Virus record (IMG/VR): IMGVR_UViG_3300025645_000053
Location: 1-64,000 of that record
Reading direction: 5' to 3' (one strand)
Origin: a virus
DNA: 64,000 nt
Part shown: positions 1 through 64,000 of the stretch, one piece after another
Layout: each line of letters begins with the position of its first letter
Position numbering within the stretch: position 1 is the first letter of the stretch
Translations under genes and position numbers: made by a program
The notes under the pieces: generated by a model
What the model was told of the DNA's origin: nothing
Seen by the model: the letters and a program-made list of their open reading frames with translations, nothing else
The model's database searches: none

Positions 1-167
1 CCTACGATGACGAGGGTACGGGATTAACAGCAGCAGAGCTTGATCTCATGGTTGATGCGCTGCTCGCACCAGAGCCACCACCAACAGACGCAGAGGTATG
101 GATAAGTAAAGCACAGGCTTCTTATCTATACGACACTAGGTTTAAACCAGATGATGGTGGGGTATAA
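1..167 (+). CDS. 3' end of an unidentified phage gene
   Basis: Only the last 54 codons are in the window, read from base 3, ending at TAA followed by TGA. The tail is acidic and has a short proline run (PEPPP). I recognise no domain. It sits immediately upstream of the prohead core genes, where T4 has portal gene 20, but this tail is not enough to call it the portal protein. Confidence 0.6.
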   Translation, partial: YDDEGTGLTAAELDLMVDALLAPEPPPTDAEVWISKAQASYLYDTRFKPDDGGV

Positions 168-219
168 TGACATAGCGTAGCAGTCATGAATATAAGTAAG
201 TTCTTAAGTTAGTAAACTA

Positions 220-227
220 TATAAATA
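220..227 (+). promoter_or_regulatory. Late promoter (TATAAATA) for the head gene block
   Basis: An exact TATAAATA, the -10 element recognised by the T4 late sigma factor gp55, lies 22 bp before the gene 67 start. The window encodes gp55, so late transcription of genes 67 to 23 from here is expected. Confidence 0.75.
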
Positions 228-249
228 TAATTTTAAACGGGGTAAAATC

Positions 250-420
250 ATGGAATCAAGAAATCTAATTGACGCAATAATCAGTGGTGATAAAGCTGCA
301 GCAAAAGCCGAGTTTAGCGATATTATGCAAGGTAAAATGTTTGACGCTGTAGACACGTTAAAAACTAGTGTAGCCCAACAAATGTTTAATAAGGCGAATA
401 TTGCAGATGAAAACGTATAA
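250..420 (+). CDS. 67: Prohead core protein, gp67-like
   Basis: A 56-residue protein beginning MESRNLIDAIISGDKAAAK. T4-like gp67 proteins are short, share this NLIxAIxxGD start, and form part of the inner prohead core that shapes the capsid. The assignment rests on this N-terminal pattern and on position: a late promoter just upstream, then the gp68, gp21, gp22 and gp23 genes in T4 order. It overlaps the next gene by 14 bp. Confidence 0.7.
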   Translation: MESRNLIDAIISGDKAAAKAEFSDIMQGKMFDAVDTLKTSVAQQMFNKANIADENV

Positions 421-613
421 AGATTTAAAAAAGCTATTTACAGAAGAAAAGCTCGTTAAGTGGTTTAAAGTTTTAAAAAACAGCGAAGCAAAAATCGCTA
501 AAGACGGGAATATGTTTGTTGCGTATATCGACAACGAAGTATTAGACGAATTCAAAAGTCAGAAAGATGCCGAAAAGGGTATTGCTGATTTTATCAAATT
601 AATAGGAAAATAA
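407..613 (+). CDS. 68: Prohead core protein at the gp68 position
   Basis: A 68-residue charged protein starting MKTYKDLKKLFTEEK. I chose the ATG rather than the in-frame TTG two codons upstream. T4 gp68 is a minor prohead core protein encoded between 67 and 21, and this ORF has the matching size and place. The N-terminal MKTYKDL resembles T4 capsid-targeting peptides (MKTYQEF). Sequence similarity to gp68 itself cannot be proven here, so the name is mainly positional. Confidence 0.55.
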   Translation: MKTYKDLKKLFTEEKLVKWFKVLKNSEAKIAKDGNMFVAYIDNEVLDEFKSQKDAEKGIADFIKLIGK

Positions 614-614
614 C

Positions 615-689
615 ATGGCAGCAGCCATTAAACCAATCGGCTTGACTGGCCGAAGCATTGCTAACGGCGTTAGCTCAAACAAAGGTTAA
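615..689 (+). CDS. Possible 24-residue peptide between 68 and 21
   Basis: A short reading frame (MAAAIKPIGLTGRSIANGVS then SNKG) fills the gap between gene 68 and gene 21, one base after the gene 68 stop. It has no clear ribosome binding site. Tight spacing favours a real gene; the length argues for caution. Function unknown. Confidence 0.3.
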   Translation: MAAAIKPIGLTGRSIANGVSSNKG

Positions 690-695
690 TTCAAA

Positions 696-1337
696 ATGAA
701 GTTAATAACCGAACATAATGATCAGCAGCTTGAGTATATTACTGAAGGCGCTGGAGGTAAAAAAGATACTTATATTAAAGGTATCTTTATGCAGTCTGAA
801 AAACAAAACCGTAATGGGCGGATTTATCCAAAGGTCATTATGGAAAAGGCGGTTGCCCAATACGACGAAAAGTATATCAAAACTAAACGTTCGGTTGGTG
901 AATTAAACCATCCCGATGGACCGACTATCAATCTTGATAAAGTCTCGCATATTATTACTGAGCTATCATGGCAAGGTGATGACGTAATAGGTAAAGCAAA
1001 ATTGCTCAACACTCCTATGGGTTTAATTGCAAAGGGATTAATTGAAGGCGGCGTTCAGTTAGGTGTATCTTCACGTGGCATGGGTTCGTTAGTTTCAAAA
1101 AATGGAAAGAACTATGTTGGTGAAGATTTCGTATTAGGTACAGTTGATATTGTACAAGATCCATCGGCTGATAATGCGTATGTAAATGGTATTATGGAAG
1201 GTGCTTCTTGGATATACGACGCCGCAAAAAGTTCGTGGGTCAAACAAGAAATGATAGAAGATCTTGTTAGAGGAGCCAAGAAAGGAAAGATTAATGAAGA
1301 ATTGCTAGTTAAGCAATTCAAGGATTTACTGTTTTAA
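696..1337 (+). CDS. 21: Prohead maturation protease, gp21
   Basis: A 213-residue protein matching T4 gp21, the serine-type prohead protease that cuts core and capsid proteins after (L/I)xE motifs before DNA packaging. Catalytic candidates are visible: His72 in GELNHPDG, Ser125/126 in LGVSSRGMGS, and Asp151 or Asp155 in TVDIVQDPSA. Length is near the T4 protein. Its targets in this window probably include gp22, gp23 (LSE at residues 53-55) and the capsid-targeted proteins encoded between 46.0 and 53.5 kb. Confidence 0.93.
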   Translation: MKLITEHNDQQLEYITEGAGGKKDTYIKGIFMQSEKQNRNGRIYPKVIMEKAVAQYDEKYIKTKRSVGELNHPDGPTINLDKVSHIITELSWQGDDVIGKAKLLNTPMGLIAKGLIEGGVQLGVSSRGMGSLVSKNGKNYVGEDFVLGTVDIVQDPSADNAYVNGIMEGASWIYDAAKSSWVKQEMIEDLVRGAKKGKINEELLVKQFKDLLF

Positions 1338-1355
1338 AAGTCGGTTTAAGATTTT

Positions 1356-1363
1356 TATAAATA
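1356..1363 (+). promoter_or_regulatory. Late promoter (TATAAATA) for 22-23
   Basis: Exact TATAAATA in the 140 bp gap after gene 21, giving scaffold and capsid genes their own late promoter about 110 bp upstream of the gene 22 start. Confidence 0.7.
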
Positions 1364-1479
1364 GTATTAAAGTGGATTAAACACCACTGTGTATTTTATG
1401 GGTATTATGATTTAATGGGACTGAGATTATCAATTAAAACTGGATTTCCTCTCAAACTTTAACTTACTGGAGTATGAAT

Positions 1480-2454
1480 ATGAAACATGATCAAGAAAAT
1501 ATACTCCAAGATGAACTCGTTGAAGATGTTGAAGCTCTTGACGAGGAACTTTTGGAAGATGACGCTCTTGAAGAAGCGCTAAAAATGGATGACGACGAAG
1601 ACGAAGACGAAGATGAAGTCGAAGAAGGTAAAGAATTCGACACATCTGAAGACGACGGAATCGAAGGCAACAAAGCAGATAAAGATCCTAAGAAAACTTC
1701 TGTCAAAAAGGCCAAGCCGCCTATGAAAGAAGACAACTTCAAAGAAGACTTAAATGCATTAGTTGAGTCTGAAGCCACACTTAGCGAGAATTTCCGTAAT
1801 AAAGCAAGTCTAATTTTTGAATCTGCACTTCGCGCCAAGGTTGCCTCTAAGGTTAATCAATTGGAAGAAGAGTATAACGAAAAATTAGATGAAGCTGTTG
1901 AAACTGCCAAAGAAGGACTAGTTCAGAAAGTTGATAGCTATCTTGCCTATGTTGTAGAGTCTTGGGCTGTTGAAAACAAAATTGCTTTGGAATCTGGCGT
2001 ACGTGCCGATATTGCTGAAAGCTTTATGTCTAACCTTAAGAATGTGTTTGAAGCCCATTATGTTTCGGTGCCTGAAGGCAAAGAAGATTTGGTCGATACG
2101 CTTTCTGCTGAAGTTGAAAAACTTAAAGAAGACTATAATGCTGAAGTCGATAAGAATATGGCGTTACAGGAAAGCACTAACGAATTGTCCCGTGTAGGTA
2201 TTATTGCTGAAGCTGCTACTGATTTATCAGTTGCTCAAGCTGATAAGTTGAGTTCTTTGCTTGAAGGCGAAGATTTCGACAATGTTAAAGCTTTCACCAA
2301 AAAGGTAGAAACTTTAAAGCAATCTTATTTCAAGAAAGATAGCGTAATTTCAGAAGATGTTAATACTCCTGACGAAACTTTGAAAGAAGAAACCGTTGAA
2401 GTATCTGGCACAATGGCTACGTACCTTTCTGCACTAAAAAAATTAAATCAATAA
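1480..2454 (+). CDS. 22: Prohead scaffold protein, gp22
   Basis: A 324-residue protein with a very acidic N-terminal third (a run of Asp/Glu near residues 38-52) followed by long heptad-like helices, as in T4 gp22, the main prohead scaffold degraded by gp21. The ATG chosen lies 7 bp after GGAG; an ATG two codons upstream is only 1 bp from GGAG. Several LxE tripeptides offer gp21 sites. It lies between protease and capsid genes, the conserved T4 order. Confidence 0.88.
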   Translation: MKHDQENILQDELVEDVEALDEELLEDDALEEALKMDDDEDEDEDEVEEGKEFDTSEDDGIEGNKADKDPKKTSVKKAKPPMKEDNFKEDLNALVESEATLSENFRNKASLIFESALRAKVASKVNQLEEEYNEKLDEAVETAKEGLVQKVDSYLAYVVESWAVENKIALESGVRADIAESFMSNLKNVFEAHYVSVPEGKEDLVDTLSAEVEKLKEDYNAEVDKNMALQESTNELSRVGIIAEAATDLSVAQADKLSSLLEGEDFDNVKAFTKKVETLKQSYFKKDSVISEDVNTPDETLKEETVEVSGTMATYLSALKKLNQ

Positions 2455-2474
2455 TAACTAGGAGATAAACAAAT

Positions 2475-3800
2475 ATGTTTAATTCAGAAAACCTTATGGA
2501 AAAATGGGCACCTGTCCTTGATAACAAAGATGCTGGCGCCTTTCAAGATGCTCATCGTAAATCAGTAACAGCTGTAGTATTAGAAAACACCGAGAAAGCC
2601 CTTGCTGAAGAGCGTGGACAAAATCAAATGTTATCTGAAGCTGCTCCTTCTAACTCAGTAGCTGGCGGTGGCGTTGTAAATTGGGATCCAATCCTAATTT
2701 CATTAGTACGTCGTGCTATGCCTAACCTTATCGCATATGACCTATGTGGTGTTCAGCCTATGACTGGTCCTACTGGTTTGATCTTCGCGATGAAATCTAG
2801 ATACGGTGCCCAGGATGGTACTGAAGCGTTCGTTAACGAAGCCGATTCTGGTTTCTCTCAAGGAGCTGCTTTAGCTGCTGCACATGGTGCGGATTCGTCT
2901 TCTTTAGGCGGTACAGATACAACGCCAGCAGATACAGTGAACGATGCTTTTGACTTCGGTACTGGTTTGGCAATTGGTGCTGGTGAAGATTTCGGTGGTG
3001 ATGCAACATTCAACGAAATGTCATTCAGTATCGAGAAAGCAACTGTTACTGCTAAGACTCGTGCACTTAAAGCTGAATATACAATGGAACTTGCTCAAGA
3101 TCTTAAAGCCGTTCACGGCCTAGATGCTGAAAGCGAATTAGCTAATATCCTTTCTGGTGAAATCCTTGCTGAAATTAACCGTGAAGTTGTTCGTACAATT
3201 AACTCACGTGCTAAGCTTGGTTGTCAACAGGCTGATCTTGCTAATGCCGGCGATTTCGATCTTGATGTTGATGCTGATGGCCGTTGGTCTTTAGAGAAAT
3301 ATAAAGGTCTATTGGTTCAGATCCAACGTGAAGCTAATGTAATTGCTTTAGAAACACGTCGTGGAAAAGGTAACTTTATCTTAGTATCATCTGATGTTGC
3401 AGCTATTCTTTCTGCTTCAGGTATGCTTGATAATACTCCTGCTTTAGCCGCAAATGCTAACATCAGTTCTGATGTTACTGGTACAACTATGGTTGGTACT
3501 TTGTCTGGTGGAATCAAGGTTTATCTTGACCCCTATGCAACTGTCAACTTCGTAACTGTTGGTTTTAAAGGAACTAATCCTTATGATGCTGGTTTGTTCT
3601 ATGCACCATATGTTCCTTTAACTATGGTTCGTGCTGTTAACGAAGCTACCTTCCAGCCTAAAATTGGCTTTAAGACTCGTTACGGTATGGTTGCTAACCC
3701 ATATGTTGGTGGAACTCCCGGCGATAATGCTGGAGCAGTTCGTGCAAACCAGTACTACCGCATATTCAAAGTATCTAACATCCTTGGTGTTGCAGGTTAA
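2475..3800 (+). CDS. 23: Major capsid protein, gp23
   Basis: A 441-residue protein with the T4 gp23 signature region VNWDPILISLVRRAMPNLIA and the HK97-like fold expected for this family. A gp21 cleavage site LSE followed by AAPSN places the mature N-terminus after residue 55, in line with T4 gp23 processing. An AGGAG ribosome site precedes the start. It is the last gene before a strong terminator. Confidence 0.97.
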   Translation: MFNSENLMEKWAPVLDNKDAGAFQDAHRKSVTAVVLENTEKALAEERGQNQMLSEAAPSNSVAGGGVVNWDPILISLVRRAMPNLIAYDLCGVQPMTGPTGLIFAMKSRYGAQDGTEAFVNEADSGFSQGAALAAAHGADSSSLGGTDTTPADTVNDAFDFGTGLAIGAGEDFGGDATFNEMSFSIEKATVTAKTRALKAEYTMELAQDLKAVHGLDAESELANILSGEILAEINREVVRTINSRAKLGCQQADLANAGDFDLDVDADGRWSLEKYKGLLVQIQREANVIALETRRGKGNFILVSSDVAAILSASGMLDNTPALAANANISSDVTGTTMVGTLSGGIKVYLDPYATVNFVTVGFKGTNPYDAGLFYAPYVPLTMVRAVNEATFQPKIGFKTRYGMVANPYVGGTPGDNAGAVRANQYYRIFKVSNILGVAG

Positions 3801-3840
3801 TTAAAAAATCCTAATATGCTACCTTAGGACAAAGTGAATT

Positions 3841-3868
3841 GGGGATCTTAATTGATCCCCTTTTTTTT
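3841..3868 (+). terminator. Rho-independent terminator after gene 23
   Basis: Perfect 7-bp stem GGGGATC/GATCCCC with a 6-nt loop (TTAATT) followed by eight T residues. It ends the head operon; a new late promoter starts four bases later. Confidence 0.92.
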
Positions 3869-3871
3869 GCT

Positions 3872-3879
3872 TATAAATA
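3872..3879 (+). promoter_or_regulatory. Late promoter (TATAAATA) for the tail tube gene
   Basis: Exact TATAAATA directly after the gene 23 terminator and 30 bp before the tail tube start codon. Confidence 0.75.
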
Positions 3880-3909
3880 ATTGGTATGTTTAACACGATG
3901 GGGTAAATC

Positions 3910-4419
3910 ATGCCATACGAAACTGATATAGATTTAAACGGCGCCAATGGACGTAATGACCAAGATAATTTCCTTGCTCCAAACGGCTTCCGATTAGTAG
4001 TCGATAATACAGTATATGCTGATGTTCAATATAAAGTACAGCAAGTAAGTATACCTTCTATTAATGTCGATGCTACGCCAAGTCCATATGGCGGTGGCAC
4101 ATCATATACAATTGGTGATCGTGCTAATTACGAACCACTTGAATTGACTTTTTTAGTAGACGAAAACTTAAAAAATTATAAAGAAATACACAATTGGATT
4201 ATGGGCGCGTTAACTAATCCAGATGCTGCAGTAGACGGCAAATTCAAAGATATTACATTAATGATCTTGTCATCACACAATAACGTAATTCAAGAAATAC
4301 AATTTATTGGAGCGTTTCCAACAGGACTTTCTACATTGCAGTTTGACTCGTCAGCTAGCGATATTGAATACTTAACAGCTAACGTAACATTCCAATACCA
4401 ATATTATAAATTAAAATAG
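3910..4419 (+). CDS. 19: Tail tube protein, gp19-like
   Basis: A 169-residue protein of the length and pattern of T4 gp19 tail tube proteins, which stack as hexamers inside the contractile sheath. The N-terminal segment APNGFRLVVDNTVYADVQYK and the later YEPLELTFLVDENLKNYKEI are typical of the tube family. It is driven by its own late promoter. Its place after gene 23 rather than after a sheath gene differs from T4, so a related tube-fold protein is possible. Confidence 0.7.
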   Translation: MPYETDIDLNGANGRNDQDNFLAPNGFRLVVDNTVYADVQYKVQQVSIPSINVDATPSPYGGGTSYTIGDRANYEPLELTFLVDENLKNYKEIHNWIMGALTNPDAAVDGKFKDITLMILSSHNNVIQEIQFIGAFPTGLSTLQFDSSASDIEYLTANVTFQYQYYKLK

Positions 4420-4432
4420 AGATTAAATTATT

Positions 4433-4879
4433 ATGATACCATTGACTACCATTCTTAAAATGTGGGAAAAGGACTGTGTAATTGACGAAGTGAATTTAGA
4501 TAACGCTTCTTTAGACGGTGCAAAACTGCATGCAAAATATTTAGAACTCCATTCAGTTTATAAACTGCAGGCACGACGTAAAGACATGGAGTTTAAAGTA
4601 CTTCTTAAAAACAAGTACCTATGGTTTGCCGGTAAATTAACAAGAGATGAAATTGATGAACTTGGTTGGGGATACGATCCCTTAAATGGATTAAAAGTTC
4701 TCAAAGGCGATATGGATAAATTCCTTGAGGCTGATAGAGACATTCAAGAAATGCAAGCTCAAATTGAATACAATAAAGTAGTAACAGAGACTCTTGACGA
4801 AATTATTGGTAATATCCGATGGAGAAGCTCTACAATAAAAAATGCAATCGAGTGGAGAAAATTCACTAGCGGAGTATAA
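4433..4879 (+). CDS. uvsY: Recombination mediator UvsY
   Basis: A 148-residue, mostly helical, charged protein matching UvsY, which loads UvsX recombinase onto gp32-coated single-stranded DNA. The pattern KDCVID...KLHAKYLELHS...KVLLKNKYLWFAGK, and the ending IKNAIEWRKFTSG, align with T4 UvsY (137 residues). It is followed 5 bp later by uvsW; T4 also keeps uvsY near uvsW. The partner uvsX is in this window at 38.0 kb. Confidence 0.85.
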   Translation: MIPLTTILKMWEKDCVIDEVNLDNASLDGAKLHAKYLELHSVYKLQARRKDMEFKVLLKNKYLWFAGKLTRDEIDELGWGYDPLNGLKVLKGDMDKFLEADRDIQEMQAQIEYNKVVTETLDEIIGNIRWRSSTIKNAIEWRKFTSGV

Positions 4880-4884
4880 GGATC

Positions 4885-6387
4885 ATGACCGAAGTTGTTC
4901 AAGTTAGGCTTAAAGATTATTCGCAGTTGCTAATTGAAACTGATCATAGCACTGGTGCCGAGTTGACCGACTTCTTCTCGTTTTTTGCTGAAGGTTATAA
5001 GTTCCATCCTGCATATCGTAACAAACAATGGGATGGACTCCTGCGCCTTTATAACCATCGTGATAAACAATTACCAATTGGGTTATATGCGTACTTACAG
5101 AATTTTTGTGAGGCCCGTGGATACATTCTAGAGGTTTTAGATAACCAACTGTATGGATTACCAATAGCCGATAACAAAGTCCCACCATCGCTTGATTACC
5201 TTAACAGTCATACTTTTACTAGCCGCGGTAAACCTATCGAACATCGTGACTATCAGCTAAGGGCAATAACCACAGCCATTACAGAGCATCGGACATTATT
5301 ATTGTCTCCAACGGCATCTGGAAAATCGCTCATCATATATTCCATTATGTTATATTACATGGAGAATTATGATAAAGATATTCTAATAATCGTCCCTACT
5401 ACGTCATTAGTGAACCAAATGTACGGTGATTTTGCTGATTATAGTGAGTTTGACCAAGCGTTTTCTGCTGAAGACAGTTGTCATATGATTTACTCAGGTA
5501 AAGAGAAAAACACAGGGAAGCGCGCGGTCATCTCAACTTGGCAATCAATATATAAATTAGGTAGTGCGTGGTTCAAAAAGTTTGGTATGATAATCGGTGA
5601 TGAAGCACATACGTTTAAAGCAAAGTCTTTAGTATCAATAATGGGGAAGTCAACCGAAGCACAATTCAGAATTGGAACGACTGGCACAATTGATAATATA
5701 GCAGTAAATAAACTGGTCCTAGAAGGTTCGTTCGGTCCTGTCTATAGAGTGACATCAACAAAGGCGCTAATGGACGAAGGTTCACTTGCGGCTCTTGACA
5801 TAAAAATACTAGCACTTAAATATCCTGACGTTGAAAGCAAGATAGTTTCAAAACTCAAATATCCTCAGGAAATGGACTATATCGTTACCCATGAGAAACG
5901 AAATAACTTTATAGCAAATTTAGCAATAGCACAAACAGGTAACACCTTAATATTATTTCAGTTTGTTGGTAAACACGGCAAGCCATTACATGAACTGATA
6001 AATACAAAGGTAGGCGACGATCGTGAAGTCTTTTATGTATCAGGTGAAACTGATGCAAATTTACGAGAAGACGTTCGACGAATTACTGAAACAAAATCAA
6101 ATGCAATATTGGTATGCTCACTCGGAACTTTTAGTACTGGAGTGAATATAAGAAACCTACACAATATTATATTTGCATCACCGAGTAAGGCACAAATAAA
6201 GATCTTACAATCAATAGGAAGAGGATTAAGAAAAAGCGATAATGGTCAGGATACCAAGTTATTTGATATTGCCGATGATTTCCATTGGAAAAGTAAAAAG
6301 AATTATACATTAAGACACGCTGCTGAACGTGTAAAGATTTACGCATCCGAGAAGTTTAATTTTAAAATTCACGAGGTAAAGATGTAA
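4885..6387 (+). CDS. uvsW: Recombination helicase UvsW
   Basis: A 500-residue superfamily 2 helicase, almost the length of T4 UvsW (503). Motif I is LSPTASGKS, motif II is GDEAH, and the C-terminal RecA domain carries IKILQSIGRGLRKSD (motif VI). UvsW unwinds R-loops and branched structures and helps switch T4 from origin-dependent to recombination-dependent replication. Its stop codon shares a base with the next start. Confidence 0.95.
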   Translation: MTEVVQVRLKDYSQLLIETDHSTGAELTDFFSFFAEGYKFHPAYRNKQWDGLLRLYNHRDKQLPIGLYAYLQNFCEARGYILEVLDNQLYGLPIADNKVPPSLDYLNSHTFTSRGKPIEHRDYQLRAITTAITEHRTLLLSPTASGKSLIIYSIMLYYMENYDKDILIIVPTTSLVNQMYGDFADYSEFDQAFSAEDSCHMIYSGKEKNTGKRAVISTWQSIYKLGSAWFKKFGMIIGDEAHTFKAKSLVSIMGKSTEAQFRIGTTGTIDNIAVNKLVLEGSFGPVYRVTSTKALMDEGSLAALDIKILALKYPDVESKIVSKLKYPQEMDYIVTHEKRNNFIANLAIAQTGNTLILFQFVGKHGKPLHELINTKVGDDREVFYVSGETDANLREDVRRITETKSNAILVCSLGTFSTGVNIRNLHNIIFASPSKAQIKILQSIGRGLRKSDNGQDTKLFDIADDFHWKSKKNYTLRHAAERVKIYASEKFNFKIHEVKM

Positions 6388-6746
6388 TGAATGATCTAGT
6401 AAAAGAAGCTGCTGCAGGATTAGATGTAAAACAATTTAAATTAATGAACGGTGAAACTGTGTTAGGTATCGTTAAAGAAGAGACTCGTACAACATTAATA
6501 ATCGAATCTCCGATTGAGCTTTTGGAATCTTATGAAGATGATACTTACAGATATGGTTTTAAACACTGGTTTGAATTTAGTGTTAATGATGAAGCCACAC
6601 TTTTTAAATCTAGTTTAGTTGCGTTGAGTGATATAAATAACAATATTAAAGAATCATATCTAAAGGTTATTATCAGTAATGGTACAGATGAAATATCTAA
6701 TGAATCAATATCTGATAATAATACTAGTAATATGACTTGTCATTAA
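6387..6746 (+). CDS. Conserved small beta-rich (Sm-like?) phage protein
   Basis: A 119-residue protein with a beta-rich start (FKLMNGETVLGIVKEETR, then TLIIESPIELLE) resembling the short LxxGExxIGxV proteins common in marine T4-like phages, which have an Sm/SH3-like barrel pattern. A second member of the same type lies at 21.9 kb. The tail is Ser/Asn-rich and looks disordered. It is translationally coupled to uvsW. Function unknown. Confidence 0.55.
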   Translation: MNDLVKEAAAGLDVKQFKLMNGETVLGIVKEETRTTLIIESPIELLESYEDDTYRYGFKHWFEFSVNDEATLFKSSLVALSDINNNIKESYLKVIISNGTDEISNESISDNNTSNMTCH

Positions 6747-6828
6747 TATTGTATTCTATCCCTGTCCAGTAACAACTGTTTATCTATACTAGTTTTTACA
6801 AGGTATCAAATAATACAGTAAATTAATA

Positions 6829-6892
6829 TCTGTATATCTACTCACTCCCCGATTGACTAATCTATTATAACAAGAAACAGGACATCTGTCAA
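6829..6892 (-). promoter_or_regulatory. Minus-strand promoter inside a duplicated 46-bp block
   Basis: On the minus strand, TTGACA (plus bases 6887-6892) and TATAAT (6864-6869) are separated by 17 bp, a consensus host promoter pointing back into the Sm-like gene and uvsW. Bases 6829-6874 recur almost exactly at 55889-55934. No minus-strand gene lies downstream, so an antisense or small RNA is implied. The 237 bp gap 6747-6983 otherwise holds only this and the gene 55 promoter. Confidence 0.6.
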
Positions 6893-6926
6893 TAGGAAAC
6901 ACAAAATAAATACATAAAAATTTCTA

Positions 6927-6955
6927 TTGACATGAGGCTCAATTTAGTTTATAAT
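6927..6955 (+). promoter_or_regulatory. Host-type promoter for 55-47-46
   Basis: TTGACA at 6927-6932 and TATAAT at 6950-6955 with a 17 bp spacer: a consensus sigma70-type early promoter 29 bp before gene 55. Confidence 0.9.
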
Positions 6956-6983
6956 AGTTTACTATACCAATGGAGAAATAAGC

Positions 6984-7565
6984 ATGACAAAAATCAAACC
7001 TAAAGATAAGCCACACTACGTGAACAATAGGGATTTTTCTGAAGCTGTATATGACCACGTTTTAGCGTTAAACGAAGCAAAAGCAAACGAAACTCCCCGT
7101 CCTCAAGTCTCAACGTATATTGGAAAGTGTTTTCTACGTATATGCGAAGGATTAGCCCATCGTTCTAACTTTATACATTATCCTTTTCGAGATGAAATGG
7201 TTATGGATGCGGTTGAGAATTGCCTTAAAGCAATTAATAACTATGATATATCAAAAGTTACAAGAACAGGCAAACCTAATGCCTTTTCATACTTTACTCA
7301 GATATCATGGTTTGCATTCTTAAGACGTATTGCAAAGGAAAAGCGACAGCTTGATATAAAAACTCGATTGGTCGAAAGATCTGGATATGACGAGTTCTTT
7401 GATGGTGACGACGATGCAAACGGCGCATCAGGCGCAGTTGATAGGCTACGTTCTAATTTTACTCACGTACAAACAGGTGACAATGTTAAACCGGCAGCAG
7501 AAGCTGAACTAGTAAAACCTAAAAAACCAGTTGGTCTTGAACACTTTATTGGCGGTGATGATTAA
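6984..7565 (+). CDS. 55: Late sigma factor gp55
   Basis: A 193-residue protein (T4 gp55 has 185) matching the divergent sigma factor that directs host RNA polymerase to TATAAATA late promoters. The core block with FRDEMVMDAVENCLKAINNY and SYFTQISWFAFLRRIAKEK is the sigma region 2-like segment shared by T4-type gp55. Ten or more TATAAATA elements in this window are its probable targets. It shares a base with gene 47. The coactivator gene 33 is not visible here. Confidence 0.93.
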   Translation: MTKIKPKDKPHYVNNRDFSEAVYDHVLALNEAKANETPRPQVSTYIGKCFLRICEGLAHRSNFIHYPFRDEMVMDAVENCLKAINNYDISKVTRTGKPNAFSYFTQISWFAFLRRIAKEKRQLDIKTRLVERSGYDEFFDGDDDANGASGAVDRLRSNFTHVQTGDNVKPAAEAELVKPKKPVGLEHFIGGDD

Positions 7566-8623
7566 TGAAAATTGCAATCATTTCTGATACACATGCAGGT
7601 TGTAGAAATTCTTCTGACATTTTTATAAACTACCAACGACGGTTTTATGAGGAAATATTCTTTCCATATCTAAAAGAACATAACATTGCCGAGCTTATAC
7701 ATCTTGGTGACTACTATGATAACCGCAAAATCGTCAACATAAAAGCTATTGATGCCAATCGCAACATGTTTCTTCAACCAATGAAAGATGCCGGTATTAA
7801 TATGCGTATCATTCCAGGGAATCATGACATATACTTTAAGTCGACAAATGAAGTATGTTCTCTAAATGAATTAATGTGGGGATACGATAACATTGAAATA
7901 GTTTCTAAACCAGCTGAAGTCGATTATGACGGCTGTAAGATTGCTTTAGTTCCTTGGATCAATAATAACAATTATGCTGAGTTTATGTCTTTCATCAAAA
8001 AGACTAAGGCTTCTATATTAGGCGGTCACCTAGAGCTAAATGGTTTTGAAATGATGAAAGGAATAACTAATAACCACGGAATGGAAACTGAAGCATTTGA
8101 ACGCTTTGAGCAGGTATATAGCGGTCACTTTCATACAAAGTCAACTCGAGGCAATATTACATACCTTGGGTCTCAAATGGAATTTACCTGGGCTGATGTC
8201 GATGATCCTAAGTTCTTTCATATATTTGATACTGAAACCCGTACAATAGAAGCAATTCGCAATCCTATAACGATACATCAGAAAATTTATTATAACGATG
8301 AAAACGAATCATATGAAGACTTCCCATTTGAAGAACTTAAAGATAAGTTTGTAAAGGTTATTGTTGTTAAGAAGACTGACCCTGCATTGTTTAATGGATT
8401 CGTTGATAAAGTTCAAGATTCAGGTATTTACGAATTGAAAATAGCCGAAACCTTCGACCAATTTGCGGGTTCAAGTGTTGGAGACGATAACATATCAATT
8501 GAAGACACTACAACCTTACTTGACTCATATGTTGAGTCGGTTGAAACTGACCTTGATAAGAATAAAATCAAAGGCATAATGCGAAAGCTGTATGCTGAAG
8601 CAAGCAACCTGGAAATATCATAA
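7565..8623 (+). CDS. 47: Recombination nuclease subunit gp47 (SbcD/Mre11-like)
   Basis: A 352-residue calcineurin-fold phosphoesterase. Metal-binding motifs are clear: SDTHAG (residues 8-13), HLGDYYD, PGNHD, GGHLE and YSGHFHT. With gp46 it forms the Mre11/Rad50-type complex that resects ends for recombination-dependent replication. Start and stop overlap the flanking genes by one base, typical of coupled translation in the 55-47-46 operon. Confidence 0.96.
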   Translation: MKIAIISDTHAGCRNSSDIFINYQRRFYEEIFFPYLKEHNIAELIHLGDYYDNRKIVNIKAIDANRNMFLQPMKDAGINMRIIPGNHDIYFKSTNEVCSLNELMWGYDNIEIVSKPAEVDYDGCKIALVPWINNNNYAEFMSFIKKTKASILGGHLELNGFEMMKGITNNHGMETEAFERFEQVYSGHFHTKSTRGNITYLGSQMEFTWADVDDPKFFHIFDTETRTIEAIRNPITIHQKIYYNDENESYEDFPFEELKDKFVKVIVVKKTDPALFNGFVDKVQDSGIYELKIAETFDQFAGSSVGDDNISIEDTTTLLDSYVESVETDLDKNKIKGIMRKLYAEASNLEIS

Positions 8624-10344
8624 TGAGTGTAGCCTTTAAAACAATAAAATGGAAAAACTTTTTATCAACTGGTGATAAGTTTACTGAAATTCAACTTGAC
8701 CGTTCTCCGACTACTTTAATTGTCGGCAAGAACGGTGCTGGTAAGTCCACGATGCTTGATGCTTTATCGTTTGCGCTGTTTGGCCGGCCGCATCGATCAA
8801 TCAATAAACCTCAACTTGTAAATTCTGTAAACGAAAAGCAATGTGAAGTACACGTTGAATTTACTATAGGTATACATCAATTTAAAATCATTCGTGGTAT
8901 TAAGCCTAACATATTTGAAATTTATCAAGATGGCGTGATGATTAATCAAAATAGTGCAGTTCGTGATTATCAGCATTATCTTGAGCAAAACGTACTAAAG
9001 CTTAATCATAAATCTTTCCATCAAATTGTAGTCTTGGGATCTTCATCTTTTATTCCTTTCATGCAATTGCCTGCTCATCACAGACGAGATATTATTGAGG
9101 ATCTTCTTGATATTAATATCTTTTCTAAAATGAACGGCATTCTTAAAGAGTCTATGGGTAAACTTCGAGAGTCTTTATCTGATTTTAATAATCAAATCGA
9201 TACTATAAAAGACAAGATTGAACTTCAAAGAAAGTATGTTACTGATATTTCGCTTTTGAATGAAGAACATCTTGAATATAAACGAAGTATAATTGTTACG
9301 TCTAAATCAGAATTAGATATGATAACCGGTGAGAACTACAGTTTGCAAAATTACATTAGTGAACATAGCGCGGCAACATCTGCAAAACACTTGACTATTG
9401 AAAAGATTAGCAAAAAGCTAGGTAAGTATGAATCGACATTTAAGACTGAAATTCGCGGAGTAGTAAAAGAAGCAAAGTTTTATGACGAACATGAAAATTG
9501 TCCGACATGTTCCCAGGACATTGACGAACAGTTTAGAGCTGAACGTAAAGCAAAAGCGACTTCACGCGCTAAAGATCTTAAAGATGGTATTAATAAACTT
9601 ACTATTGAAATTACTGAAACTGATATGGCATTGGCTGAGTCGCAAATTGCTTTAAACGATATTACAGCAAAAAGCAATAGCATTATTGCTAATGACAAGT
9701 TGATTAAAAAAATAAATAAGTCAATTGACACAATTCAGGTCGAAATTGATGACATTTCTAAAACTAATAATGATGTTAATAACGAAAAGTCAAAGCTTCA
9801 GGAAATGATTGAATTGAAAGTAGAGCTTCTTAATAAAAAGATTGAAGTTGTTGAAGACCAGCGTTATTCAACAGTTGCACAAGAAATGTTAAAAGACACT
9901 GGTATTAAAACTAAAATTATTAAACAGTATTTACCTGTTATGAATAACTTAATCAATCAATATCTCCAAACAATGGATTTCTTTGTATCTTTCAATCTTG
10001 ATGAAAACTTTAATGAAACTATTAAGTCTCGCCATCGTGATCAGTTCAAATATAGCTCTTTCAGCGAAGGTGAAAAGGCAAGGATAGATCTTGCATTACT
10101 GTTTACATGGAGGCAGATTTCTACCATGAAAAACTCTTCATTAACTAATTTGTTGATACTTGACGAATCATTTGATTCTTCTATGGACGGCGAAGGTATT
10201 GGTCATCTTACAAAGATACTTCAAAGCACGTGTGCCGATACTAATGTGTTCGTTATCAGTCACCGCGAATCTTTAGAAGATAGCTCTTTGTTCAAATCAA
10301 AGATTGAATTCGTCAAAGAGGGCAACTTTAGTTCAGTCGCGTAA
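8623..10344 (+). CDS. 46: Recombination nuclease ATPase gp46 (SbcC/Rad50-like)
   Basis: A 573-residue SMC-like ATPase. The N-terminal Walker A is VGKNGAGKST; a central zinc hook CPTC lies between two coiled coils; the C-terminal signature is FSEGEKARIDLAL and Walker B is LLILDESFDS. These are the parts of Rad50/SbcC and T4 gp46 (560 residues). It pairs with gp47 encoded just upstream and ends the operon. Confidence 0.96.
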   Translation: MSVAFKTIKWKNFLSTGDKFTEIQLDRSPTTLIVGKNGAGKSTMLDALSFALFGRPHRSINKPQLVNSVNEKQCEVHVEFTIGIHQFKIIRGIKPNIFEIYQDGVMINQNSAVRDYQHYLEQNVLKLNHKSFHQIVVLGSSSFIPFMQLPAHHRRDIIEDLLDINIFSKMNGILKESMGKLRESLSDFNNQIDTIKDKIELQRKYVTDISLLNEEHLEYKRSIIVTSKSELDMITGENYSLQNYISEHSAATSAKHLTIEKISKKLGKYESTFKTEIRGVVKEAKFYDEHENCPTCSQDIDEQFRAERKAKATSRAKDLKDGINKLTIEITETDMALAESQIALNDITAKSNSIIANDKLIKKINKSIDTIQVEIDDISKTNNDVNNEKSKLQEMIELKVELLNKKIEVVEDQRYSTVAQEMLKDTGIKTKIIKQYLPVMNNLINQYLQTMDFFVSFNLDENFNETIKSRHRDQFKYSSFSEGEKARIDLALLFTWRQISTMKNSSLTNLLILDESFDSSMDGEGIGHLTKILQSTCADTNVFVISHRESLEDSSLFKSKIEFVKEGNFSSVA

Positions 10345-10390
10345 AGTCTCTCCTTATAACCTAATGATCTATTATATTCTTTTTAATTAT

Positions 10391-10419
10391 TATACATTTC
10401 TAATTAAAATGGATATAAT
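10391..10419 (+). promoter_or_regulatory. TATACA/TATAAT-class promoter
   Basis: TATACA at 10391 and TATAAT at 10414 with a 17 bp spacer, followed by the repeated leader beginning GTACCATAAATTGATAAC also found near 27.16, 30.11 and 43.16 kb. Confidence 0.7.
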
Positions 10420-10466
10420 AGTACCATAAATTGATAACAACTATAACAACTATTTGGAAAAAGAAG

Positions 10467-10754
10467 ATGAATATACACATTGAATTAGTTAAGAAATGGT
10501 TGGCTGATCCAGAATCAGTTAGTCAAGAAGAATTAAAAGCTAATGCTGATAATACTGCTGCTGCTTATGCTGCTGCTGCTTATGCTGCTGATGCTGCTGA
10601 GGCTGCTGATGCTTATGCTGCTAGTGCTGCTGATGCTGCTGCTGCTTATGCTGCTTATGCTGCTGATGCTGCTGCTGATGCTGCTGAGGCTGCTGATGCT
10701 TATGCTGCTACTTATTGGGTAAAACGCTATGAAAAATTAAAGGAGAAAGCGTGA
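10467..10754 (+). CDS. Alanine-rich repeat protein
   Basis: A 95-residue protein. Residues 1-25 (IELVKKWLADPESVSQEELK) form a normal helical head; residues 26-85 are almost only Ala with regularly placed Tyr, Asp and Glu; the end is WVKRYEKLKEKA. The DNA is a near-pure GCT codon repeat with an internal longer duplication (GAGGCTGCTGATGCTTATGC occurs twice). I chose the ATG after GGAAAAAGAAG; an upstream ATG falls in the promoter leader. Similar Ala-rich proteins occur in other phages without known function. Confidence 0.7.
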   Translation: MNIHIELVKKWLADPESVSQEELKANADNTAAAYAAAAYAADAAEAADAYAASAADAAAAYAAYAADAAADAAEAADAYAATYWVKRYEKLKEKA

Positions 10755-11017
10755 TGAATTTATACAAAATAAGCCAGTCAGTAAACAATGACTACGACAC
10801 TTATGACTCAGCAATCGTAGCAGCACCAGATGCGGAAAAAGCCCGTGTAATGCATCCTAACGGTGTTAAATCAGACCGATTGGATAGGAAAACACCTATA
10901 AGCTTTAGTATGGGAGACTGGGTCGTTTACCCAAGCGACGTAACAGTAGAACTCATTGGAGTAGCTTCAGAAAAAACACAACGCTCAGTTATATGCGCTT
11001 CATTTAATGCAGGGTAA
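10754..11017 (+). CDS. Hypothetical protein
   Basis: An 87-residue protein starting MNLYKISQSVNNDYDTYDS. The ATG overlaps the stop of the Ala-rich gene (TGATG) and lies 8 bp after AAAGGAG; a GTG one codon earlier is the alternative. The pattern YDTYDSAIVAAPDAEKARVMHP recalls small phage proteins of unknown function found in many tailed phages. No catalytic motif seen. Confidence 0.65.
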   Translation: MNLYKISQSVNNDYDTYDSAIVAAPDAEKARVMHPNGVKSDRLDRKTPISFSMGDWVVYPSDVTVELIGVASEKTQRSVICASFNAG

Positions 11018-11029
11018 GGAGCAAGAGTG

Positions 11030-11443
11030 ATGAGCCTAGAACAATACAAAGATGCAAACAGAAAGGAATTGTGGGAAATATTGCAGATTCAAGTAGAACA
11101 GATTGCAGAGCTTGAGAAAGAGCGTGATGAATGCCATGCAATGGTTGTTTACATGGGTGCAATCATGGATGAGTCGGAAGGTGTTGCTGGGTATCACTTA
11201 AATGGCGATATTGCCAAGTGGGACGATTTATTTACAGTACCTTTATATGAAAATGCACTACAAGCACACAGCCTAGAGCAGCAAGCTAAGGGATTAGAGG
11301 ACTATGTAAGTAAAACTATGGACAATAGTTATATATTACATTTAGACCCCGAAGATATTCACCATTGTATTCTCATCGACCTAAATGCAACAGCCTTGCG
11401 TTTACTTGAGAAAGCCAAAGCACTAAAGGAGCAAGGCGAATGA
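11030..11443 (+). CDS. Hypothetical coiled-coil protein
   Basis: A 137-residue protein with a helical N-terminus (LWEILQIQVEQIAELEKERD) likely to form a coiled coil and a second helix at the C-terminus. AAGGAG precedes the ATG; a GTG one codon earlier is possible. It lies in a row of four short genes read from one promoter and overlaps the next gene by 4 bp. No function recognised. Confidence 0.6.
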   Translation: MSLEQYKDANRKELWEILQIQVEQIAELEKERDECHAMVVYMGAIMDESEGVAGYHLNGDIAKWDDLFTVPLYENALQAHSLEQQAKGLEDYVSKTMDNSYILHLDPEDIHHCILIDLNATALRLLEKAKALKEQGE

Positions 11444-11718
11444 CTGATACATTCATAACTGAATATTATTTCTGGATAGCAATACCCGCACAAATTCTAG
11501 GTTTTATACTAGTGTATGCTACAGCAAGACATTTGCATGACTATCTAAACCAGCAGGCCACAGCAATGATGTTCGCATGGCTATGGCCTCTTAGTTTTAT
11601 GTTAGTAATAGTCTGCATTACGGTATTTATAGCATATGCAGTACTTACTGGAATAGCATTAGTTGTTACTTGGTTAGCTGATAAAACAATTGGTAAATTA
11701 ATGAAGGAGCAAGAGTAA
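11440..11718 (+). CDS. Small two-helix membrane protein
   Basis: A 92-residue protein with hydrophobic segments at about residues 10-28 and 42-75, so two membrane passes or a helical hairpin, and a charged tail (KTIGKLMKEQE). It overlaps the preceding gene (ATGA). A nine-codon frame (MNKHIKLVI) starts at its last base and ends at 11747; I regard that as a remnant or leader. Function unknown; early inner-membrane proteins of phages often act in superinfection exclusion. Confidence 0.6.
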   Translation: MTDTFITEYYFWIAIPAQILGFILVYATARHLHDYLNQQATAMMFAWLWPLSFMLVIVCITVFIAYAVLTGIALVVTWLADKTIGKLMKEQE

Positions 11719-11774
11719 TGAACAAACACATTAAATTAGTTATATAGATATTCTTTTTTATTCTATAAAAACTA

Positions 11775-11803
11775 TATACATTAGTGCCAATTCTTGTTAT
11801 AAT
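11775..11803 (+). promoter_or_regulatory. TATACA/TATAAT-class promoter for the CobT-like gene
   Basis: TATACA (11775), 17 bp, TATAAT (11798). The upstream block TTCTATAAAAACTATATACA is shared by other members of this promoter class, and the downstream leader ends AATTGAGTTAAGGAATAAA, which supplies the ribosome site. Confidence 0.8.
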
Positions 11804-11833
11804 AGTACCATAAATTGAGTTAAGGAATAAAAT

Positions 11834-14056
11834 TTGAAATCACATAAATCACTACTTGCAAAGCTACTCGCGAACGAAGACGTTAATGTCGAAGTTGCTG
11901 CAGCTGCAACCGCTTCTTTTAATCCTGTTACACGCACCATCCGAATCCCTGCTTGGAAAGATATTTCAAATGATACTCATGATTTGCTTTTAGGTCACGA
12001 AGTAGGTCACGCATTATATACGCCAACTGAAGGTTGGCATGACGCAGTTCATAATTATGACTTTCCAAAAGCATACGCAAATATCGTTGAAGATATTCGT
12101 ATTGAGAAAAGCATTCAATCAAGATATCCTGGCTTACGCAATAATTTTATTGGCGGTTACAAAGAATTGCTTGAACGCGACTTCTTCGGAATCAATGGTA
12201 CTGACATAAACGCTATGTCTTTCATGAATCGCTTGAACGTTAAATCAAAATGCCGCGACCTTGTCGATGTAAAATTCTCTAAAGAAGAAATGCTTTACGT
12301 TAAAAAGGTTTATGCTTGTAACGACTTCGATGAAGTAATTGATGTTTGTGTTGAATTGCACGAATGGTTAAAAGCCAAAAACGAAAAAGCTAAAGAGCCT
12401 GAAGCACAACCTGAGCCTGAAGCTGAAGAAACTTGTGAAACTCCGGCTGAAGAAGGTGATACTGACCAGGTTGAAGAAGAAACAACTGAAGGCAGTGACA
12501 CCGACGAAGAAGAGGAAACCGAAGAAGAGGCAAAAGCAGGAGTAGACGACGAAGAATCTGAAGCCGATGCTGATGCCGAATCTGAGGAAACCGAAGAAAC
12601 TGATAATACGACTGAAGAGCAAGGTGACGAAGAAACTGATTCTGACGAGTTAGGCGACGATGATGAAGAGCCTCTTGATGAAGATTTTGATTACACTGAC
12701 GCCGAAACTGATAATACTTTCCGTGAAAACGAAGAATCGTTAGGTACTGATGATAAAAATGAAATACCAACAGTTGTTAATATTCCGGTTTATTCTGAAT
12801 TGAAAAAACATATCGTATCATGGGAAAGAGCTCGCGAACTTCGTGCAATAAAATTTGAAAAGTTAAAAAATACAAAAACTTATACAAAACCTGGTCATTA
12901 TAACTGGTCAAACAATTGTGAAAAACGATTCGTTGGAGATTATTACGATGCTGAATTTAACATCGCACTTAAATCTGCAAACGAAAATGCTGAAGCTTTG
13001 GTTAAAGAATTCGAGCGTAAAAAATCAGCTTGGCAGTCGCAACGTTCTCAAGAATCAAGAAAAGGCTCTTTGAATATGTCAAAACTTCATAACTATAAAT
13101 TCTCTGATGATATCTTTATGTCGAATATTAACATGCCTAATTACAAATCTCATGGTTTGGTTTCGCTAATTGACTTCTCAGGCTCAATGCATGGCAATAT
13201 GATTACTACAATCACTCAAGCTTATGTCCTTGCTGCATTCGCTAAAAGAGTTAATATTCCATTTAATATCTGCAGCTTTACCTCATCGCGTTCAGCCTCT
13301 GAATGCTTTGATAGAGCTCGAGAAAAACAGCCTGAAAATGATTTAGATATGAAAGATATTTTAATGGTTGAGCAATTTACTGACCAAATGAATAAAGCGG
13401 CTATTGTCGATACTTTCAAAACATTATGGAAAACCTATCAAGAATCTTATTATACAATTGCTGCACCTTGTGACACTTTAGGTGGTACTCCACTTGACGG
13501 TTCAATTGCTGCGATGGTATCAGTCATTGATAACTTCAAAACTAAAAATCGACTTCAGAAGGTTTCGTTTATTACAATCAACGATGGTGATACTTCTCCA
13601 AGCATTGCTCATGGCCTGTGGGGCGGCGCTAAATCACGTCTTTATTACAAAAATAAATTCATTGCTGAACTTGATTGGAGATCTTACAAAAAGAATTCAA
13701 GCAATGGAATAATTGATAACCTAACAAATTGCATTAAAGATCTTGGAGTTACTACGGTTGGTTTTTACATTACAAGAAACATTAGACAAGAATATTATTC
13801 AACTAATCTTGCAGCTTGTCCAAAGGCCAGAAAAACCTTTAATGAAAGCGGCATCGTAAAAGAGCTTGATAAAGACACTGAATATGACGCTTATTACTTC
13901 ATGAAAGCCTTACCTAAATTAGATGATGGTGATGATTTTAGTAATATCAATGAAAATTCTAAAAAAGCTGATTTGAATAAAGCTTTAAAAAGCATGGGTA
14001 AAAACCGAATCTTTACTCGAGTTTTTGCAAAAACATTAGCTGAGGCAATAGCATAA
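11834..14056 (+). CDS. CobT/VWA-like metallopeptidase-motif protein
   Basis: A 740-residue protein with a zinc-peptidase-like HEVGH near residue 56, a long Asp/Glu-rich linker (about residues 190-320) and a C-terminal von Willebrand A domain with the metal-ion site DFSGSMHG. This arrangement is that of CobT-type proteins, which pair with a MoxR/CobS AAA+ ATPase in cobalt chelatase and related complexes; such an ATPase is encoded at 14.6 kb. Pairs of this kind are widespread in marine T4-like phages, but their substrate is unknown. The start is TTG, placed correctly after AAGGAATAAAAT. Confidence 0.8.
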   Translation: MKSHKSLLAKLLANEDVNVEVAAAATASFNPVTRTIRIPAWKDISNDTHDLLLGHEVGHALYTPTEGWHDAVHNYDFPKAYANIVEDIRIEKSIQSRYPGLRNNFIGGYKELLERDFFGINGTDINAMSFMNRLNVKSKCRDLVDVKFSKEEMLYVKKVYACNDFDEVIDVCVELHEWLKAKNEKAKEPEAQPEPEAEETCETPAEEGDTDQVEEETTEGSDTDEEEETEEEAKAGVDDEESEADADAESEETEETDNTTEEQGDEETDSDELGDDDEEPLDEDFDYTDAETDNTFRENEESLGTDDKNEIPTVVNIPVYSELKKHIVSWERARELRAIKFEKLKNTKTYTKPGHYNWSNNCEKRFVGDYYDAEFNIALKSANENAEALVKEFERKKSAWQSQRSQESRKGSLNMSKLHNYKFSDDIFMSNINMPNYKSHGLVSLIDFSGSMHGNMITTITQAYVLAAFAKRVNIPFNICSFTSSRSASECFDRAREKQPENDLDMKDILMVEQFTDQMNKAAIVDTFKTLWKTYQESYYTIAAPCDTLGGTPLDGSIAAMVSVIDNFKTKNRLQKVSFITINDGDTSPSIAHGLWGGAKSRLYYKNKFIAELDWRSYKKNSSNGIIDNLTNCIKDLGVTTVGFYITRNIRQEYYSTNLAACPKARKTFNESGIVKELDKDTEYDAYYFMKALPKLDDGDDFSNINENSKKADLNKALKSMGKNRIFTRVFAKTLAEAIA

Positions 14057-14280
14057 TGGATATCGTGATTATAGTTTCTGGAATTTACTTCATGGGTTGT
14101 CTGATAATGGTTTTTTGTGAACCGATACTAAACAAAAATGAAGAGGCAGATTATCCGGGCATGGTAATACTGTGGCCGATTGCGGTAGCGGCAATTATAG
14201 CAGTATTACCATATGTCGCGCTACAGATACTCATCATTACGCCAGTTTCAAAGGCCGGTAAAAGATTCTTTGGAGAATAA
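14056..14280 (+). CDS. Small membrane protein
   Basis: A 74-residue protein with two hydrophobic segments (about residues 3-21 and 33-62) and a basic tail (KAGKRFFGE). Its ATG overlaps the last base of the CobT-like gene, so the two are translationally coupled. No known family recognised. Confidence 0.55.
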   Translation: MDIVIIVSGIYFMGCLIMVFCEPILNKNEEADYPGMVILWPIAVAAIIAVLPYVALQILIITPVSKAGKRFFGE

Positions 14281-14319
14281 GGCTATTCCTTTTTGTTCTA
14301 AAAATAACGCAATAAACTA

Positions 14320-14347
14320 TATACATTTGTTCTAGATTTGATATAAT
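14320..14347 (+). promoter_or_regulatory. TATACA/TATAAT-class promoter
   Basis: TATACA (14320), 16 bp, TATAAT (14342), with the class's upstream block (CCTTTTTGTTCTA) and a leader ending CTGAGGAATAAAAAC. Confidence 0.75.
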
Positions 14348-14378
14348 AGATCTATAAATTGAACTGAGGAATAAAAAC

Positions 14379-14555
14379 ATGAGATTAGCAATTGAACAAA
14401 TTATGAAAGCCGCCAAGTGTACCGAAGCGCAAGCAAACACTATCGAGAATTACATCGATGATAATTGGCTTATTGATTGGTCAGAAGATTCTTTACGCAA
14501 AATCAACAAAACTGCTCGTGAAGCGGTTATAGCCTTAGAACTAAATGTTCTATAA
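14379..14555 (+). CDS. Hypothetical 58-residue protein
   Basis: A short helical protein starting MRLAIEQIMKAAKCTEAQAN with a good ribosome site (GAGGAA) and its own promoter. The pattern suggests a three-helix UBA-like or HTH-like unit, but this is a guess. Its stop codon is inside the next promoter's upstream block (CTATAAAAACTATATACA). Confidence 0.6.
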   Translation: MRLAIEQIMKAAKCTEAQANTIENYIDDNWLIDWSEDSLRKINKTAREAVIALELNVL

Positions 14556-14561
14556 AAACTA

Positions 14562-14590
14562 TATACATTACCGAATAAAATTGATATAAT
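14562..14590 (+). promoter_or_regulatory. TATACA/TATAAT-class promoter for the MoxR-like gene
   Basis: TATACA (14562), 17 bp, TATAAT (14585); leader with AGATCTACAAATTGAG and GTTAAGGAATAAA, one of the best conserved copies of the repeated cassette. Confidence 0.8.
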
Positions 14591-14620
14591 AGATCTACAA
14601 ATTGAGTTAAGGAATAAATT

Positions 14621-15769
14621 ATGAATACCGAATGTTTTGATGTTATCACCGCCCGTCTTACCGCCCTTCCTGAAAAAACTTACAAGAAAGCCGATATTGT
14701 CGCTGCTTGTTCCGATGTTGAAAACCGCCATGTACAGCGGTTCATTTACCGTGCAATGGTTCGAGTTAAAACTGGAGTTTACGCTTTACCTAACGACGGT
14801 GTCTCTGCACCCGTTAAAACCACTCCTGTCAATCCAATTGCTCAAGCTGTTGTAGAAGCAACTCAGCCTCAACTACAGACCTATATTGATGATTCCGTAT
14901 ATATCCCAAAGGCCGATAGCTTATATGTCCCTTGGGGCAACTCGAAGTCAGTTTCTGATGTTGTAAAAGCAGGTATATTCTTTCCAGTGTATATAAGCGG
15001 TATGTCAGGCAACGGCAAAACGATGATGGTTGAGCAAGCTTGTGCAAAACATAAACGACAATATATACGTGTACAGATTACACCAGAAACTGACGAAGAC
15101 GATCTTATCGGAGGTTTCCGTTTAATCAATGGAGATACCGTATTCGCAGAAGGTCCTGTTATCAAAGCAATGCGTAAAGGTGCAGTTCTTCTTATTGATG
15201 AAATTGACCGTGGAACTAATAAGATCATGTGTTTACAAGGTATCATGGAAGGTAAACCTATTCTTATTAAGAAAACTGGTGAAACTGTAGTACCTGCCGA
15301 AGGATTTCAAATAATTGCTTCAGCAAACTCAAAAGGTCGCGGTTCTGAAGATGGCCGATATGCTTCTTCAATCATCGATGATGCTTTTCTTGAGCGGTTT
15401 GTTGTTACAATGGAACAGCCTTATCCTTCTGAAGCAACTGAACGTAAGATACTTAAACTTCATGGAGATTTATATGGAGTTGACGATACCGAATTTTTTG
15501 AGAAACTTGTTATGTGGGCTCAAGCAATTCGTAAGACATTCTTTGAGACAGACGGCGCAGGTATTGGTGATCTTATTACTACTCGCCGCTTGACACATAT
15601 CGTTAAAGCAGTAACAGTTTTTAAAGACCGAAAGAAAGCTGTTGAACTTTGTGTAAACCGTTTTGATGCCGATATTCGTGATGCATTCATTGACCTTTAT
15701 GGTAAAATCGATGCTGGCGAAGATTTGCAAAACGAAGACAGTGGCGAAGATACTCATTTATCTTTTTAG
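14621..15769 (+). CDS. MoxR/CobS-like AAA+ ATPase
   Basis: A 382-residue AAA+ protein: Walker A GMSGNGKTMM, Walker B AVLLIDEIDRG, sensor region SANSKGRGSEDGRYASS. Residues 1-85 form an extra N-terminal helical region before the ATPase. CobS/MoxR ATPases act with VWA partners to remodel or load metal into target proteins; the CobT-like partner is at 11.8 kb with its own promoter of the same class. A chaperone-like role during infection is plausible; the target is not known. Confidence 0.85.
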   Translation: MNTECFDVITARLTALPEKTYKKADIVAACSDVENRHVQRFIYRAMVRVKTGVYALPNDGVSAPVKTTPVNPIAQAVVEATQPQLQTYIDDSVYIPKADSLYVPWGNSKSVSDVVKAGIFFPVYISGMSGNGKTMMVEQACAKHKRQYIRVQITPETDEDDLIGGFRLINGDTVFAEGPVIKAMRKGAVLLIDEIDRGTNKIMCLQGIMEGKPILIKKTGETVVPAEGFQIIASANSKGRGSEDGRYASSIIDDAFLERFVVTMEQPYPSEATERKILKLHGDLYGVDDTEFFEKLVMWAQAIRKTFFETDGAGIGDLITTRRLTHIVKAVTVFKDRKKAVELCVNRFDADIRDAFIDLYGKIDAGEDLQNEDSGEDTHLSF

Positions 15770-15778
15770 AAAAAACTA

Positions 15779-15807
15779 TTGACACGCGAGTTATTATTTG
15801 ATATAAT
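15779..15807 (+). promoter_or_regulatory. Host-type promoter for the sliding clamp
   Basis: TTGACA (15779), 17 bp, TATAAT (15802), 31 bp before the gene 45 start. Confidence 0.9.
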
Positions 15808-15837
15808 AGCTCTATTAATTAAACAAAAGGAAAAACT

Positions 15838-16518
15838 ATGAAATTATCTAATGAAACTATGTCTTTGCTTAAAAACTTTGCACTGATTAACTCTAACATT
15901 GTGATTGGTGCAGGTTCTAAACTTAAGACTATTAACGAAGCAAAAAACGTGATGGGATATGCTGACATTGCCGAAACCTTTCCTGTAGAGTTTGGCATTT
16001 ATGATTTAGGTGAATTCCTAAATGTTTACAATATGTTTGATGATCCTGAATTAGAGTTTGATGAAAAACTTCAGTCAGTTGTTATCAGTCAAGGTAAACG
16101 TCTTGTTCGCTATCGTTTCTCAAATACTGAAATTCTTACATCTGTTACTAAAGAAGTTAAAATGCCTAAAGCTGACTTGGCGTTCCACTTATCTTCTGAT
16201 GATCTTGCTGCTATTCGCAAAGCAACATCGGTATTAGGTGTCTCTGATGTTGTTATTACAAATAACGGTGAAGATTCGTTACTTGTTACTACAACTGATG
16301 TTAAGGATTCTAGTTCAAACCGCTTCGCTATTGAAATTCCATGTGAAGGTTTATCTGATACTGAATTTAATCTTATATTCAATGTATCAAACTTCAAAAT
16401 GGTTCAAGGCGATTACGATATTGAAGTTTCATCTAAACTAATTTCAAAATTCACTAACACTGCAGCTAATGTTAATTACTTTATCGCTCTTGAGAAGAGC
16501 TCAACTTATGGAGAATAA
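15838..16518 (+). CDS. 45: Sliding clamp gp45
   Basis: A 226-residue protein (T4 gp45 has 228) matching the trimeric DNA polymerase processivity clamp, which also activates late transcription with gp55. The family's start (LSNETMSLLKNFALINSNIV) and the regions VEFGIYDLGEFLNVYNMF and MVQGDYDIEVSSK are recognisable. It opens the replisome block 45-44-62-regA-43, in T4 order. Confidence 0.95.
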   Translation: MKLSNETMSLLKNFALINSNIVIGAGSKLKTINEAKNVMGYADIAETFPVEFGIYDLGEFLNVYNMFDDPELEFDEKLQSVVISQGKRLVRYRFSNTEILTSVTKEVKMPKADLAFHLSSDDLAAIRKATSVLGVSDVVITNNGEDSLLVTTTDVKDSSSNRFAIEIPCEGLSDTEFNLIFNVSNFKMVQGDYDIEVSSKLISKFTNTAANVNYFIALEKSSTYGE

Positions 16519-16519
16519 T

Positions 16520-16795
16520 ATGTCAAACGAAATCGAAGATGTGGAATTACAGGATCTTGATGTTATAGTAGATCTTGAAGAAACTGAAGAAACTAAGTCA
16601 TTCATTGATGTTAACGATTTAGTTGACTGTGTAAAGGTTATCGACTTATGTTCTAAACGTGGTGCCTTTGAAGGAACTGAGTTACAATTGGTTGGTACGC
16701 TACGACAGAAATTAGTTGACTTCGTCAATGCAGTTTCACCACCAGAAACTGATGATGATGCTGATTCTACTGAAGCTAACGAACCGTCGGAATAA
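16520..16795 (+). CDS. Acidic conserved hypothetical protein after gene 45
   Basis: A 91-residue acidic protein; the ATG follows GGAGAATAAT directly after the clamp gene, and upstream in-frame ATGs lie inside gene 45. The centre (NDLVDCVKVIDLCSKRGAFE) looks like a conserved helical unit also seen next to gene 45 in marine relatives, as far as I recall. Both ends are Asp/Glu-rich. Function unknown. Confidence 0.65.
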   Translation: MSNEIEDVELQDLDVIVDLEETEETKSFIDVNDLVDCVKVIDLCSKRGAFEGTELQLVGTLRQKLVDFVNAVSPPETDDDADSTEANEPSE

Positions 16796-16903
16796 CTTGA
16801 TACAAACGGAATAGCCTTCGGGCTATTTTGTGAATAACTTGATATAAACTGGGTAGTCTTAGGCTATTCGGTGAATATCTTAATACAAAGGTTGAACTTT
16901 TGT
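16790..16903 (+). repeat. Three degenerate tandem repeats with hairpins
   Basis: Three units begin GAATAACTTGATACAAAC, GAATAACTTGATATAAAC and GAATATCTTAATACAAAG (16790, 16832, 16873). Unit 1 contains a UUCG hairpin. Each unit ends in GGTGAAT- or TGTGAAT-type sequence, so each ends with a GTG; only the last GTG opens the next real gene. Repeated translation-start regions may arise by slippage or may tune expression. Confidence 0.6.
16810..16829 (+). terminator. UUCG hairpin, likely terminator after 45
   Basis: AATAGCC-TTCG-GGCTATT, a 7-bp stem with the extra-stable UUCG loop, followed by a short T run (TTTTG). T4 terminators often use UUCG loops. The T run is short, so termination may be partial. 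Confidence 0.6.
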
Positions 16904-17207
16904 GAATAAAGAAACTAATAATTTACGTGAATATATTAAATTTAAGGAAATGATTGAAATGATGTTATCCAACCCTAAAGATAAAGAAAGATTGAAAGCT
17001 GGTGTAAAAGAATTGTCTGACTCTATGACTCGTGTTGAGGCCGAGCGTGATCTTCAAAAAGATATCGTTGAGGCAGTATTTGACGAGATCGGTGTTGACA
17101 AAAAAATCATTAAGAAGTTTGCTTCGATGTATCATAAACAAAACTTTACCCAAGTTCAAAGCGAGTTTGAAGAAGTTACTGGTTTATACGAAGACATCTT
17201 TGGTTAA
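16902..17207 (+). CDS. DsbA-like double-stranded DNA-binding protein (putative)
   Basis: A 101-residue charged helical protein starting at GTG. The N-terminal two thirds look like a coiled coil; the C-terminal part has KDIVEAVFDEIGVDKK followed by a YHKQ block, a pattern I associate with T4 DsbA-type small DNA-binding proteins that stimulate late transcription. Between clamp and clamp-loader genes. The identity is tentative. Confidence 0.45.
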   Translation: MNKETNNLREYIKFKEMIEMMLSNPKDKERLKAGVKELSDSMTRVEAERDLQKDIVEAVFDEIGVDKKIIKKFASMYHKQNFTQVQSEFEEVTGLYEDIFG

Positions 17208-17214
17208 TTTCTGC

Positions 17215-17230
17215 AGCGGCTTCGGCCGCT
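17215..17230 (+). other. GC-rich UUCG hairpin
   Basis: AGCGGC-TTCG-GCCGCT, a perfect 6-bp GC-rich stem just after the DsbA-like gene. The following sequence (ACTATTTACA) has no T run but contains the -35 of the next promoter. It may be a processing or pause site or a weak terminator. Confidence 0.6.
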
Positions 17231-17234
17231 ACTA

Positions 17235-17263
17235 TTTACATTGTATGATTAATGTGATATAAT
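17235..17263 (+). promoter_or_regulatory. Promoter for gene 44
   Basis: TTTACA (17235), 17 bp, TATAAT (17258), directly after the UUCG hairpin and 30 bp before the gene 44 start. Confidence 0.8.
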
Positions 17264-17293
17264 AGTTTTTTATAGTTTATGGAGTAAATGTGA

Positions 17294-18232
17294 ATGAGTG
17301 TAGAATTCCTTTGGTGTGAGAAATATCGCCCAAAAACAATTGAAGACTGTATATTACCAGAGTCTTTAAAGAAAACCTTTACTGAAATCGCCGAAGGTGG
17401 TGAATTACCTAATATGATGTTCAGTGGTACTGCAGGCGTTGGTAAGACAACTGTCGCTCGCGCATTATGTACTCAGTTGGATCTTGATCACATTGTGATT
17501 AACGGATCAGAAGAAGGCAACATCGATACTTTACGAGGCAAGATAAAACAGTTTGCTTCAACAGTGTCATTAAGTGGCGGTTATAAAGTTGTTATTCTCG
17601 ACGAAGCCGACTATATGAACCCACAGTCAACCCAACCTGCACTTCGTGGTTTCATTGAAGAATTCTCGAAGAACTGCAGATTTATTCTTACATGTAACTT
17701 CAAGAACCGTATTATTGAACCACTGCATTCTCGATGTTCAGTTTACGAATTTCAAATACAACCTAAGGAACGTCCTAAGATTGCGATGGCTTTCTTTAAA
17801 CGGTTGCAAACAGTTCTTAAAGCAGAAAACGTTGAGTTTGAACCTGCTTCATTAGTAAAGCTGATTGAAAAGCATTTCCCAGATTGGCGTAGAGTTTTAA
17901 ACGAATGTCAAAGATATAGCATCTCTGGTAAAATTGATGCTGGTGTTCTAACTAATGTTAGTAACGAAAACATCAAAGCTTTGATGGGTTATCTTAAGGA
18001 TAAAGACTTCAAGACAATGCGTAAGTGGGTTGTTGATAACATTGATGTTGAAGCACAAACTATCTTCAGAATGGTTTATGATAACATGGAAGATAACGTT
18101 AAGGCCAGTTCTATACCTCAGCTTGTTTTAATCATCGCCGATTACCAACATAAAAACGCGTTTGTTTGCGACTCAGAAATAAATCTTGTAGCAATGTTTA
18201 CCGAAATAATGTCTGCAGTTGAGTTTAAATAA
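17294..18232 (+). CDS. 44: Clamp loader large subunit gp44
   Basis: A 312-residue AAA+ ATPase (T4 gp44 has 319). Walker A GTAGVGKTT, Walker B VVILDEADYM, arginine-finger region PLHSRC. Four gp44 and one gp62 open the gp45 ring and place it on primed DNA. The start ATG follows an out-of-frame ATG-TGA by four bases. Confidence 0.96.
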   Translation: MSVEFLWCEKYRPKTIEDCILPESLKKTFTEIAEGGELPNMMFSGTAGVGKTTVARALCTQLDLDHIVINGSEEGNIDTLRGKIKQFASTVSLSGGYKVVILDEADYMNPQSTQPALRGFIEEFSKNCRFILTCNFKNRIIEPLHSRCSVYEFQIQPKERPKIAMAFFKRLQTVLKAENVEFEPASLVKLIEKHFPDWRRVLNECQRYSISGKIDAGVLTNVSNENIKALMGYLKDKDFKTMRKWVVDNIDVEAQTIFRMVYDNMEDNVKASSIPQLVLIIADYQHKNAFVCDSEINLVAMFTEIMSAVEFK

Positions 18233-18235
18233 CTA

Positions 18236-18264
18236 TTGACATGCCGTGTGAACTGTTATATAAT
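18236..18264 (+). promoter_or_regulatory. Host-type promoter for the DexA-like gene
   Basis: TTGACA (18236), 17 bp, TATAAT (18259), starting 4 bases after the gene 44 stop. Confidence 0.9.
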
Positions 18265-18294
18265 AGTTCTATAAATTTGATTGAGAGAAACTAA

Positions 18295-18888
18295 ATGCCT
18301 AAAAATGTAATTTATGATTATGAAACACTGGGAACCGACACGCGTAATGCGCCGATCCTTTCGCTTGCTATCATGAACTACGATCCTGATAGATTTATGT
18401 CTGAAAACCCATATACCTTTAAAGAACTTTGTAGTCGGGCTGCTGAATATAAATTCGATATCATGGAGCAAGTCAAATCGTTTGGTAAAGTTATCAATAA
18501 AGAAACTCTTGATTGGTGGAAGAAACAGCCTAAAGAATTGCGTGATGCTCAGCTAACACCAACACCCGACGATTTGTCTATCACTGAGCTGAATGCCTGC
18601 TTCAAGAATCATTGCCACCAAGCTGATGCAATATTTACCCGCGGCAATACTTTTGATCCTATGATCACTACATTTACTTTGGCTGACCAAGGTTTAGGCG
18701 AACCATATAATTGGGCAAAGGTTCGTGATACTCGTAGTTTCATTGAAGGACTATCTTATACCTCAGGTTTGAATAACAAGTTTATTCCTGAAGGTCTTGA
18801 AGATGTTTTTGTTGCTCACGATCCTATACACGACATCGCAATTGATGTAATGCGTATGCAAAGTGTTATAAGAGAAGTATTCTTATAA
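18295..18888 (+). CDS. dexA: DexA-like 3'-5' exonuclease
   Basis: A 197-residue DEDD-family exonuclease. Exo I is IYDYET (Asp8, Glu10), Exo II lies in RGNTFDPM, and the C-terminal VAHDPIHDIAIDVMRM supplies the last acidic residues, as in T4 DexA. DexA degrades DNA ends, including host DNA, and is not essential in T4. Somewhat shorter than T4 DexA (about 227 residues). Confidence 0.85.
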   Translation: MPKNVIYDYETLGTDTRNAPILSLAIMNYDPDRFMSENPYTFKELCSRAAEYKFDIMEQVKSFGKVINKETLDWWKKQPKELRDAQLTPTPDDLSITELNACFKNHCHQADAIFTRGNTFDPMITTFTLADQGLGEPYNWAKVRDTRSFIEGLSYTSGLNNKFIPEGLEDVFVAHDPIHDIAIDVMRMQSVIREVFL

Positions 18889-18891
18889 ATA
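18884..18891 (+). promoter_or_regulatory. Late promoter (TATAAATA) overlapping the dexA stop
   Basis: Exact TATAAATA whose bases include the dexA stop codon, 25 bp before the next gene. It would add late expression of the membrane protein and gene 62. Confidence 0.65.
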
Positions 18892-18915
18892 ATATCTTTA
18901 GCCAAGGTATTAACT

Positions 18916-19701
18916 ATGTTGTTAAACTATATTACATTCATAACAGCAATAGTAATTGCACTTGTTGCAGCTTACTTCTCAATAGCAGGTTTGTCCGCTA
19001 TCTTTGCAGGAGCTGCAATATCAGTTATAATAATGGCCAGTGTTTTAGAGCTTGGCAAATTAGTTGCAGCAACATGGTTGCATCTTGAGTGGAAATGTGT
19101 TACAATAGGTATTAAGATATACTTATTAGTTGCGGTGGTAGTTCTTATGTTAATTACAAGTATCGGTATCTTCGGTTATTTGTCAAAAGCATATCTTGAA
19201 CAAACCTCCGGTAATGCTGGTGTTGCGATTGAAGTGTCTCGTCTTGAGAAAACAATCGGATCAGAACAAAAGCGTTTAGATTCGGTTGATTCTCAGTTAG
19301 GCGCACTTGATGCAGCATTGGATAAGTATATCGAACTTGGGTATGTTACAAAAGGACTTCAAGCTCGTACAGCACAAAGCGAGCAACGTGTGCAGTTGGA
19401 TTCGTTGAGAACAATGTCAATGGACAAACTGTTTAAACTAAATAATGAATTGTATGAATATACATTAGAAGATGCAAAGTTTGAAGCTGAACTTGGTCCC
19501 ATTAAATATATCGCAGAAATGCTTTATGGTAATGATGCTGAAGACAAGTATGGCAGCGCAGTTCGTCTAATGATATTTATGCTTATATTTGTGTTTGATC
19601 CGCTTGCTGTTATTCTTTTGATTATCTCGGCTGGAAGACTGAGCAAGTCTAAAGAAGCGCCAAGCATCGTTTCGTCGGATCAGATCTTAAACTTGGAGTA
19701 A
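18916..19701 (+). CDS. Membrane protein with a coiled-coil central domain
   Basis: A 261-residue protein with hydrophobic segments at about residues 3-22, 26-45, 58-84 and 213-235, and a soluble coiled-coil part between (SRLEKTIGSEQKRLDSVDSQ). Likely an inner-membrane protein with a periplasmic or cytoplasmic helical domain. Its stop and the gene 62 start share a base. Late promoter upstream. Function unknown. Confidence 0.65.
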   Translation: MLLNYITFITAIVIALVAAYFSIAGLSAIFAGAAISVIIMASVLELGKLVAATWLHLEWKCVTIGIKIYLLVAVVVLMLITSIGIFGYLSKAYLEQTSGNAGVAIEVSRLEKTIGSEQKRLDSVDSQLGALDAALDKYIELGYVTKGLQARTAQSEQRVQLDSLRTMSMDKLFKLNNELYEYTLEDAKFEAELGPIKYIAEMLYGNDAEDKYGSAVRLMIFMLIFVFDPLAVILLIISAGRLSKSKEAPSIVSSDQILNLE

Positions 19702-20084
19702 TGATGAATCCTTTTGATTATGTAAATTCCATTACGTTAAGCAAACGTAATATTATGGTAACACCAGAGGATGAGAAAGGTTATGCAGCCTTTCTTATCA
19801 ACCGTGGCCTTTCGCAGTTCCAAGATACTATCTTTTATGCAAATGAAATGAATCGGTATCACAAATTGGACAATAAACTGCAGTATCAGTTTCTTATTAA
19901 CATTGTACGGAAACGGAAACGTTTCTCTAAATGGGCCAAGGCTGACACAGCTGATGCTGATATAATTGAAGCAATTAAGATTGTATACAATTATAGTAAT
20001 GATAAGGCTAGACAAGTTGTCGGACTTTTATCAAAAGATCAAAAGTCCGCGCTGCTCGAAAAAATACATAAGGGTGGAACTTAA
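19701..20084 (+). CDS. 62: Clamp loader small subunit gp62 with a replaced 3' end
   Basis: A 127-residue protein; KRFSKWAK is the landmark shared with T4 gp62. It partners gp44. Its C-terminal third, after RKRKRFSKWAK, is not the original one: a second, divergent version of the same C-terminus lies at 20722-20907, just before regA. The DNA around the shared KRKRFSKWAK codons is nearly identical in both copies, marking the recombination point. The gene is intact and probably functional. It overlaps the end of the minus-strand HNH gene by 4 bp. Confidence 0.85.
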   Translation: MMNPFDYVNSITLSKRNIMVTPEDEKGYAAFLINRGLSQFQDTIFYANEMNRYHKLDNKLQYQFLINIVRKRKRFSKWAKADTADADIIEAIKIVYNYSNDKARQVVGLLSKDQKSALLEKIHKGGT

Positions 20085-20617
20085 CGGTGCTTACACTTTG
20101 CTCCGTGATAGCGCGCGTATGTTGCAAGTTGAACACTTTCGCCGCAATGTTCACAATTGATTCTAGGACGGTTCAGCGCGGCTTGAGATTGCAGCTTTTT
20201 AGTTTCGTCTGTAGTGATAGCCCCTAATCTTGATCCGTCCTTATTAGCATACAGTTCTTTCATGGATTTTTTGAATTTGTTAGATCTTTCATCAGTCCAT
20301 TTAGGAAGAGTCATGCCTTTAGTTGGCGTCGGATTTGTTTTCATTCTAGCAGCGACACGTTTTTTAACATGTTCTTTAGTTTGCTTCTTTCCAGTTAAAG
20401 CTGCAGAAACGGCTAGTCTTCTAGCTTCTTCGCCGCTTATTTGGCCTGAAAGAGCTTTATACGCAATTAGGTCTTGCAAACGATTATGCTTTTCGTATAG
20501 AGCAAGGTGGGCAAGAGCGTGTTGTTCTACAGTCAGTTTTATTAAATTTGACTGATCGTCGCTACCGCCAGCATGGCGCGGGATGATGTGATGTTTGTGA
20601 TATATAGTATTAGGCAT
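20081..20617 (-). CDS. HNH homing endonuclease inserted between 62 and regA
   Basis: A 178-residue protein. HNH core: HKHHIIPRHAGGSDDQSNLI with the later HALAHLALYE; then basic helical DNA-binding repeats (GKKQTKEHVKKRVAARM and a KWTDERSNKFKKS unit, NUMOD-like) and a C-terminal zinc-finger-like CEHC...HGAKC. It reads against all its neighbours and splits gp62 from its old 3' end. Start follows AAGGAG. A minus-strand late promoter and a 7-bp hairpin lie in its leader. Confidence 0.88.
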   Translation of the reverse strand: MPNTIYHKHHIIPRHAGGSDDQSNLIKLTVEQHALAHLALYEKHNRLQDLIAYKALSGQISGEEARRLAVSAALTGKKQTKEHVKKRVAARMKTNPTPTKGMTLPKWTDERSNKFKKSMKELYANKDGSRLGAITTDETKKLQSQAALNRPRINCEHCGESVQLATYARYHGAKCKHR

Positions 20618-20652
20618 GTAGCTGCTCCTTACAGTTATTGTGTTTAGGGACA

Positions 20653-20692
20653 GAGGTTATTGGCGTAACCTCTTGTTCTGATATTATTTATA
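20653..20692 (-). promoter_or_regulatory. Late promoter and leader hairpin of the HNH gene
   Basis: On the minus strand, TATAAATA (plus 20685-20692) is followed by a hairpin GAGGTTA/TAACCTC (plus 20653-20672, 6-nt loop), then AAGGAG and the ATG. Late-only expression is usual for T4-type homing endonuclease genes. Confidence 0.65.
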
Positions 20693-20714
20693 ATAATATG
20701 AATTTCGGATAATG

Positions 20715-20722
20715 TATAAATA
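20715..20722 (+). promoter_or_regulatory. Possible late promoter at the edge of the gp62 remnant
   Basis: TATAAATA on the plus strand just before the duplicated gene 62 sequence. It could restore transcription of regA beyond the insertion, or be fortuitous in AT-rich DNA. Confidence 0.35.
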
Positions 20723-20907
20723 TTGTCAGGAAGCGGAAACGTTTCTCTAAATGGGCTAAGCAAGACAAGACCAATTTAGAAATGATTGAAGTGATTAAGA
20801 CGTATTACGGGTATTCAAACGACAAAGCCCGTCAAGTACTATCTCTTCTTAACAATGAACAGTTGAATGAACTACAGCGGAAGGTTGACCATGGTGGAAC
20901 AAAATAA
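20722..20907 (+). pseudogene. 62: Left-over original 3' end of gene 62
   Basis: An in-frame segment (from 20728) encoding RKRKRFSKWAKQDKTNLEMI and on to GGTK, stop at 20905. It is a divergent second copy of the gp62 C-terminus (for example YSNDKARQVLSLL versus YSNDKARQVVGLL). It lacks the N-terminal two thirds and a start codon. Its end overlaps the regA start exactly as intact 62-regA junctions do, so it is the ancestral 3' end displaced by the HNH insertion. Confidence 0.85.
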
Positions 20908-21307
20908 ACAAGTAGAGTGGACTCCAAACACAATGTTGGAAATTACACTAAATGAACCCGACGACTTTTTAAAAGTACGCGAAACATTAACACGAATTGG
21001 TGTTGCATCGCAACTTGATAAAAGATTATATCAGTCTTGTCACATATTACATAAACAAGGAAGATACTTCATTGTACACTTTAAAGAATTATTCATTCTT
21101 GATGGCAAAGCATCAAACTTATTTGAGAATGATATTCAACGACGCAACACGATCACAATGCTGTTATCAGATTGGGGATTAATTAATGTTGTAAATCCTG
21201 ATGAGGCAAAAGACACTGCTCATCTAAGACAAATAAAAATCATCTCTTTTAAAGAAAAGGATGAATGGGATTTACAGCCAAAATACAATATTGGAACAAA
21301 ATCCTAA
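20891..21307 (+). CDS. regA: Translational repressor RegA
   Basis: A 138-residue RegA protein: LEITLNEPDDFLKVRETLTR, LYQSCHILHKQGRYFIVHFK and LLSDWGLI match T4 RegA, which binds start regions of early mRNAs and blocks translation. I chose the ATG 8 bp after GGAAGG, giving a 14-residue N-terminal addition relative to T4, whose RegA starts at MIEITL; the internal MLEITL ATG has no ribosome site. It overlaps the gp62 remnant. Confidence 0.92.
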   Translation: MVEQNKQVEWTPNTMLEITLNEPDDFLKVRETLTRIGVASQLDKRLYQSCHILHKQGRYFIVHFKELFILDGKASNLFENDIQRRNTITMLLSDWGLINVVNPDEAKDTAHLRQIKIISFKEKDEWDLQPKYNIGTKS

Positions 21308-21312
21308 TACTG

Positions 21313-21320
21313 TATAAATA
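21313..21320 (+). promoter_or_regulatory. Late promoter (TATAAATA) for hsp20
   Basis: Exact TATAAATA 6 bp after the regA stop. Transcription from it would start at the foot of the first leader hairpin and give a leader of about 120 nt before hsp20. Confidence 0.75.
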
Positions 21321-21329
21321 AAAAGATTG

Positions 21330-21440
21330 GGGTTACTATAAGGTTTTATGGTAACCCGCAATAACCGCGATGCATCTTTGATGGTCGCACCTTAATAAAA
21401 CGGATGCCGAAAGGATCCACGCACCTTGCTAATTAGGAGG
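21330..21440 (+). ncRNA. Four-hairpin leader of hsp20, ROSE-type RNA thermometer candidate
   Basis: Hairpin 1 (21330-21357): 12-bp stem with GGTT loop. Hairpin 2 (21367-21388): GCGA/TCGC plus CATC/GATG around TTT. Hairpin 3 (21402-21418): GGAT/ATCC and CC/GG around a GAAA tetraloop. Hairpin 4 (21424-21440): CCTTGCT-AATT-AGGAGG, in which TTGCT pairs with AGGA leaving one G bulged and CC pairs with GG, so the whole Shine-Dalgarno AGGAGG is masked. This U(U/C)GCU-over-SD pairing is the defining feature of ROSE elements, which control bacterial small heat-shock genes. Confidence 0.75.
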
Positions 21441-21445
21441 CAAAC

Positions 21446-21901
21446 ATGTCGAACTACGATAAGTATGATTACAGCACACAAAACCCTTTAGAAAAAATCT
21501 TTTACGATTCAGGATTCCCTTCCAATCTTTTTGATACTTTGCTATCAAAAGTAGGTAATACCACAACTTCATTCCCACCTTATGACATTATAAGCGAAAT
21601 AAATGAAGAAGACAAATCGTATCGCGTGATTATTTCTATGGCGTTAGCTGGCTTCGATAAAGATGAAATTAATATCGAGCAAAAGTCGAATATCTTAACA
21701 ATTTCTTCTGAAGGTAAATCGAAGAAGAAAGACGTAAAATACATTCAGAAAGGTATTTCTAAAAGAGCCTTTGAAAATAAATTTAAGCTATCACAATACG
21801 CTGTAATTGCTAATGCAACTATGGAAAATGGTATGCTTGAAGTATTAATTGACTTTGAAATTCCTGAAGAACTGAAAGCAAACAAAATTCAAATTAAATA
21901 A
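21446..21901 (+). CDS. hsp20: Small heat-shock protein Hsp20
   Basis: A 151-residue alpha-crystallin family chaperone. The core domain starts near PPYDIISEINEEDKSYRVII and includes the conserved ALAGFDKDEINI and the A-x-x-x-N-G-x-L motif (ATMENGMLEVLI). The C-terminus lacks a clear IxI tail beyond KIQIK. Hsp20 genes are common in marine T4-like phages and are thought to protect phage or host proteins during infection. The Shine-Dalgarno site is masked by a hairpin; spacing to ATG is 5 bp. Confidence 0.95.
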   Translation: MSNYDKYDYSTQNPLEKIFYDSGFPSNLFDTLLSKVGNTTTSFPPYDIISEINEEDKSYRVIISMALAGFDKDEINIEQKSNILTISSEGKSKKKDVKYIQKGISKRAFENKFKLSQYAVIANATMENGMLEVLIDFEIPEELKANKIQIK

Positions 21902-21916
21902 ATTATAGGAGTTATT

Positions 21917-22207
21917 ATGTCAGATAATGTACATGTTTTAAGATTGATCACAGGTGAAGAATTAATTGCAGTAGTTGAGTCCTTTGATGGTACTGTCTAT
22001 AAGATTAATAATGTTGCGGTATTAATACCTACACAAGATAACTCTTTAGGACTAGCTCCCTTTATGGCTTACTGTGAAGATGGTCCCCTTGAATTGCGAG
22101 GGTCAGACGTCATGTTTACACGTACACCAGTCGAAGGTTTGGCAAAACAACACGGTAATATGTTCGGTAAAATAGTAACTCCTTCTAAGAAAATTATATT
22201 GGGTTAA
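21917..22207 (+). CDS. Conserved small beta-rich (Sm-like?) protein
   Basis: A 96-residue protein: VLRLITGEELIAVVESFDG, then a second strand block and KIVTPSKKIILG. It belongs to the short LxxGExxI proteins found near core genes in marine T4-like phages and resembles the N-terminus of the protein encoded at 6.4 kb. An Sm-like barrel is a guess from the strand pattern. It lies between hsp20 and a terminator, so it is probably co-transcribed late. Confidence 0.6.
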   Translation: MSDNVHVLRLITGEELIAVVESFDGTVYKINNVAVLIPTQDNSLGLAPFMAYCEDGPLELRGSDVMFTRTPVEGLAKQHGNMFGKIVTPSKKIILG

Positions 22208-22217
22208 ATTTAAGAAA

Positions 22218-22250
22218 GGGTATCATTTCTATTGACATGATACCCTTTTT
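22218..22250 (+). terminator. Terminator overlapping the gene 43 promoter
   Basis: GGGTATCAT/ATGATACCC, a perfect 9-bp stem with a 10-nt loop followed by five T. The -35 hexamer of the next promoter lies in the loop and 3' arm, so the same DNA ends one operon and starts the next. Confidence 0.85.
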
Positions 22251-22260
22251 GTTATATAAT
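22232..22260 (+). promoter_or_regulatory. Host-type promoter for DNA polymerase fragment 1
   Basis: TTGACA (22232), 17 bp, TATAAT (22255), embedded in the terminator hairpin above. Confidence 0.9.
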
Positions 22261-22290
22261 AGTATTTGATTTTTACAATGGAGTACCACC

Positions 22291-23286
22291 TTGACTGAAT
22301 TCTATACCTCCGTCGCCCGCTACGGCAATTCGCTTTTATATCGTGGATACAAAGGCAAGCATAAAGTACGCGAAAAGATAAAGTTCAAACCTACCTTATA
22401 CCTCAAAGATAACGAAAGTGAAACAAAAGCACTTGATGGCGTTTCAGTTTCTCCAATGCAATACTCTTCAATGCGCGATGCAAAAGAATTTATTGAGCAA
22501 TACAAAGATGTGCCTAACTTTGAAATATACGGCAATCGTAATTACATAGTTCAATACATTCAAGAAAAGTTCCCTGGTAATATTGCGTTTGATATGGACA
22601 ATGTTAATGTTGCGGCTATTGACATTGAAGTTGTTGCTGATGAGTTTCCACATGCCGAACAGGCACTATATCCTATTGTTTCAATTGCAATGATGTCTAC
22701 TCAAGATAGCATGCGACGTGTATGGGGATTACCTAACTATAAAAATACTCGTGATGATGTAATTTATTATCACTGTAAGAACGAAGCCGAACTGTTAATG
22801 AAGTTCATAACACATTGGTCAAATCCTGAATATACTCCAGATATCGTTACAGGCTGGAATACTCGATTCTTTGATACACCTTATATTATCAATCGACTTG
22901 CTAAAACTTTAGGTATTGAATTTGCCAAAAAGTATTCTCCATGGGGTTTGATAAATGAACGCATGGTTACGGTTAACGGTCAAAAGCAACAGAGCTACGA
23001 AGTAACAGGATTGCCTGAACTTGATTACATGGAGTTATTTAAGAAGTTTACTATTAATACATTAGGCGCTCAAGAATCATATAAACTTGATCATATTGCA
23101 AACGTTGTGCTTGGCGATCGGAAATTGTCATACGAAGAAAACACACAGATGTATGCTTTACTACGCGACGCCGAAGGCTGTAACCCTGACGAGAAACTGA
23201 CCAAGCTAGAAGACATGGACGAGTTACAACGCACGTGTCTTCTTCGTGATCGTGTACGCGCCTTACGCTTGTCTCGAGGGGTTTAG
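22291..23286 (+). CDS. 43: DNA polymerase gp43, fragment 1 (exonuclease part)
   Basis: A 331-residue N-terminal piece of a family B polymerase. Exo I is AAIDIEVVADE (Asp111, Glu113) and Exo II is GWNTRFFDTP. Polymerase homology runs to about YEENTQMYALLRD; the last 37 or so residues (from AEGCNPDEKLTKLEDMDE) do not look like polymerase and are rich in Leu and Arg. Exo III and all polymerase motifs are on other fragments. The start is TTG after ATGGAG. The C-terminal coding end overlaps the minus-strand HNH gene by 24 bp. Confidence 0.9.
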   Translation: MTEFYTSVARYGNSLLYRGYKGKHKVREKIKFKPTLYLKDNESETKALDGVSVSPMQYSSMRDAKEFIEQYKDVPNFEIYGNRNYIVQYIQEKFPGNIAFDMDNVNVAAIDIEVVADEFPHAEQALYPIVSIAMMSTQDSMRRVWGLPNYKNTRDDVIYYHCKNEAELLMKFITHWSNPEYTPDIVTGWNTRFFDTPYIINRLAKTLGIEFAKKYSPWGLINERMVTVNGQKQQSYEVTGLPELDYMELFKKFTINTLGAQESYKLDHIANVVLGDRKLSYEENTQMYALLRDAEGCNPDEKLTKLEDMDELQRTCLLRDRVRALRLSRGV

Positions 23287-23976
23287 TTTGCAATTATCAT
23301 CATGCCAGCGCTTTAAGTTAGAATATGTGGTTACTACATTACAGTGTTGACATTTTCGAGTTTTATGATTTATTTTCCCACGGGCGATTTCATCACTAAA
23401 TTGGCCAAGGCTGTCGATATAAATGCCCCACCCTTTTGCCGACATCTTGACTGCGCCTTTATACGCTCTTATAAGCGAATTAATATCGTGTTGGCTAATC
23501 ACGTCGGCATGCTTGGTATGGAAGTCCATACGGGTCCCTTTAAAGACGGTTGTACTGTTTTTAAACGTGTATGTGTGATCGTCATAGTTGGGATTAGCCT
23601 TTCCGCTAGAGCGTATAGAACACGCTTCTATAAACCGGCGTTTATGCGCTTCATAAATAGTTGATGAGAATTTTAGACCTAGCCGTTGGGTATATCCAAA
23701 GTGAAAAAACGTATGAAGCGCGAATGTCATTTTACATGTGTCTTTGCCAATAGTGAATTTAGTTAATAGCAAATGGGCGATATAATGCTCTCTAAATGTA
23801 TATGGGAGCATTATTGTTCCACCAAAACTGTGGGGTAGCACATGATGATTTTCATGCTCAGCCGACGTATAAGTACGTTGTTCACTGACTATTTTATTTG
23901 CTAATGCTAAATACGCCCGATAATACTTGTTGCATTTAAAGTTATTATAATTTAAAAATTCGTTTACCATTGACAT
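23263..23976 (-). CDS. HNH homing endonuclease in gene 43
   Basis: A 237-residue protein read against the polymerase. HNH core ENHHVLPHSFGG with FREHYIAHLLLTK; a C-terminal zinc-finger-like CQHC...RWHDDNC close to that of the HNH protein at 20.1 kb. It separates polymerase fragments 1 and 2, and its end overlaps the tail extension of fragment 1. Two possible starts (MSMVNEF) are six bases apart; AGAG lies upstream. A TATAAACT on the minus strand could act as a weak late promoter. Confidence 0.85.
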   Translation of the reverse strand: MSMVNEFLNYNNFKCNKYYRAYLALANKIVSEQRTYTSAEHENHHVLPHSFGGTIMLPYTFREHYIAHLLLTKFTIGKDTCKMTFALHTFFHFGYTQRLGLKFSSTIYEAHKRRFIEACSIRSSGKANPNYDDHTYTFKNSTTVFKGTRMDFHTKHADVISQHDINSLIRAYKGAVKMSAKGWGIYIDSLGQFSDEIARGKINHKTRKCQHCNVVTTYSNLKRWHDDNCKLNPSRQA

Positions 23977-23998
23977 TACATCTCTATTAGTTTATAAT
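23970..23998 (+). promoter_or_regulatory. Host-type promoter for DNA polymerase fragment 2
   Basis: TTGACA (23970), 17 bp, TATAAT (23993). The -35 lies within the first codons of the opposing HNH gene. It shows that fragment 2 is expressed on its own. Confidence 0.88.
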
Positions 23999-24025
23999 AC
24001 TATATATAACATTAAGGATCTTACT

Positions 24026-24715
24026 ATGAACATTGATTATTTACTTAGCTCTAATCTAGATAATTTATCTGACGATGAATTGATTGCCTTAGATGCTGAG
24101 CTTACGGCAGAAGCTAATCTGCTCGCCGGATACAAAGGAATTGATTATAATATAGTCGATATTGAGTTAATTCTTCGCATGGATGATAAACTTCAATTGA
24201 TTGGTCTGGCTGCGACGATGGCTTATAGCGCTGGTGTTAATTACGGTGATACATTAGGCACAACTGCTATTTGGGATGCTATCATCTATCGTGATTTGTG
24301 TTCTCGTAACATGGCTGTACCACCTAACAAGCATAAGTTCAAAGATGCGTTTGAAGGCGGCTGGGTTAAAGCTCCTAAGGTTGGTCTACATAATTGGGTA
24401 GTATCATTCGATTTGGCATCGCTTTATCCCCACTTAATAATGCAAGCAAACATATCTCCAGAAACCTTAGTTGAAGGCGATCGTATAGACGGTCTTACAG
24501 TTAATAACTTGTTGGAACGTAAAAGCTTTGAGGTACCAGACGGTCGAGCGTTATGTCCTAATGGAGTTATGTTTGATACCGAAAAGCAAGGTGTCATTCC
24601 TGCGCTAATCAAAACCAAGTATGCCGCTCGTAAACGTATCAAAAAAGAAATGCTTTCAGCGCAACAAGAATTGGTTAACGTCGAGGAGGAAATGAAACGT
24701 CGAGGTATCACTTAA
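24026..24715 (+). CDS. 43: DNA polymerase gp43, fragment 2 (Exo III, palm motif A)
   Basis: A 229-residue central piece. Residues 1-35 (MNIDYLLSSNLDNLSDDELI onward) are a non-polymerase extension; polymerase homology starts at YKGIDYNIVDIEL, which holds Exo III (Asp45). Motif A is SFDLASLYPHLIMQ (Asp129). The end, after KTKYAARKRIKKEM, is a charged helix stopping at KRRGIT. It has its own promoter and ribosome site (AAGGAT). The 3'-5' exonuclease site therefore needs fragments 1 and 2 together, and the polymerase site needs fragments 2 and 3. Confidence 0.9.
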   Translation: MNIDYLLSSNLDNLSDDELIALDAELTAEANLLAGYKGIDYNIVDIELILRMDDKLQLIGLAATMAYSAGVNYGDTLGTTAIWDAIIYRDLCSRNMAVPPNKHKFKDAFEGGWVKAPKVGLHNWVVSFDLASLYPHLIMQANISPETLVEGDRIDGLTVNNLLERKSFEVPDGRALCPNGVMFDTEKQGVIPALIKTKYAARKRIKKEMLSAQQELVNVEEEMKRRGIT

Positions 24716-24870
24716 TGATACTTCACTTTGACTCATTGTCTAATAGCGATTTCACGGAGTATTTACGCAAAGCAAACGCTTTACATCGGCTTGGTCACTT
24801 TCGACATTTAACACCGCGTGAGTTAGCAAAACATATTTATGATACTGAAATGAAAAATAAATGCGAATAA
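24715..24870 (+). CDS. 51-residue ORF coupled to polymerase fragment 2
   Basis: Its ATG overlaps the fragment 2 stop (TAATG). The product, starting MILHFDSLSNSDFTEYLRKA and ending with a basic/acidic helix, has no family I know. It carries an LSNSDF pattern vaguely like the LSDDEL segment at the starts of fragments 2 and 3. It may be a linker or assembly peptide, or cargo of the mobile insertion. Confidence 0.4.
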   Translation: MILHFDSLSNSDFTEYLRKANALHRLGHFRHLTPRELAKHIYDTEMKNKCE

Positions 24871-24894
24871 CTGCAGTATTAAGAATGTGATATG

Positions 24895-24902
24895 TATAAA
24901 TA
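24895..24902 (+). promoter_or_regulatory. Late promoter (TATAAATA) for the Vsr-like endonuclease
   Basis: Exact TATAAATA about 70 bp before the endonuclease ATG. It covers an upstream in-frame ATG, which supports the later start. Confidence 0.7.
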
Positions 24903-24912
24903 ATAATGAACA

Positions 24913-24935
24913 GAGTGGTATTGGTAGTACCACTC
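24913..24935 (+). other. Hairpin in the endonuclease leader
   Basis: GAGTGGTA/TACCACTC, an 8-bp stem with a 7-nt loop (TTGGTAG) at the start of the late transcript. Leader hairpins recur before the homing endonuclease genes of this phage. Confidence 0.6.
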
Positions 24936-24967
24936 CATCCTCAGACATAACCAACAGGAAATTACTC

Positions 24968-25711
24968 ATGTCCATTACTATTTATCAACACCAGTTAGAC
25001 ACTCATTTAGAAACTGTAATATCATCATTAAAAGCAGGCGAGTCATTACTTCAGCTATGCAAGAAATACAGCATAAACTATCATGCCTTTCGTAAAGTGA
25101 TAAAGCGTGATTATCCAACGTTGTTGTCAATGAAAAAGTCAAAACAAATGCGTGAAAGAATGTCTGCTTCAACTCGGAAGTTCTCACCTGACGAAGAGCA
25201 ACATATAATTGAACGCTACATGGCCGGCGAAAGCGCATATCAGATTCTTAAAGACTATGATGTTGTAGTCAATGTTATATACAGCATTCTAAAAAGAAAC
25301 AACATTCCTAAGAATAACCAGTCCAGTTATTGGACTGATGAAATGCGAGAAAAGCAACGGCAGTTGTGCTATGATGGTATTGTTGGCATACATGCTCAAG
25401 GTGATGGTGCATATCGTTTCACTAAACCTGAGAGAGACTTTGCTAAATGGTGTGAAGATAACACCATTGCATACGAAAGACAATTCCAAATAACAAAAGG
25501 CACTCACCGTTATGATTTCATTATAAGCGATACTAATATCTTAGTAGAAATTGATGGTGAATATTGGCATAGCACACCAGAACAAACCGCAAAGGACCGT
25601 TCGTTTGAGGAATATGCAATTGACAACGGTTACGCCGTTATTCGCTTTACTGATAAAGAAATGCGTAAAACAAAAAATAATTGTTTACAAGCACTTAAAA
25701 GTTTGATATAA
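24968..25711 (+). CDS. Vsr-like (EDxHD) homing endonuclease in gene 43
   Basis: A 247-residue protein. Residues 1-110 hold two helix-turn-helix-like units (ESLLQLCKKYSINYHAFRKV and ESAYQILKDYDVVVNVIYSI). The C-terminal part is a very-short-patch-repair-type nuclease: YERQFQITKGTHRYDFII then VEIDGEYWHSTPEQ. This is the I-Bth0305I-type family first linked to fractured genes with split inteins in marine phages. It lies between polymerase fragments 2 and 3 and carries the promoter of fragment 3 in its last codons. Confidence 0.82.
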   Translation: MSITIYQHQLDTHLETVISSLKAGESLLQLCKKYSINYHAFRKVIKRDYPTLLSMKKSKQMRERMSASTRKFSPDEEQHIIERYMAGESAYQILKDYDVVVNVIYSILKRNNIPKNNQSSYWTDEMREKQRQLCYDGIVGIHAQGDGAYRFTKPERDFAKWCEDNTIAYERQFQITKGTHRYDFIISDTNILVEIDGEYWHSTPEQTAKDRSFEEYAIDNGYAVIRFTDKEMRKTKNNCLQALKSLI

Positions 25712-25712
25712 T
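25684..25712 (+). promoter_or_regulatory. Promoter for DNA polymerase fragment 3
   Basis: TTTACA (25684), 17 bp, TATAAT (25707), overlapping the 3' end of the Vsr-like gene. GAGGAA precedes the fragment 3 ATG. Confidence 0.8.
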
Positions 25713-25739
25713 AGAACATTACAATATGAGGAATACACT

Positions 25740-27092
25740 ATGGATTTAAAAACACTAAGCGACGATGAGCTGCGAGCTTTACATTATGAATACAGTAAAA
25801 AGTATTCAACGCTTGACAACCAACAAATGAGTATCAAAATCCTAAACTTATTGGGCCTCTAATCAGGAATGATTAGATGAGAATCGGGTGAACTCAGGGA
25901 AGGCTTTAATATGCTAATCCTGAGCCAAGACCTTTATTATGTAAAGGTAAGGTGCAACGACTATCCGAAAGGAGTAGAGATCAAGTGGTCTCGAAGCGCC
26001 CGACAGCCAGACCGGCTGATGATATAGTCTGATCTTATACGAAAGTATAAGCTGGGTTCGTCCCGGGATATGATTAACGCTCGTATCCGAACATCATGAA
26101 TGAACAGTTTGTATGGTGCGATGGGTTCAGCTTACTTCAGATATTTTGATTTGCGAATGGCTGAAGGCATTACATTGTATGGTCAGTTATCAATTCGTTG
26201 GGCTGAGAAATCGTTTAACAACTTCATTAATAAAATCATGGGTACTACCAAATGTGATTATGTTATTGCTGCTGATACTGATTCTAATTATTTAGATTTT
26301 GGCCCACTTGTCGAAAAACTCGGATTAGCAAAAACTAATGATACTAAAGGTATTGTTGATATTATCGACAAAATGTGCAGCGATCAGTTTGAACCAATGA
26401 TTGCTAAATGTTATGACGATCTTGCTAAATACATGCATGCCTATCAGAACAAAATGGTTATGGAACGTGAAGTAATTGCTGATCTTGGTATATGGACTGC
26501 AAAGAAACGTTATATACTAAATGTACATAACTCTGAAGGTGTATCATTTAAAGAACCTAAACTAAAGATCATGGGTATCGAAGCAATTAAATCTTCAACA
26601 CCAGCAATATGTCGTGATGCTTTAAAGAATATCTTCAAGGTTATAATGACTGGTTCTGAGCTTAAAACCCGTAAGGCTATTACTGACTTTCAAGAGTTCT
26701 TTCATGCTCAGCCGCCTGAAGCAGTATCGTTTCCACGTGGAGTTTCTGATATTGTTAAATGGCGCGATGGTGACGGATATAAGTCAAGATGTCCTATACA
26801 TGTACGCGGCGCTATAATGTATAATGTTGGTATTGAGCAGAAGAAACTTAAAAAGTATACTGCAGTTCGTAATGGCGACAAAGTTAAGTTCTGTTACCTT
26901 AAGTTGCCTAATCCCATCAAGGAAAATGTTATTTCGTTTCCTGATTATTTACCGCCTGAGTTAAATTTGAATGCGTATGTTGATTATGATAAGCAATTCA
27001 GTAAAACCTTTATAGATCCAATTGAACCTGTACTTAAGGCTATCGGTTGGTCAGTTGAAGAGCAGTCGAGTTTGGAGGATTTCTTCGGTTAA
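25740..27092 (+). CDS. 43: DNA polymerase gp43, fragment 3 (motifs B and C), spliced
   Basis: Two exons, 25740-25843 and 26099-27092, give 365 residues. Residues 1-17 (MDLKTLSDDELRALHYE) are a non-polymerase extension; YSTLDNQQMSIKIL then follows. Splicing restores motif B as K-IL-M-NSLYG (Kx3NSxYG), which neither exon has alone. Motif C is AADTDSNY. The C-terminus ends SSLEDFFG, consistent with a clamp-binding tail. The three fragments sum to 925 residues against 898 for T4 gp43. Confidence 0.9.
25844..26098 (+). other. ORF-less group I intron in polymerase motif B
   Basis: A 255-nt intron. The 5' exon ends in U (25843) and the intron ends in G (26098). GGG (25853-25855) pairs with exon CCU in P1 with the U.G wobble at the splice site; UUAUU just before it pairs with the 3' exon AAUGA (P10). 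P2 is CTAATCA/TGATTAG with a GGAA loop (25859-25876). P7 pairs GACTA (25959) in GCAACGACTA with TAGTC in GATATAGTC (26025). P9 is CTTATAC/GTATAAG with a GAAA loop. No reading frame inside. Confidence 0.93.
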
Positions 27093-27129
27093 GGTATATC
27101 CATATATCAAACAGTTCTATAAAAAACTA

Positions 27130-27158
27130 TATACATTAGTCGAACTGTTTGATATAAT
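27130..27158 (+). promoter_or_regulatory. TATACA/TATAAT-class promoter
   Basis: TATACA (27130), 17 bp, TATAAT (27153) with the upstream TTCTATAAAAAACTATATACA block, 39 bp before the next start. Confidence 0.8.
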
Positions 27159-27196
27159 AGTACCATAAATTGATAACAACCTAACGGAAATACATT

Positions 27197-27415
27197 ATGA
27201 CTATACTTGCTAAAGCTCAAAGCCCAAAAATCGAAATAAACCTAGACGGTCCTGACGGCAATGCTTATTGTCTATTAAGCTGCGCTAGATACTTATGTCA
27301 GAAATACGCTCTTGACTATGATGCAATACACGCTGAATTAACTGCTGGCGACTACGAAGATCTTATTCAAACTTTCGATAAACATTTTGGTAATTATGTG
27401 AATTTATATAGATAA
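27197..27415 (+). CDS. Hypothetical 72-residue protein
   Basis: A small acidic protein: KIEINLDGPDGNAYCLLSCA followed by two helices and a YEDLIQTFDKHFG block. The pattern (IxLDGPxGNAxxLL) recurs in small proteins of many large phages; function unknown to me. Its own promoter precedes it and a second one follows. Confidence 0.6.
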   Translation: MTILAKAQSPKIEINLDGPDGNAYCLLSCARYLCQKYALDYDAIHAELTAGDYEDLIQTFDKHFGNYVNLYR

Positions 27416-27420
27416 AGTTG

Positions 27421-27449
27421 TTGACAAGTCAAACCAAAATTGATATAAT
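27421..27449 (+). promoter_or_regulatory. Host-type promoter, cassette copy
   Basis: TTGACA (27421), 17 bp, TATAAT (27444), followed by the repeated AGATCTACAAATTGAG leader. Confidence 0.88.
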
Positions 27450-27485
27450 AGATCTACAAATTGAGTTAAGGAATAAAAATACATT

Positions 27486-27905
27486 ATGGCATTTATCACT
27501 ACTATCGTTACCGAAGATCTTATCGAAAAAACCAAAACATACATCACTGATGTCGTTAACCCACTAGTTGCTTTAGGCAATCATGAAGAAGCAGTTGTAA
27601 CAAAATCATTCTTCGGATTGTTTACTACCACTAAAATGATATCACCATATGCTGAAGACGTAGAGTTTATCATTGAAGATAACGATCTTATTGGCATATT
27701 GTCTTACACTGATCTTGATGAATCTTATACTGTGTATTTTCGAAGCGATGCGCTTGAATTAATCAGAACTATTGCTTCATTTCAAGGCAAAGGTACAATC
27801 GGTTTAAGCGATAAAGAATTCGCGACTTTCAATAGATTCAAGAATACTGACGTTGATTTGTTAGTTCTTGAAGTACAAAACCTTAAGGATTCAATAAATG
27901 CTTAA
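27486..27905 (+). CDS. Hypothetical 139-residue protein
   Basis: No family recognised. Mixed alpha/beta composition, with an acidic beta-rich centre (EDVEFIIEDNDLIGILSYTD) and a helical C-terminus. It overlaps the DNA ligase start by 8 bp, so it is the first gene of the ligase transcript. Confidence 0.55.
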   Translation: MAFITTIVTEDLIEKTKTYITDVVNPLVALGNHEEAVVTKSFFGLFTTTKMISPYAEDVEFIIEDNDLIGILSYTDLDESYTVYFRSDALELIRTIASFQGKGTIGLSDKEFATFNRFKNTDVDLLVLEVQNLKDSINA

Positions 27906-29223
27906 TCTTGATAATGTAGTTAAAACCATAAAGGCTCTTGAGTCGACAACAAAGCGTCTTGAAAAAGAAGCGATATTGACAAAGGTTTTGTCTTCGACTG
28001 AGCCTTGGGCTGAAGTATTCATTGACGGTTTTAAAGCTGCGCTTGATACATATACGACATATGGTGTCAAAAAGCTGCCTTATGGTAAAGACGGTAAAAG
28101 TTGCGAAAGCACTTATTCTCGGTTTTGTGCTGTTGCTCGCAATCTGAAAAATCGTGAATTGACTGGTCATAATGCACTTGACGCGCTTGATGTATTTGCT
28201 AATACTCAATGCTCAGAATATCATTGGGTCGGTTTCTTTAGACGGATTCTTTCACGTGACATGCGCTGCGGAGTCAATGTATCGACATGGAATAACGTTG
28301 CAAAGAAAGCTAATAAAGATGCTATGATTCCAGTATTTAGTTGTCAACTTGCAAAGGACGGCGCTAAAGAAAAAGCTATCACTGGTACTAAACTTGTTGA
28401 AGTAAAACTTGATGGTGTACGTGTTATCACTATTGTTCGCCCGGATAGAACAGAAATGTATAGTCGGAACGGAAAACGTCTTGATAACTTTGTTAAGGTT
28501 CGCGAATGGTTTGAAGCAAAGGTTGCTCCACATATTGCTGAAGCAATGGTATTTGATGGCGAAATTATGTCAAGTTCATTCAATGATTTAATGACTCAAG
28601 TACGTCGTAAGTCTGATGTTCAAACTGATGATGCAGTTCTTCATGTATTCGATTGTTTACCGCTTGAAGACTTCAAAACTGGTTTTTATCCCAGGAGTAA
28701 TATTGTTCGTAAAGAAACACTGACCACTTATGCTGATTTCTTTAACGATAGAATTATTCGTGCTTGCTCTCATAAAGTTGTCGACTTCGATACTGAAGAA
28801 GGACTTGCATCATTCAAACAATTGAATAAAGAAGCGATTGATGGCGGATACGAAGGTCTAATGTTAAAAGATCCTCAATCTCCATATACATGCAAACGTA
28901 ATAAAGATTGGTTGAAGATTAAACCATTCATTGAAGTTACGCTTAAAGTTATTGCAATCGAAGAAGGTACTGGAAAGTACGTTGGTTCAACAGGAGCATT
29001 GGTTTGTGAAGGAGTTGACGATGGCGTAGCGATTACTGTAAACGTTGGTTCAGGATTAACTGATGAAATGCGTAAAGACATATGGGCTGACCAATCAAAA
29101 GTCATTGGTCAACTTGTCGAAATAAAAGCAGACGCTGTGTCTCAAAACAGTAATGGAACAAATAGTTTACGGTTCCCACGGTTTAAAACCTTCCGTGGAT
29201 TTGACATTAACGAGAAACTTTGA
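27898..29223 (+). CDS. 30: ATP-dependent DNA ligase gp30
   Basis: A 441-residue ligase (T4 gp30 has 487). The adenylated lysine is Lys170 in EVKLDGVR (KxDG motif I); motif III is in VFDGEIM, motif IV is GYEGLMLKDP and motif V is DWLKIKP. It seals nicks during replication and repair. The last 25 bp contain a complete host-type promoter for the following small gene. Confidence 0.94.
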   Translation: MLNLDNVVKTIKALESTTKRLEKEAILTKVLSSTEPWAEVFIDGFKAALDTYTTYGVKKLPYGKDGKSCESTYSRFCAVARNLKNRELTGHNALDALDVFANTQCSEYHWVGFFRRILSRDMRCGVNVSTWNNVAKKANKDAMIPVFSCQLAKDGAKEKAITGTKLVEVKLDGVRVITIVRPDRTEMYSRNGKRLDNFVKVREWFEAKVAPHIAEAMVFDGEIMSSSFNDLMTQVRRKSDVQTDDAVLHVFDCLPLEDFKTGFYPRSNIVRKETLTTYADFFNDRIIRACSHKVVDFDTEEGLASFKQLNKEAIDGGYEGLMLKDPQSPYTCKRNKDWLKIKPFIEVTLKVIAIEEGTGKYVGSTGALVCEGVDDGVAITVNVGSGLTDEMRKDIWADQSKVIGQLVEIKADAVSQNSNGTNSLRFPRFKTFRGFDINEKL

Positions 29224-29229
29224 TATAAT
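29201..29229 (+). promoter_or_regulatory. Host-type promoter inside the ligase 3' end
   Basis: TTGACA (29201) within coding sequence, 17 bp, TATAAT (29224) across the stop codon. Confidence 0.85.
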
Positions 29230-29257
29230 AGATCTACAATAAACTGGAGAAGTAAAT

Positions 29258-29395
29258 ATGAGTGAAAGTAACAAGAAAGTAAGAAACTGGCAGGCAGATC
29301 CTCAGGCAGCATATGAGTATGTTTTCAATACTCACTTTTGGGGTGACCGTAATAACGCAGGCGACAATTACAAGCCTAAACCTAAAAAAGCTTAA
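29258..29395 (+). CDS. Hypothetical 45-residue protein
   Basis: Encodes MSESNKKVRNWQADPQAAYE through KPKPKKA. GGAGAAGT precedes the ATG and a consensus promoter lies 29 bp upstream, so expression is credible despite its size. Basic, Pro/Lys tail, no domain seen. Confidence 0.55.
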   Translation: MSESNKKVRNWQADPQAAYEYVFNTHFWGDRNNAGDNYKPKPKKA

Positions 29396-29634
29396 GAGAG
29401 CCTCTCCTGCTACCGACTTTGTCTAAGGTAAAGCCAATCGCTATCTTCGGACGTGATGTTCCCTTAGTTGAGGTAAGCACACTGCGAGAAAATGCCACAG
29501 AGATTGGTCTGAATCTGTGGAGATGGCCGTTTAGGACTGAGATTGTAAGTCATATGTGTACAGTATGCTGATAATGAGGATAAGGGTTATAATGACCGTC
29601 TCCCTCAACTTTTAATTAATTATTGGAGTATTAA
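29396..29634 (+). other. Gene-free interval with strong RNA-folding potential
   Basis: No reading frame of note in 239 bp. Complementary arms: CTAAGG (29423)/CCTTAG (29462); GTTGAGG (29467)/CCTCAAC (29603) closing a large domain; CCACAGA (29495)/TCTGTGG (29514) as a 7-bp hairpin; AGATGG (29521)/CCGTCT (29596). The closing arm is followed by TTTTAATT. This looks like a structured RNA or an elaborate leader or terminator between the 45-residue ORF and the MazG-like gene. It lacks the P7 signature of a group I intron. Confidence 0.45.
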
Positions 29635-30054
29635 ATGAGTAAAGATTGGTGTAAAGACATTGCTGAAATGCACGAGAAATATAAAGTTCGCGGTTGGGTA
29701 GCAAACAATCCTGAGAAACTTAAAGAGTTTTTGGCGTTTCGTATCATGTTTTTAGAAGAAGAACTTAATGAAACATATGCCGCGCTTGAAGCAAAAGATG
29801 CTGAAGAGCTTGTAGACGGTTTGATTGATTTGTGTGTTGTCGCAATTGGTACGCTTGATGCGTTCGCTATCGACCCATACAAAGCTTGGGACAGAGTTCT
29901 TAAAGCCAATATGGCAAAAGAAGTTGGTCAGAAAGCTACGCGACCTAACGCACTTGGTCTTCCTGATTTGATAAAGCCGACAATGGAATCGCACGGTTAT
30001 GATTGGACTGCACCATCGCATGAAGGTAATCACGGTTTGTTCACTAAGATATAG
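29635..30054 (+). CDS. MazG-like nucleotide pyrophosphohydrolase (putative)
   Basis: A 139-residue all-alpha protein. The acidic metal-binding pattern of MazG/dUTPase-type NTP pyrophosphatases is visible: FLEEELNETYAALEAKDAEE followed by LVDGLIDLCVVAIGTLDAF (ExxE then ExxD type). Such enzymes hydrolyse non-canonical or excess NTPs, or alter ppGpp levels during phage infection. GGAG lies before the start. Confidence 0.7.
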   Translation: MSKDWCKDIAEMHEKYKVRGWVANNPEKLKEFLAFRIMFLEEELNETYAALEAKDAEELVDGLIDLCVVAIGTLDAFAIDPYKAWDRVLKANMAKEVGQKATRPNALGLPDLIKPTMESHGYDWTAPSHEGNHGLFTKI

Positions 30055-30083
30055 CCATATTCTTTTAAGTTCTAATAAACTTA

Positions 30084-30112
30084 TTGACATGGAAGTCAAT
30101 ACTTGATATAAT
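30084..30112 (+). promoter_or_regulatory. Host-type promoter
   Basis: TTGACA (30084), 17 bp, TATAAT (30107), then the GTACCATAAATTGATAAC leader type. Confidence 0.88.
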
Positions 30113-30153
30113 AGTACCATAAATTGATAACAACTATTTGGAAATATTATATT

Positions 30154-30435
30154 ATGACTACTCGCTCAAACGCTTATATCACCACTCTTGACCCAACTTC
30201 AACTGACGACATGGCAATACTTGCCAAAATCCGCGCACGTGTTACTGCCGCAAATAAAAGATCTTTAAAACAACAACGTGTTTGCGTTCGCGGCCGTAAG
30301 CCTATAACTAAAAAGACAATTACTAACTTCTGGACTGGCCACACAAGCACTGTTGGTTTTGACCACGGTGGCAATGTTGTTGGTGGCCTTGCCAATGCTT
30401 CTTCACTTGATGTTTACATTTACGCGCGTCGTTAA
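30154..30435 (+). CDS. Hypothetical basic protein
   Basis: A 93-residue basic protein; the ATG of MTTRSNAYITTLDP was preferred over an ATG 30 bp upstream in the leader. The centre (RSLKQQRVCVRGRKPITKKT) is strongly basic and could bind nucleic acid. The C-terminus is Gly/Ala-rich. No family recognised. Confidence 0.55.
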   Translation: MTTRSNAYITTLDPTSTDDMAILAKIRARVTAANKRSLKQQRVCVRGRKPITKKTITNFWTGHTSTVGFDHGGNVVGGLANASSLDVYIYARR

Positions 30436-30449
30436 TTGGAAATTATATT

Positions 30450-30905
30450 ATGAAAAATTTATTGAAAAATACTACATATTTGGGTTCTCTTTCTATAGAT
30501 GGCAAAAGGTTAAAGTTTTCACGTGCATTAAACATGGCACGCTGTAACGTTATTGCTATGGGCGACGTTGTCTATTTCATGTGTATTAAAAACAAAATCC
30601 ATAAAATAGGTATTGCTGGCGGTGAAACCGGCTGGGAAAGTCGGGTTAATATGTACAGTAAAGGTGAAACCGAAGGGGGTGATGCTACTAATCGCCGTAT
30701 ATTTAAAGAATTGCGCGAAATGTGCGAAACTAATATTGACATTTACGCAGTTTCCGCTCCTCGCCAAAAGATTGTATTGACATGTCCCATTAAAGGTGAT
30801 ATAATAGAACATTATGTACAAACTCATCGCGCAGTTGAACTCAGTTTAACTCAGCAGTATATCAAAAGCGGCGGGGAGTTAAGATTCTGCCGCCAACTCA
30901 ACTAA
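30450..30905 (+). CDS. Hypothetical protein with a GIY-YIG-like pattern
   Basis: A 151-residue protein. VVYFMCIKNKIHKIGIAGG, then an Arg (ESRVNMYSKG), a later Glu (AVELSLTQQYI) and terminal Asn follow the order of GIY-YIG or T5orf172-type nucleases, though the first motif is degenerate. If right, it may be a nuclease or mobile-gene relative. A full promoter for the downstream modification operon is embedded in its 3' third. Confidence 0.4.
   Translation: MKNLLKNTTYLGSLSIDGKRLKFSRALNMARCNVIAMGDVVYFMCIKNKIHKIGIAGGETGWESRVNMYSKGETEGGDATNRRIFKELREMCETNIDIYAVSAPRQKIVLTCPIKGDIIEHYVQTHRAVELSLTQQYIKSGGELRFCRQLN
30777..30805 (+). promoter_or_regulatory. Intragenic host-type promoter for the modification operon
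   Basis: TTGACA (30777), 17 bp, TATAAT (30800), inside the preceding coding sequence and 111 bp before the Nmad1-like gene, which has no other promoter. Confidence 0.75.
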
Positions 30906-30915
30906 GGAAACCACT

Positions 30916-31383
30916 ATGACTGAAAGATCATCAGTAAAAGTATTACAAGAATGCATTGAATTGCAGACCGCAAAGTCTCGTGATTATCAAAACGCTAAAT
31001 CGACCGTTCGTCAAGCTGACTATTATCCGCATGGCGTAAATACCATTATGGATATTATTCATGCTAAAACCCTTCGTATACGTTCTGTTATCGAAGCAAT
31101 GGAAAATGATCCTGATTATAAACCTAACTTTGAGTCGATGGAAGATTCACTTAAAGACATGATTAACTATGCTTCGTTTGCAGTTGCTTATTCACGTGGT
31201 GAAGTTGACGGCCAGTCTACCGATCGCGATTTCTTAAACCGTCAACTTAATGCGCCTGTATCTGATTCTGAGCCGTCTACTCTTTTAAAACCATTTACTG
31301 ATGAAGATATAGACGCTATGAATATGTTTCCAACGCATTCTTATGAAATTTTAAAAAATAACTGTGAAGAGCAGATGATATGA
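30916..31383 (+). CDS. DUF1599/Nmad1-like nucleotide-modification-associated protein
   Basis: A 155-residue protein. The helical core (KSRDYQNAKSTVRQADYYPH, then KTLRIRSVIEA, then MEDSLKDMINYASFAVAYSR) fits DUF1599, named nucleotide modification associated domain 1 because it is found with phage base-modification genes. It opens a run of overlapping genes with dCMP hydroxymethylase next (4 bp overlap), supporting a role in making or policing modified nucleotides. Biochemical role unknown. Confidence 0.65.
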   Translation: MTERSSVKVLQECIELQTAKSRDYQNAKSTVRQADYYPHGVNTIMDIIHAKTLRIRSVIEAMENDPDYKPNFESMEDSLKDMINYASFAVAYSRGEVDGQSTDRDFLNRQLNAPVSDSEPSTLLKPFTDEDIDAMNMFPTHSYEILKNNCEEQMI

Positions 31384-32126
31384 ATATAGATGACATACGC
31401 GACCATTTCGTTGATGAACTTGAATGGCACCAAGAAACAATTGATCGTGGTGGTAATAAGACGCTTGAAATGGTTGGTGCAAGTTTTATTGCTGACGATC
31501 CATGTATCTTCGGTACGCCTAATACTGAATACATTGACGCTGAGATCCGTTGGTATTTAACACAATCAACTAATGTTGGTACGCTTGCAAATATTTATGG
31601 CAAAACACCAGTTGCTTGGCAGGCAACCGCAAATCTTTATGGTGAAATAAACTCTAACTATGGCCATCTAATATTTGCTGAAAAGTTCCATAACCAATTC
31701 AAACAATGCTTAAATGAGTTAAAGGGTAATCCGTTTTCGCGTCGTGCTATCATGGTTTATAACCGTCCGTCTATTTGGATTGAATATAACGAAAACTCTA
31801 AAAACGATTTCATATGTACTAATGCGGTATCATATTACATTCGTGATAATATGTTACAAGCTGTAGTTCAAATGAGAAGTAATGATTGTTGGGCAGGTTA
31901 TAGAAATGACTATGCGTGGCAAATGTACGTAATGGAATTGCTTAAAGACAATTATAATGAGTCAACTAATTCAGATATTAAAATAGGCAACCTTCATTGG
32001 CAAGTACAAAATTTGCACGTCTATGAGAGAAACTTTTACTTAGTTGATCATTATAGTAAAACTGGTGAACACCATATATCAAAATCTGATTACATATCAA
32101 CGTATCCTAAAAGTGAGTATATCTAA
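31380..32126 (+). CDS. 42: dCMP hydroxymethylase (thymidylate synthase family)
   Basis: A 248-residue thymidylate-synthase-fold enzyme. The catalytic Cys is Cys146 (DFICTNAV); the folate/dUMP regions NYGHLIF, FSRRAIM and HWQVQNLHVYERNF are present. Where true thymidylate synthases have the dUMP-selecting Asn (GxPFN), this protein has Asp177 (GYRND). T4 dCMP hydroxymethylase has Cys148 and Asp179, the same spacing of 31. The true TS is at 41.5 kb. The product would be 5-hydroxymethyl-dCMP for modified phage DNA. Confidence 0.82.
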   Translation: MNIDDIRDHFVDELEWHQETIDRGGNKTLEMVGASFIADDPCIFGTPNTEYIDAEIRWYLTQSTNVGTLANIYGKTPVAWQATANLYGEINSNYGHLIFAEKFHNQFKQCLNELKGNPFSRRAIMVYNRPSIWIEYNENSKNDFICTNAVSYYIRDNMLQAVVQMRSNDCWAGYRNDYAWQMYVMELLKDNYNESTNSDIKIGNLHWQVQNLHVYERNFYLVDHYSKTGEHHISKSDYISTYPKSEYI

Positions 32127-32569
32127 TGAGCAGTCTTTGGAACGAACGGTTTCTAGCGTTAGCACGTGAAGTAAGCACTTGGTCCAAAGACCCATCAACT
32201 AAAATCGGAGCGGTTGCAGTACGTGACCGCCAGATTCTTTCGGTGGGTTATAACGGGTTCCCACGTGGAGTTGAAGACACTGCCGAACGTTTAAACAACC
32301 GTGAAACAAAATACAAATATGTAGTTCATGCAGAACAGAACCTTATATACAATGCTGTTAATAATGGCGTCAGTTTAAAGAATTCTGCTTTATATGTTTG
32401 GGGACTACCCGTTTGTAGCGAATGTGCAAAGGGAGTTATTCAAGCAGGTTTCTCAAAAGTTTATTGGGCAACCGATTCTAATAAAACTATTGACAAACGA
32501 TGGGAAGTATTATATAATAGTACTGTTGAAATGTTTAATGAAGTTGGAATAGAAGTATATGCCTTATAA
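32126..32569 (+). CDS. cd: dCMP deaminase
   Basis: A 147-residue zinc-dependent deaminase. HAEQN (zinc His and catalytic Glu) and PVCSECAKG (zinc Cys pair) are both present, with PSTKIGAVAV at the N-terminus. It converts dCMP to dUMP, the substrate of thymidylate synthase. In T4 the corresponding enzyme helps set nucleotide ratios. The gene shares one base with the hydroxymethylase gene and carries a promoter for the following genes in its 3' end. Confidence 0.93.
   Translation: MSSLWNERFLALAREVSTWSKDPSTKIGAVAVRDRQILSVGYNGFPRGVEDTAERLNNRETKYKYVVHAEQNLIYNAVNNGVSLKNSALYVWGLPVCSECAKGVIQAGFSKVYWATDSNKTIDKRWEVLYNSTVEMFNEVGIEVYAL
32490..32518 (+). promoter_or_regulatory. Intragenic host-type promoter
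   Basis: TTGACA (32490), 17 bp, TATAAT (32513) inside the dCMP deaminase gene, 41 bp before the HAD gene. It allows the sugar-activation genes to be expressed separately. Confidence 0.75.
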
Positions 32570-32909
32570 TGGAAACACTCTTGTAGTTGATTTTGATGAT
32601 ACGCTTTGCATACATCCACATGATGACAAGTCTAACATCGCTTGCGGTAAACCAAATTACGATCTTATAAGTGAAATTAATAGGCTCTTCGATAAGGGCT
32701 TTGACATATTCATATATACTGCACGCGGTCACTTCAGCGCCGACAATCGAGCTGACGCTGAACATAAATACCGTAATGTTATTGAAGTATGGCTAATGGA
32801 ACATTCTGTTAGTTACACAAAGCTTTCGTTTGATAAGCCTTATGCAGTTTATTACATTGATGATAAAGCAATAAGGCCAGATGAACTATACTTATTGGAG
32901 AAGTTATGA
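32559..32909 (+). CDS. HAD-family phosphatase of the capsule-locus type
   Basis: A 116-residue HAD hydrolase: motif I VVDFDDTLC (the two catalytic Asp), motif II IYTARG, and YYIDDKAIRPDE at the end. This exact form (short, no cap, DDKAIRPDE) is typical of small phosphatases in bacterial surface-polysaccharide loci. It overlaps genes on both sides (11 and 4 bp) and is followed by a nucleotidyltransferase-kinase fusion also typical of such loci. The substrate is probably a phosphorylated sugar or polyol precursor. Confidence 0.78.
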   Translation: MPYNGNTLVVDFDDTLCIHPHDDKSNIACGKPNYDLISEINRLFDKGFDIFIYTARGHFSADNRADAEHKYRNVIEVWLMEHSVSYTKLSFDKPYAVYYIDDKAIRPDELYLLEKL

Positions 32910-34432
32910 TTGGCATAATACCTGCTGCAGGTCGCGGCGTAAGATTCAAAGAACTTGGTAAACAATACAGTAAAACCATTTTACCGTATAAAGAAGTACC
33001 TATCCTCATTCATCAAATTAAATGGCTAGAGGATTCTGGCTGTAACGATATTAGAGTTGTAGTAAACCATCAAGAAGAAACTGTACACGATATGTTGGCG
33101 ATGTATGGAAAGACTCAAGTTAAAGTTGTACGTCAACAAGAACACAATGGTTTATCAGGTGCTATCTTTGCGGCTTTAAAACCAGAAGATAACGATTCGG
33201 TATTGATTGTCCTTGGTGATATTGTTGTTAAGTCGGATGCGTCTAAATATTTCAATGAAAACTTTGTGTCTGTCATTGAAGTAGAAGACTATGCTAGATG
33301 GTGTATGGTTCAAACATCAGCGAATAAGATTTCTACATTTATTGATAAACCTACGGAACGGCCTGATACCAATCTTGCTTTAAGCGGTGTATATCATATT
33401 CTCGATTCGGTTAACTTATATGAGTTATTACGTGAGCAATTGCAACATGAAGAAACTAAGATCGCAGGCGAATTTCAGTTAAGTGGTGTTTTACAATCAA
33501 TTGCTGATTGGGATCATATGATAACTGTGTCACTTGGGCATATTGACTTTGGGACTCTTGAAGAATACTTAAGTAATCGTTCAGTTAAAAACTCAAGATC
33601 TTTTAATAATTTGTACGTCGATGATGTAACGGTTCGAAAGTCGTCTGAAACACATGGACAGAAATTAATAGAAGAATTCAATTGGTATAATAACTTGCCC
33701 ATGGGACTTACATTAAACACGCCAAGAATGCTGTCACACGAGTTCTTTGATCCGCATCAATGCGTATGTTACGTAATGGAAAAGATATTGGCACCAACGT
33801 TCCGCGAAATATATTTGTTTCTTGATACTTCAACCGAAACTTGGAGAACAATCTTCAATTCATCGTTTAGGCTATTGAACAAGATGGAGTCATATGGACA
33901 ACCTAACAACTTTATGGACACGGTTGTTAAAAAGACGGTTTCACGGGTAAACGATATTAATCTTGCAATTAATCACGACATAATAAACAAATTCATTATA
34001 ACATTAGAAGACGCTGTTGCTAAACATGAGCATGTACCAACATTAATGCACGGCGACTTTTGCTTTAGCAATCTGATGTACGATTTCAATTCTGACCGTG
34101 TTACTATGATAGATCCAAGAGGTCAGCTATTTGGCGATCATTATTACGAAGTAGCTAAGTTGATGCATTCAGCGGTATATAATTATGATATCATTGATTC
34201 TGAACTCTATGTTAAAAACGGTAATGATGTTCGTTTGTATTCAAAGGGTAAAGAAGAGGTTGCGGCTGAGTTCATGCGCATTCTAAAGAATAATTACAGC
34301 GATGAAGATATTCGTTACATTAAGATTATTGTTGCCAGTTTGTTCTTAAGCATGATACCTTTACATTCGCACAGTAAAACTAACCAAGAACAATATTATA
34401 AAATATTTAAAGATATCTATTTACATTTATAG
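32906..34432 (+). CDS. Nucleotidyltransferase-kinase fusion (sugar/alcohol activation)
   Basis: A 508-residue two-domain protein. Residues 1-230: a GT-A-type nucleotidyltransferase with PAAGRGVRFKELGKQYSK and VLGDIVV. Residues 240-508: an aminoglycoside/choline-kinase-fold domain with HGDFCFSNLMYDF (catalytic loop) and MIDPRG (metal site). The pair would phosphorylate a small hydroxyl compound and couple it to a nucleotide, as LicA-LicC do for choline. Placed between dCMP hydroxymethylase and a glycosyltransferase, it may make the donor for a DNA base modification. The substrate is unknown. Confidence 0.75.
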   Translation: MIGIIPAAGRGVRFKELGKQYSKTILPYKEVPILIHQIKWLEDSGCNDIRVVVNHQEETVHDMLAMYGKTQVKVVRQQEHNGLSGAIFAALKPEDNDSVLIVLGDIVVKSDASKYFNENFVSVIEVEDYARWCMVQTSANKISTFIDKPTERPDTNLALSGVYHILDSVNLYELLREQLQHEETKIAGEFQLSGVLQSIADWDHMITVSLGHIDFGTLEEYLSNRSVKNSRSFNNLYVDDVTVRKSSETHGQKLIEEFNWYNNLPMGLTLNTPRMLSHEFFDPHQCVCYVMEKILAPTFREIYLFLDTSTETWRTIFNSSFRLLNKMESYGQPNNFMDTVVKKTVSRVNDINLAINHDIINKFIITLEDAVAKHEHVPTLMHGDFCFSNLMYDFNSDRVTMIDPRGQLFGDHYYEVAKLMHSAVYNYDIIDSELYVKNGNDVRLYSKGKEEVAAEFMRILKNNYSDEDIRYIKIIVASLFLSMIPLHSHSKTNQEQYYKIFKDIYLHL

Positions 34433-34448
34433 TAAAATTTGATATAAT
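34420..34448 (+). promoter_or_regulatory. Promoter for the glycosyltransferase-methyltransferase pair
   Basis: TTTACA (34420), 17 bp, TATAAT (34443), overlapping the stop of the fusion gene. Confidence 0.8.
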
Positions 34449-34477
34449 AGCTATCTAATCAACTAAGGGGGAACATT

Positions 34478-35722
34478 ATGGGTCGCACGTACGTGATCGG
34501 GAAGATCGGCAAGTCTATAAAATTTAAGCCTAGCACGTGGGGTGCTATCGGCGGAGATAATGAAGCACCCACACTATATCTTAAGTTAGCTGAACTTAAT
34601 CCTGATGATACTTTTATCATGATAGGCAAAAGCGATCTTTATAAGATGCGTGGCTTGCCCACAAATCTTCATGATGCCTGGGCACATTACACGAAAGGTG
34701 AATCTGATGCCATAGCGTTTATAACTAATCATCTGAAGAATACTAAGGTTGATGCTGGAATTATGGTAGCTGGTCCAACTGGCGACGTAAACTTTCAAGA
34801 AAGGATATACACTCTATCTTCGATTAAAGCAGGTAAACCACAACTAGCCAAAACTCTGTTTATGCACGAGAATTACAGCGGTCCTATTTATGATTATCTT
34901 AATGATAGCATGATACCTTGGATAATGATTAACAATGATCCGCGGTATTTAAAGCTTGGCCGAGATATGTTTAATATGCCAAAAGAAATACTTTCACAAT
35001 ACGATTCAGCTAAATTGTATCGTCACATATCTTCATATGAAGACCAAACTCTGTTAGTCGATCATCGAGTACAATATAAGTATGCTGGTGTAGAAAAAGT
35101 CTTTCTTATTAATAAAGAATTGGTTAATATCGAAAAGACTAAGAAGTTTATGGTAGTTCTTAATGAAGGAAGTAATGGTGTTAGTTCGCGCTATAACAAG
35201 TTAAAAGAATATGTACTTGACCACGTTGAGGACGTTGATATTTATGGCAAATGGGATGAAGACACTGTAAAAGGCGATAAGCGCTTTAAAGGGTCGATTA
35301 AGTTTGAGGAACTGCAGCAGATGTTACCTGAGGTCAAATATTCCTTTATGATATCTATTCGAGACGGTTGGGTTACAATGAAAGTTTGGGAATTGATTAG
35401 CAATGGTATTATACCGTTCTTGCATCCAAATTATGACGACCAACACCATATTGCAGTACCCGAGTTTTTGAGACTTAGTAAACCTGAAGAGTTACACGAG
35501 CGCATTGAGCAACTTGAAAACGACCCTGTCTTATATAATAAGATATTACAGGAATGCCAATATCTTATTACACCAGATGATACAAGCGGCAAAGTATTAT
35601 GCGATAAGATTACTAGTACAATAAATAACTATCGAAGCTCTACTACAGGAACCAAATCTTATGATGAAGTTCTTCAAGAAATAGCCGATGATAGTAATGA
35701 TTTAACGCACTTCTTTGGATGA
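34478..35722 (+). CDS. GT-B-type glycosyltransferase, possible DNA glycosyltransferase
   Basis: A 414-residue protein. The C-terminal half (FMVVLNEGSNGVSSRYNKL, YSFMISIRDGWVTMKVWEL, then SNGIIPFLHPNYD) has the layout of GT-B enzymes, including the acidic/Gly region that binds the nucleotide-sugar, and is reminiscent of T4 DNA glucosyltransferases in size. No signal or membrane segment, so a cytoplasmic target such as DNA is likely. Context with dCMP hydroxymethylase suggests it glycosylates hydroxymethylcytosine. The identity of the transferred group is open. Confidence 0.6.
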   Translation: MGRTYVIGKIGKSIKFKPSTWGAIGGDNEAPTLYLKLAELNPDDTFIMIGKSDLYKMRGLPTNLHDAWAHYTKGESDAIAFITNHLKNTKVDAGIMVAGPTGDVNFQERIYTLSSIKAGKPQLAKTLFMHENYSGPIYDYLNDSMIPWIMINNDPRYLKLGRDMFNMPKEILSQYDSAKLYRHISSYEDQTLLVDHRVQYKYAGVEKVFLINKELVNIEKTKKFMVVLNEGSNGVSSRYNKLKEYVLDHVEDVDIYGKWDEDTVKGDKRFKGSIKFEELQQMLPEVKYSFMISIRDGWVTMKVWELISNGIIPFLHPNYDDQHHIAVPEFLRLSKPEELHERIEQLENDPVLYNKILQECQYLITPDDTSGKVLCDKITSTINNYRSSTTGTKSYDEVLQEIADDSNDLTHFFG

Positions 35723-36954
35723 TTAATAAAATGAAAAATGATTATAGTTGGGCCCCTCACATACCGCTTATTGGCGGCCTCCCACTTGGCGCAGAAGCAG
35801 CACTAGGTAAAGCACCTAAATTTGTATCAAGTCTTGATGGGTTTTGGGCTAATGATAGTCTTTATATGAACCATCAGAACGAAACGCTGTCTCGTGGAAT
35901 AGACTACCGACCTTTAGACCCAGGCGAACGCAGTTTTGTTGAAAAGGTTAACATTGTTGTATCAACACCACCATGCGCAGGTTTATCACAATTGAATACT
36001 GGTAAAGCTAACTCTGCAGCAAAAGGTGCTGATGCCGAAAAGAATCAGTTTATGTACATCGCGGCTGAACAGGCAATGAAGTGTTATGATGCCGATGTAA
36101 TCGTTGGCGAGAATGCTCCTGCGCTATATACAAATAAAGGAAAGCCAGTTGCGGATAAGCTTTTACAAATTGCACGTGATAATGGGTATTCTTTCTCATT
36201 GTATAAAACAACTACCTCTTTACATGGTATTCCTCAGAATCGCGACCGTACGTTCTACACATTTTGGAAAGGCGATAAAGCACCAATTCAATCATGGTTT
36301 AACGAATCACGTAAAAACTTCCCTGATTACTTGAAAGAAGTAACCAATGAAATGTCTCACCAAAGCGACATTATCAATGATAAAATCGGTACTGGCGAAT
36401 CGTATTATAACTTCATTCAGTATAAGAACCCTGGCGAAAATCCTCGTGATATTGTGATTGCGAATAATTGCTCAACTGCATTCAATTATGTTAGGCGCGG
36501 TGGCTTCTTACAGGAAGCGATTGACTACTTTGAAGCGATTGATGATACAAAAGGCTTGCATTTAGCAACACATGCTAAAATGAAATTCTCTAAAGGCTTA
36601 GGCATTTGGGATGGTTCAACTCACGTATTCAATGAATGTATGAATGCATGTATCAGTCGTAACATGAATGATACAATTCATCCAGTGCATGACCGTTCAA
36701 TGACTATTCGCGAAGCATTACATATGATGGGCTTTCCGCATAACTTCAGTCTCCCTGGTGGAAAACGTAGTGTACCGTTTATTGCTCAAAACGTTCCGGT
36801 ATGTACTGCAGCGTCAATGGTCGGTGAAGCAGTTAAGTTTTTAAATGGCGAATTGGAATTATCTGATAGTGATTTTGTTAAACAAAACAATCATCATCAA
36901 CGAATAGATGCAGGCAATATTGCAACAAACACATTAGAACAATTCATTGCGTAA
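35719..36954 (+). CDS. C5-cytosine DNA methyltransferase
   Basis: A 411-residue Dcm-type enzyme. Motif I region PLIGGLPLGAEAALG, motif IV STPPCAGLS (catalytic Cys86), motif VI VGENAPA (Glu131), motif VIII IPQNRDRTF, and a C-terminal AQNVPVCTAASMVGEAV corresponding to motif X. All catalytic residues are present. It overlaps the glycosyltransferase gene by 4 bp. In the same operon as dCMP hydroxymethylase it may methylate unmodified host-type DNA or act on a specific site; alternatively it is an altered enzyme that transfers another group. Confidence 0.82.
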   Translation: MINKMKNDYSWAPHIPLIGGLPLGAEAALGKAPKFVSSLDGFWANDSLYMNHQNETLSRGIDYRPLDPGERSFVEKVNIVVSTPPCAGLSQLNTGKANSAAKGADAEKNQFMYIAAEQAMKCYDADVIVGENAPALYTNKGKPVADKLLQIARDNGYSFSLYKTTTSLHGIPQNRDRTFYTFWKGDKAPIQSWFNESRKNFPDYLKEVTNEMSHQSDIINDKIGTGESYYNFIQYKNPGENPRDIVIANNCSTAFNYVRRGGFLQEAIDYFEAIDDTKGLHLATHAKMKFSKGLGIWDGSTHVFNECMNACISRNMNDTIHPVHDRSMTIREALHMMGFPHNFSLPGGKRSVPFIAQNVPVCTAASMVGEAVKFLNGELELSDSDFVKQNNHHQRIDAGNIATNTLEQFIA

Positions 36955-36958
36955 ACCA

Positions 36959-36987
36959 TTGACATCAATACAGAACTGTGATATAAT
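36959..36987 (+). promoter_or_regulatory. Host-type promoter for the AEP-like gene
   Basis: TTGACA (36959), 17 bp, TATAAT (36982). Confidence 0.88.
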
Positions 36988-37010
36988 TAATTGAATTGGA
37001 GTAATACACT

Positions 37011-37952
37011 ATGAAAATATCTTTAACTATATTTCAGTCTCTGTACGATAACAAAACTCATCGGCAGTTCACGGTTAGCGATTGGCCCGACTTCGTTGAG
37101 TTTTTATATACGCTATCTAAAAAACCGATAAAGTCAAAAACCGACGCAACACTGATTTCGCCTGCGGTATACAAGGAAGACCGTACTCGAAGTAATGATG
37201 CTGTTACGTGTTGGGGTGGTTGGGCAGCAATGGACGTTGACGCTCATGACTTTACAAATGAAGAACTTCAGGAAACGCTAAAAGCAAAATATGGTCAGTA
37301 CTCATATGTATGTTATAGTACAGCAAGTTCATCAATTAAAACCCCTAAGTTCCGCTTAGTATTCAAACTCGACAAAAGAATAGAAAGTCAAAAGATTCGC
37401 CAGCTTTGGTATGCACTTAATACTGAAATTGGTGAACTAGGCGATCGTCAAACAAAAGACTTAAGCCGCATGTATTATATTCCAGCAACATATGATAATG
37501 CAAATAACTTTATCTTTCATAATGACGGTAACACTATTCCTACTGAAGAAATAATCAATAAACATCCGCTACCATCACGCAAAACTGGTAAATCGTTTTT
37601 TGATAGAATGCCTGAGTCAATGCAAAAGATGTTTATTGAACATCGTAAAACTCAGCTGAGTAATACATCGTATAGGTGGAATAACTATTCGGATTGTCCG
37701 TTTCTATCAAAAAGAATGCTTGACTCATACCGAGCTACTACCTATCAAAAAGATTCAGGAAGATACATAAAAATGTACGAAGTTATGGTGCATGTCGCAT
37801 CAAATGCAATAAAGAAAGAATACCCAATAACTGGAGGAGAGATAGTAGATTTGTGTAAACAAATTGATATGGAAACTGGTAACCGCTATGCAAAACGTGC
37901 ATGGGATACCGAAGCAAACCGAGCAATTGAATATGCATATAGAAATAATTGA
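37011..37952 (+). CDS. Archaeo-eukaryotic-primase-like protein
   Basis: A 313-residue protein. GGWAAMDVDAHDF offers the DxD metal motif, YSTASSSIKTPKFRLVFKLD the second block and KDLSRMYYIP a third, the order seen in AEP/PrimPol-type primases of plasmids and phages. A C-terminal helical region follows. It directly precedes uvsX and gene 41 helicase. No T4-type gp61 primase is visible in this window, so this protein may supply priming, but gp61 could lie elsewhere in the genome. Confidence 0.55.
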   Translation: MKISLTIFQSLYDNKTHRQFTVSDWPDFVEFLYTLSKKPIKSKTDATLISPAVYKEDRTRSNDAVTCWGGWAAMDVDAHDFTNEELQETLKAKYGQYSYVCYSTASSSIKTPKFRLVFKLDKRIESQKIRQLWYALNTEIGELGDRQTKDLSRMYYIPATYDNANNFIFHNDGNTIPTEEIINKHPLPSRKTGKSFFDRMPESMQKMFIEHRKTQLSNTSYRWNNYSDCPFLSKRMLDSYRATTYQKDSGRYIKMYEVMVHVASNAIKKEYPITGGEIVDLCKQIDMETGNRYAKRAWDTEANRAIEYAYRNN

Positions 37953-37981
37953 TTGACATTCATGTGTGTTTTTGATATAAT
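37953..37981 (+). promoter_or_regulatory. Host-type promoter for uvsX
   Basis: TTGACA (37953), 17 bp, TATAAT (37976), starting at the base after the preceding stop. Confidence 0.9.
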
Positions 37982-38012
37982 AGATCTAAATTAATAAAAG
38001 AGGTTTTACTTT

Positions 38013-39065
38013 ATGAGTCTGATGGCAAAATTAAAAAAGAGTAGTCGAATCAAAGAAACTGAGATTCTTTCAGAGTCAAAACTATTCAATGAAATGGAAA
38101 TGACACCAACCGATGTTCCTATGATGAACGTTGCGTTAGCAGGTGGCCTTGAGGGCGGTATATCGCCAGGGTTAACGGTTTTTGCAGGACCAAGCAAACA
38201 CTTTAAGACAAGTTTCTCATTAAAGATTGCGGCTGCATATCTTGCTGAGCATAAAGACTCGGTAATGATGTTTTATGACTCAGAGTTTGGCTCACCGCAA
38301 TCGTACTTCGAATCGTTTGGCATTGACTTAGATCGAGTTTTACATGTCCCTATCACTGATGTTGAAGAACTTAAATTCGATTTAATACATCAACTTGAAA
38401 ACATTGAAAAGAAAGACAAAGTTATTATCGTAATTGATTCTATCGGTAACCTTGCATCTAAGAAAGAATTGCAAGATGCTAAAGACGCTAAATCAGTTGC
38501 TGATATGTCGCGTGCAAAAGCACTTAAAGGCTTATTCCGTATGGCAACTCCGTATCTTACAATGCGTAATATTCCAATGCTAGCTATTAACCATACTTAT
38601 CAGGAAATGGGTTTGTTTCCAAAGGCTATTGTTAGTGGTGGTACTGGTATTTACTATAGCGCATCAACTATTTGGATACTAGGTCGCCGTCAACAAAAAA
38701 CCGGTACTGAAGTAACAGGCTATGAATTCGTCATTAACGTTGAGAAGTCTCGTTATGTTAAAGAGAAGTCAAAGATACCAATTACCGTTACTTGGGAAGG
38801 CGGCATTGAAACTTACTCAGGATTGATTGACGTAGCAATGGCTGGTAACTTTGTACAGAAACCTAAGAACGGTTGGTATGCAATTGTTGATCGTGAAACT
38901 GGTGAACTAGGTCCAAACAAACGTCTTAAAGATACTATGAACGCCGAGTTTTGGGATCCATTATTATCATTAACGGCCTTCCAAGAATTTATACGTGGAG
39001 TATATAAAATTGGTTATAAGTCTACTTTAACTGAAGAGTTCTTAGGTAATACAGTTCAAGAATAA
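38013..39065 (+). CDS. uvsX: Recombinase UvsX (RecA-like)
   Basis: A 350-residue RecA-family ATPase. The T4-type Walker A FAGPSKHFKTSF, Walker B VIIVIDSIGNL and the DNA-binding loop region SRAKALKGLFR are present. UvsX forms filaments on single-stranded DNA loaded by UvsY and drives recombination-dependent replication. It has its own promoter and precedes gene 41 as in T4. Confidence 0.96.
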   Translation: MSLMAKLKKSSRIKETEILSESKLFNEMEMTPTDVPMMNVALAGGLEGGISPGLTVFAGPSKHFKTSFSLKIAAAYLAEHKDSVMMFYDSEFGSPQSYFESFGIDLDRVLHVPITDVEELKFDLIHQLENIEKKDKVIIVIDSIGNLASKKELQDAKDAKSVADMSRAKALKGLFRMATPYLTMRNIPMLAINHTYQEMGLFPKAIVSGGTGIYYSASTIWILGRRQQKTGTEVTGYEFVINVEKSRYVKEKSKIPITVTWEGGIETYSGLIDVAMAGNFVQKPKNGWYAIVDRETGELGPNKRLKDTMNAEFWDPLLSLTAFQEFIRGVYKIGYKSTLTEEFLGNTVQE

Positions 39066-39079
39066 AACTAAAATAACTA

Positions 39080-39108
39080 TTGACATCGACAGGGAAGTCG
39101 GATATAAT
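39080..39108 (+). promoter_or_regulatory. Host-type promoter for the 41-frd-td operon
   Basis: TTGACA (39080), 17 bp, TATAAT (39103), 28 bp before the first gene. Confidence 0.9.
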
Positions 39109-39135
39109 AGTATATTACGAATTGGGGATACGCTA

Positions 39136-39378
39136 ATGGCATATAGCAGTTTAGGATCATACAAGAATCATCATTACACTATTGATGATCCTATATCTTT
39201 ACGTAGGGAAGTGCGTGAGCACGATACTAATAAATTAGTAGCATTTGTATCAAAGGAAATAGTTGACGCGATGCAAGACGATATTACGTTAAAATTGGAG
39301 ATTATTAGAAGTGCTGGCATGTTAACGATTAACCCGTGGTCTTTTGAACCATACACCACAAAAATTGAGGATTTATAA
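39136..39378 (+). CDS. Hypothetical 80-residue protein
   Basis: First gene after the promoter; begins MAYSSLGSYKNHHYTIDDPI and continues with a helical, charged part. It shares its last base with the next start. No family recognised. Confidence 0.6.
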   Translation: MAYSSLGSYKNHHYTIDDPISLRREVREHDTNKLVAFVSKEIVDAMQDDITLKLEIIRSAGMLTINPWSFEPYTTKIEDL

Positions 39379-39653
39379 TGTACAAGTTTATTGATAGCGA
39401 CCAATATGATACAATGCCAATACAGATAACTGAAGGAGATTTTGCTGATACAGTTTTTCGTTATCATAGTCTAGAAATTACTGAAGAAGAGGACGGCCTG
39501 AATATCAGTTACAAATTCGATATAATCGAAGGCAGTGAAGAACTCCGCGAAGATGTAAAATTCCATGAGCTGATGAGTGCAACTTTGAATACGATAGTTG
39601 AAGCAAGCGCCAAAGAAGCCATTGAAGCTAAGGAACTTGTTGATGGAAACTGA
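39378..39653 (+). CDS. Conserved protein at the gene 40 position
   Basis: A 91-residue acidic protein lying between uvsX and gene 41, where T4 has gene 40. The pattern (QITEGDFADTVFRYHSLEIT, then a beta block YKFDIIEG and a C-terminal helix) resembles conserved small proteins at the same place in marine T4-like phages. It has no membrane segment, unlike T4 gp40, so equivalence is not claimed. It overlaps gene 41 by 11 bp. Confidence 0.6.
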   Translation: MYKFIDSDQYDTMPIQITEGDFADTVFRYHSLEITEEEDGLNISYKFDIIEGSEELREDVKFHELMSATLNTIVEASAKEAIEAKELVDGN

Positions 39654-41031
39654 GTTAGAGTCGATGATCCTAAAGAGCCTTATAACTAACGAAGGTTTTA
39701 CAAGAAGAGTAATCCCGTTTTTAAAGAAAGAATACTTTGAAGGACGCCATGCCAATATCTTCAATAACATTATTGATTTTGTTGCAAAGTATAATAAGTT
39801 GCCTAACATTGAAGCGCTAAGCGTTGAGCTGCAGTCTGGTGATATATCAGATGGTCAGTATGAAGAATCCGCAATGGCTTTAAATGACCTTAAGAACGTT
39901 GATGAAAAGGTTGATGAAACTTGGTTACTCGACTCAACTGAAAAGTGGTGCCAAGACCGTTCTATTTACCTAGCAATTATGGAATCTATATCAGTTATTG
40001 ACGGCAAACACAAAACTTTATCAAAGAATAGTTTACCTGAGTTATTACAAGATGCTTTAGCAGTTTCCTTTGATACCAACATTGGTCATAGTTATCTTGC
40101 TGATTCCGACTCTCGGTTTGAGTTCTATCACAGGAAAGAAGCACGTTTGCCGTTTGATTTAGAAATGATGAATCGTATTACAAAGGGTGGGTTACCTCCA
40201 AAAACATTGAACTGTATCATGGCATCGTCAGGTGGTGGTAAGTCACTAATGATGACGCATATTGCGGCTGCGGCTATGATGCAAGGCAAAAACGTTCTGT
40301 ATATTACAATGGAAATGAGTGAAGAAAGTATAGCACAACGTGTTGATGCAAACATGCTTAATATTTCACTTGATGACTTACTTTTGATGCCTAAGAATCT
40401 ATACACTGATCGTATGGCAAAACTGAATAAAAAAACTAATGGCGAGTTAATCATAAAGGAATATCCAACAAGTTCTGTTCACTGTGGACATTTCCGAGCA
40501 TTACTTAATGAATTAAAAGTTAAGAAGAAGTTCGTCCCACAACTCGTAGTTGTTGATTATATTAATATCTGTACAAGTTCAAGATTGAAAGGTGGTGGTA
40601 TGGATAACTCATACATGTTAATAAAATCAATAGCTGAAGAATTGCGTGGACTTGCTGTTGAAAATAACTTTCCGATTATAACCGCAACGCAAACAAACAG
40701 AGCAGGCTTCGGTGATACTGATGTTGATATGAATAACGTTTCAGAATCATTTGGTTTACCGGCAACATGTGATATGTTACTTGCATTGATTACAACACCA
40801 GAACTTGATGAATTAAACCAAATAATGGTAAAACAATTAAAAAATCGTTATGGTGACATTAGCACATATACTCGTTTCATGCTTGGTATTGAACGCGCTA
40901 AAATGCGTTTATACGATGCCGAAGATGACGCTAGTGATGGACTTGTAACAAGCAATTCTGCACCAGTTGCTTCAACTTCACCATTCTCAAAGAAAGAAAA
41001 ACCACAAGGCTTCCAAGGATTTAAAGTATAA
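39643..41031 (+). CDS. 41: Replicative DNA helicase gp41
   Basis: A 462-residue DnaB-type hexameric helicase (T4 gp41 has 475). Walker A ASSGGGKSLMM, Walker B LVVVDYINIC, and the ATQTNRAG motif are typical. I chose the ATG of METELESMIL, 8 bp after TAAGGA; an ATG 45 bp upstream lies inside the preceding gene. The Ser/Lys-rich tail (SPFSKKEKPQGFQGF) may bind primase or gp59. No intein is present, unlike some marine gp41 genes. Confidence 0.95.
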   Translation: METELESMILKSLITNEGFTRRVIPFLKKEYFEGRHANIFNNIIDFVAKYNKLPNIEALSVELQSGDISDGQYEESAMALNDLKNVDEKVDETWLLDSTEKWCQDRSIYLAIMESISVIDGKHKTLSKNSLPELLQDALAVSFDTNIGHSYLADSDSRFEFYHRKEARLPFDLEMMNRITKGGLPPKTLNCIMASSGGGKSLMMTHIAAAAMMQGKNVLYITMEMSEESIAQRVDANMLNISLDDLLLMPKNLYTDRMAKLNKKTNGELIIKEYPTSSVHCGHFRALLNELKVKKKFVPQLVVVDYINICTSSRLKGGGMDNSYMLIKSIAEELRGLAVENNFPIITATQTNRAGFGDTDVDMNNVSESFGLPATCDMLLALITTPELDELNQIMVKQLKNRYGDISTYTRFMLGIERAKMRLYDAEDDASDGLVTSNSAPVASTSPFSKKEKPQGFQGFKV

Positions 41032-41525
41032 TGATAAGAGTAATATTTGCAGTAGAAACTCACATGGGGTATTCTAATAAGGGCACGATGCCTGATTGGA
41101 AAAGTACAGCTGACTTTAAGCATTTCAAAGAAAGCACTGAAGGTCAGATAGTAGTCATGGGGTCGAAGACATGGGAAGATCCTATGATGAAAAGACCTTT
41201 ACCTAACCGCATTAATTGTGTTGTTTCTACACGTGACGATTTGATTAATGCTGATAAAATAAATCATTTAATAAGCAGCCAAGATCTTGTAAGTCAAATG
41301 CGATTACTTGAAAAAACGTATCCAAACAAAGATATCGTAATCATCGGTGGGTGGAATATTATTAGTCAATGTTTACCTGTTATCGAGAAAGTTACTTTAA
41401 CTGTAATGTATGAAAAATACGAGACTGATAAGAGACTTCCTTTGGGTTGGTTAATAGGATACGGTCTAGGTAAAACGTTTAAACTGTCGGATGGCAAAGG
41501 AAAAGTGGTTGAGTATATAAAATGA
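41031..41525 (+). CDS. frd: Dihydrofolate reductase
   Basis: A 164-residue enzyme: FAVETHMGYSNKGTMPDW (substrate loop), VVMGSKTWEDP and VIIGGWNIISQ (NADPH site). It regenerates tetrahydrofolate for thymidylate synthase and dCMP hydroxymethylase. T4 also encodes frd directly before td. Coupled to gene 41 (TAATG) and to td (4 bp overlap). Confidence 0.93.
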   Translation: MIRVIFAVETHMGYSNKGTMPDWKSTADFKHFKESTEGQIVVMGSKTWEDPMMKRPLPNRINCVVSTRDDLINADKINHLISSQDLVSQMRLLEKTYPNKDIVIIGGWNIISQCLPVIEKVTLTVMYEKYETDKRLPLGWLIGYGLGKTFKLSDGKGKVVEYIK

Positions 41526-42514
41526 GAGATTATGATAAAGTACTCAGAAACATATTAGAAAATGGCCAACCAACCGATGATCGTACCGGTGTTGGCACGT
41601 TTGCTACATTCGGCGAAAGAATGGAGTTTGACTTAAACGAAGGGTTTCCTGCTATAACAACAAAACGTTTGGCATGGAAGTCAGTCGTAAGTGAGTTACT
41701 TTGGTTCCTTGAAGGATCAGATGATGAACGCCGACTCGCTGAAATCCTGTATGATAAGCCTCGAGCAGAACTAGTTGATAAGAAAACTATCTGGACTGAT
41801 AATGCCGATAATCAAGGTAAAAACTTAGGATACATTAATAGCAATAATGCTAAAGGTCTTGGTCCAGTTTATGGCGTTCAATGGACAAGTTGGTATAACG
41901 GCGCAACTGACGAGCACCATAACCAAATAATTGAGTTGATTGATGGTATTAAGAATGATCCATATTCAAGAAGACATATACTAAATGCTTGGAACGTCTC
42001 AAATATACCAAAAGCAGATGATTTTATGACAAATGAGCCATTGACGAAAGAAGCGTTCTTAGAAAAATTAAAAAATAATAAAGAATTTAATTTGAAATAT
42101 GGGAAAAGACTAAAACCCGGACGAAACCCTATGGCATTACCGCCTTGTCATGTTATGGCTCAGTTCCATGTTCAGAATGGTAAGCTAAGTTGTCAGATGT
42201 ACCAACGGTCGGCTGATATGTTTTTAGGTATTCCTTTTAATATTGCAAGTTACGCTTTATTAACTCATATGATTGCTAGTATTACTGGATATGAAGTAGG
42301 TAAACTGATTATAATAATCGGCGATGCTCATATCTATAAGAACCATGTTGAACAAGTTAAAGAACAATTGTCACGTGAGCATTATCCGTTACCTACACTT
42401 ACAATGCCTGCTTTAGGTCCAACTGAAGTTAGCATTTCACGAACTAAAACCGTTGATTACATTCTTGAGAATTATAATCACCATCCAACTATTAAAGCGG
42501 AGATGGCCGTATGA
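41522..42514 (+). CDS. td: Thymidylate synthase
   Basis: A 330-residue enzyme, longer than the usual 264-286 because of inserts around residues 78-98 and 165-195. Catalytic region ALPPCHVMAQF with the active Cys; QRSADMFLGIPFNIASY with the Asn that selects dUMP; NHVEQVKEQL at the end. This is the true TS, in contrast to the Asp-bearing homologue at 31.4 kb. No intron, unlike T4 td. Confidence 0.96.
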   Translation: MRDYDKVLRNILENGQPTDDRTGVGTFATFGERMEFDLNEGFPAITTKRLAWKSVVSELLWFLEGSDDERRLAEILYDKPRAELVDKKTIWTDNADNQGKNLGYINSNNAKGLGPVYGVQWTSWYNGATDEHHNQIIELIDGIKNDPYSRRHILNAWNVSNIPKADDFMTNEPLTKEAFLEKLKNNKEFNLKYGKRLKPGRNPMALPPCHVMAQFHVQNGKLSCQMYQRSADMFLGIPFNIASYALLTHMIASITGYEVGKLIIIIGDAHIYKNHVEQVKEQLSREHYPLPTLTMPALGPTEVSISRTKTVDYILENYNHHPTIKAEMAV

Positions 42515-42714
42515 TCGAATATGGAGTGTATCTAATATTTCTTGTAATAGCTTTAGCATTTACATATAGAAGTGCTAGCAATAAAGCATACAGTTATGGG
42601 TTTATTAGAGGCAGTACTGTTGCCAGCCAACGTTTAATTGGTTTGTTAATTGAGCATGATAAAATAACTGAAGATGAAGTACTGGCTTTTTTGAAATTAA
42701 TACGAAATAAATAA
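42511..42714 (+). CDS. Small membrane-anchored protein
   Basis: A 67-residue protein with one hydrophobic segment at residues 3-20 and a short soluble part (LIEHDKITEDEVLAFLKLI). It overlaps td by 4 bp and ends the operon. Function unknown. Confidence 0.55.
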   Translation: MIEYGVYLIFLVIALAFTYRSASNKAYSYGFIRGSTVASQRLIGLLIEHDKITEDEVLAFLKLIRNK

Positions 42715-42761
42715 ATGAATATGGATATTCTTTTAAGTTCTAAAAATAATGAAATAAACTA

Positions 42762-42789
42762 TATACATTATCTGTAAATTTGATATAAT
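42762..42789 (+). promoter_or_regulatory. TATACA/TATAAT-class promoter
   Basis: TATACA (42762), 16 bp, TATAAT (42784), with the upstream GGATATTCTTTTAAGTTCTA block and the AGATCTACAAATTGAG leader. Confidence 0.78.
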
Positions 42790-42823
42790 AGATCTACAAA
42801 TTGAGTTAAGGAATAAAAACATT

Positions 42824-43072
42824 ATGAAAGATTTAAGAACTGTACTAGACCTAATATGCGAACTTGCTGACAACGATGCCGCTGCTGCTTATCAAATACC
42901 TAACGCATCGTTCGATGACGTTTACTTTGAAATCCCTTTTGAAAAATTTGAAATGCTATCAGGCTTATCGCTTGAAGCTGCTCAAGACTTAGAATTTAAC
43001 GAAGAATACCAAGGTTGGGTTGCTTACGACAAATGCCTAGACGCGGTTGTTCTTGGCGGCGCTGAATGTTAA
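42824..43072 (+). CDS. Hypothetical acidic protein
   Basis: An 82-residue protein (MKDLRTVLDLICELADNDAA...). Very acidic, mainly helical. Behind a cassette promoter with AAGGAA as ribosome site. First of five small genes in a row, a layout typical of early host-takeover genes. No family recognised. Confidence 0.6.
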   Translation: MKDLRTVLDLICELADNDAAAAYQIPNASFDDVYFEIPFEKFEMLSGLSLEAAQDLEFNEEYQGWVAYDKCLDAVVLGGAEC

Positions 43073-43130
43073 AAGGTTTTGAATTAGTAGGAACGGAATA
43101 TGGATATTCTTTTTTGTTCTAACAAAGTTA

Positions 43131-43159
43131 TTGACATGGACGTCAATAGTTGATATAAT
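43131..43159 (+). promoter_or_regulatory. Host-type promoter
   Basis: TTGACA (43131), 17 bp, TATAAT (43154), then the GTACCATAAATTGATAA leader type. Confidence 0.88.
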
Positions 43160-43198
43160 AGTACCATAAATTGATAAACAAACTAAAGGTAATAAAAC

Positions 43199-43396
43199 AT
43201 GACAAACCAAACCACCGATCGTCGCAATGAAAAACTTAGTGCTAATTCAAAATTTGCAATCACCACCCCTGAAGGCAAACGCTTTCACGTTTCAACAAAT
43301 GAAGGGTTGAACGCTATGCTTGAAAGCGGTTTCGTTCCACAAGATTCACTTATTCAAATTGCGTCTTCAACTAACAATTCAAACGTTACAAAGTAA
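43199..43396 (+). CDS. Hypothetical 65-residue protein
   Basis: A small hydrophilic protein; KFAITTPEGKRFHVSTNEGL suggests a short beta hairpin domain. Start follows AAAGGTAATAAAAC. No family recognised. Confidence 0.55.
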   Translation: MTNQTTDRRNEKLSANSKFAITTPEGKRFHVSTNEGLNAMLESGFVPQDSLIQIASSTNNSNVTK

Positions 43397-43408
43397 AGGA
43401 ATTAAATT

Positions 43409-43636
43409 ATGAAAGACAGAGATGCTATTCAGTTTTTACTAGGCGCAGCGTTTGGCGCTGTTGTTGTAACTTTAGTAATGGCTAACATTAACGCTGACGC
43501 CGTCAAAGCTGCAGAAATTCAAGAAAGGCTAGCCAATATATGCTTTATGACTGGTTCTACTCCCAAAGAATATGACAGCTCAGGCGAGTTAATTTGTGAA
43601 AACGGCGCATCATTTAATTATAGCGATTTTGAATAA
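43409..43636 (+). CDS. Small protein with N-terminal membrane segment
   Basis: A 75-residue protein with a hydrophobic segment at residues 8-26 (FLLGAAFGAVVVTLVMANI) followed by a short acidic part containing two Cys (ICFM and LICEN). It could be an inner-membrane protein with a periplasmic disulfide. AAAGGAATTAA precedes the ATG. Function unknown. Confidence 0.55.
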   Translation: MKDRDAIQFLLGAAFGAVVVTLVMANINADAVKAAEIQERLANICFMTGSTPKEYDSSGELICENGASFNYSDFE

Positions 43637-43641
43637 AGTTG

Positions 43642-43670
43642 TTGACATCGTGCGCAATACTTGTTATAAT
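43642..43670 (+). promoter_or_regulatory. Host-type promoter, cassette copy
   Basis: TTGACA (43642), 17 bp, TATAAT (43665) and the AGATCTACAAATTGAG leader. Confidence 0.88.
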
Positions 43671-43701
43671 AGATCTACAAATTGAGTTAAGGAATTAAAT
43701 T

Positions 43702-44037
43702 ATGAATAACATTGATACTGCTTTAGAAGAACTTGTATTGGCTATGAAAGCCGATTACGACTTAATGCTTGCTACGTCTGAATATACTGCTTCACGTGAC
43801 CAGCTTGTTGTTAACATTGTTAAAGCTCGCAATTATGCTAAAGTGGTGGTTGTGACCGACCGTGGTTATGAATCTGCGGCTGGCTTCGTAGCTTTAAAAG
43901 ATAACCCTAAAAAAGGTTTATTGTTTGGTGATTTGCTAAAGTCTTCTTCATGGGATGCTCCAGCAACAAACTTTGCTCGAGGTAACTTGTTTCAAGCCGG
44001 TTGGCAAAACTGCGTAAGATGGGTGGGTATAGGATAA
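43702..44037 (+). CDS. Hypothetical 111-residue protein
   Basis: Helical N-terminal half (TALEELVLAMKADYDLMLAT), then YAKVVVVTDRGYESAAGFVAL and a Trp-rich end. The pattern may form a small alpha/beta domain. I do not recognise the family. A 12-codon frame follows directly and is ignored. Confidence 0.55.
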   Translation: MNNIDTALEELVLAMKADYDLMLATSEYTASRDQLVVNIVKARNYAKVVVVTDRGYESAAGFVALKDNPKKGLLFGDLLKSSSWDAPATNFARGNLFQAGWQNCVRWVGIG

Positions 44038-44125
44038 TGGCTGAACGATACGAAGCTGATCGCCATGATACTTAATGGTAATGTTTAAACTTATATAGAT
44101 ATTCCTTTTTGTTCTATAAAAACTA

Positions 44126-44154
44126 TATACATTGTGCTTGTTTATTGATATAAT
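44126..44154 (+). promoter_or_regulatory. TATACA/TATAAT-class promoter
   Basis: TATACA (44126), 17 bp, TATAAT (44149), with the CCTTTTTGTTCTATAAAAAC block upstream. Confidence 0.8.
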
Positions 44155-44181
44155 AGCTACTCAATTAATAAGGAAGCACAT

Positions 44182-44604
44182 ATGTCTAAATACGTTAAAA
44201 ACACAATCATCGCTAATACTGATTTCTCTAATACTGACTTATCAAATTCTACATACTTAAATTGCTCATTCGTTAACTGCAATTTCACAAATGCTATCCT
44301 TGACAATTCTTCTTTTGAAAACTCATCGTTCATTAATACTAATTTTATAAATGCCTCAATTAAAAACTGCAATTTCACAAATGCTAATTTAGCCGGCCTC
44401 TATTTATCTGAATGCCTAAATACTACAAATTGTAATTTCACAAACGCTAATTTAGCTGCAACCGTTTTTGCATTCTTGCTTGATCTTGCTGACTGTAATT
44501 TCACAAATGCTAATCTTACCAATACCGACTTTCAACAAATTCCATTAAATAAAAACATATTTGATAATACTGCATCATTTGATAAATATCAAACAGCGGC
44601 CTAG
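44182..44604 (+). CDS. Pentapeptide repeat protein
   Basis: A 140-residue protein built of A(N/D)(L/F)xx-type pentapeptides (TDFSNTDLSNS, NCNFTNANL), which fold as a right-handed square beta helix. Such proteins can mimic DNA and inhibit gyrase (MfpA, Qnr), but many have no known role. The unit NCNFTNA occurs four times from nearly identical DNA (AATTTCACAAATGCTA-like), a sign of recent internal duplication. Own promoter before, terminator after. Confidence 0.85.
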   Translation: MSKYVKNTIIANTDFSNTDLSNSTYLNCSFVNCNFTNAILDNSSFENSSFINTNFINASIKNCNFTNANLAGLYLSECLNTTNCNFTNANLAATVFAFLLDLADCNFTNANLTNTDFQQIPLNKNIFDNTASFDKYQTAA

Positions 44605-44616
44605 CCGTTTGATTTT
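44588..44616 (+). terminator. Rho-independent terminator after the pentapeptide gene
   Basis: ATCAAAC/GTTTGAT stem with inner GGC/GCC pairing, then TTTTA. The stop codon lies in the loop side. It separates the small-gene region from the late operon. Confidence 0.75.
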
Positions 44617-44617
44617 A

Positions 44618-44625
44618 TATAAATA
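44618..44625 (+). promoter_or_regulatory. Late promoter (TATAAATA) for the internal-protein operon
   Basis: Exact TATAAATA directly after the terminator, 33 bp before the next start. Confidence 0.78.
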
Positions 44626-44657
44626 CATTATTACAAATTTAAAAGGCGAAGTTGTTA

Positions 44658-46034
44658 ATGGCTTACAATTTTAGACCAAAGAATGTTAATGAGATTCTTT
44701 CAAAAAATAAAAAGAATGGCTTCGTTGCTGCGAAAATATACGAAGCCATTCTCAAAAAATACGATGCGATAATCGTGCTCGACCCAAGTTCGACGTTTAA
44801 TTTAATAAAAATACCTCGAGGAGTTGGCGACAGCACTACAATAACCGCAGTTAAACAATTCCTAAAAACTGAAAAAATTGACATTGGTGACTTAAAACTA
44901 GAATTTGGCGATGGCTCAGGTCGTGCTACTGGTACTGATGCAATCACAACAGCTAAACAAGAAAACGTAACCCGTCTTTATTGTCAAACATATATGAATA
45001 CTAACGGTAAATTTCCGTCTAACGCCGAAACTAAAGAAATATACTCTGATGTAAATGATGAATGGTTTCGCACATTTGAAGCTCAAGCAATATCAATTTG
45101 TAAATGGCTTGGCTCGAATGGTTATATCTTCTCAAGAGATGAAGGTATTATGCCTTATCTTGAAAATGTTGCAAAGAAATGCGGAGTCACTACTAAAGAT
45201 TCTTGGAATCCTGCTGATATATATGCGGTTAAGAAAAACTCACAAGATACAATTCTTAAGGATTTTGCTGCAATAGGTGAACGCAAAATGGATAAAGCTG
45301 CAAAGCTTGATGCGCTTAATTCTTATATGCGTTCAAAAATAGCGACTAAAGAACTAGTCGGCATTTCTCTTAAGAAGCTATTAAAAGGTAAGGTTAAAAC
45401 AGTTGAACTCACCAATGCTAAAAGGAAAGAACCGCTTAGTGATATTGAGATACTTCCATCAAGTATCAAACTCAACTTAGATATTAGTGCTAAGAACGAA
45501 TTTGTCACAGGTGATTTCTCAATGAAAATTAAAGCAGAAGGTAAAATTGTTGCGGTGCAAGTCCGTGCTTTTGCTGGCGGACCACGTGAATCTACTCAAA
45601 TGGATATGGGTGGTGTAGGTGCTGCAGCAAAGCTTGGTAAAGTTTCAGCTAACGAAGCAATAGAGCCATTTATTAGAAAACACGGACTCCAAAGACGTAT
45701 GGGTACGCATTTACCAAAAGTCGGCAAATGGACTGAGAAGGATATAGTTAAATATATTGCCGAACAAAAAAGTTTAAAGTCAGTTAAAATTGGCGGAGTA
45801 TCAATCGACTGGGGTAAGAGTGATTGGGGTACAGTTTTGCGTGACGCAATAGAATATGAAAAAGACATATCAAGAACAGCTTCACAGTTAAGCGCTAAAT
45901 TGCAATGCTTCCAATGGGTTACGATATTCGACACGATTCAACGTAAAGGAAAGCTTCAAGAGTTTTTATCAGTGCTTTACTTTGGTGCAAAGAAACAATA
46001 CGATACGGCTGGACCGTTTTTAAAGGTAGCATAA
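44658..46034 (+). CDS. Late protein of unknown function
   Basis: A 458-residue protein starting MAYNFRPKNVNEILSKNKK; I preferred the ATG to a TTG two codons upstream. Alpha/beta throughout, with a Gly-rich acidic block FGDGSGRATGTDAI and a basic C-terminal half. No domain recognised. It is the first gene of the late operon that continues with ligase-like and nucleotidyltransferase-like genes, but it lacks the capsid-targeting N-terminus those genes have. A virion or DNA-processing role is plausible. Confidence 0.6.
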   Translation: MAYNFRPKNVNEILSKNKKNGFVAAKIYEAILKKYDAIIVLDPSSTFNLIKIPRGVGDSTTITAVKQFLKTEKIDIGDLKLEFGDGSGRATGTDAITTAKQENVTRLYCQTYMNTNGKFPSNAETKEIYSDVNDEWFRTFEAQAISICKWLGSNGYIFSRDEGIMPYLENVAKKCGVTTKDSWNPADIYAVKKNSQDTILKDFAAIGERKMDKAAKLDALNSYMRSKIATKELVGISLKKLLKGKVKTVELTNAKRKEPLSDIEILPSSIKLNLDISAKNEFVTGDFSMKIKAEGKIVAVQVRAFAGGPRESTQMDMGGVGAAAKLGKVSANEAIEPFIRKHGLQRRMGTHLPKVGKWTEKDIVKYIAEQKSLKSVKIGGVSIDWGKSDWGTVLRDAIEYEKDISRTASQLSAKLQCFQWVTIFDTIQRKGKLQEFLSVLYFGAKKQYDTAGPFLKVA

Positions 46035-46930
46035 TGAAATCATTTAAGCGATATTTGACCGAGATAAAAGCCACTCAAAGGGTCGGGATTCAACATCTTG
46101 ACAAATTAACACCCACCAAGTTTCTCCAATTAATGAAAGTCTTTAAAGATGATTTCAATGGTGTGTTGCCTAGTAAGCAATTGCAGGTAACAGAGAAACT
46201 TGATGGTTCTTCAATACGTTTAGGAATGAATGGCAATAACGAATTCTTTATCGAGTCATCATATTCAGGTCCAGTGTATAAAGCCGGTGACTATACTGAT
46301 TATGTAATTTCAAGAGGGTATGAAGCTAATGAAGTTTCAAAGAACTTTGAGAATTTACTTGATGTATTGAAAAAGAATTCTAAGCTGCAAGCAGTATTAA
46401 AGAAACATAACAATGGCGACGGCATCAAAATTATCGGTGAAATGTTTTATAATCCAATGGGTAAAGAAGTATCGAAAGATAAGATACGATTCATCTATAT
46501 TGATTATGATAAGTCTAAGTTAGCTGAATTGTTAACGGTCGTGCCTTTTAGCATCGAAGGCGATGTTGATAAGAAAGCGTTAATTGATGATTTAGTAAAG
46601 ATTTCAAATAGTAAGATTAGATTTGACAAAATAAAGTCAATGAATATTCCTGACATCGATTTGAACTTTGGTGTTGGTTCAATTGCCGAACTATTAAAGA
46701 ATTATGATAAAGCACTTGCAATATTACAATCAAGAAAGCATGCTGACCGTGAAGAGAAGGCTATCATAAAAGGTTTAATTGAAAAGGCACAAAGCGATGT
46801 CAGAACAACCATTTTACAATATATAAACAAAGGTAAGTATGGCGAAGAGTTCGAGGGAATCGTACTTGATATTCTTGGCAGTAAGTTAAAAGTAACTAGC
46901 GACGTATTCAGAAAAAGGTTTAAGAAATGA
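46034..46930 (+). CDS. Ligase-family nucleotidyltransferase with capsid-targeting N-terminus
   Basis: A 298-residue protein. Residues 1-10 are MKSFKRYLTE, fitting a T4-type capsid-targeting peptide with a gp21 site (LTE). Covalent nucleotidyltransferase motifs follow: Lys55 in VTEKLDGSSIRLG (motif I), GEMFYNPMG (motif III-like), EFEGIVLDI (motif IV) and a basic end KLKVTSDVFRKRFKK. This is the RNA/DNA ligase core without an obvious OB domain. It may be packaged and act on nucleic acid at entry. Shares a base with the previous gene. Confidence 0.72.
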   Translation: MKSFKRYLTEIKATQRVGIQHLDKLTPTKFLQLMKVFKDDFNGVLPSKQLQVTEKLDGSSIRLGMNGNNEFFIESSYSGPVYKAGDYTDYVISRGYEANEVSKNFENLLDVLKKNSKLQAVLKKHNNGDGIKIIGEMFYNPMGKEVSKDKIRFIYIDYDKSKLAELLTVVPFSIEGDVDKKALIDDLVKISNSKIRFDKIKSMNIPDIDLNFGVGSIAELLKNYDKALAILQSRKHADREEKAIIKGLIEKAQSDVRTTILQYINKGKYGEEFEGIVLDILGSKLKVTSDVFRKRFKK

Positions 46931-47820
46931 TATCATTTAAAAAGTTTATAGCAGAAGGCGGCAATGCCGTTAAGGGTGTTACACGTATCAATCAAGAAAA
47001 CGTTGCTGGCACAATGAATAACATTTATAAAGAGATACTGCCAAAGTTAAAGTTAACGCAGAAGCAAACTGCAAGTTTAGGCTCAACTGGTAAAAAGAAA
47101 GCAGGTGGCTCAAGCGGTGATGTTGATTTAGCGTTAGACCTTGGAGCTATCGTTAAAAGCGATAAAGCAGTTAACACTCTTGATGATGTCTTTGATAAGA
47201 TAGTTAATGTAGCAAAATCATCTGGGTATGACTTCCGTGATATGAGGTCTATGGGATTAGTTTCTATATCATTCCCTATTAAAAACGACGACGGTAAACA
47301 AGAAGGAGAAACTGTTCAACTAGACTTGATGCCAACTGAGAATTTAGACTATTCTTCGTGGGCATATTATTCTCCAGCTGAATGGGAAAGCCAATGGAAA
47401 GGTTTATACCGAAACGAATTATTATATGCAATTGCTAGATTCATGGATTACAAGACCGCAGAGAAAGCAATGGATAAAGAAGGTAAGGAAGTCGATGCTT
47501 CATGGGAACGTAATTTCTTTGACTTATCGAAAGGTTTGCTTCGCGGTAAACAATCAAGGATGGGTAAAAAGGGATTAGTCAAGAGTTCTAAAACTTTAGA
47601 GAAGTGGCTATTAACAATGGATAAGGAAGAAATTGTTACTATGTTGTTCGGCCCTAAGTATAAGTCAACCATGATACTTACTTGGGAAGACGCGTTTAAA
47701 GCTGTCACTGACCCTCGGTTTGTTTACAAAAAGTCCGTTAAAAACATACTGCAAATGACTAAAGACGGCATAATTAAAAAAGGATATACCGTTCCACCAG
47801 AGTTAGATGCTATAGTATAA
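46927..47820 (+). CDS. Pol-beta-fold nucleotidyltransferase with capsid-targeting N-terminus
   Basis: A 297-residue protein. Residues 1-10 are MISFKKFIAE (IAE site). The catalytic pattern of pol-beta-type nucleotidyltransferases is clear: LGSTGKKKAGGSSGDVDLAL (GS then DxD at 65 and 67) and the third acidic residue in VQLDLMP. Such enzymes add nucleotides to RNA, proteins or small molecules. It overlaps the ligase-like gene by 4 bp; the two may act in sequence on one RNA or DNA substrate. Confidence 0.72.
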   Translation: MISFKKFIAEGGNAVKGVTRINQENVAGTMNNIYKEILPKLKLTQKQTASLGSTGKKKAGGSSGDVDLALDLGAIVKSDKAVNTLDDVFDKIVNVAKSSGYDFRDMRSMGLVSISFPIKNDDGKQEGETVQLDLMPTENLDYSSWAYYSPAEWESQWKGLYRNELLYAIARFMDYKTAEKAMDKEGKEVDASWERNFFDLSKGLLRGKQSRMGKKGLVKSSKTLEKWLLTMDKEEIVTMLFGPKYKSTMILTWEDAFKAVTDPRFVYKKSVKNILQMTKDGIIKKGYTVPPELDAIV

Positions 47821-47844
47821 ACCCAATGTTAAGTTCCTATCTAT

Positions 47845-47852
47845 TATAAATA
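47845..47852 (+). promoter_or_regulatory. Late promoter (TATAAATA)
   Basis: Exact TATAAATA 38 bp before the basic internal protein gene. Confidence 0.75.
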
Positions 47853-47889
47853 AATCATCAGAAACTTATAATAGATGGGACATTGCCTA

Positions 47890-48465
47890 ATGAAAACCTT
47901 TAAAGAAACGTTGGTCGAAAAGAAAGTAACTATAGACGTTGATCATACCGGCGAAGATATTAAAACCGCTGAAAGAAAATACAAGATTAAAATTAAGCAT
48001 GATGGAGAAACTCAAGCTTATATCACTGGCGAGAAGAAAGACGTATTAAGGTTTCTTAAAGGTCCAGAATACAGTATGGACACAAGCGATATTAAAGAAT
48101 TTTTTCCAGAGTTATATGAATCGTTGGACGAAGCGTTGGATTTAAAACAACGCATGAAAGCAAAGCAAACCTTCCGTAAGAACAAAGCAAAGATCGCTAT
48201 TGGCAAAAAACGCGCCGAAAAGAAGATCGCATCTCCAGAAAAATTAAAAGCTCGTGCCCGTAAAGGCGCGCGTAAAGCAGTTGAGAAAATGATTTTAAAG
48301 AACAAGTCCAAAGAAGACTTGTCATTTTCTCAACGTCAAGCACTCGAAAAACGTGTTGATGCTAAAAAAGGCGCTATCGACCGTATAGCGAAAAAGATCC
48401 TGCCGGCTGTAAAGAAAGCTGAATTAGAAAAGAAACGTGGCGGGACAAAGAAAGATGAGAAATAA
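47890..48465 (+). CDS. Basic internal head protein (putative)
   Basis: A 191-residue protein starting MKTFKETLVE (gp21 site LVE), nearly the T4 internal protein start MKTYQEF. After an acidic segment (DTSDIKEFFPELYESLDEAL), residues 95-191 are extremely Lys/Arg-rich and helical (FRKNKAKIAIGKKRAEKKI, KARARKGARKAVEK), so DNA binding in the head is likely. T4 internal proteins are likewise small and basic. I chose the ATG of MKTFKE over one five codons upstream. Confidence 0.7.
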   Translation: MKTFKETLVEKKVTIDVDHTGEDIKTAERKYKIKIKHDGETQAYITGEKKDVLRFLKGPEYSMDTSDIKEFFPELYESLDEALDLKQRMKAKQTFRKNKAKIAIGKKRAEKKIASPEKLKARARKGARKAVEKMILKNKSKEDLSFSQRQALEKRVDAKKGAIDRIAKKILPAVKKAELEKKRGGTKKDEK

Positions 48466-51400
48466 AACTTATAAGGAATTGCACGAAAATTTATTATATA
48501 CTTCAGCTGATAAAGCAGATTTTTTAGACGACGACAATGCTATAATTAATGCATTCATGATTAACTTCGTGGGTGTTGCTTTGGCGTTTAATTTATCGCT
48601 AAATCAAGCAAAGGTATTACGTTATATAAAAGCCGATAAGAAAGTTCGCCTTGCTAACATAACAGACGAAAACAATGATATGTCGCTTATTATAAAAATA
48701 ATGAGTGACAAGAAAATGTTTAAGAACAATACAGTCACTAACGAAATTACTCGTTTCCTTGCTAAACTAAAGACTGGTTCAATTGATAATATCGATGAAG
48801 GTATTCTTCTTGCTTGGATCAATCAAGTAAAAGATTCTAATATGATTGGTATGCAGAAATCATTGAAGAAAGCATTAGCTACAATAGTTGATGATGGTGA
48901 TCTTACTTTAGGTTTGAAGCATATTCGTTGGTCAGCAATGCGGAATAAGAAGTCTTCTGGTGAGTTTCTTGACCTAACACGCGGTATGCGGTTTAAGCAA
49001 GTCAATAAAACTATTACACCTGCTACTGCTACTGCTACTAATCAACCTCAAACCGACTCTCCAGATTTAAGTACAGTACAAGCACCTGTCGTATCTCAAG
49101 CACCAACTGCGCCAGAGATATTATCGTTTGAAGACGCAATGGCTGCTAAGGATAATAAAGCGCTTCTAAAGAGCGCTGCTGAGAAACCAGTAACTTGGTT
49201 TCGCGACTTTACGAACTGGGTAATGTTTGGACCTGATAAAAAAGGCGCACCTAAAGCCGTAAATATGACTCAGATGCGCGACACACTATCAACTTTAGGT
49301 GATGCCTTTGATTTAATACCAGAAGCAACAATTACAAAATGGATGGATGCAATGGTATCTAAAGCCATTTCCAAAAAGGTTGGTCTATCCCTTTATAACG
49401 AATGGTTTATTCATTTAATAAATATCATAGGCGGCACAAAGAGTGTTGATAAACTAGATTTAGCTGGCGCAATCAAAAGGGCTGGTATATACGATATAAT
49501 GGGCACCCAATCTCTAAGTGAATTACCATCATTCAACGCATTAAGAAAGCTTGAATCATTAGTCGGATTGAGGTATAAGCCTTCTGATTATATTAGAGAA
49601 AATTTACCTTCACTTAAAACTGTAGGAATTGGGGCAGAAAAGACCAAAAACCTAATAAGGGTTTCTTTAACATTGGCTTATAGAGAAACTGACGTAGTAT
49701 TAGATATGATAAGTGATGCCAAAGAAAACCCATTCATTAATGCAGCCAGTGGTTTAATATCGTTTAACGTTGAAAATGAAAAGGAATACGACACTGACTG
49801 GTTTAGGTCAGTTGCTAAATTTGATGTAATAGTAAAAGATGACGGAACCAGTTCAGCAGTCGATCGGTTAATAAACGCGTTTACTACTAGCCAAGGAACT
49901 GGCAGGTTCGGATTAGAACAGAAATTACAGGCAGTAATAAGTTCATACTCTAACGAAGAGTTTAAAGCAGCCGTTACATCATTGAATAATATTTCAGCAG
50001 CATATGATTACGAAAAGTTTTATACCGTGCTTAAGGCGTTTTATTATAACGTGCTTCAACGACATCCACTTGCAAGCAGTCCTGACTTCATGTATATGAT
50101 ATTCAAGATGCATGAACTGATGGTTTTAAAAGACTATAATAGAGCTAAGCATGATTTAATTTCACAAATGGTACTTAGTCAATACTCAAGTCTCAGACAA
50201 ATTGGTAATAAAATAATTAGAGATGAGTATGCTGATCCTAAGTTGATGCTAACAATCTTTGCGGACACGAACACATATGGCAATAAATTACCAAAAGTAG
50301 TCCAAGGTGCAAGAAGTTTAGCCGAAGCGTGGAAAGGTTTCTTTAATAACAATAAAGAAATATCAATCTTATTATTTAAAGAATATGTCAATCATAATAA
50401 TGTGCCAATAAAAAATATGACTCAGTGGGCTGACAAATTAGATGTATCCAGTTTTGCTAATAATAATTTTAAAAGCGGTATTAATATTTCAAATATCGAT
50501 GCAAAAAGCGCACAAGATTTATTGGCAATTGGTCTTTGGAAAAACCTACTTGGTACCACTGGTGGCGGATCATTTGAAAGCAAGTTTCCTGAACTCGTCG
50601 GGCAGGCATCGGACTTTATATTAAAGGGCGTTATTAATACTATAATGTCGTTTAACTCAGTTAAATCTGATAAACAATTTTTTCTTAAAGCTGAGAGACG
50701 ATTAAACGCGGTTTTACAATTATCATCATATCGTGGTTTGATCGTGCCTTCTCAAATAAAGCGTCTTTCAGGATACGACCAAAGTTTGTACACAGAAGCG
50801 CATGATTTGTTATCAAAAACATCTTTGGCATCTTTAACTGAGGTAAATGCTGATGTGGATGATGCTAAGGCCACTTTAAGATCATCCACAATCGATCTTA
50901 AACCTATTTTTATAACACAACAACAATACATCTTCAATGATAGCGATTACAAATCTTACTTAAAAGATTTACTTCAAGGCGCGCATCCAAAAATAAATGT
51001 AGCTGCTCAAATACTTGATGCACGGCCAGTAGGTTCTGGTACGTTATCGGAGTTTCCAACTTTCGATATAGTTAAAGATGACCCCGAATTACAAAATTTG
51101 GTTGTCAATTCGTTTATAGCAAATGGCAAATATAAAGGATCCGGCATTAAGCTGGGTGAAATTCGCGATTTAGATAAAATCACAAAATTAAACTTAGACG
51201 CTAATCAGTCAGCGGCCTTGGAACTACAGGTATATAGCATAATTGAAAAGGCCGTACGTAACCAAGAAACCTTTTATATGGCTTCAATTGCGGAACACTT
51301 TGCAGCGGACGATGCTTCACCTATGTTTAAAGACGAGAAAGTTATAGCGTCAGCGTTTAGCGATATGATAGCTCGTTTAGATGGTATGCCAAATACCGTA

Positions 51401-52651
51401 GCATACCGTGAAGCTCGTGGAGAAATTATTCCTAGCTTCTCTAAGGTATTAATGCAATCAGGTGGTGAAGTTAAATCTATATATGATACCATTAATAATA
51501 AATACAAGAAAGAAATTGCGGCCGCAATGGTACAAGAACGTGCAATGGAGATACTTGTTGAAGGGAAGATTGAAAACGAAAACTCGCCAATTAAACCATT
51601 AGTATCAGTAACGCCCGAGCGTTTAACAGAAATATTAAAGTTTAACCATATTGACATCCCTGGCGATAAAGTTAAAGTTTCGGATGTACGTACTTATGAT
51701 GAGCTGATTACGTACACAACTGATGCTGTTAAGGGAGTTTCGTTAAATGACATGAGTGTTGAAGAAGTTGAAATGGATTCGGCACAACTTGAGCGTTTAA
51801 CTGCGGATATGCACAGAGCAAAACGTAATGGCGTACATGGTAAAGCTGGTATGAAAATACGTCGAGTATTTAAAGCCGAATTGCCATTGCAAGTACGAAG
51901 TCAAGAAGCATGGATAGATGATGATCCTACTCAAGAAATAATTAATCCAATGTACCATGGCACAGGCTCAATTGCTGCTTCGATTATATTACGAAATGGC
52001 TTTGCTGTTATCAAATCAGGCGATGCTTCAGTTGTTGGACGTATGCTAGGCGACGGTGTATATGGAGCAATTCATATTGACAAATCCCAACAGTATATCG
52101 GCGATGCCGGCTATAGTAGAAATGCGGGTATGATCGGTTACATATTTGCGATGAACGCTGCATTGGGCAAGAGGGGTAAAGATTATGATGTAGCTGGAGT
52201 TGAAGGTGGTAATGCTAAGTTTAGCGTTGCCTCTCCTGAATGGTGTGTATTTACACCTAACGCACAATTTAAAATTGAAACGGTATATGAAGTCGAGATT
52301 GCTGATGATGCTGCTATGCAAGAAATACTTAAAAATAATAAAGAAGAAGTTAATGAAGCTGTATCGTTTTCAAACTTTATTACCGAAGCTAAAACGACTT
52401 CAAATAAACAATTGAGATTCACGTTCGTAAATGGGCGTGTACCAATTGGTAAAAGTAAGGTTGTTGAGTTCGAAGATTTCAAAGGAAATAAAAACGTTTA
52501 TATCGAAAAGTCAGCTTACGGTCCAGTTGTCGTAATGGATAACACTAAGAATGAAGGTTCTTGGATGTACAAATCACCTACGGATTTCCAATCAAATGAT
52601 CCTAATAAATATAAACAATATCTATCGTTACTTAAAAAGAAGTTGAAATAA
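48455..52651 (+). CDS. Giant capsid-targeted protein with PARP-like C-terminal domain
   Basis: A 1398-residue protein, the largest in the window. It starts MRNKTYKELHE, a capsid-targeting-like peptide with site LHE. Residues 190-230 are a Pro/Thr/Gln linker; most of the rest is helical without known domains. Residues 1165-1275 have the ADP-ribosyltransferase (PARP-type) triad: MYHGTGS (His1168), GDGVYGAIHIDKSQQYIG (Tyr1203) and SPEWCVFTPNAQ (Glu1262). Residues 1304-1311, SFSNFITE, repeat a targeting/cleavage motif before an 87-residue tail. It is an analogue of T4 Alt, an injected ADP-ribosyltransferase. Confidence 0.75.
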   Translation: MRNKTYKELHENLLYTSADKADFLDDDNAIINAFMINFVGVALAFNLSLNQAKVLRYIKADKKVRLANITDENNDMSLIIKIMSDKKMFKNNTVTNEITRFLAKLKTGSIDNIDEGILLAWINQVKDSNMIGMQKSLKKALATIVDDGDLTLGLKHIRWSAMRNKKSSGEFLDLTRGMRFKQVNKTITPATATATNQPQTDSPDLSTVQAPVVSQAPTAPEILSFEDAMAAKDNKALLKSAAEKPVTWFRDFTNWVMFGPDKKGAPKAVNMTQMRDTLSTLGDAFDLIPEATITKWMDAMVSKAISKKVGLSLYNEWFIHLINIIGGTKSVDKLDLAGAIKRAGIYDIMGTQSLSELPSFNALRKLESLVGLRYKPSDYIRENLPSLKTVGIGAEKTKNLIRVSLTLAYRETDVVLDMISDAKENPFINAASGLISFNVENEKEYDTDWFRSVAKFDVIVKDDGTSSAVDRLINAFTTSQGTGRFGLEQKLQAVISSYSNEEFKAAVTSLNNISAAYDYEKFYTVLKAFYYNVLQRHPLASSPDFMYMIFKMHELMVLKDYNRAKHDLISQMVLSQYSSLRQIGNKIIRDEYADPKLMLTIFADTNTYGNKLPKVVQGARSLAEAWKGFFNNNKEISILLFKEYVNHNNVPIKNMTQWADKLDVSSFANNNFKSGINISNIDAKSAQDLLAIGLWKNLLGTTGGGSFESKFPELVGQASDFILKGVINTIMSFNSVKSDKQFFLKAERRLNAVLQLSSYRGLIVPSQIKRLSGYDQSLYTEAHDLLSKTSLASLTEVNADVDDAKATLRSSTIDLKPIFITQQQYIFNDSDYKSYLKDLLQGAHPKINVAAQILDARPVGSGTLSEFPTFDIVKDDPELQNLVVNSFIANGKYKGSGIKLGEIRDLDKITKLNLDANQSAALELQVYSIIEKAVRNQETFYMASIAEHFAADDASPMFKDEKVIASAFSDMIARLDGMPNTVAYREARGEIIPSFSKVLMQSGGEVKSIYDTINNKYKKEIAAAMVQERAMEILVEGKIENENSPIKPLVSVTPERLTEILKFNHIDIPGDKVKVSDVRTYDELITYTTDAVKGVSLNDMSVEEVEMDSAQLERLTADMHRAKRNGVHGKAGMKIRRVFKAELPLQVRSQEAWIDDDPTQEIINPMYHGTGSIAASIILRNGFAVIKSGDASVVGRMLGDGVYGAIHIDKSQQYIGDAGYSRNAGMIGYIFAMNAALGKRGKDYDVAGVEGGNAKFSVASPEWCVFTPNAQFKIETVYEVEIADDAAMQEILKNNKEEVNEAVSFSNFITEAKTTSNKQLRFTFVNGRVPIGKSKVVEFEDFKGNKNVYIEKSAYGPVVVMDNTKNEGSWMYKSPTDFQSNDPNKYKQYLSLLKKKLK

Positions 52652-52652
52652 T

Positions 52653-53474
52653 ATGAAGTCTTTCTCACAGTTTATAAATGAAGATAAGAATCATGCGGTG
52701 GTTGTGTGGGGTCGTTTGAACCCACCGACTATCGGTCACTTAAAACTTCTAGATAAAGGAGCCGCAGCAGCAAAAGGTTCGTCATATTTCATATACGTTT
52801 CGCAGTCAACCGATGCCAAAAAGAATCCATTAGAATATGGACAAAAGATAAAATGGATTCGTAAAATGTTTCCAACTCATGCGCGTTCAGTTGTCATGGA
52901 TAAATCAGTTAAAACTATATTTGATGTATTGACAAAAGTATATGATAGCGGTTTCACGACGTTAACTTTGATAGCAGGATCGGACCGTGTTACCGAATAT
53001 GAAACTATAGCAAACAAGTATAATGGTGTTAAAGCAAGACATGGTTTTTATAACTTCGAAGGTGGAGTTAAGGTTGTGTCAGCAGGTGAACGTGATCCTG
53101 ATGCCGAAGGTGCAACTGGTATGTCTGCTTCTAAAATGCGAGCAGCAGTTGTCGCTAATGATTATCAAATCTTTCAAAAAGGTCTACCTAAAAACTTCTC
53201 TGATAGTACTCAATTGTTTAACGATATGCGTAAAGCGATGGGTCTTAAAGAATCGACATCTTTCCGCGAGCATCTTCAATTGAAATCAGTATCAGAAGTC
53301 CGCGAATTATTCGTTAAAGGCGAGATATTTAATAAAGGCGATACTGTAGTAATAAACGAATCAAATGAAGTTTGTACAGTATCAGTTAAAGGAACCAATT
53401 ATGTTATTGTTAAGAAAGGCGACGGATCAAAGACGAGGTGCTGGCTAACAGACATTTCGCCAATAGGAGAATAA
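52653..53474 (+). CDS. NMNAT-like adenylyltransferase with capsid-targeting N-terminus
   Basis: A 273-residue protein. Residues 1-10 are MKSFSQFINE (INE site). A cytidylyltransferase/NMN-adenylyltransferase domain follows: VVVWGRLNPPTIGHLKLLDK (the HxGH-type site) and GMSASKMRAAV (the ISxTxxR-type site). A C-terminal SH3-like part (residues 210-273) is added. NMNAT makes NAD+, the substrate of the PARP-like domain encoded just upstream, which makes a functional link attractive. Confidence 0.75.
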   Translation: MKSFSQFINEDKNHAVVVWGRLNPPTIGHLKLLDKGAAAAKGSSYFIYVSQSTDAKKNPLEYGQKIKWIRKMFPTHARSVVMDKSVKTIFDVLTKVYDSGFTTLTLIAGSDRVTEYETIANKYNGVKARHGFYNFEGGVKVVSAGERDPDAEGATGMSASKMRAAVVANDYQIFQKGLPKNFSDSTQLFNDMRKAMGLKESTSFREHLQLKSVSEVRELFVKGEIFNKGDTVVINESNEVCTVSVKGTNYVIVKKGDGSKTRCWLTDISPIGE

Positions 53475-53476
53475 TC

Positions 53477-53767
53477 TTGAAGACTCTAGGAACGATCGAA
53501 GATAAGCTAGATCGGCTAAATGAGATATTAAGTTCAATCACGTCATCAAACAAAATAATTGGAGCTGACTTACACATAATACGCCAAGAAATTAAAAATT
53601 TCAAAGTTGAGATTGAATTCATTAAAGCTAATATTAAAAAACTTGACAACAGTAACCAAACCAAAGTAAATAATAAGACTTCGGTTTTGGGCGGTTTAAA
53701 AGTAATAGGTATCGCAAGTATAGGTTTTGCAATATCGTTAATCGGATTTTTTTTTACAGGTGTATAA
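53477..53767 (+). CDS. Coiled-coil protein with C-terminal membrane anchor
   Basis: A 96-residue protein starting at TTG 8 bp after AGGAGA. Residues 1-60 form a heptad coiled coil (TIEDKLDRLNEILSS), residues 74-95 a membrane helix. Same design as the next gene product and as XhlA-type proteins that associate with holins. It begins a block of small membrane genes ending in a probable holin. Confidence 0.6.
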   Translation: MKTLGTIEDKLDRLNEILSSITSSNKIIGADLHIIRQEIKNFKVEIEFIKANIKKLDNSNQTKVNNKTSVLGGLKVIGIASIGFAISLIGFFFTGV

Positions 53768-53780
53768 GGGGCAGTAGTAT

Positions 53781-54110
53781 ATGAACGCTAATGGGAGCAG
53801 TGATCACGAAGCAAGACTAGATAGAATAGAAAACAAAATTGACCGCTTAAGTGAGGCTATGATAGACTTAGCTCGAGCCGAAGAAAAGCTTGTCAATTTT
53901 GAAAGATTCAACCAACAGTTATTAGAAAGAGTTAACAACACATTTATGCAAATTAACGAAAGAATGCATGAACTTGAAATGAAGATAGAAACCGCACATG
54001 ACGAAACAAAAAAGAACACTGCAACGGTACAAATAATTAACCGAGCAGCAATAATCGTCGGTGGTGCAGTTGCTGCAGTATTAGGTAAGCTATTTATTAC
54101 AGGAATTTGA
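53781..54110 (+). CDS. Coiled-coil protein with C-terminal membrane anchor
   Basis: A 109-residue protein: coiled coil over residues 8-80 (ARLDRIENKIDRLSEAMIDL) and a C-terminal membrane helix (AAIIVGGAVAAVLGKLFI). XhlA-like layout. Probably a paralogue of, or partner for, the preceding protein in lysis or virion assembly. Confidence 0.6.
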   Translation: MNANGSSDHEARLDRIENKIDRLSEAMIDLARAEEKLVNFERFNQQLLERVNNTFMQINERMHELEMKIETAHDETKKNTATVQIINRAAIIVGGAVAAVLGKLFITGI

Positions 54111-54111
54111 T

Positions 54112-54306
54112 ATGAAAAAAGCTAATTGGTTGAAAAACAGTATAGCAACGCCAAATGGTTTTTATTCCAAGTCTGGCGAAAAGCTAAAAGGAAAGAACCT
54201 AACTCAGGCCGAGTGTGATGCGTGGAATGGAGTTAAGAATATAAAAGAAGCGGGTGCCAATAAAGACGGCATCATGACAAAAATAAAGATGATGTTCAAA
54301 CGTTAG
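54112..54306 (+). CDS. Hypothetical basic protein
   Basis: A 64-residue basic protein (MKKANWLKNSIATPNGFYSK...) ending KIKMMFKR. NGFYSKSGEKLKGKNLTQAE resembles short phage proteins of unknown role. Spaced by 1 bp from the previous stop and the next start. Confidence 0.55.
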   Translation: MKKANWLKNSIATPNGFYSKSGEKLKGKNLTQAECDAWNGVKNIKEAGANKDGIMTKIKMMFKR

Positions 54307-54307
54307 T

Positions 54308-54676
54308 ATGGGAATGTTTGATTTACTAAATGATAGTACGTTTAGGCTATATGCGGCACGCGTGTACAAAAACTCGAATAATACAACAGTTCAAGAATTT
54401 GACGAAGACTTAAACCGTATCAAATATTTGGGAAGATTATTCAAGCGGTACCACTTACACGATGATCTTCAAGAACGATTGATATTAAATCATATTATAG
54501 TTCTGTTTAACGTATTTGATATAGAAGGTGCTCTCAAATTAGTATTCTTCAAAACCGAACGTGATCATTGGCCGTATCTTAAAACATTTCTAATATACGC
54601 AAATTTTTTATCAGACAATGCATTGGTCGAGGTACCTTTAGACCAAGAAATAATAAGCAGATTGAGGGCAATATAA
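54308..54676 (+). CDS. Conserved marine T4-like phage protein
   Basis: A 122-residue helical protein. EFDEDLNRIKYLGRLFKRY, RLILNHIIVLFNVFDIEGAL and HWPYLKTFLIY form a pattern I know from conserved hypothetical proteins of marine T4-like phages (DUF7207-type). Always near structural or lysis genes in my recollection; function not established. Confidence 0.65.
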   Translation: MGMFDLLNDSTFRLYAARVYKNSNNTTVQEFDEDLNRIKYLGRLFKRYHLHDDLQERLILNHIIVLFNVFDIEGALKLVFFKTERDHWPYLKTFLIYANFLSDNALVEVPLDQEIISRLRAI

Positions 54677-54677
54677 C

Positions 54678-55247
54678 ATGGGTTTAATAGCAAGTGCGGC
54701 AGGCACGTTTTATACTTACAAGTTTTTACGAATACTTACTCAGGATTGGAAAGATACACCGGCATTTAGAAACGGTATTGTAGATGCTAAGGGTAAAGTT
54801 TTAAGAAAGGCATCTACTTTGAATAGTAACGAAAAGGATGAGTACACTCCGTTCCATCGTTTAGTATTTAATATCAAAAGACTAATTGAAAAACTTCCGA
54901 TCAATAATAAATTGACTTCTTATGCGGCTGCGTTGTATTTGCTTAAAGAGAACTACGATATTGATATGGAAACAATATTAGAAGAACTTGAAGCCGAGCA
55001 AGACTTGACTGAAAGCGCATGGTTTATTGGTGAAGATAATCATTTATCACCGGGGTTATATAAACTAAAAGAAAACATTCACGATCAGATTTCTGATACG
55101 TTTTTTAACAAAGGTTCTTCGGTTATTGTTAATGAAAATAACCACAAAGGCAATGTAATGAATGTCGGTATATATAATGTACAACATAAATTATCGTCAA
55201 TCAATTTGACCGTTACTGCAAACCAATTAGAGAAGGGAAAGCTATGA
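54678..55247 (+). CDS. Conserved marine T4-like phage protein, possibly virion-associated
   Basis: A 189-residue protein: YTYKFLRILTQDWKDTPAF, TPFHRLVFNIKRLIEKLP and LTSYAAALYLLKENY are typical of a conserved protein that follows the DUF7207-type gene in marine relatives. It has no membrane segment. A structural role is often assumed for this family, but I see no direct evidence. Confidence 0.6.
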   Translation: MGLIASAAGTFYTYKFLRILTQDWKDTPAFRNGIVDAKGKVLRKASTLNSNEKDEYTPFHRLVFNIKRLIEKLPINNKLTSYAAALYLLKENYDIDMETILEELEAEQDLTESAWFIGEDNHLSPGLYKLKENIHDQISDTFFNKGSSVIVNENNHKGNVMNVGIYNVQHKLSSINLTVTANQLEKGKL

Positions 55248-55423
55248 GAAGCTTATCAAAAGTAGAAGAAGTCGCAGCAAATTCGGTATCTGGCGGTGGA
55301 GTTGATATGAACCCTACTGGCAACTACGATAACGATATAATGCACAAACGCAATCAAGGTTCTGAGTCATTAAAGAAATGGCTTGAAGCGTGCAGTAAGT
55401 CTAAAAAGAAATCGGGATTATAA
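55244..55423 (+). CDS. Hypothetical 59-residue protein
   Basis: Starts MRSLSKVEEVAANSVSGGGV and overlaps the preceding stop by 4 bp; GAAGGGAAAG is a good ribosome site. Gly-rich middle, basic end (KSKKKSGL). No family recognised, but tight packing in the operon supports it. Confidence 0.6.
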   Translation: MRSLSKVEEVAANSVSGGGVDMNPTGNYDNDIMHKRNQGSESLKKWLEACSKSKKKSGL

Positions 55424-55426
55424 ATT

Positions 55427-55885
55427 ATGTTAACTATCATAGGTTCTTTAATCGGCTTTGCCGGTTCAACAATTCCATCTATAATGGATTTCTTCAATAA
55501 GAAGCAAGATGCAAAATTAGAACTTGATATGCTAGCAATGAAAATTGAAATGCAAAAACATGCAGGTGCTTCTGAACTTAAGATGTTTGAAAAGACTCAG
55601 TATTCTGAAGAACATCAACGATTAATTGATCATGACATTGCGTTAACAAAAGATGTTGGTTGGGTAGGTGCATTACGCAAATCTGTTCGACCTATTATAA
55701 CGTATTGCTTCTTCGGGCTTTTTGTTACTGTTAAAGTTACCTTTCTAATACATGTTATGGAAGATCCAAATATGGATTTTAATGAAGCAATACAATTAGT
55801 ATGGGATATTGAAACTCAATCAATGTTTGCTGCTGTATTGTCATTCTGGTTTGGTTCAAGGTCATTAGACAAACTACGTAAATAA
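55427..55885 (+). CDS. Probable holin (GTA-type, 3 TM)
   Basis: A 152-residue protein with a hydrophobic start (LTIIGSLIGFAGSTIPSIM), a charged coiled coil, and two more membrane helices; VGALRKSVRPIITYCFFGLF and SFWFGSRSLDKL are characteristic of the GTA_holin_3TM family. Such holins open the inner membrane at lysis. No endolysin gene is seen nearby. Confidence 0.65.
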   Translation: MLTIIGSLIGFAGSTIPSIMDFFNKKQDAKLELDMLAMKIEMQKHAGASELKMFEKTQYSEEHQRLIDHDIALTKDVGWVGALRKSVRPIITYCFFGLFVTVKVTFLIHVMEDPNMDFNEAIQLVWDIETQSMFAAVLSFWFGSRSLDKLRK

Positions 55886-55888
55886 TTA

Positions 55889-55952
55889 TCTGTATATCTA
55901 CACTCCTCCCGATTGACTAATCTATTATAACAAGATATCATCAACTTGTCAA
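55889..55952 (-). promoter_or_regulatory. Second copy of the minus-strand promoter block
   Basis: Bases 55889-55934 repeat 6829-6874 almost exactly. On the minus strand TTGACA (plus 55947-55952), 17 bp, TATAAT (plus 55924-55929) point into the holin gene. The 177 bp gap up to 56062 otherwise holds only the next plus-strand promoter. Confidence 0.6.
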
Positions 55953-56000
55953 TAGTTAATTTCAGTTATATTCATATTCTTTTAAATTCTATAGAAACTA

Positions 56001-56029
56001 TATACATCAACGTTATTGTTTGATATAAT
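56001..56029 (+). promoter_or_regulatory. TATACA/TATAAT-class promoter
   Basis: TATACA (56001), 17 bp, TATAAT (56024), with the upstream ATATTCTTTTAAATTCTA block. Confidence 0.78.
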
Positions 56030-56062
56030 AGTATCTTAAATTGATAAGGAAAAAAAAAAATT

Positions 56063-56419
56063 ATGATTGAATCGGTTTACATCACAAATAACATACACAA
56101 TGCCACGATGTTTATTCAGGCAAACCTTCCTTGGAAAAGAATTCGAGAAAACGAATTTGTATGGGTTAACGAACGTATACGCATCATTAATAACATAGAT
56201 CATTTACGTGGTTGTAGAGTTGACATTGCTTATATGGATTATCATGGATATAGTCAATTGAGATTTTATGAACGCGATGCAATTGCCGAGCGTCTTCATA
56301 TGATCAATGCAAAAATCAAAGATGCCCATAATTTTGTTGAAACAAATTATGGTAGCAAAATTCGTGGATACAGCTACGATACTATTATAATAGATGATTA
56401 CGACGAAAATAGCGATTGA
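56063..56419 (+). CDS. Hypothetical 118-residue protein
   Basis: No family recognised. Aromatic-rich alpha/beta composition (TMFIQANLPWKRIRENEFVW, then CRVDIAYMDYHGYSQ). Preceded by an A-rich run (AAGGAAAAAAAAAA) that serves as ribosome site and could be prone to slippage. Early, given its promoter. Confidence 0.55.
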   Translation: MIESVYITNNIHNATMFIQANLPWKRIRENEFVWVNERIRIINNIDHLRGCRVDIAYMDYHGYSQLRFYERDAIAERLHMINAKIKDAHNFVETNYGSKIRGYSYDTIIIDDYDENSD

Positions 56420-56444
56420 CATTACCTATCATTTGATATATAAT
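56416..56444 (+). promoter_or_regulatory. Host-type promoter for nrdA
   Basis: TTGACA (56416), 17 bp, TATAAT (56439), overlapping the preceding stop codon. Confidence 0.88.
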
Positions 56445-56474
56445 AACTAAAGAATAAACATAAGGCGATAATAA

Positions 56475-58106
56475 ATGAGAGATATTTTAGTTACTAAACG
56501 CGACGGAACAAAAACTCCACTTGACATTAACAAAATACATGATGTAGTAGAATTTGCTTGTGCAGGCTTGACCGGTGTTGCACCATCTGAAGTCGAAGTA
56601 AAAAGTCATATCCAATTCTCAAATGGTATTACTACTAGTGATATTCAAGAAACTCTAATCAAATCAGCGTCAGAACTAATCAGCGAAGAATCACCTAACT
56701 ACCAGTACGTTGCAGGACGTTTAATTAATTTCCATTTACGGAAACTAGTCTACGGCCAATTCGATCCTCTAGACCTCATTGAGCATTATAAAAACAACGT
56801 TCTGTTAGGTTGGTACGATAAGAATCTTTATAACCAATATTCAAAAAATGATTGGGAATTTCTTAATTCAGTTATAAACCATAGTTTGGATTTCAACTTA
56901 ACATATGCTGCTATGGAACAGTTTAGAGGCAAATATCTTGTACAGAATAGGGTAACGAAGGAAATATTTGAGACACCTCAGATGCTTTATATGCTCGTAT
57001 CAATGACATTGTTTGCTGATTATCCAGTAGAAACAAGAATATCGTATGTTAAGAAATATTATAACCATATATCGAAAGGCAATATCTCATTACCTACTCC
57101 GATACTTGCAGGTGTAAGAACTCCTGATAGACAATTTAGCTCATGTGTATTGATTGAAACTGAAGATAGTCTTAACTCAATTAGCGCAACCAATGCTGCT
57201 ATTATTCGATATGTTAGTCAGAAAGCAGGTATCGGTATTGGCGGTGGTTCAATTAGAGCAACTGGTTCTCCTATTCGTAATGGCCAAGCATCACATACCG
57301 GTGTTATTCCTTTTTATAGAACATTTCAGAGTTCAGTAAAGTCATGTTCACAAGGCGGAGTTCGTGGCGGTGCTGCTACTTTATATTATCCGGTATGGCA
57401 TCTTGAAATTGAAGATCTTTTAGTATTAAAGAACAATAAAGGCGTTGAGTCAAATCGTTTACGTCAAATGGATTATGGCGTACAGTTTAACAAATTAATG
57501 TATGAACGTTTAATAACTAATGGTAACATTACATTGTTTAGCCCAAGCGATGTTCCTGGGTTATATGATGCATTCTTTGCCGATCAGGATAAGTTCAAAG
57601 AAATATACGAAAAGGCTGAACGTACTACTCATATACGAAAGATAACTGTTAAAGCACTTGACTTGTTTACTACCTATATTCAAGAACGTAAAGATACTGG
57701 TAGAATTTATCTACAGAATGTTGATAACGTAAATATACAAGGGTCGTTTAAACCTGAAGATGCACCAATCAAAATGTCTAATCTTTGCGTAACTGGCGAC
57801 ACTGAACTTGACATTATTGTAGATGGCATTTCCATGTTTAACGTGCCAATCATTGATGTTATAGGTTATGCTTGTAGAGCACGTGAAGTGAAGGTTAGTG
57901 CATATGATATTGAAACTAATACGTTTAAGTATAGCAAAGTCTCAAAAGGTGCGATGACTGGTCGGGACCGAGAGTTAATGGAAATCGAAGATGACACAAC
58001 AGGCAAAAAGGTAATATGCACGCCTGAACATCAAATATACACTAAGAACCGTGGATATGTTGAGGCTAGAAATTTAGTTGAAACTGATGAACTTTTTATA
58101 GGATAA
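56475..58106 (+). CDS. nrdA: Ribonucleotide reductase large subunit, N-part fused to N-intein
   Basis: Residues 1-437 are NrdA: an ATP-cone (VTKRDGTKTPLDINKIHDVV), the FSSCVLIE redox Cys, GIGIGGGSIRATGSPI, and the sequence up to KMSNL. Residue 438 (Cys) opens a 106-residue N-intein: CVTGDTELD (block A), then KKVICTPEHQIYTKNRGYVE (block B with TPEH). The intein half ends at DELFIG. The C-half is at 58896. Trans-splicing is needed to make NrdA. Close in pattern to marine NrdA split inteins. Confidence 0.93.
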   Translation: MRDILVTKRDGTKTPLDINKIHDVVEFACAGLTGVAPSEVEVKSHIQFSNGITTSDIQETLIKSASELISEESPNYQYVAGRLINFHLRKLVYGQFDPLDLIEHYKNNVLLGWYDKNLYNQYSKNDWEFLNSVINHSLDFNLTYAAMEQFRGKYLVQNRVTKEIFETPQMLYMLVSMTLFADYPVETRISYVKKYYNHISKGNISLPTPILAGVRTPDRQFSSCVLIETEDSLNSISATNAAIIRYVSQKAGIGIGGGSIRATGSPIRNGQASHTGVIPFYRTFQSSVKSCSQGGVRGGAATLYYPVWHLEIEDLLVLKNNKGVESNRLRQMDYGVQFNKLMYERLITNGNITLFSPSDVPGLYDAFFADQDKFKEIYEKAERTTHIRKITVKALDLFTTYIQERKDTGRIYLQNVDNVNIQGSFKPEDAPIKMSNLCVTGDTELDIIVDGISMFNVPIIDVIGYACRAREVKVSAYDIETNTFKYSKVSKGAMTGRDRELMEIEDDTTGKKVICTPEHQIYTKNRGYVEARNLVETDELFIG

Positions 58107-58117
58107 ATTGCTAAAAA

Positions 58118-58174
58118 GGTAGGTAGAGAGATTTCAGTTTGTATAAATAAACTATAGAAATAACTCTACCTACC
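58118..58174 (+). promoter_or_regulatory. Inverted repeat enclosing a late promoter before the GIY-YIG gene
   Basis: Perfect 11-bp arms GGTAGGTAGAG (58118) and CTCTACCTACC (58164) flank TATAAATA (58143-58150). Read-through RNA from nrdA would fold a long hairpin abutting GAGG, the endonuclease ribosome site; RNA started at the late promoter lacks the 5' arm. This is the logic known for T4 I-TevI control. Confidence 0.75.
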
Positions 58175-58186
58175 AATGAGGCAATC

Positions 58187-58906
58187 ATGTTTATAGTTTA
58201 CGAGCATAAGAACACTTTAAATAATAAAAAATATATCGGATACACGTCAAAGACAATGAACGAAAGATTACACAAACATTACATTAACGCGATTTCAGGA
58301 ATGGATAATCATTTCTATAAAGCGATACGTAAATATGGTTTGGAAGTCTTTGAGTCGAAAATATTAGAAACTGTTGCAACACAACTTGAAGCAACTAATT
58401 TAGAAGTTAAACATATCGAACTTAACAATAGTTTTAAGGAAGGTTATAACATGACAAAAGGTGGGGACGGTGGTTATGTTGTTCCAGCCGAAAAACGTGA
58501 TGATTGGATCAAAAAACTAACAGCATCCTCGACCAAAGAAAACAATGGTATGTGGAGTGGAATATCAGATGAAACCATATTATCATATGCTAGAGAGTTC
58601 TTTTTAAGCGAGGGTCATTCTAGTGGAATGCAATCGTTTATTAATTATGGCGTAAAGAAATATTCCATACCAAAATCATATTCAAAAAATAGGTTCGGCG
58701 GCAAGACATTAAAACAGGCATATTGTGAAAAGTACAATGTTAACCCAACTGAACTAAAATATGTCAAATCTGCTGCTCACCGCGAAAAATTAAAAAACGC
58801 GAATATTGGTAAAAACTGGTATTCAAATGACAATTTAAAAACATCATACCAAGCGAACTCACTCCCGGGAAACGATTGGTATAAAGGAAGAAATTATGGG
58901 TATTAA
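58187..58906 (+). CDS. GIY-YIG homing endonuclease between split nrdA halves
   Basis: A 239-residue protein. N-terminal GIY-YIG domain: FIVYEHKN, KKYIGYTSK, an Arg in NERLHKH, then FYKAIRKYG and a Glu in LEATNLEVKHIE. The C-terminal half has DNA-binding repeats (KNNGM-type and REKLKNANIGKNWYSNDNLK, NUMOD-like). It lies in the gap of the fractured nrdA gene and overlaps the C-half by 11 bp. Confidence 0.9.
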   Translation: MFIVYEHKNTLNNKKYIGYTSKTMNERLHKHYINAISGMDNHFYKAIRKYGLEVFESKILETVATQLEATNLEVKHIELNNSFKEGYNMTKGGDGGYVVPAEKRDDWIKKLTASSTKENNGMWSGISDETILSYAREFFLSEGHSSGMQSFINYGVKKYSIPKSYSKNRFGGKTLKQAYCEKYNVNPTELKYVKSAAHREKLKNANIGKNWYSNDNLKTSYQANSLPGNDWYKGRNYGY

Positions 58907-59987
58907 AATAAGAACACTTGATTACACTGAAAACGTGTATGACATTACCGTTCCTGAAACTAGTAACTTTTTTGCTAATGGTATACTAATACACAATTGC
59001 GCAGAAATTGATTTGCCGACAAAACCTCTTGATGATATTAATGATGAATCCGGTGAAATAGCATTGTGTACGTTATCAGCAATTAATTGGGGTAACATTA
59101 GTGATCCTTCTGAGTTCGAAGAGATATGTGACTTGTCAGTTCGGGCTTTAGATTCATTACTTGATTATCAAGATTATCCAGTTAAAGCAGCATACATTGC
59201 AACTATGGGTCGTCGTCCACTTGGTGTTGGTATTAATAACTTAGCGTATTGGCTTGCTAAAAACGGTTATACTTATCAAGGCATTACTGAAGAAGGATTG
59301 TCACATTTACATGAATGGCTTGAAGCATGGTCTTACTATTTGATTAAATCTTCTATCAATCTTGCTAAAGAAAAAGGGGCGTGTGAATGGTCACGTGAAA
59401 CTAAGTATTCACAAGGTTTATTTCCAATTGACACTTATAAGAAAGATGTTGATTCATTAGTTGGTAATAACTTAAAAATGGATTGGGCTGCATTACGTAA
59501 TGAAGTTAATGAACATGGGATTCGTAATAGTACTCTTATGGCTATCATGCCTTCTGAAACTTCATCTCAAGTAATTAACTCGACGAACGGTATTGAAGCG
59601 CCAAGAGCCTTAGTTTCAATCAAACAATCAAAAGATGGTATATTGGCACAAGTTGTTCCTGAGATCCGTAAGTTAAAGAATAAATACGATTTATTATGGG
59701 ATCAGAAATCACCTGAAGGTTATTTAAAAATATGTGCGGTCATTCAGAAGTTTGTTGACCAAGGCATAAGTGTTAATACATCGTATAACCCTAAGCACTA
59801 CGAAGATGGCAAAATGCCTTTAAAAACTCTGATTCGTGACTTATTAACTTTTTATAAATATGGAGGCAAACAGCTATATTATTTTAATACTTATGATGGT
59901 GCTGGCGAATTAACATACGAAGAAGCCAATGATAATCCTGTCAGTGAAGAATTGGATGAAGATGATTGCCCGAGTTGCAAATTGTGA
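58896..59987 (+). CDS. nrdA: C-intein plus ribonucleotide reductase large subunit C-part
   Basis: Residues 1-34 are the C-intein: MGIKIRTLDYTENVYDITVP, then NFFANGILIHN (blocks F and G, terminal His-Asn). The +1 residue Cys35 opens the C-extein CAEIDLPTKPL, so the splice junction regenerates the conserved NLC motif of NrdA, whose Cys is a redox-active residue. The NrdA end carries CPSC, the thioredoxin/glutaredoxin-reacting pair. Own ribosome site (AAGGAAG). Confidence 0.93.
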   Translation: MGIKIRTLDYTENVYDITVPETSNFFANGILIHNCAEIDLPTKPLDDINDESGEIALCTLSAINWGNISDPSEFEEICDLSVRALDSLLDYQDYPVKAAYIATMGRRPLGVGINNLAYWLAKNGYTYQGITEEGLSHLHEWLEAWSYYLIKSSINLAKEKGACEWSRETKYSQGLFPIDTYKKDVDSLVGNNLKMDWAALRNEVNEHGIRNSTLMAIMPSETSSQVINSTNGIEAPRALVSIKQSKDGILAQVVPEIRKLKNKYDLLWDQKSPEGYLKICAVIQKFVDQGISVNTSYNPKHYEDGKMPLKTLIRDLLTFYKYGGKQLYYFNTYDGAGELTYEEANDNPVSEELDEDDCPSCKL

Positions 59988-60433
59988 AAAAAGCAATGTA
60001 CGTATCAAGAAAGGTATTAAACAGCGAAGATATTATAGCTTGGGCGGAGGCCCAGGCGTTTCCGCAAATAGTATCAGCAAAAGACATGCATGTCACTTTA
60101 GCATTTTCAAGAGAACCGGTTGATTTCAATGAAGTCGTTAATAGAAACGACAAGATAACAATCAATGGCGGAGAACGTGAAGTAAAACATTTAGGCCCAG
60201 ACGCCGCAGTTATAAAATTCTCATCAAAAGTATTATCTAAAAGATGGAAAGAGTTATGTAATATAGGTTGTTCGTGGGACTATGATGGTTACCAACCGCA
60301 TATAACAATCACGTACGATGGTTCAAAAATAAATGTTAAAGACATGACTCCATACAAAGGCCCAATTATTTTGGGTCCAGAAATAGTTTCCGAATTAGAT
60401 GCGGAATGGATAGATAAGGTAAAAGAAAAATAA
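59984..60433 (+). CDS. acb1: Acb1-like anti-CBASS 2H phosphoesterase
   Basis: A 149-residue protein from GTG (overlapping the nrdA stop as GTGA); ATG at 59996 or TTG at 59966 are alternatives. Two HxT motifs, MHVTLAFSR (His36, Thr38) and YQPHITITYD (His106, Thr108), define the 2H fold. T4 Acb1 (gp57B) has catalytic His residues 69 apart; here the distance is 70. Acb1 cleaves cyclic di- and trinucleotides and so blocks CBASS defence. Confidence 0.78.
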   Translation: MKKAMYVSRKVLNSEDIIAWAEAQAFPQIVSAKDMHVTLAFSREPVDFNEVVNRNDKITINGGEREVKHLGPDAAVIKFSSKVLSKRWKELCNIGCSWDYDGYQPHITITYDGSKINVKDMTPYKGPIILGPEIVSELDAEWIDKVKEK

Positions 60434-61527
60434 TGTTTAAATCTTTTGATGTAAATACAAATGATAGTATCACCAAGAATATGTTCTTTGACGAGCCGGT
60501 CGCAATTGCACGATACGATATACAAAAGTATCGCACACTTGAGTCCTTTACAGAATCACAATTAGGATTCTTTTGGATGCCTGAAGAAATCGACGTATCG
60601 AAAGATGCTAAAGACTTTAAAGCATTATCCAACCATGAGCAGCATATCTTTACTAGTAACTTAAAACGACAAATTGTATTAGACTCAGTTCAAGGCAGAT
60701 GTCCTTCAGCAGTGTTTGGCCCTTTGGCATCTTTACCTGAATTAGAAAATTGGATAACTACTTGGGTATTCAGCGAACAAATTCATAGCCGTTCATACAC
60801 ACATATTATACGTAACATATATTCTAATCCGTCTGAGGTATTTGATGGTATTACTGATATAAAGGAAATCACTGATTGTGCTGAGTCAATTTCAAGGCAC
60901 TATGATAATCTTGCACGCCATAACGAACAGGCTGCGGTTGATAGTTCATTGTTTGGAACGTATGAACATAAGAAGCTATTATGGTTAGCACTACAGGCAA
61001 CCAATTCTCTTGAAGGTTTACGTTTCTATGTTTCGTTTGCGTGTTCATGGGCATTTGCTGAAACCAAAAAGTCAATGGAAGGTAACGCTAAAATCATAAA
61101 GTTGATTTGTCGAGATGAGAATCTTCACCTTGCTTCAACGGTATTCATGATTAAGAGTTTGCCGCGTGAAGATGAAGACTTCGCAAAGATTCGCGATGAG
61201 TGTCATGACCAATGTGTTGAGATATACGAACAGACTGCAGAACAAGAAAAAGAATGGGCAAAGTACCTTTTTAAAGATGGTTCAATGGTTGGTCTTAACG
61301 AGTCAATGTTATGCGCTTATATAGAATGGTTAGCACATCGCCGAATGAAATCCGTAGGTCTAACTACTAAATACCCTGGTGGATCTGATCCTTTGCCTTG
61401 GACTAAAAAATGGATAGCAGGTGGTAATGTACAAGTTGCACCTCAAGAAACTGAAATATCTAGTTATACCACTGGCGGTATAAGTAAAGATGTTAACGAA
61501 GAAGAATTTACGGGATTTCAACTATGA
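60433..61527 (+). CDS. nrdB: Ribonucleotide reductase small subunit NrdB
   Basis: A 364-residue ferritin-like subunit. Iron ligands are visible in the helices with SNHEQHIFTSN, SEQIHSRSYTHI and RDENLHLAST. It provides the tyrosyl radical to NrdA. The stop is followed within the overlap by glutaredoxin. No intron or intein in this gene. Confidence 0.95.
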   Translation: MFKSFDVNTNDSITKNMFFDEPVAIARYDIQKYRTLESFTESQLGFFWMPEEIDVSKDAKDFKALSNHEQHIFTSNLKRQIVLDSVQGRCPSAVFGPLASLPELENWITTWVFSEQIHSRSYTHIIRNIYSNPSEVFDGITDIKEITDCAESISRHYDNLARHNEQAAVDSSLFGTYEHKKLLWLALQATNSLEGLRFYVSFACSWAFAETKKSMEGNAKIIKLICRDENLHLASTVFMIKSLPREDEDFAKIRDECHDQCVEIYEQTAEQEKEWAKYLFKDGSMVGLNESMLCAYIEWLAHRRMKSVGLTTKYPGGSDPLPWTKKWIAGGNVQVAPQETEISSYTTGGISKDVNEEEFTGFQL

Positions 61528-61757
61528 AAAAAGACAATGTAGTATGGTCAAAACCTAATTGTACTTTTTGCGTAAAAGCAAAAGATTTATTAGATCAGAA
61601 CAATATTGAATATAGCGAGAATGAAATCGGCAATGGTTTTACGAAAGAACAATTACTTGAAGTTGTTCCGACTGCTCGCTCAGTGCCACAGATATTCCTT
61701 GATGGGAAACATGTCGGCGGGTTTGATAGTCTCGAATCAATTTTAAAAGGGGAATAA
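61524..61757 (+). CDS. nrdC: Glutaredoxin (NrdC-like)
   Basis: A 77-residue glutaredoxin with CTFC active site (residues 11-14), the cis-Pro in RSVPQIF and HVGGFDSLE. It reduces the C-terminal CPSC pair of the phage ribonucleotide reductase. Overlaps nrdB by 4 bp. Confidence 0.93.
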   Translation: MKKDNVVWSKPNCTFCVKAKDLLDQNNIEYSENEIGNGFTKEQLLEVVPTARSVPQIFLDGKHVGGFDSLESILKGE

Positions 61758-61758
61758 G

Positions 61759-61893
61759 ATGACACAACATGAATGTAGTAATTGTGCGGCAAGTTTCACA
61801 CTTGAAGCAACGGATCAGGAAACAGCTGAGTTAAATATATCGTACTGCCCATATTGTGGTACTGAAATAATTGAGGAACTTGACTTCTCTTAA
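61759..61893 (+). CDS. Small zinc-ribbon protein
   Basis: A 44-residue protein with two CxxC knuckles (HECSNCAAS and YCPYCGTE), a zinc ribbon. Starts one base after nrdC with GGGGAATAAG as ribosome site. Similar tiny zinc-ribbon proteins follow nrdC in marine T4-like phages, as far as I recall. Function unknown. Confidence 0.7.
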   Translation: MTQHECSNCAASFTLEATDQETAELNISYCPYCGTEIIEELDFS

Positions 61894-61929
61894 TAAATAT
61901 TCCATTAGAACTCAATAATGGAATAGAAT

Positions 61930-62364
61930 ATGTGGTATTATAAAGGCGAGGAGTTTACGAGCGAAGACATTGGTGATTACATTGGCATGGTATATTGCAT
62001 AACTGATTTATCAAACGGTATGAAATATATTGGAAAGAAAGGCTTGATGTCAGTTCGTAGGCTACCTCCTTTAAAAGGGCAAAAGCGTAAACGTAAAAAG
62101 ATCGTAGAGACTGATTGGAAAAAGTATTATGGTTCGTCAGAGCAAGTTAAGCTGTTAGTTGAAGAAAAAGGTCCAGAGAACTTTAAAAGAGAAATTCTAT
62201 ATCTCTGTACAATGAAAGGTGAAATGACTTACCTAGAAGCTAAGGAGCAATTTGCCCGTGATGTATTACTAAAGCCTGACGAGTACTACAATAAATTTAT
62301 AGGAACACGCATACACGCAAAACATGTTGCAATATTAATGAATAAAGTTGTTGACATCAACTAA
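61930..62364 (+). CDS. Conserved GIY-YIG-like protein
   Basis: A 144-residue protein: MVYCITDLSNGMKYIGKKGL holds the GIY-YIG-like core; KYYGSSEQVKLLVEEKG and LEAKEQFARDVLL with a Glu follow; the end is GTRIHAKH. This is a conserved T4-like protein rather than a homing endonuclease, since it lacks C-terminal DNA-binding repeats. Role in DNA processing is likely but not established. Confidence 0.65.
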   Translation: MWYYKGEEFTSEDIGDYIGMVYCITDLSNGMKYIGKKGLMSVRRLPPLKGQKRKRKKIVETDWKKYYGSSEQVKLLVEEKGPENFKREILYLCTMKGEMTYLEAKEQFARDVLLKPDEYYNKFIGTRIHAKHVAILMNKVVDIN

Positions 62365-62379
62365 TAAATGTTATATAAT
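62351..62379 (+). promoter_or_regulatory. Host-type promoter for rnh
   Basis: TTGACA (62351) inside the preceding coding end, 17 bp, TATAAT (62374). Confidence 0.88.
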
Positions 62380-62414
62380 AGTTCTATAAATTAATAATGA
62401 GATAAGGAACGAGA

Positions 62415-63275
62415 ATGATAATAGTTGATTTTAACGGTTTGGTAATTCCGGCGCTAACTGCGCAAAAAGGTGCTGACCTTGGTGATGAAGATTTTGTTCG
62501 TCATGTCATATTAAACTCTTTACGCATGTACAATAAAAAGTATCGAGAAAAGTACGGCCAAATGGTTATTGCTTGTGATGCAGGCGACGTATGGCGTAAA
62601 GATTACTTCCCCGAATACAAATGGTCACGTAAAGCTAATCGTGATAAAGATAGTAAAATAGATTGGAAAGCGGTATTTGGTATTGTCACTAAGATACGCG
62701 AAGAAATCGTTGCTAACTTTCATTATAAAGTTGTATTGGTTCCTCGTACTGAAGCAGATGATATCATTGGCGTATTAGTTGAAACCACTCAAGAGTTTGG
62801 TAATTGCGAAGAAGTTATGATCGTATCATCTGATAAGGATTTTGCTCAACTTCAAAAGTATTCTAATGTACATCAGTTTTCACCGATTACTAAAAAGGTA
62901 ATTAAAGAGCCTCATCCTAAAACGTTTTTGTTTGAGCATTGCTTTAAAGGTGATAGTTCAGATGGTGTACCAAACATATTATCAGCTGATGATTGCTTTA
63001 AAGAAGGCGTTCGACAAACAGCTTTGTCTGCAAAGCGTAAAGCTGTGTTCCATGCAAATATAGATAAACTGGAATCGGTTATGACTGAAAGCGAATATAA
63101 AAACTTCATTCGTAATAAAAAGATGATTGACTTGGGTGACTTACCTGAAGAAATTGTTGAGTCGATTCTAAACGTATACGCAAATGTTAAGACTTCATCA
63201 AAATTAAAAATAATGAATTATCTTATTAAAAACCGTTGCCGCAATTTACTTGAATGTGTAGGAGATTTCCACTAA
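62415..63275 (+). CDS. rnh: RNase H / 5'-3' exonuclease (Rnh)
   Basis: A 286-residue FEN-family nuclease (T4 RNase H has 305). Metal ligands: VDFNGL, VIACDAGD, TEADDIIG, VSSDKDFAQL and GDSSDGVPN. It removes RNA primers from Okazaki fragments. GATAAGGAACGAG precedes the ATG. Confidence 0.93.
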   Translation: MIIVDFNGLVIPALTAQKGADLGDEDFVRHVILNSLRMYNKKYREKYGQMVIACDAGDVWRKDYFPEYKWSRKANRDKDSKIDWKAVFGIVTKIREEIVANFHYKVVLVPRTEADDIIGVLVETTQEFGNCEEVMIVSSDKDFAQLQKYSNVHQFSPITKKVIKEPHPKTFLFEHCFKGDSSDGVPNILSADDCFKEGVRQTALSAKRKAVFHANIDKLESVMTESEYKNFIRNKKMIDLGDLPEEIVESILNVYANVKTSSKLKIMNYLIKNRCRNLLECVGDFH

Positions 63276-63727
63276 TGACTGATAAGTTAGATATTAAATA
63301 TGTTTATAGCGTGCTTGGCGCTGTTCAGCACGCAAAAAGCAAAAAAGAAAAGGTAGAGTTATTACAAAAGTATAACTCACAAGGTTTACGAGATGTACTT
63401 TATTGTCAATATTCAAATACCATAGAGTTTGCATTACCTGAAGGTTCACCACCTTATACACCATACGACGTTATTAAAAATATACCAAAGCAACTTAGTA
63501 AAATTGGCCCTAAGATAATGAAGTTTTTAATTAAGAATGGGCCTGGTGACAAATGGTTGCCGGTAAAACGTGAACGCAAGTTCTTAGACTTGATTGAAAC
63601 TATTCATCCTAGAGATGCTGAAATCGTCATTGCTGCTAAAGATAAAAAACTTAAGGAAATGTTTCCAACTATTACAAAGAATGTGGTTTTGACGGCTTTC
63701 CCAAACTTATTGGGAAACGTGCCCTAA
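63275..63727 (+). CDS. Conserved T4-like protein (DUF6433-type)
   Basis: A 150-residue helical protein; the ATG overlaps the rnh stop (TAATG) and lies 9 bp after GGAGA. DLIETIHPRDAEIVIAAKDK and VVLTAFPNLLG match the pattern of DUF6433 proteins conserved in T4-like phages. T4 has its helicase loader gene 59 near rnh, but similarity to gp59 is not evident. Confidence 0.65.
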   Translation: MTDKLDIKYVYSVLGAVQHAKSKKEKVELLQKYNSQGLRDVLYCQYSNTIEFALPEGSPPYTPYDVIKNIPKQLSKIGPKIMKFLIKNGPGDKWLPVKRERKFLDLIETIHPRDAEIVIAAKDKKLKEMFPTITKNVVLTAFPNLLGNVP

Positions 63728-63761
63728 TAACTAAAGGTTATACTATATTACAAAAGGTTAT

Positions 63762-63790
63762 TGTACATCTGACAGGTATATTGATATAAT
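63762..63790 (+). promoter_or_regulatory. TGTACA/TATAAT promoter, cassette copy
   Basis: TGTACA (63762), 17 bp, TATAAT (63785), then the AGATCTACAAATTGAG leader and AAGGAATATATT. Confidence 0.75.
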
Positions 63791-63820
63791 AGATCTACAA
63801 ATTGAGTTAAGGAATATATT

Positions 63821-64000
63821 ATGAATTTGTTTGTTTTATCCGATTGTCCGTTCGAGGCTGCAAAGTCTCATTGTGATGTGCACGTTAATAAAATGATCAT
63901 CGAGACTGCGCAAATGCTATCTACTGCGCACCGTCTCCTTGATGGTAAAATGTTTATTGAGTTAAGTAAAGGTGGTAGCCGTTTAAAGAAATGGGACCAC
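63821..64000 (+). CDS. 5' part of a conserved phage protein
   Basis: The first 60 codons are in the window. MNLFVLSDCPFEAAKSHCDV and HVNKMIIETAQMLSTAHRLL form a strongly conserved start known from many phage proteins (sometimes listed as pyrimidine-dimer-glycosylase-like). The product name is uncertain. Runs off the window end. Confidence 0.65.
   Translation, partial: MNLFVLSDCPFEAAKSHCDVHVNKMIIETAQMLSTAHRLLDGKMFIELSKGGSRLKKWDH

Follow-up and report, generated by a model that had tools for sequence, protein, structure and literature searches.

Repression of heat-shock gene expression (ROSE) elements are RNA thermometers in the leaders of small heat-shock genes, and their signature is a U(U/C)GCU sequence with a bulged G (PMC11182007) that pairs imperfectly with the Shine-Dalgarno (SD) sequence in the last hairpin. 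Short two-hairpin ROSE-like elements of Pseudomonas ibpA were shown to melt only in the SD hairpin and to switch reporters (PMC3669281), and the E. coli ibpA leader is likewise a proven thermometer. In phages, the known RNA thermometers are those of lambda cIII and of SP-beta blyA, the latter a fourU element that a 2024 paper counts as only the second thermometer in a phage genome while reporting a sigma-70 one as a further candidate (PMC11182007). The small heat-shock gene hsp20 is one of the core genes present in all 16 cyanophage genomes compared in one study, where a scaffolding role was only guessed (PMC3037559), and chaperone activity has been reported for the S-ShM2 protein (PMC5028025), but regulation is not mentioned in the phylogeny paper (PMC3827213). 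We found no paper reporting ROSE elements in phages in the open literature searched, subscription papers not being covered, and this agrees with an earlier note on this locus, which knew of no such element in T4-like phages.

To determine whether a phage hsp20 leader carries a ROSE element, we analyzed a 64,000-nucleotide stretch (the window) of a 77,923-base IMG/VR virus record, IMGVR_UViG_3300025645_000053. The record is from a T4-like phage, as gp23 capsid, clamp loader gp44/gp62, regA, gp43 polymerase, and uvsX are present. The gene order is gp44, exonuclease, membrane protein, gp62, an HNH endonuclease on the other strand, regA, the leader, hsp20, a phrog_527 gene, and gp43. The 3′ part of gp62 appears twice (19701-20907), on either side of the HNH-like endonuclease gene on the minus strand (20081-20617), as if the endonuclease brought a second gp62 tail. 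Downstream, gp43 (22291-27092) is broken into at least three ORFs by an HNH-like endonuclease on the minus strand (23263-23976), an endonuclease-like ORF (24887-25711), and a group I intron (25825-26051, Rfam 98 bits), and the ribonucleotide reductase large subunit (56475-59987) looks split by intein halves with a GIY-YIG-like endonuclease ORF (58187-58906) between them. The features of the locus are as follows.

20867-21307, plus strand: regA, translational repressor, directly upstream of the leader (PF01818, E=1.5e-46)
21313-21320, plus strand: TATAAATA, T4-type late promoter -10 box, six bases after the regA stop; predicted start of transcription about 21326
21326-21362, plus strand: hairpin 1, 16 bp with a bulged G (21358) on the 3′ side, found only in this phage group
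21367-21388, plus strand: hairpin 2, GCGAU-[G21372]-CAUC/GAUG-GUCGC, the same bulged-G design as ROSE hairpin I
21402-21418, plus strand: hairpin 3, GGAU-[G21406]-CC-GAAA-GG-AUCC, the conserved hairpin I of the phage ROSE element
21424-21440, plus strand: hairpin 4, the predicted thermosensing hairpin, CCUU[G]CU (21424-21430) paired with AGGAGG, loop AAUU, bulged G21428, U(U/C)GCU motif at 21426-21430
21435-21440, plus strand: SD sequence AGGAGG of hsp20
21446-21901, plus strand: hsp20, small heat-shock protein of 151 aa (PF00011, 50 bits; phrog_432, E=6e-29)

The earlier note had described four consecutive hairpins, the last of which pairs the SD sequence with one bulged G, and this is what we observe. 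In hairpin 4, C21424 pairs with G21440, C21425 with G21439, U21426 with A21438, U21427 with G21437, C21429 with G21436, and U21430 with A21435, and this is the minimum-energy fold of that stretch alone. The leader as a whole folds better than all 200 shuffles (z -3.4), mostly because of hairpins 1-3. In the whole leader, however, the nearest-neighbor model gives hairpin 4 only about 10% and prefers a rival pairing that also hides the SD, while in two near-identical contigs (L004 and L005; L numbers denote the loci we collected) the single leader change, G21421A, removes that rival and raises hairpin 4 to 37-65% at 10-20 °C. Hairpins 2 and 3, a detail the note missed, each also have a bulged G after a 4-5-bp stem, the same design as hairpin I of the relatives. 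Hairpin 1 is not followed by a T run, so a terminator role was rejected.

Rfam alone does not recognize the element. No family reaches its cut-off in the leader, and with loose limits the only one of 4227 families listed is ROSE_3 (RF02523), in register with the AUG, at 10.8 bits and E=8.8 against a cut-off of 43 bits; by itself, that is a lead and not a proof. BLASTN of the leader and gene found no near relative among named phages, and the four contigs that carry a nearly identical gene and leader (L002-L005) are too similar to show covariation in hairpins 1 and 2, so these two hairpins are unsupported by comparison. We scanned with the gp43 N-terminus, which gave 66 loci. Those with an hsp20 upstream of gp43, at about 30% protein identity to that of the window, all have a bulged-G hairpin followed by CUUGCU or CUCGCU, a short A+U loop, and AAGGAG (or UAGGAG) before the hsp20 AUG, the exceptions being a locus cut inside hsp20 (L006/L011) and a remote, unrelated Hsp20 (L072). 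Named phages show the same, namely Melnitz-1, C48C1, S-CREM2, Syn1, the pelagiphage HTVC103P, Agrobacterium phage Atu_ph07, and Pseudomonas phage PA5oct. With a further 80 cyanophage-type loci, there are 74 distinct hsp20 leaders from phages as different as cyanophages, a methylophage, a pelagiphage, Atu_ph07, and PA5oct, and 68 of these have UYGCU facing the SD, preceded by a second hairpin that also has a bulged G. One of the 68 is E. coli ibpB from L080 (GenBank MG065691.1, Campylobacter phage A11a, UNVERIFIED), a record that contains the E. coli ibpA-ibpB genes with their ROSE elements and is thus contaminated with E. coli DNA. Of the six without the motif, one is the truncated gene (L006) and one is the unrelated Hsp20 (L072), three have ACGCU in place of UYGCU (L156, L159, and L160), and L149 has GUCGUCU facing AGGAGAC, which by our reading still pairs around a bulged G.

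Among the relatives, Rfam ROSE_3 is matched at the hsp20 start of L027 (40.4 bits, E=8e-5), L073 (34.1), L017 (33.8), L117 (30.4), L058, L012, L150, L075, L141, L132, and L122, and nowhere else in those loci, although no phage leader scanned reaches the cut-off. The contaminating E. coli ibpA element gives ROSE_2 at 100 bits and serves as a positive control. In L058, a permuted phage tmRNA gene (942-1380) lies directly upstream of the late-type box, ROSE element, and hsp20, and in L141, a viral contig, two tandem glutamine riboswitch matches (38.9 and 27.9 bits, cut-off 35) lie on the minus strand (247-337) about 1.2 kb from hsp20.

Next, we wanted to determine whether the structure is conserved by compensatory change. 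MAFFT misaligned the SD side of hairpin II, so a small clean seed (A8) was used and extended by covariance model. A model from 8 cyanophage leaders (R1) finds non-cyanophage leaders such as Melnitz-1 (E=3e-5), PA5oct (4e-4), Atu_ph07 (0.004), and HTVC103P (0.005). In the 47-sequence alignment, 99% of cells pair and 10 of 13 pairs have changes on both sides, while 0 of 500 shuffles reach this and slid structures give 0-3 such pairs. Hairpin I carries most of this covariation and is the strong evidence. Hairpin II is held by the SD, so its variation is limited (UC to UU, C-G to U-G), and because the alignment was fitted to the structure, some of the changes counted there for outlier rows (L149, L156, and L160) may be alignment artifacts. 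A second model (R2), built without the window's group, L017, L067, L075, or any bacterium, finds the window at 21399-21448 (22.4 bits, E=0.0032 in 362 kb; E=2e-6 for the 201-base stretch), along with L017, L067, E. coli ibpB (0.0013) and ibpA (0.044), and L075, all at gene starts, and the first hit away from one has E=0.53.

To examine whether the element has bacterial kin, we searched bacterial genome contigs with R2, which finds SAR11 chromosomal hsp20 leaders at E down to 3e-9 and many alphaproteobacterial ones. The SAR11 contigs L172, L177, L186, L190, and L225 carry the same two-hairpin element at bases about 1422-1482, and none of the three scanned with Rfam (L172, L177, and L186) was matched at E<1. 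The SAR11 loci have non-phage neighbors as far as we can read them, whereas L161, L162, and L229, filed under Rhodobacteraceae and Nonlabens assemblies, are T4-like phage contigs (regA, hsp20, gp43 order). The phage element thus belongs to a wider proteobacterial ROSE group that Rfam only partly covers. An Hsp20 tree is poorly resolved and does not settle how often phages took up the gene.

As a test of specificity that does not start from hsp20, we scanned viral contigs for GATGCCTTCGGGGTC-N6-30-CTCGCTT. Of 80 loci with this pattern, 72 are followed by an Hsp20 ORF by HMM, two more are by reading (with SD AAGGGG), and six are cut off at the end of the stretch with an ATG in the right place. 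The late-promoter reading rests on position in relatives, because the count of TATAAATA in the window is not above chance (14 found, 9.8 expected). TAWATA occurs in the 42 bases upstream of the element in 112 of 134 distinct hsp20 leaders, compared with 12.9 in shuffles, and mostly at one fixed distance, so that late transcription would start near the foot of the first hairpin, as the note had proposed for this leader. In the window, hairpins 1 and 2 are placed between promoter and core.

From these comparisons, we conclude with good though not full confidence that the leader is a ROSE-type RNA thermometer. In this view, the phage late promoter at 21313 starts an mRNA at about the foot of hairpin 1, and in the cool cell the UUGCU strand of hairpin 4 holds the SD of hsp20 in a weak helix made of U-A, G-U, and a few C-G pairs with one bulged G. 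Warming would open hairpin 4 while the G+C-rich upstream hairpins stay closed, and ribosomes would then translate the chaperone, so that hsp20 mRNA is made routinely late in infection and protein is released when heat threatens folding and assembly. Melting in the physiological range, late transcription, and the benefit to the phage are inferred, and the note's proposal that the gene is translated only on warming likewise remains an inference. In-silico melting is not sharp, as the chance that the SD is open rises only from 0.0025 at 25 °C to 0.0125 at 42 °C for this leader and some ordinary genes of the window change as much or more, but E. coli ibpA also shows only a 2-fold change by this method, which therefore does not discriminate. 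The element is not peculiar to this phage and looks like a general phage trait. A temperature-gated leader in front of a core gene, conserved in phages of cyanobacteria, methylotrophs, SAR11, Agrobacterium, and Pseudomonas, would indicate when the protein is wanted, would bear directly on how ocean warming changes phage protein synthesis during infection, and would raise phage RNA thermometers from two or three examples to a widespread trait.

An alternative, which we consider unlikely as the main function but which can coexist with the thermometer, is that the RNA works mainly as an operator for its own protein, with phage Hsp20 binding its leader and blocking translation until it is drawn away by unfolded protein, so that the signal is protein damage during infection and temperature is secondary. 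E. coli IbpA represses its own mRNA through the ROSE leader, where Arg93 cannot be replaced and position 34 must be aromatic (PMC10474464). In 72 distinct phage Hsp20 proteins, the Arg93 position is Arg in 66 and Lys in 6, and position 34 is Tyr or Phe in all; the window has Arg (GISKRAF) and Phe. Other residues needed in E. coli are not kept, however, since R97 is Asn in the window (position 98 is Lys) and K98 is Thr or Ser in most cyanophages, and Arg93 may be kept for reasons of fold. It is possible, though we hold this only tentatively, that across marine T4-like phages a core chaperone gene is under two-layer translational control, in which late mRNA is made in every infection but is held by a ROSE element that opens with heat and is also released when phage Hsp20 is titrated by misfolded, for example capsid, protein. 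This would be the first phage gene-control system known to us that reads the state of protein folding in the infected cell.

The remaining alternatives are very unlikely. A hairpin over an SD in a T4-like phage with a late promoter nearby recalls the stage switch of T4 gene e and soc, where a hairpin silences the gene on long early transcripts and is absent from late ones, but here and in nearly all relatives the late box is upstream of all hairpins, so late mRNA carries the whole element, and the UYGCU/bulged-G sequence is far more specific than a stage switch needs. Because SAR11 and other alphaproteobacterial hsp20 leaders carry the same element, it could instead be a passive remnant that came along when hsp20 was taken from a proteobacterium, yet it persists with compensatory changes while the Hsp20 proteins diverged to about 30% identity, and it sits at a fixed distance from a phage-type promoter. 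Other window genes also have predicted SD occlusion, but a chance hairpin over a normal ribosome site, the least likely of these, is at odds with the model match, covariation, and exclusive placement and is already refuted for the class, though not for this single allele.

Compared with the known phage thermometers of lambda cIII and SP-beta blyA, the element shares temperature-dependent access to a ribosome site in a phage gene, as inferred here, but the structural classes and genes are different; in the window only UU faces the SD, and not the four consecutive U of a fourU thermometer. It also differs from ROSE-G, defined by CUGCU with two facing bulged Gs (PMC12857270), as the motif here is UUGCU with one bulge. 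ROSE_3 is the only ROSE family matched in the phage leaders, with the hairpin pair and AUG aligned in register and the same bulged-G hairpin I, although at scores below the cut-off. The E. coli ibpA/ibpB elements (RF01832 and kin) have UCGCU facing AGGAG with a bulged G, and ibpA has more hairpins. The short two-hairpin elements of Pseudomonas ibpA (PMC3669281) have a stable hairpin I, a hairpin II with U(U/C)GCU paired to the SD, a free AUG, and a leader of about 60 bases, as in most phage relatives, whereas the phage versions follow a late-type TAWATA box and mostly have a UUCG loop in hairpin I, and this window has two extra hairpins in front.
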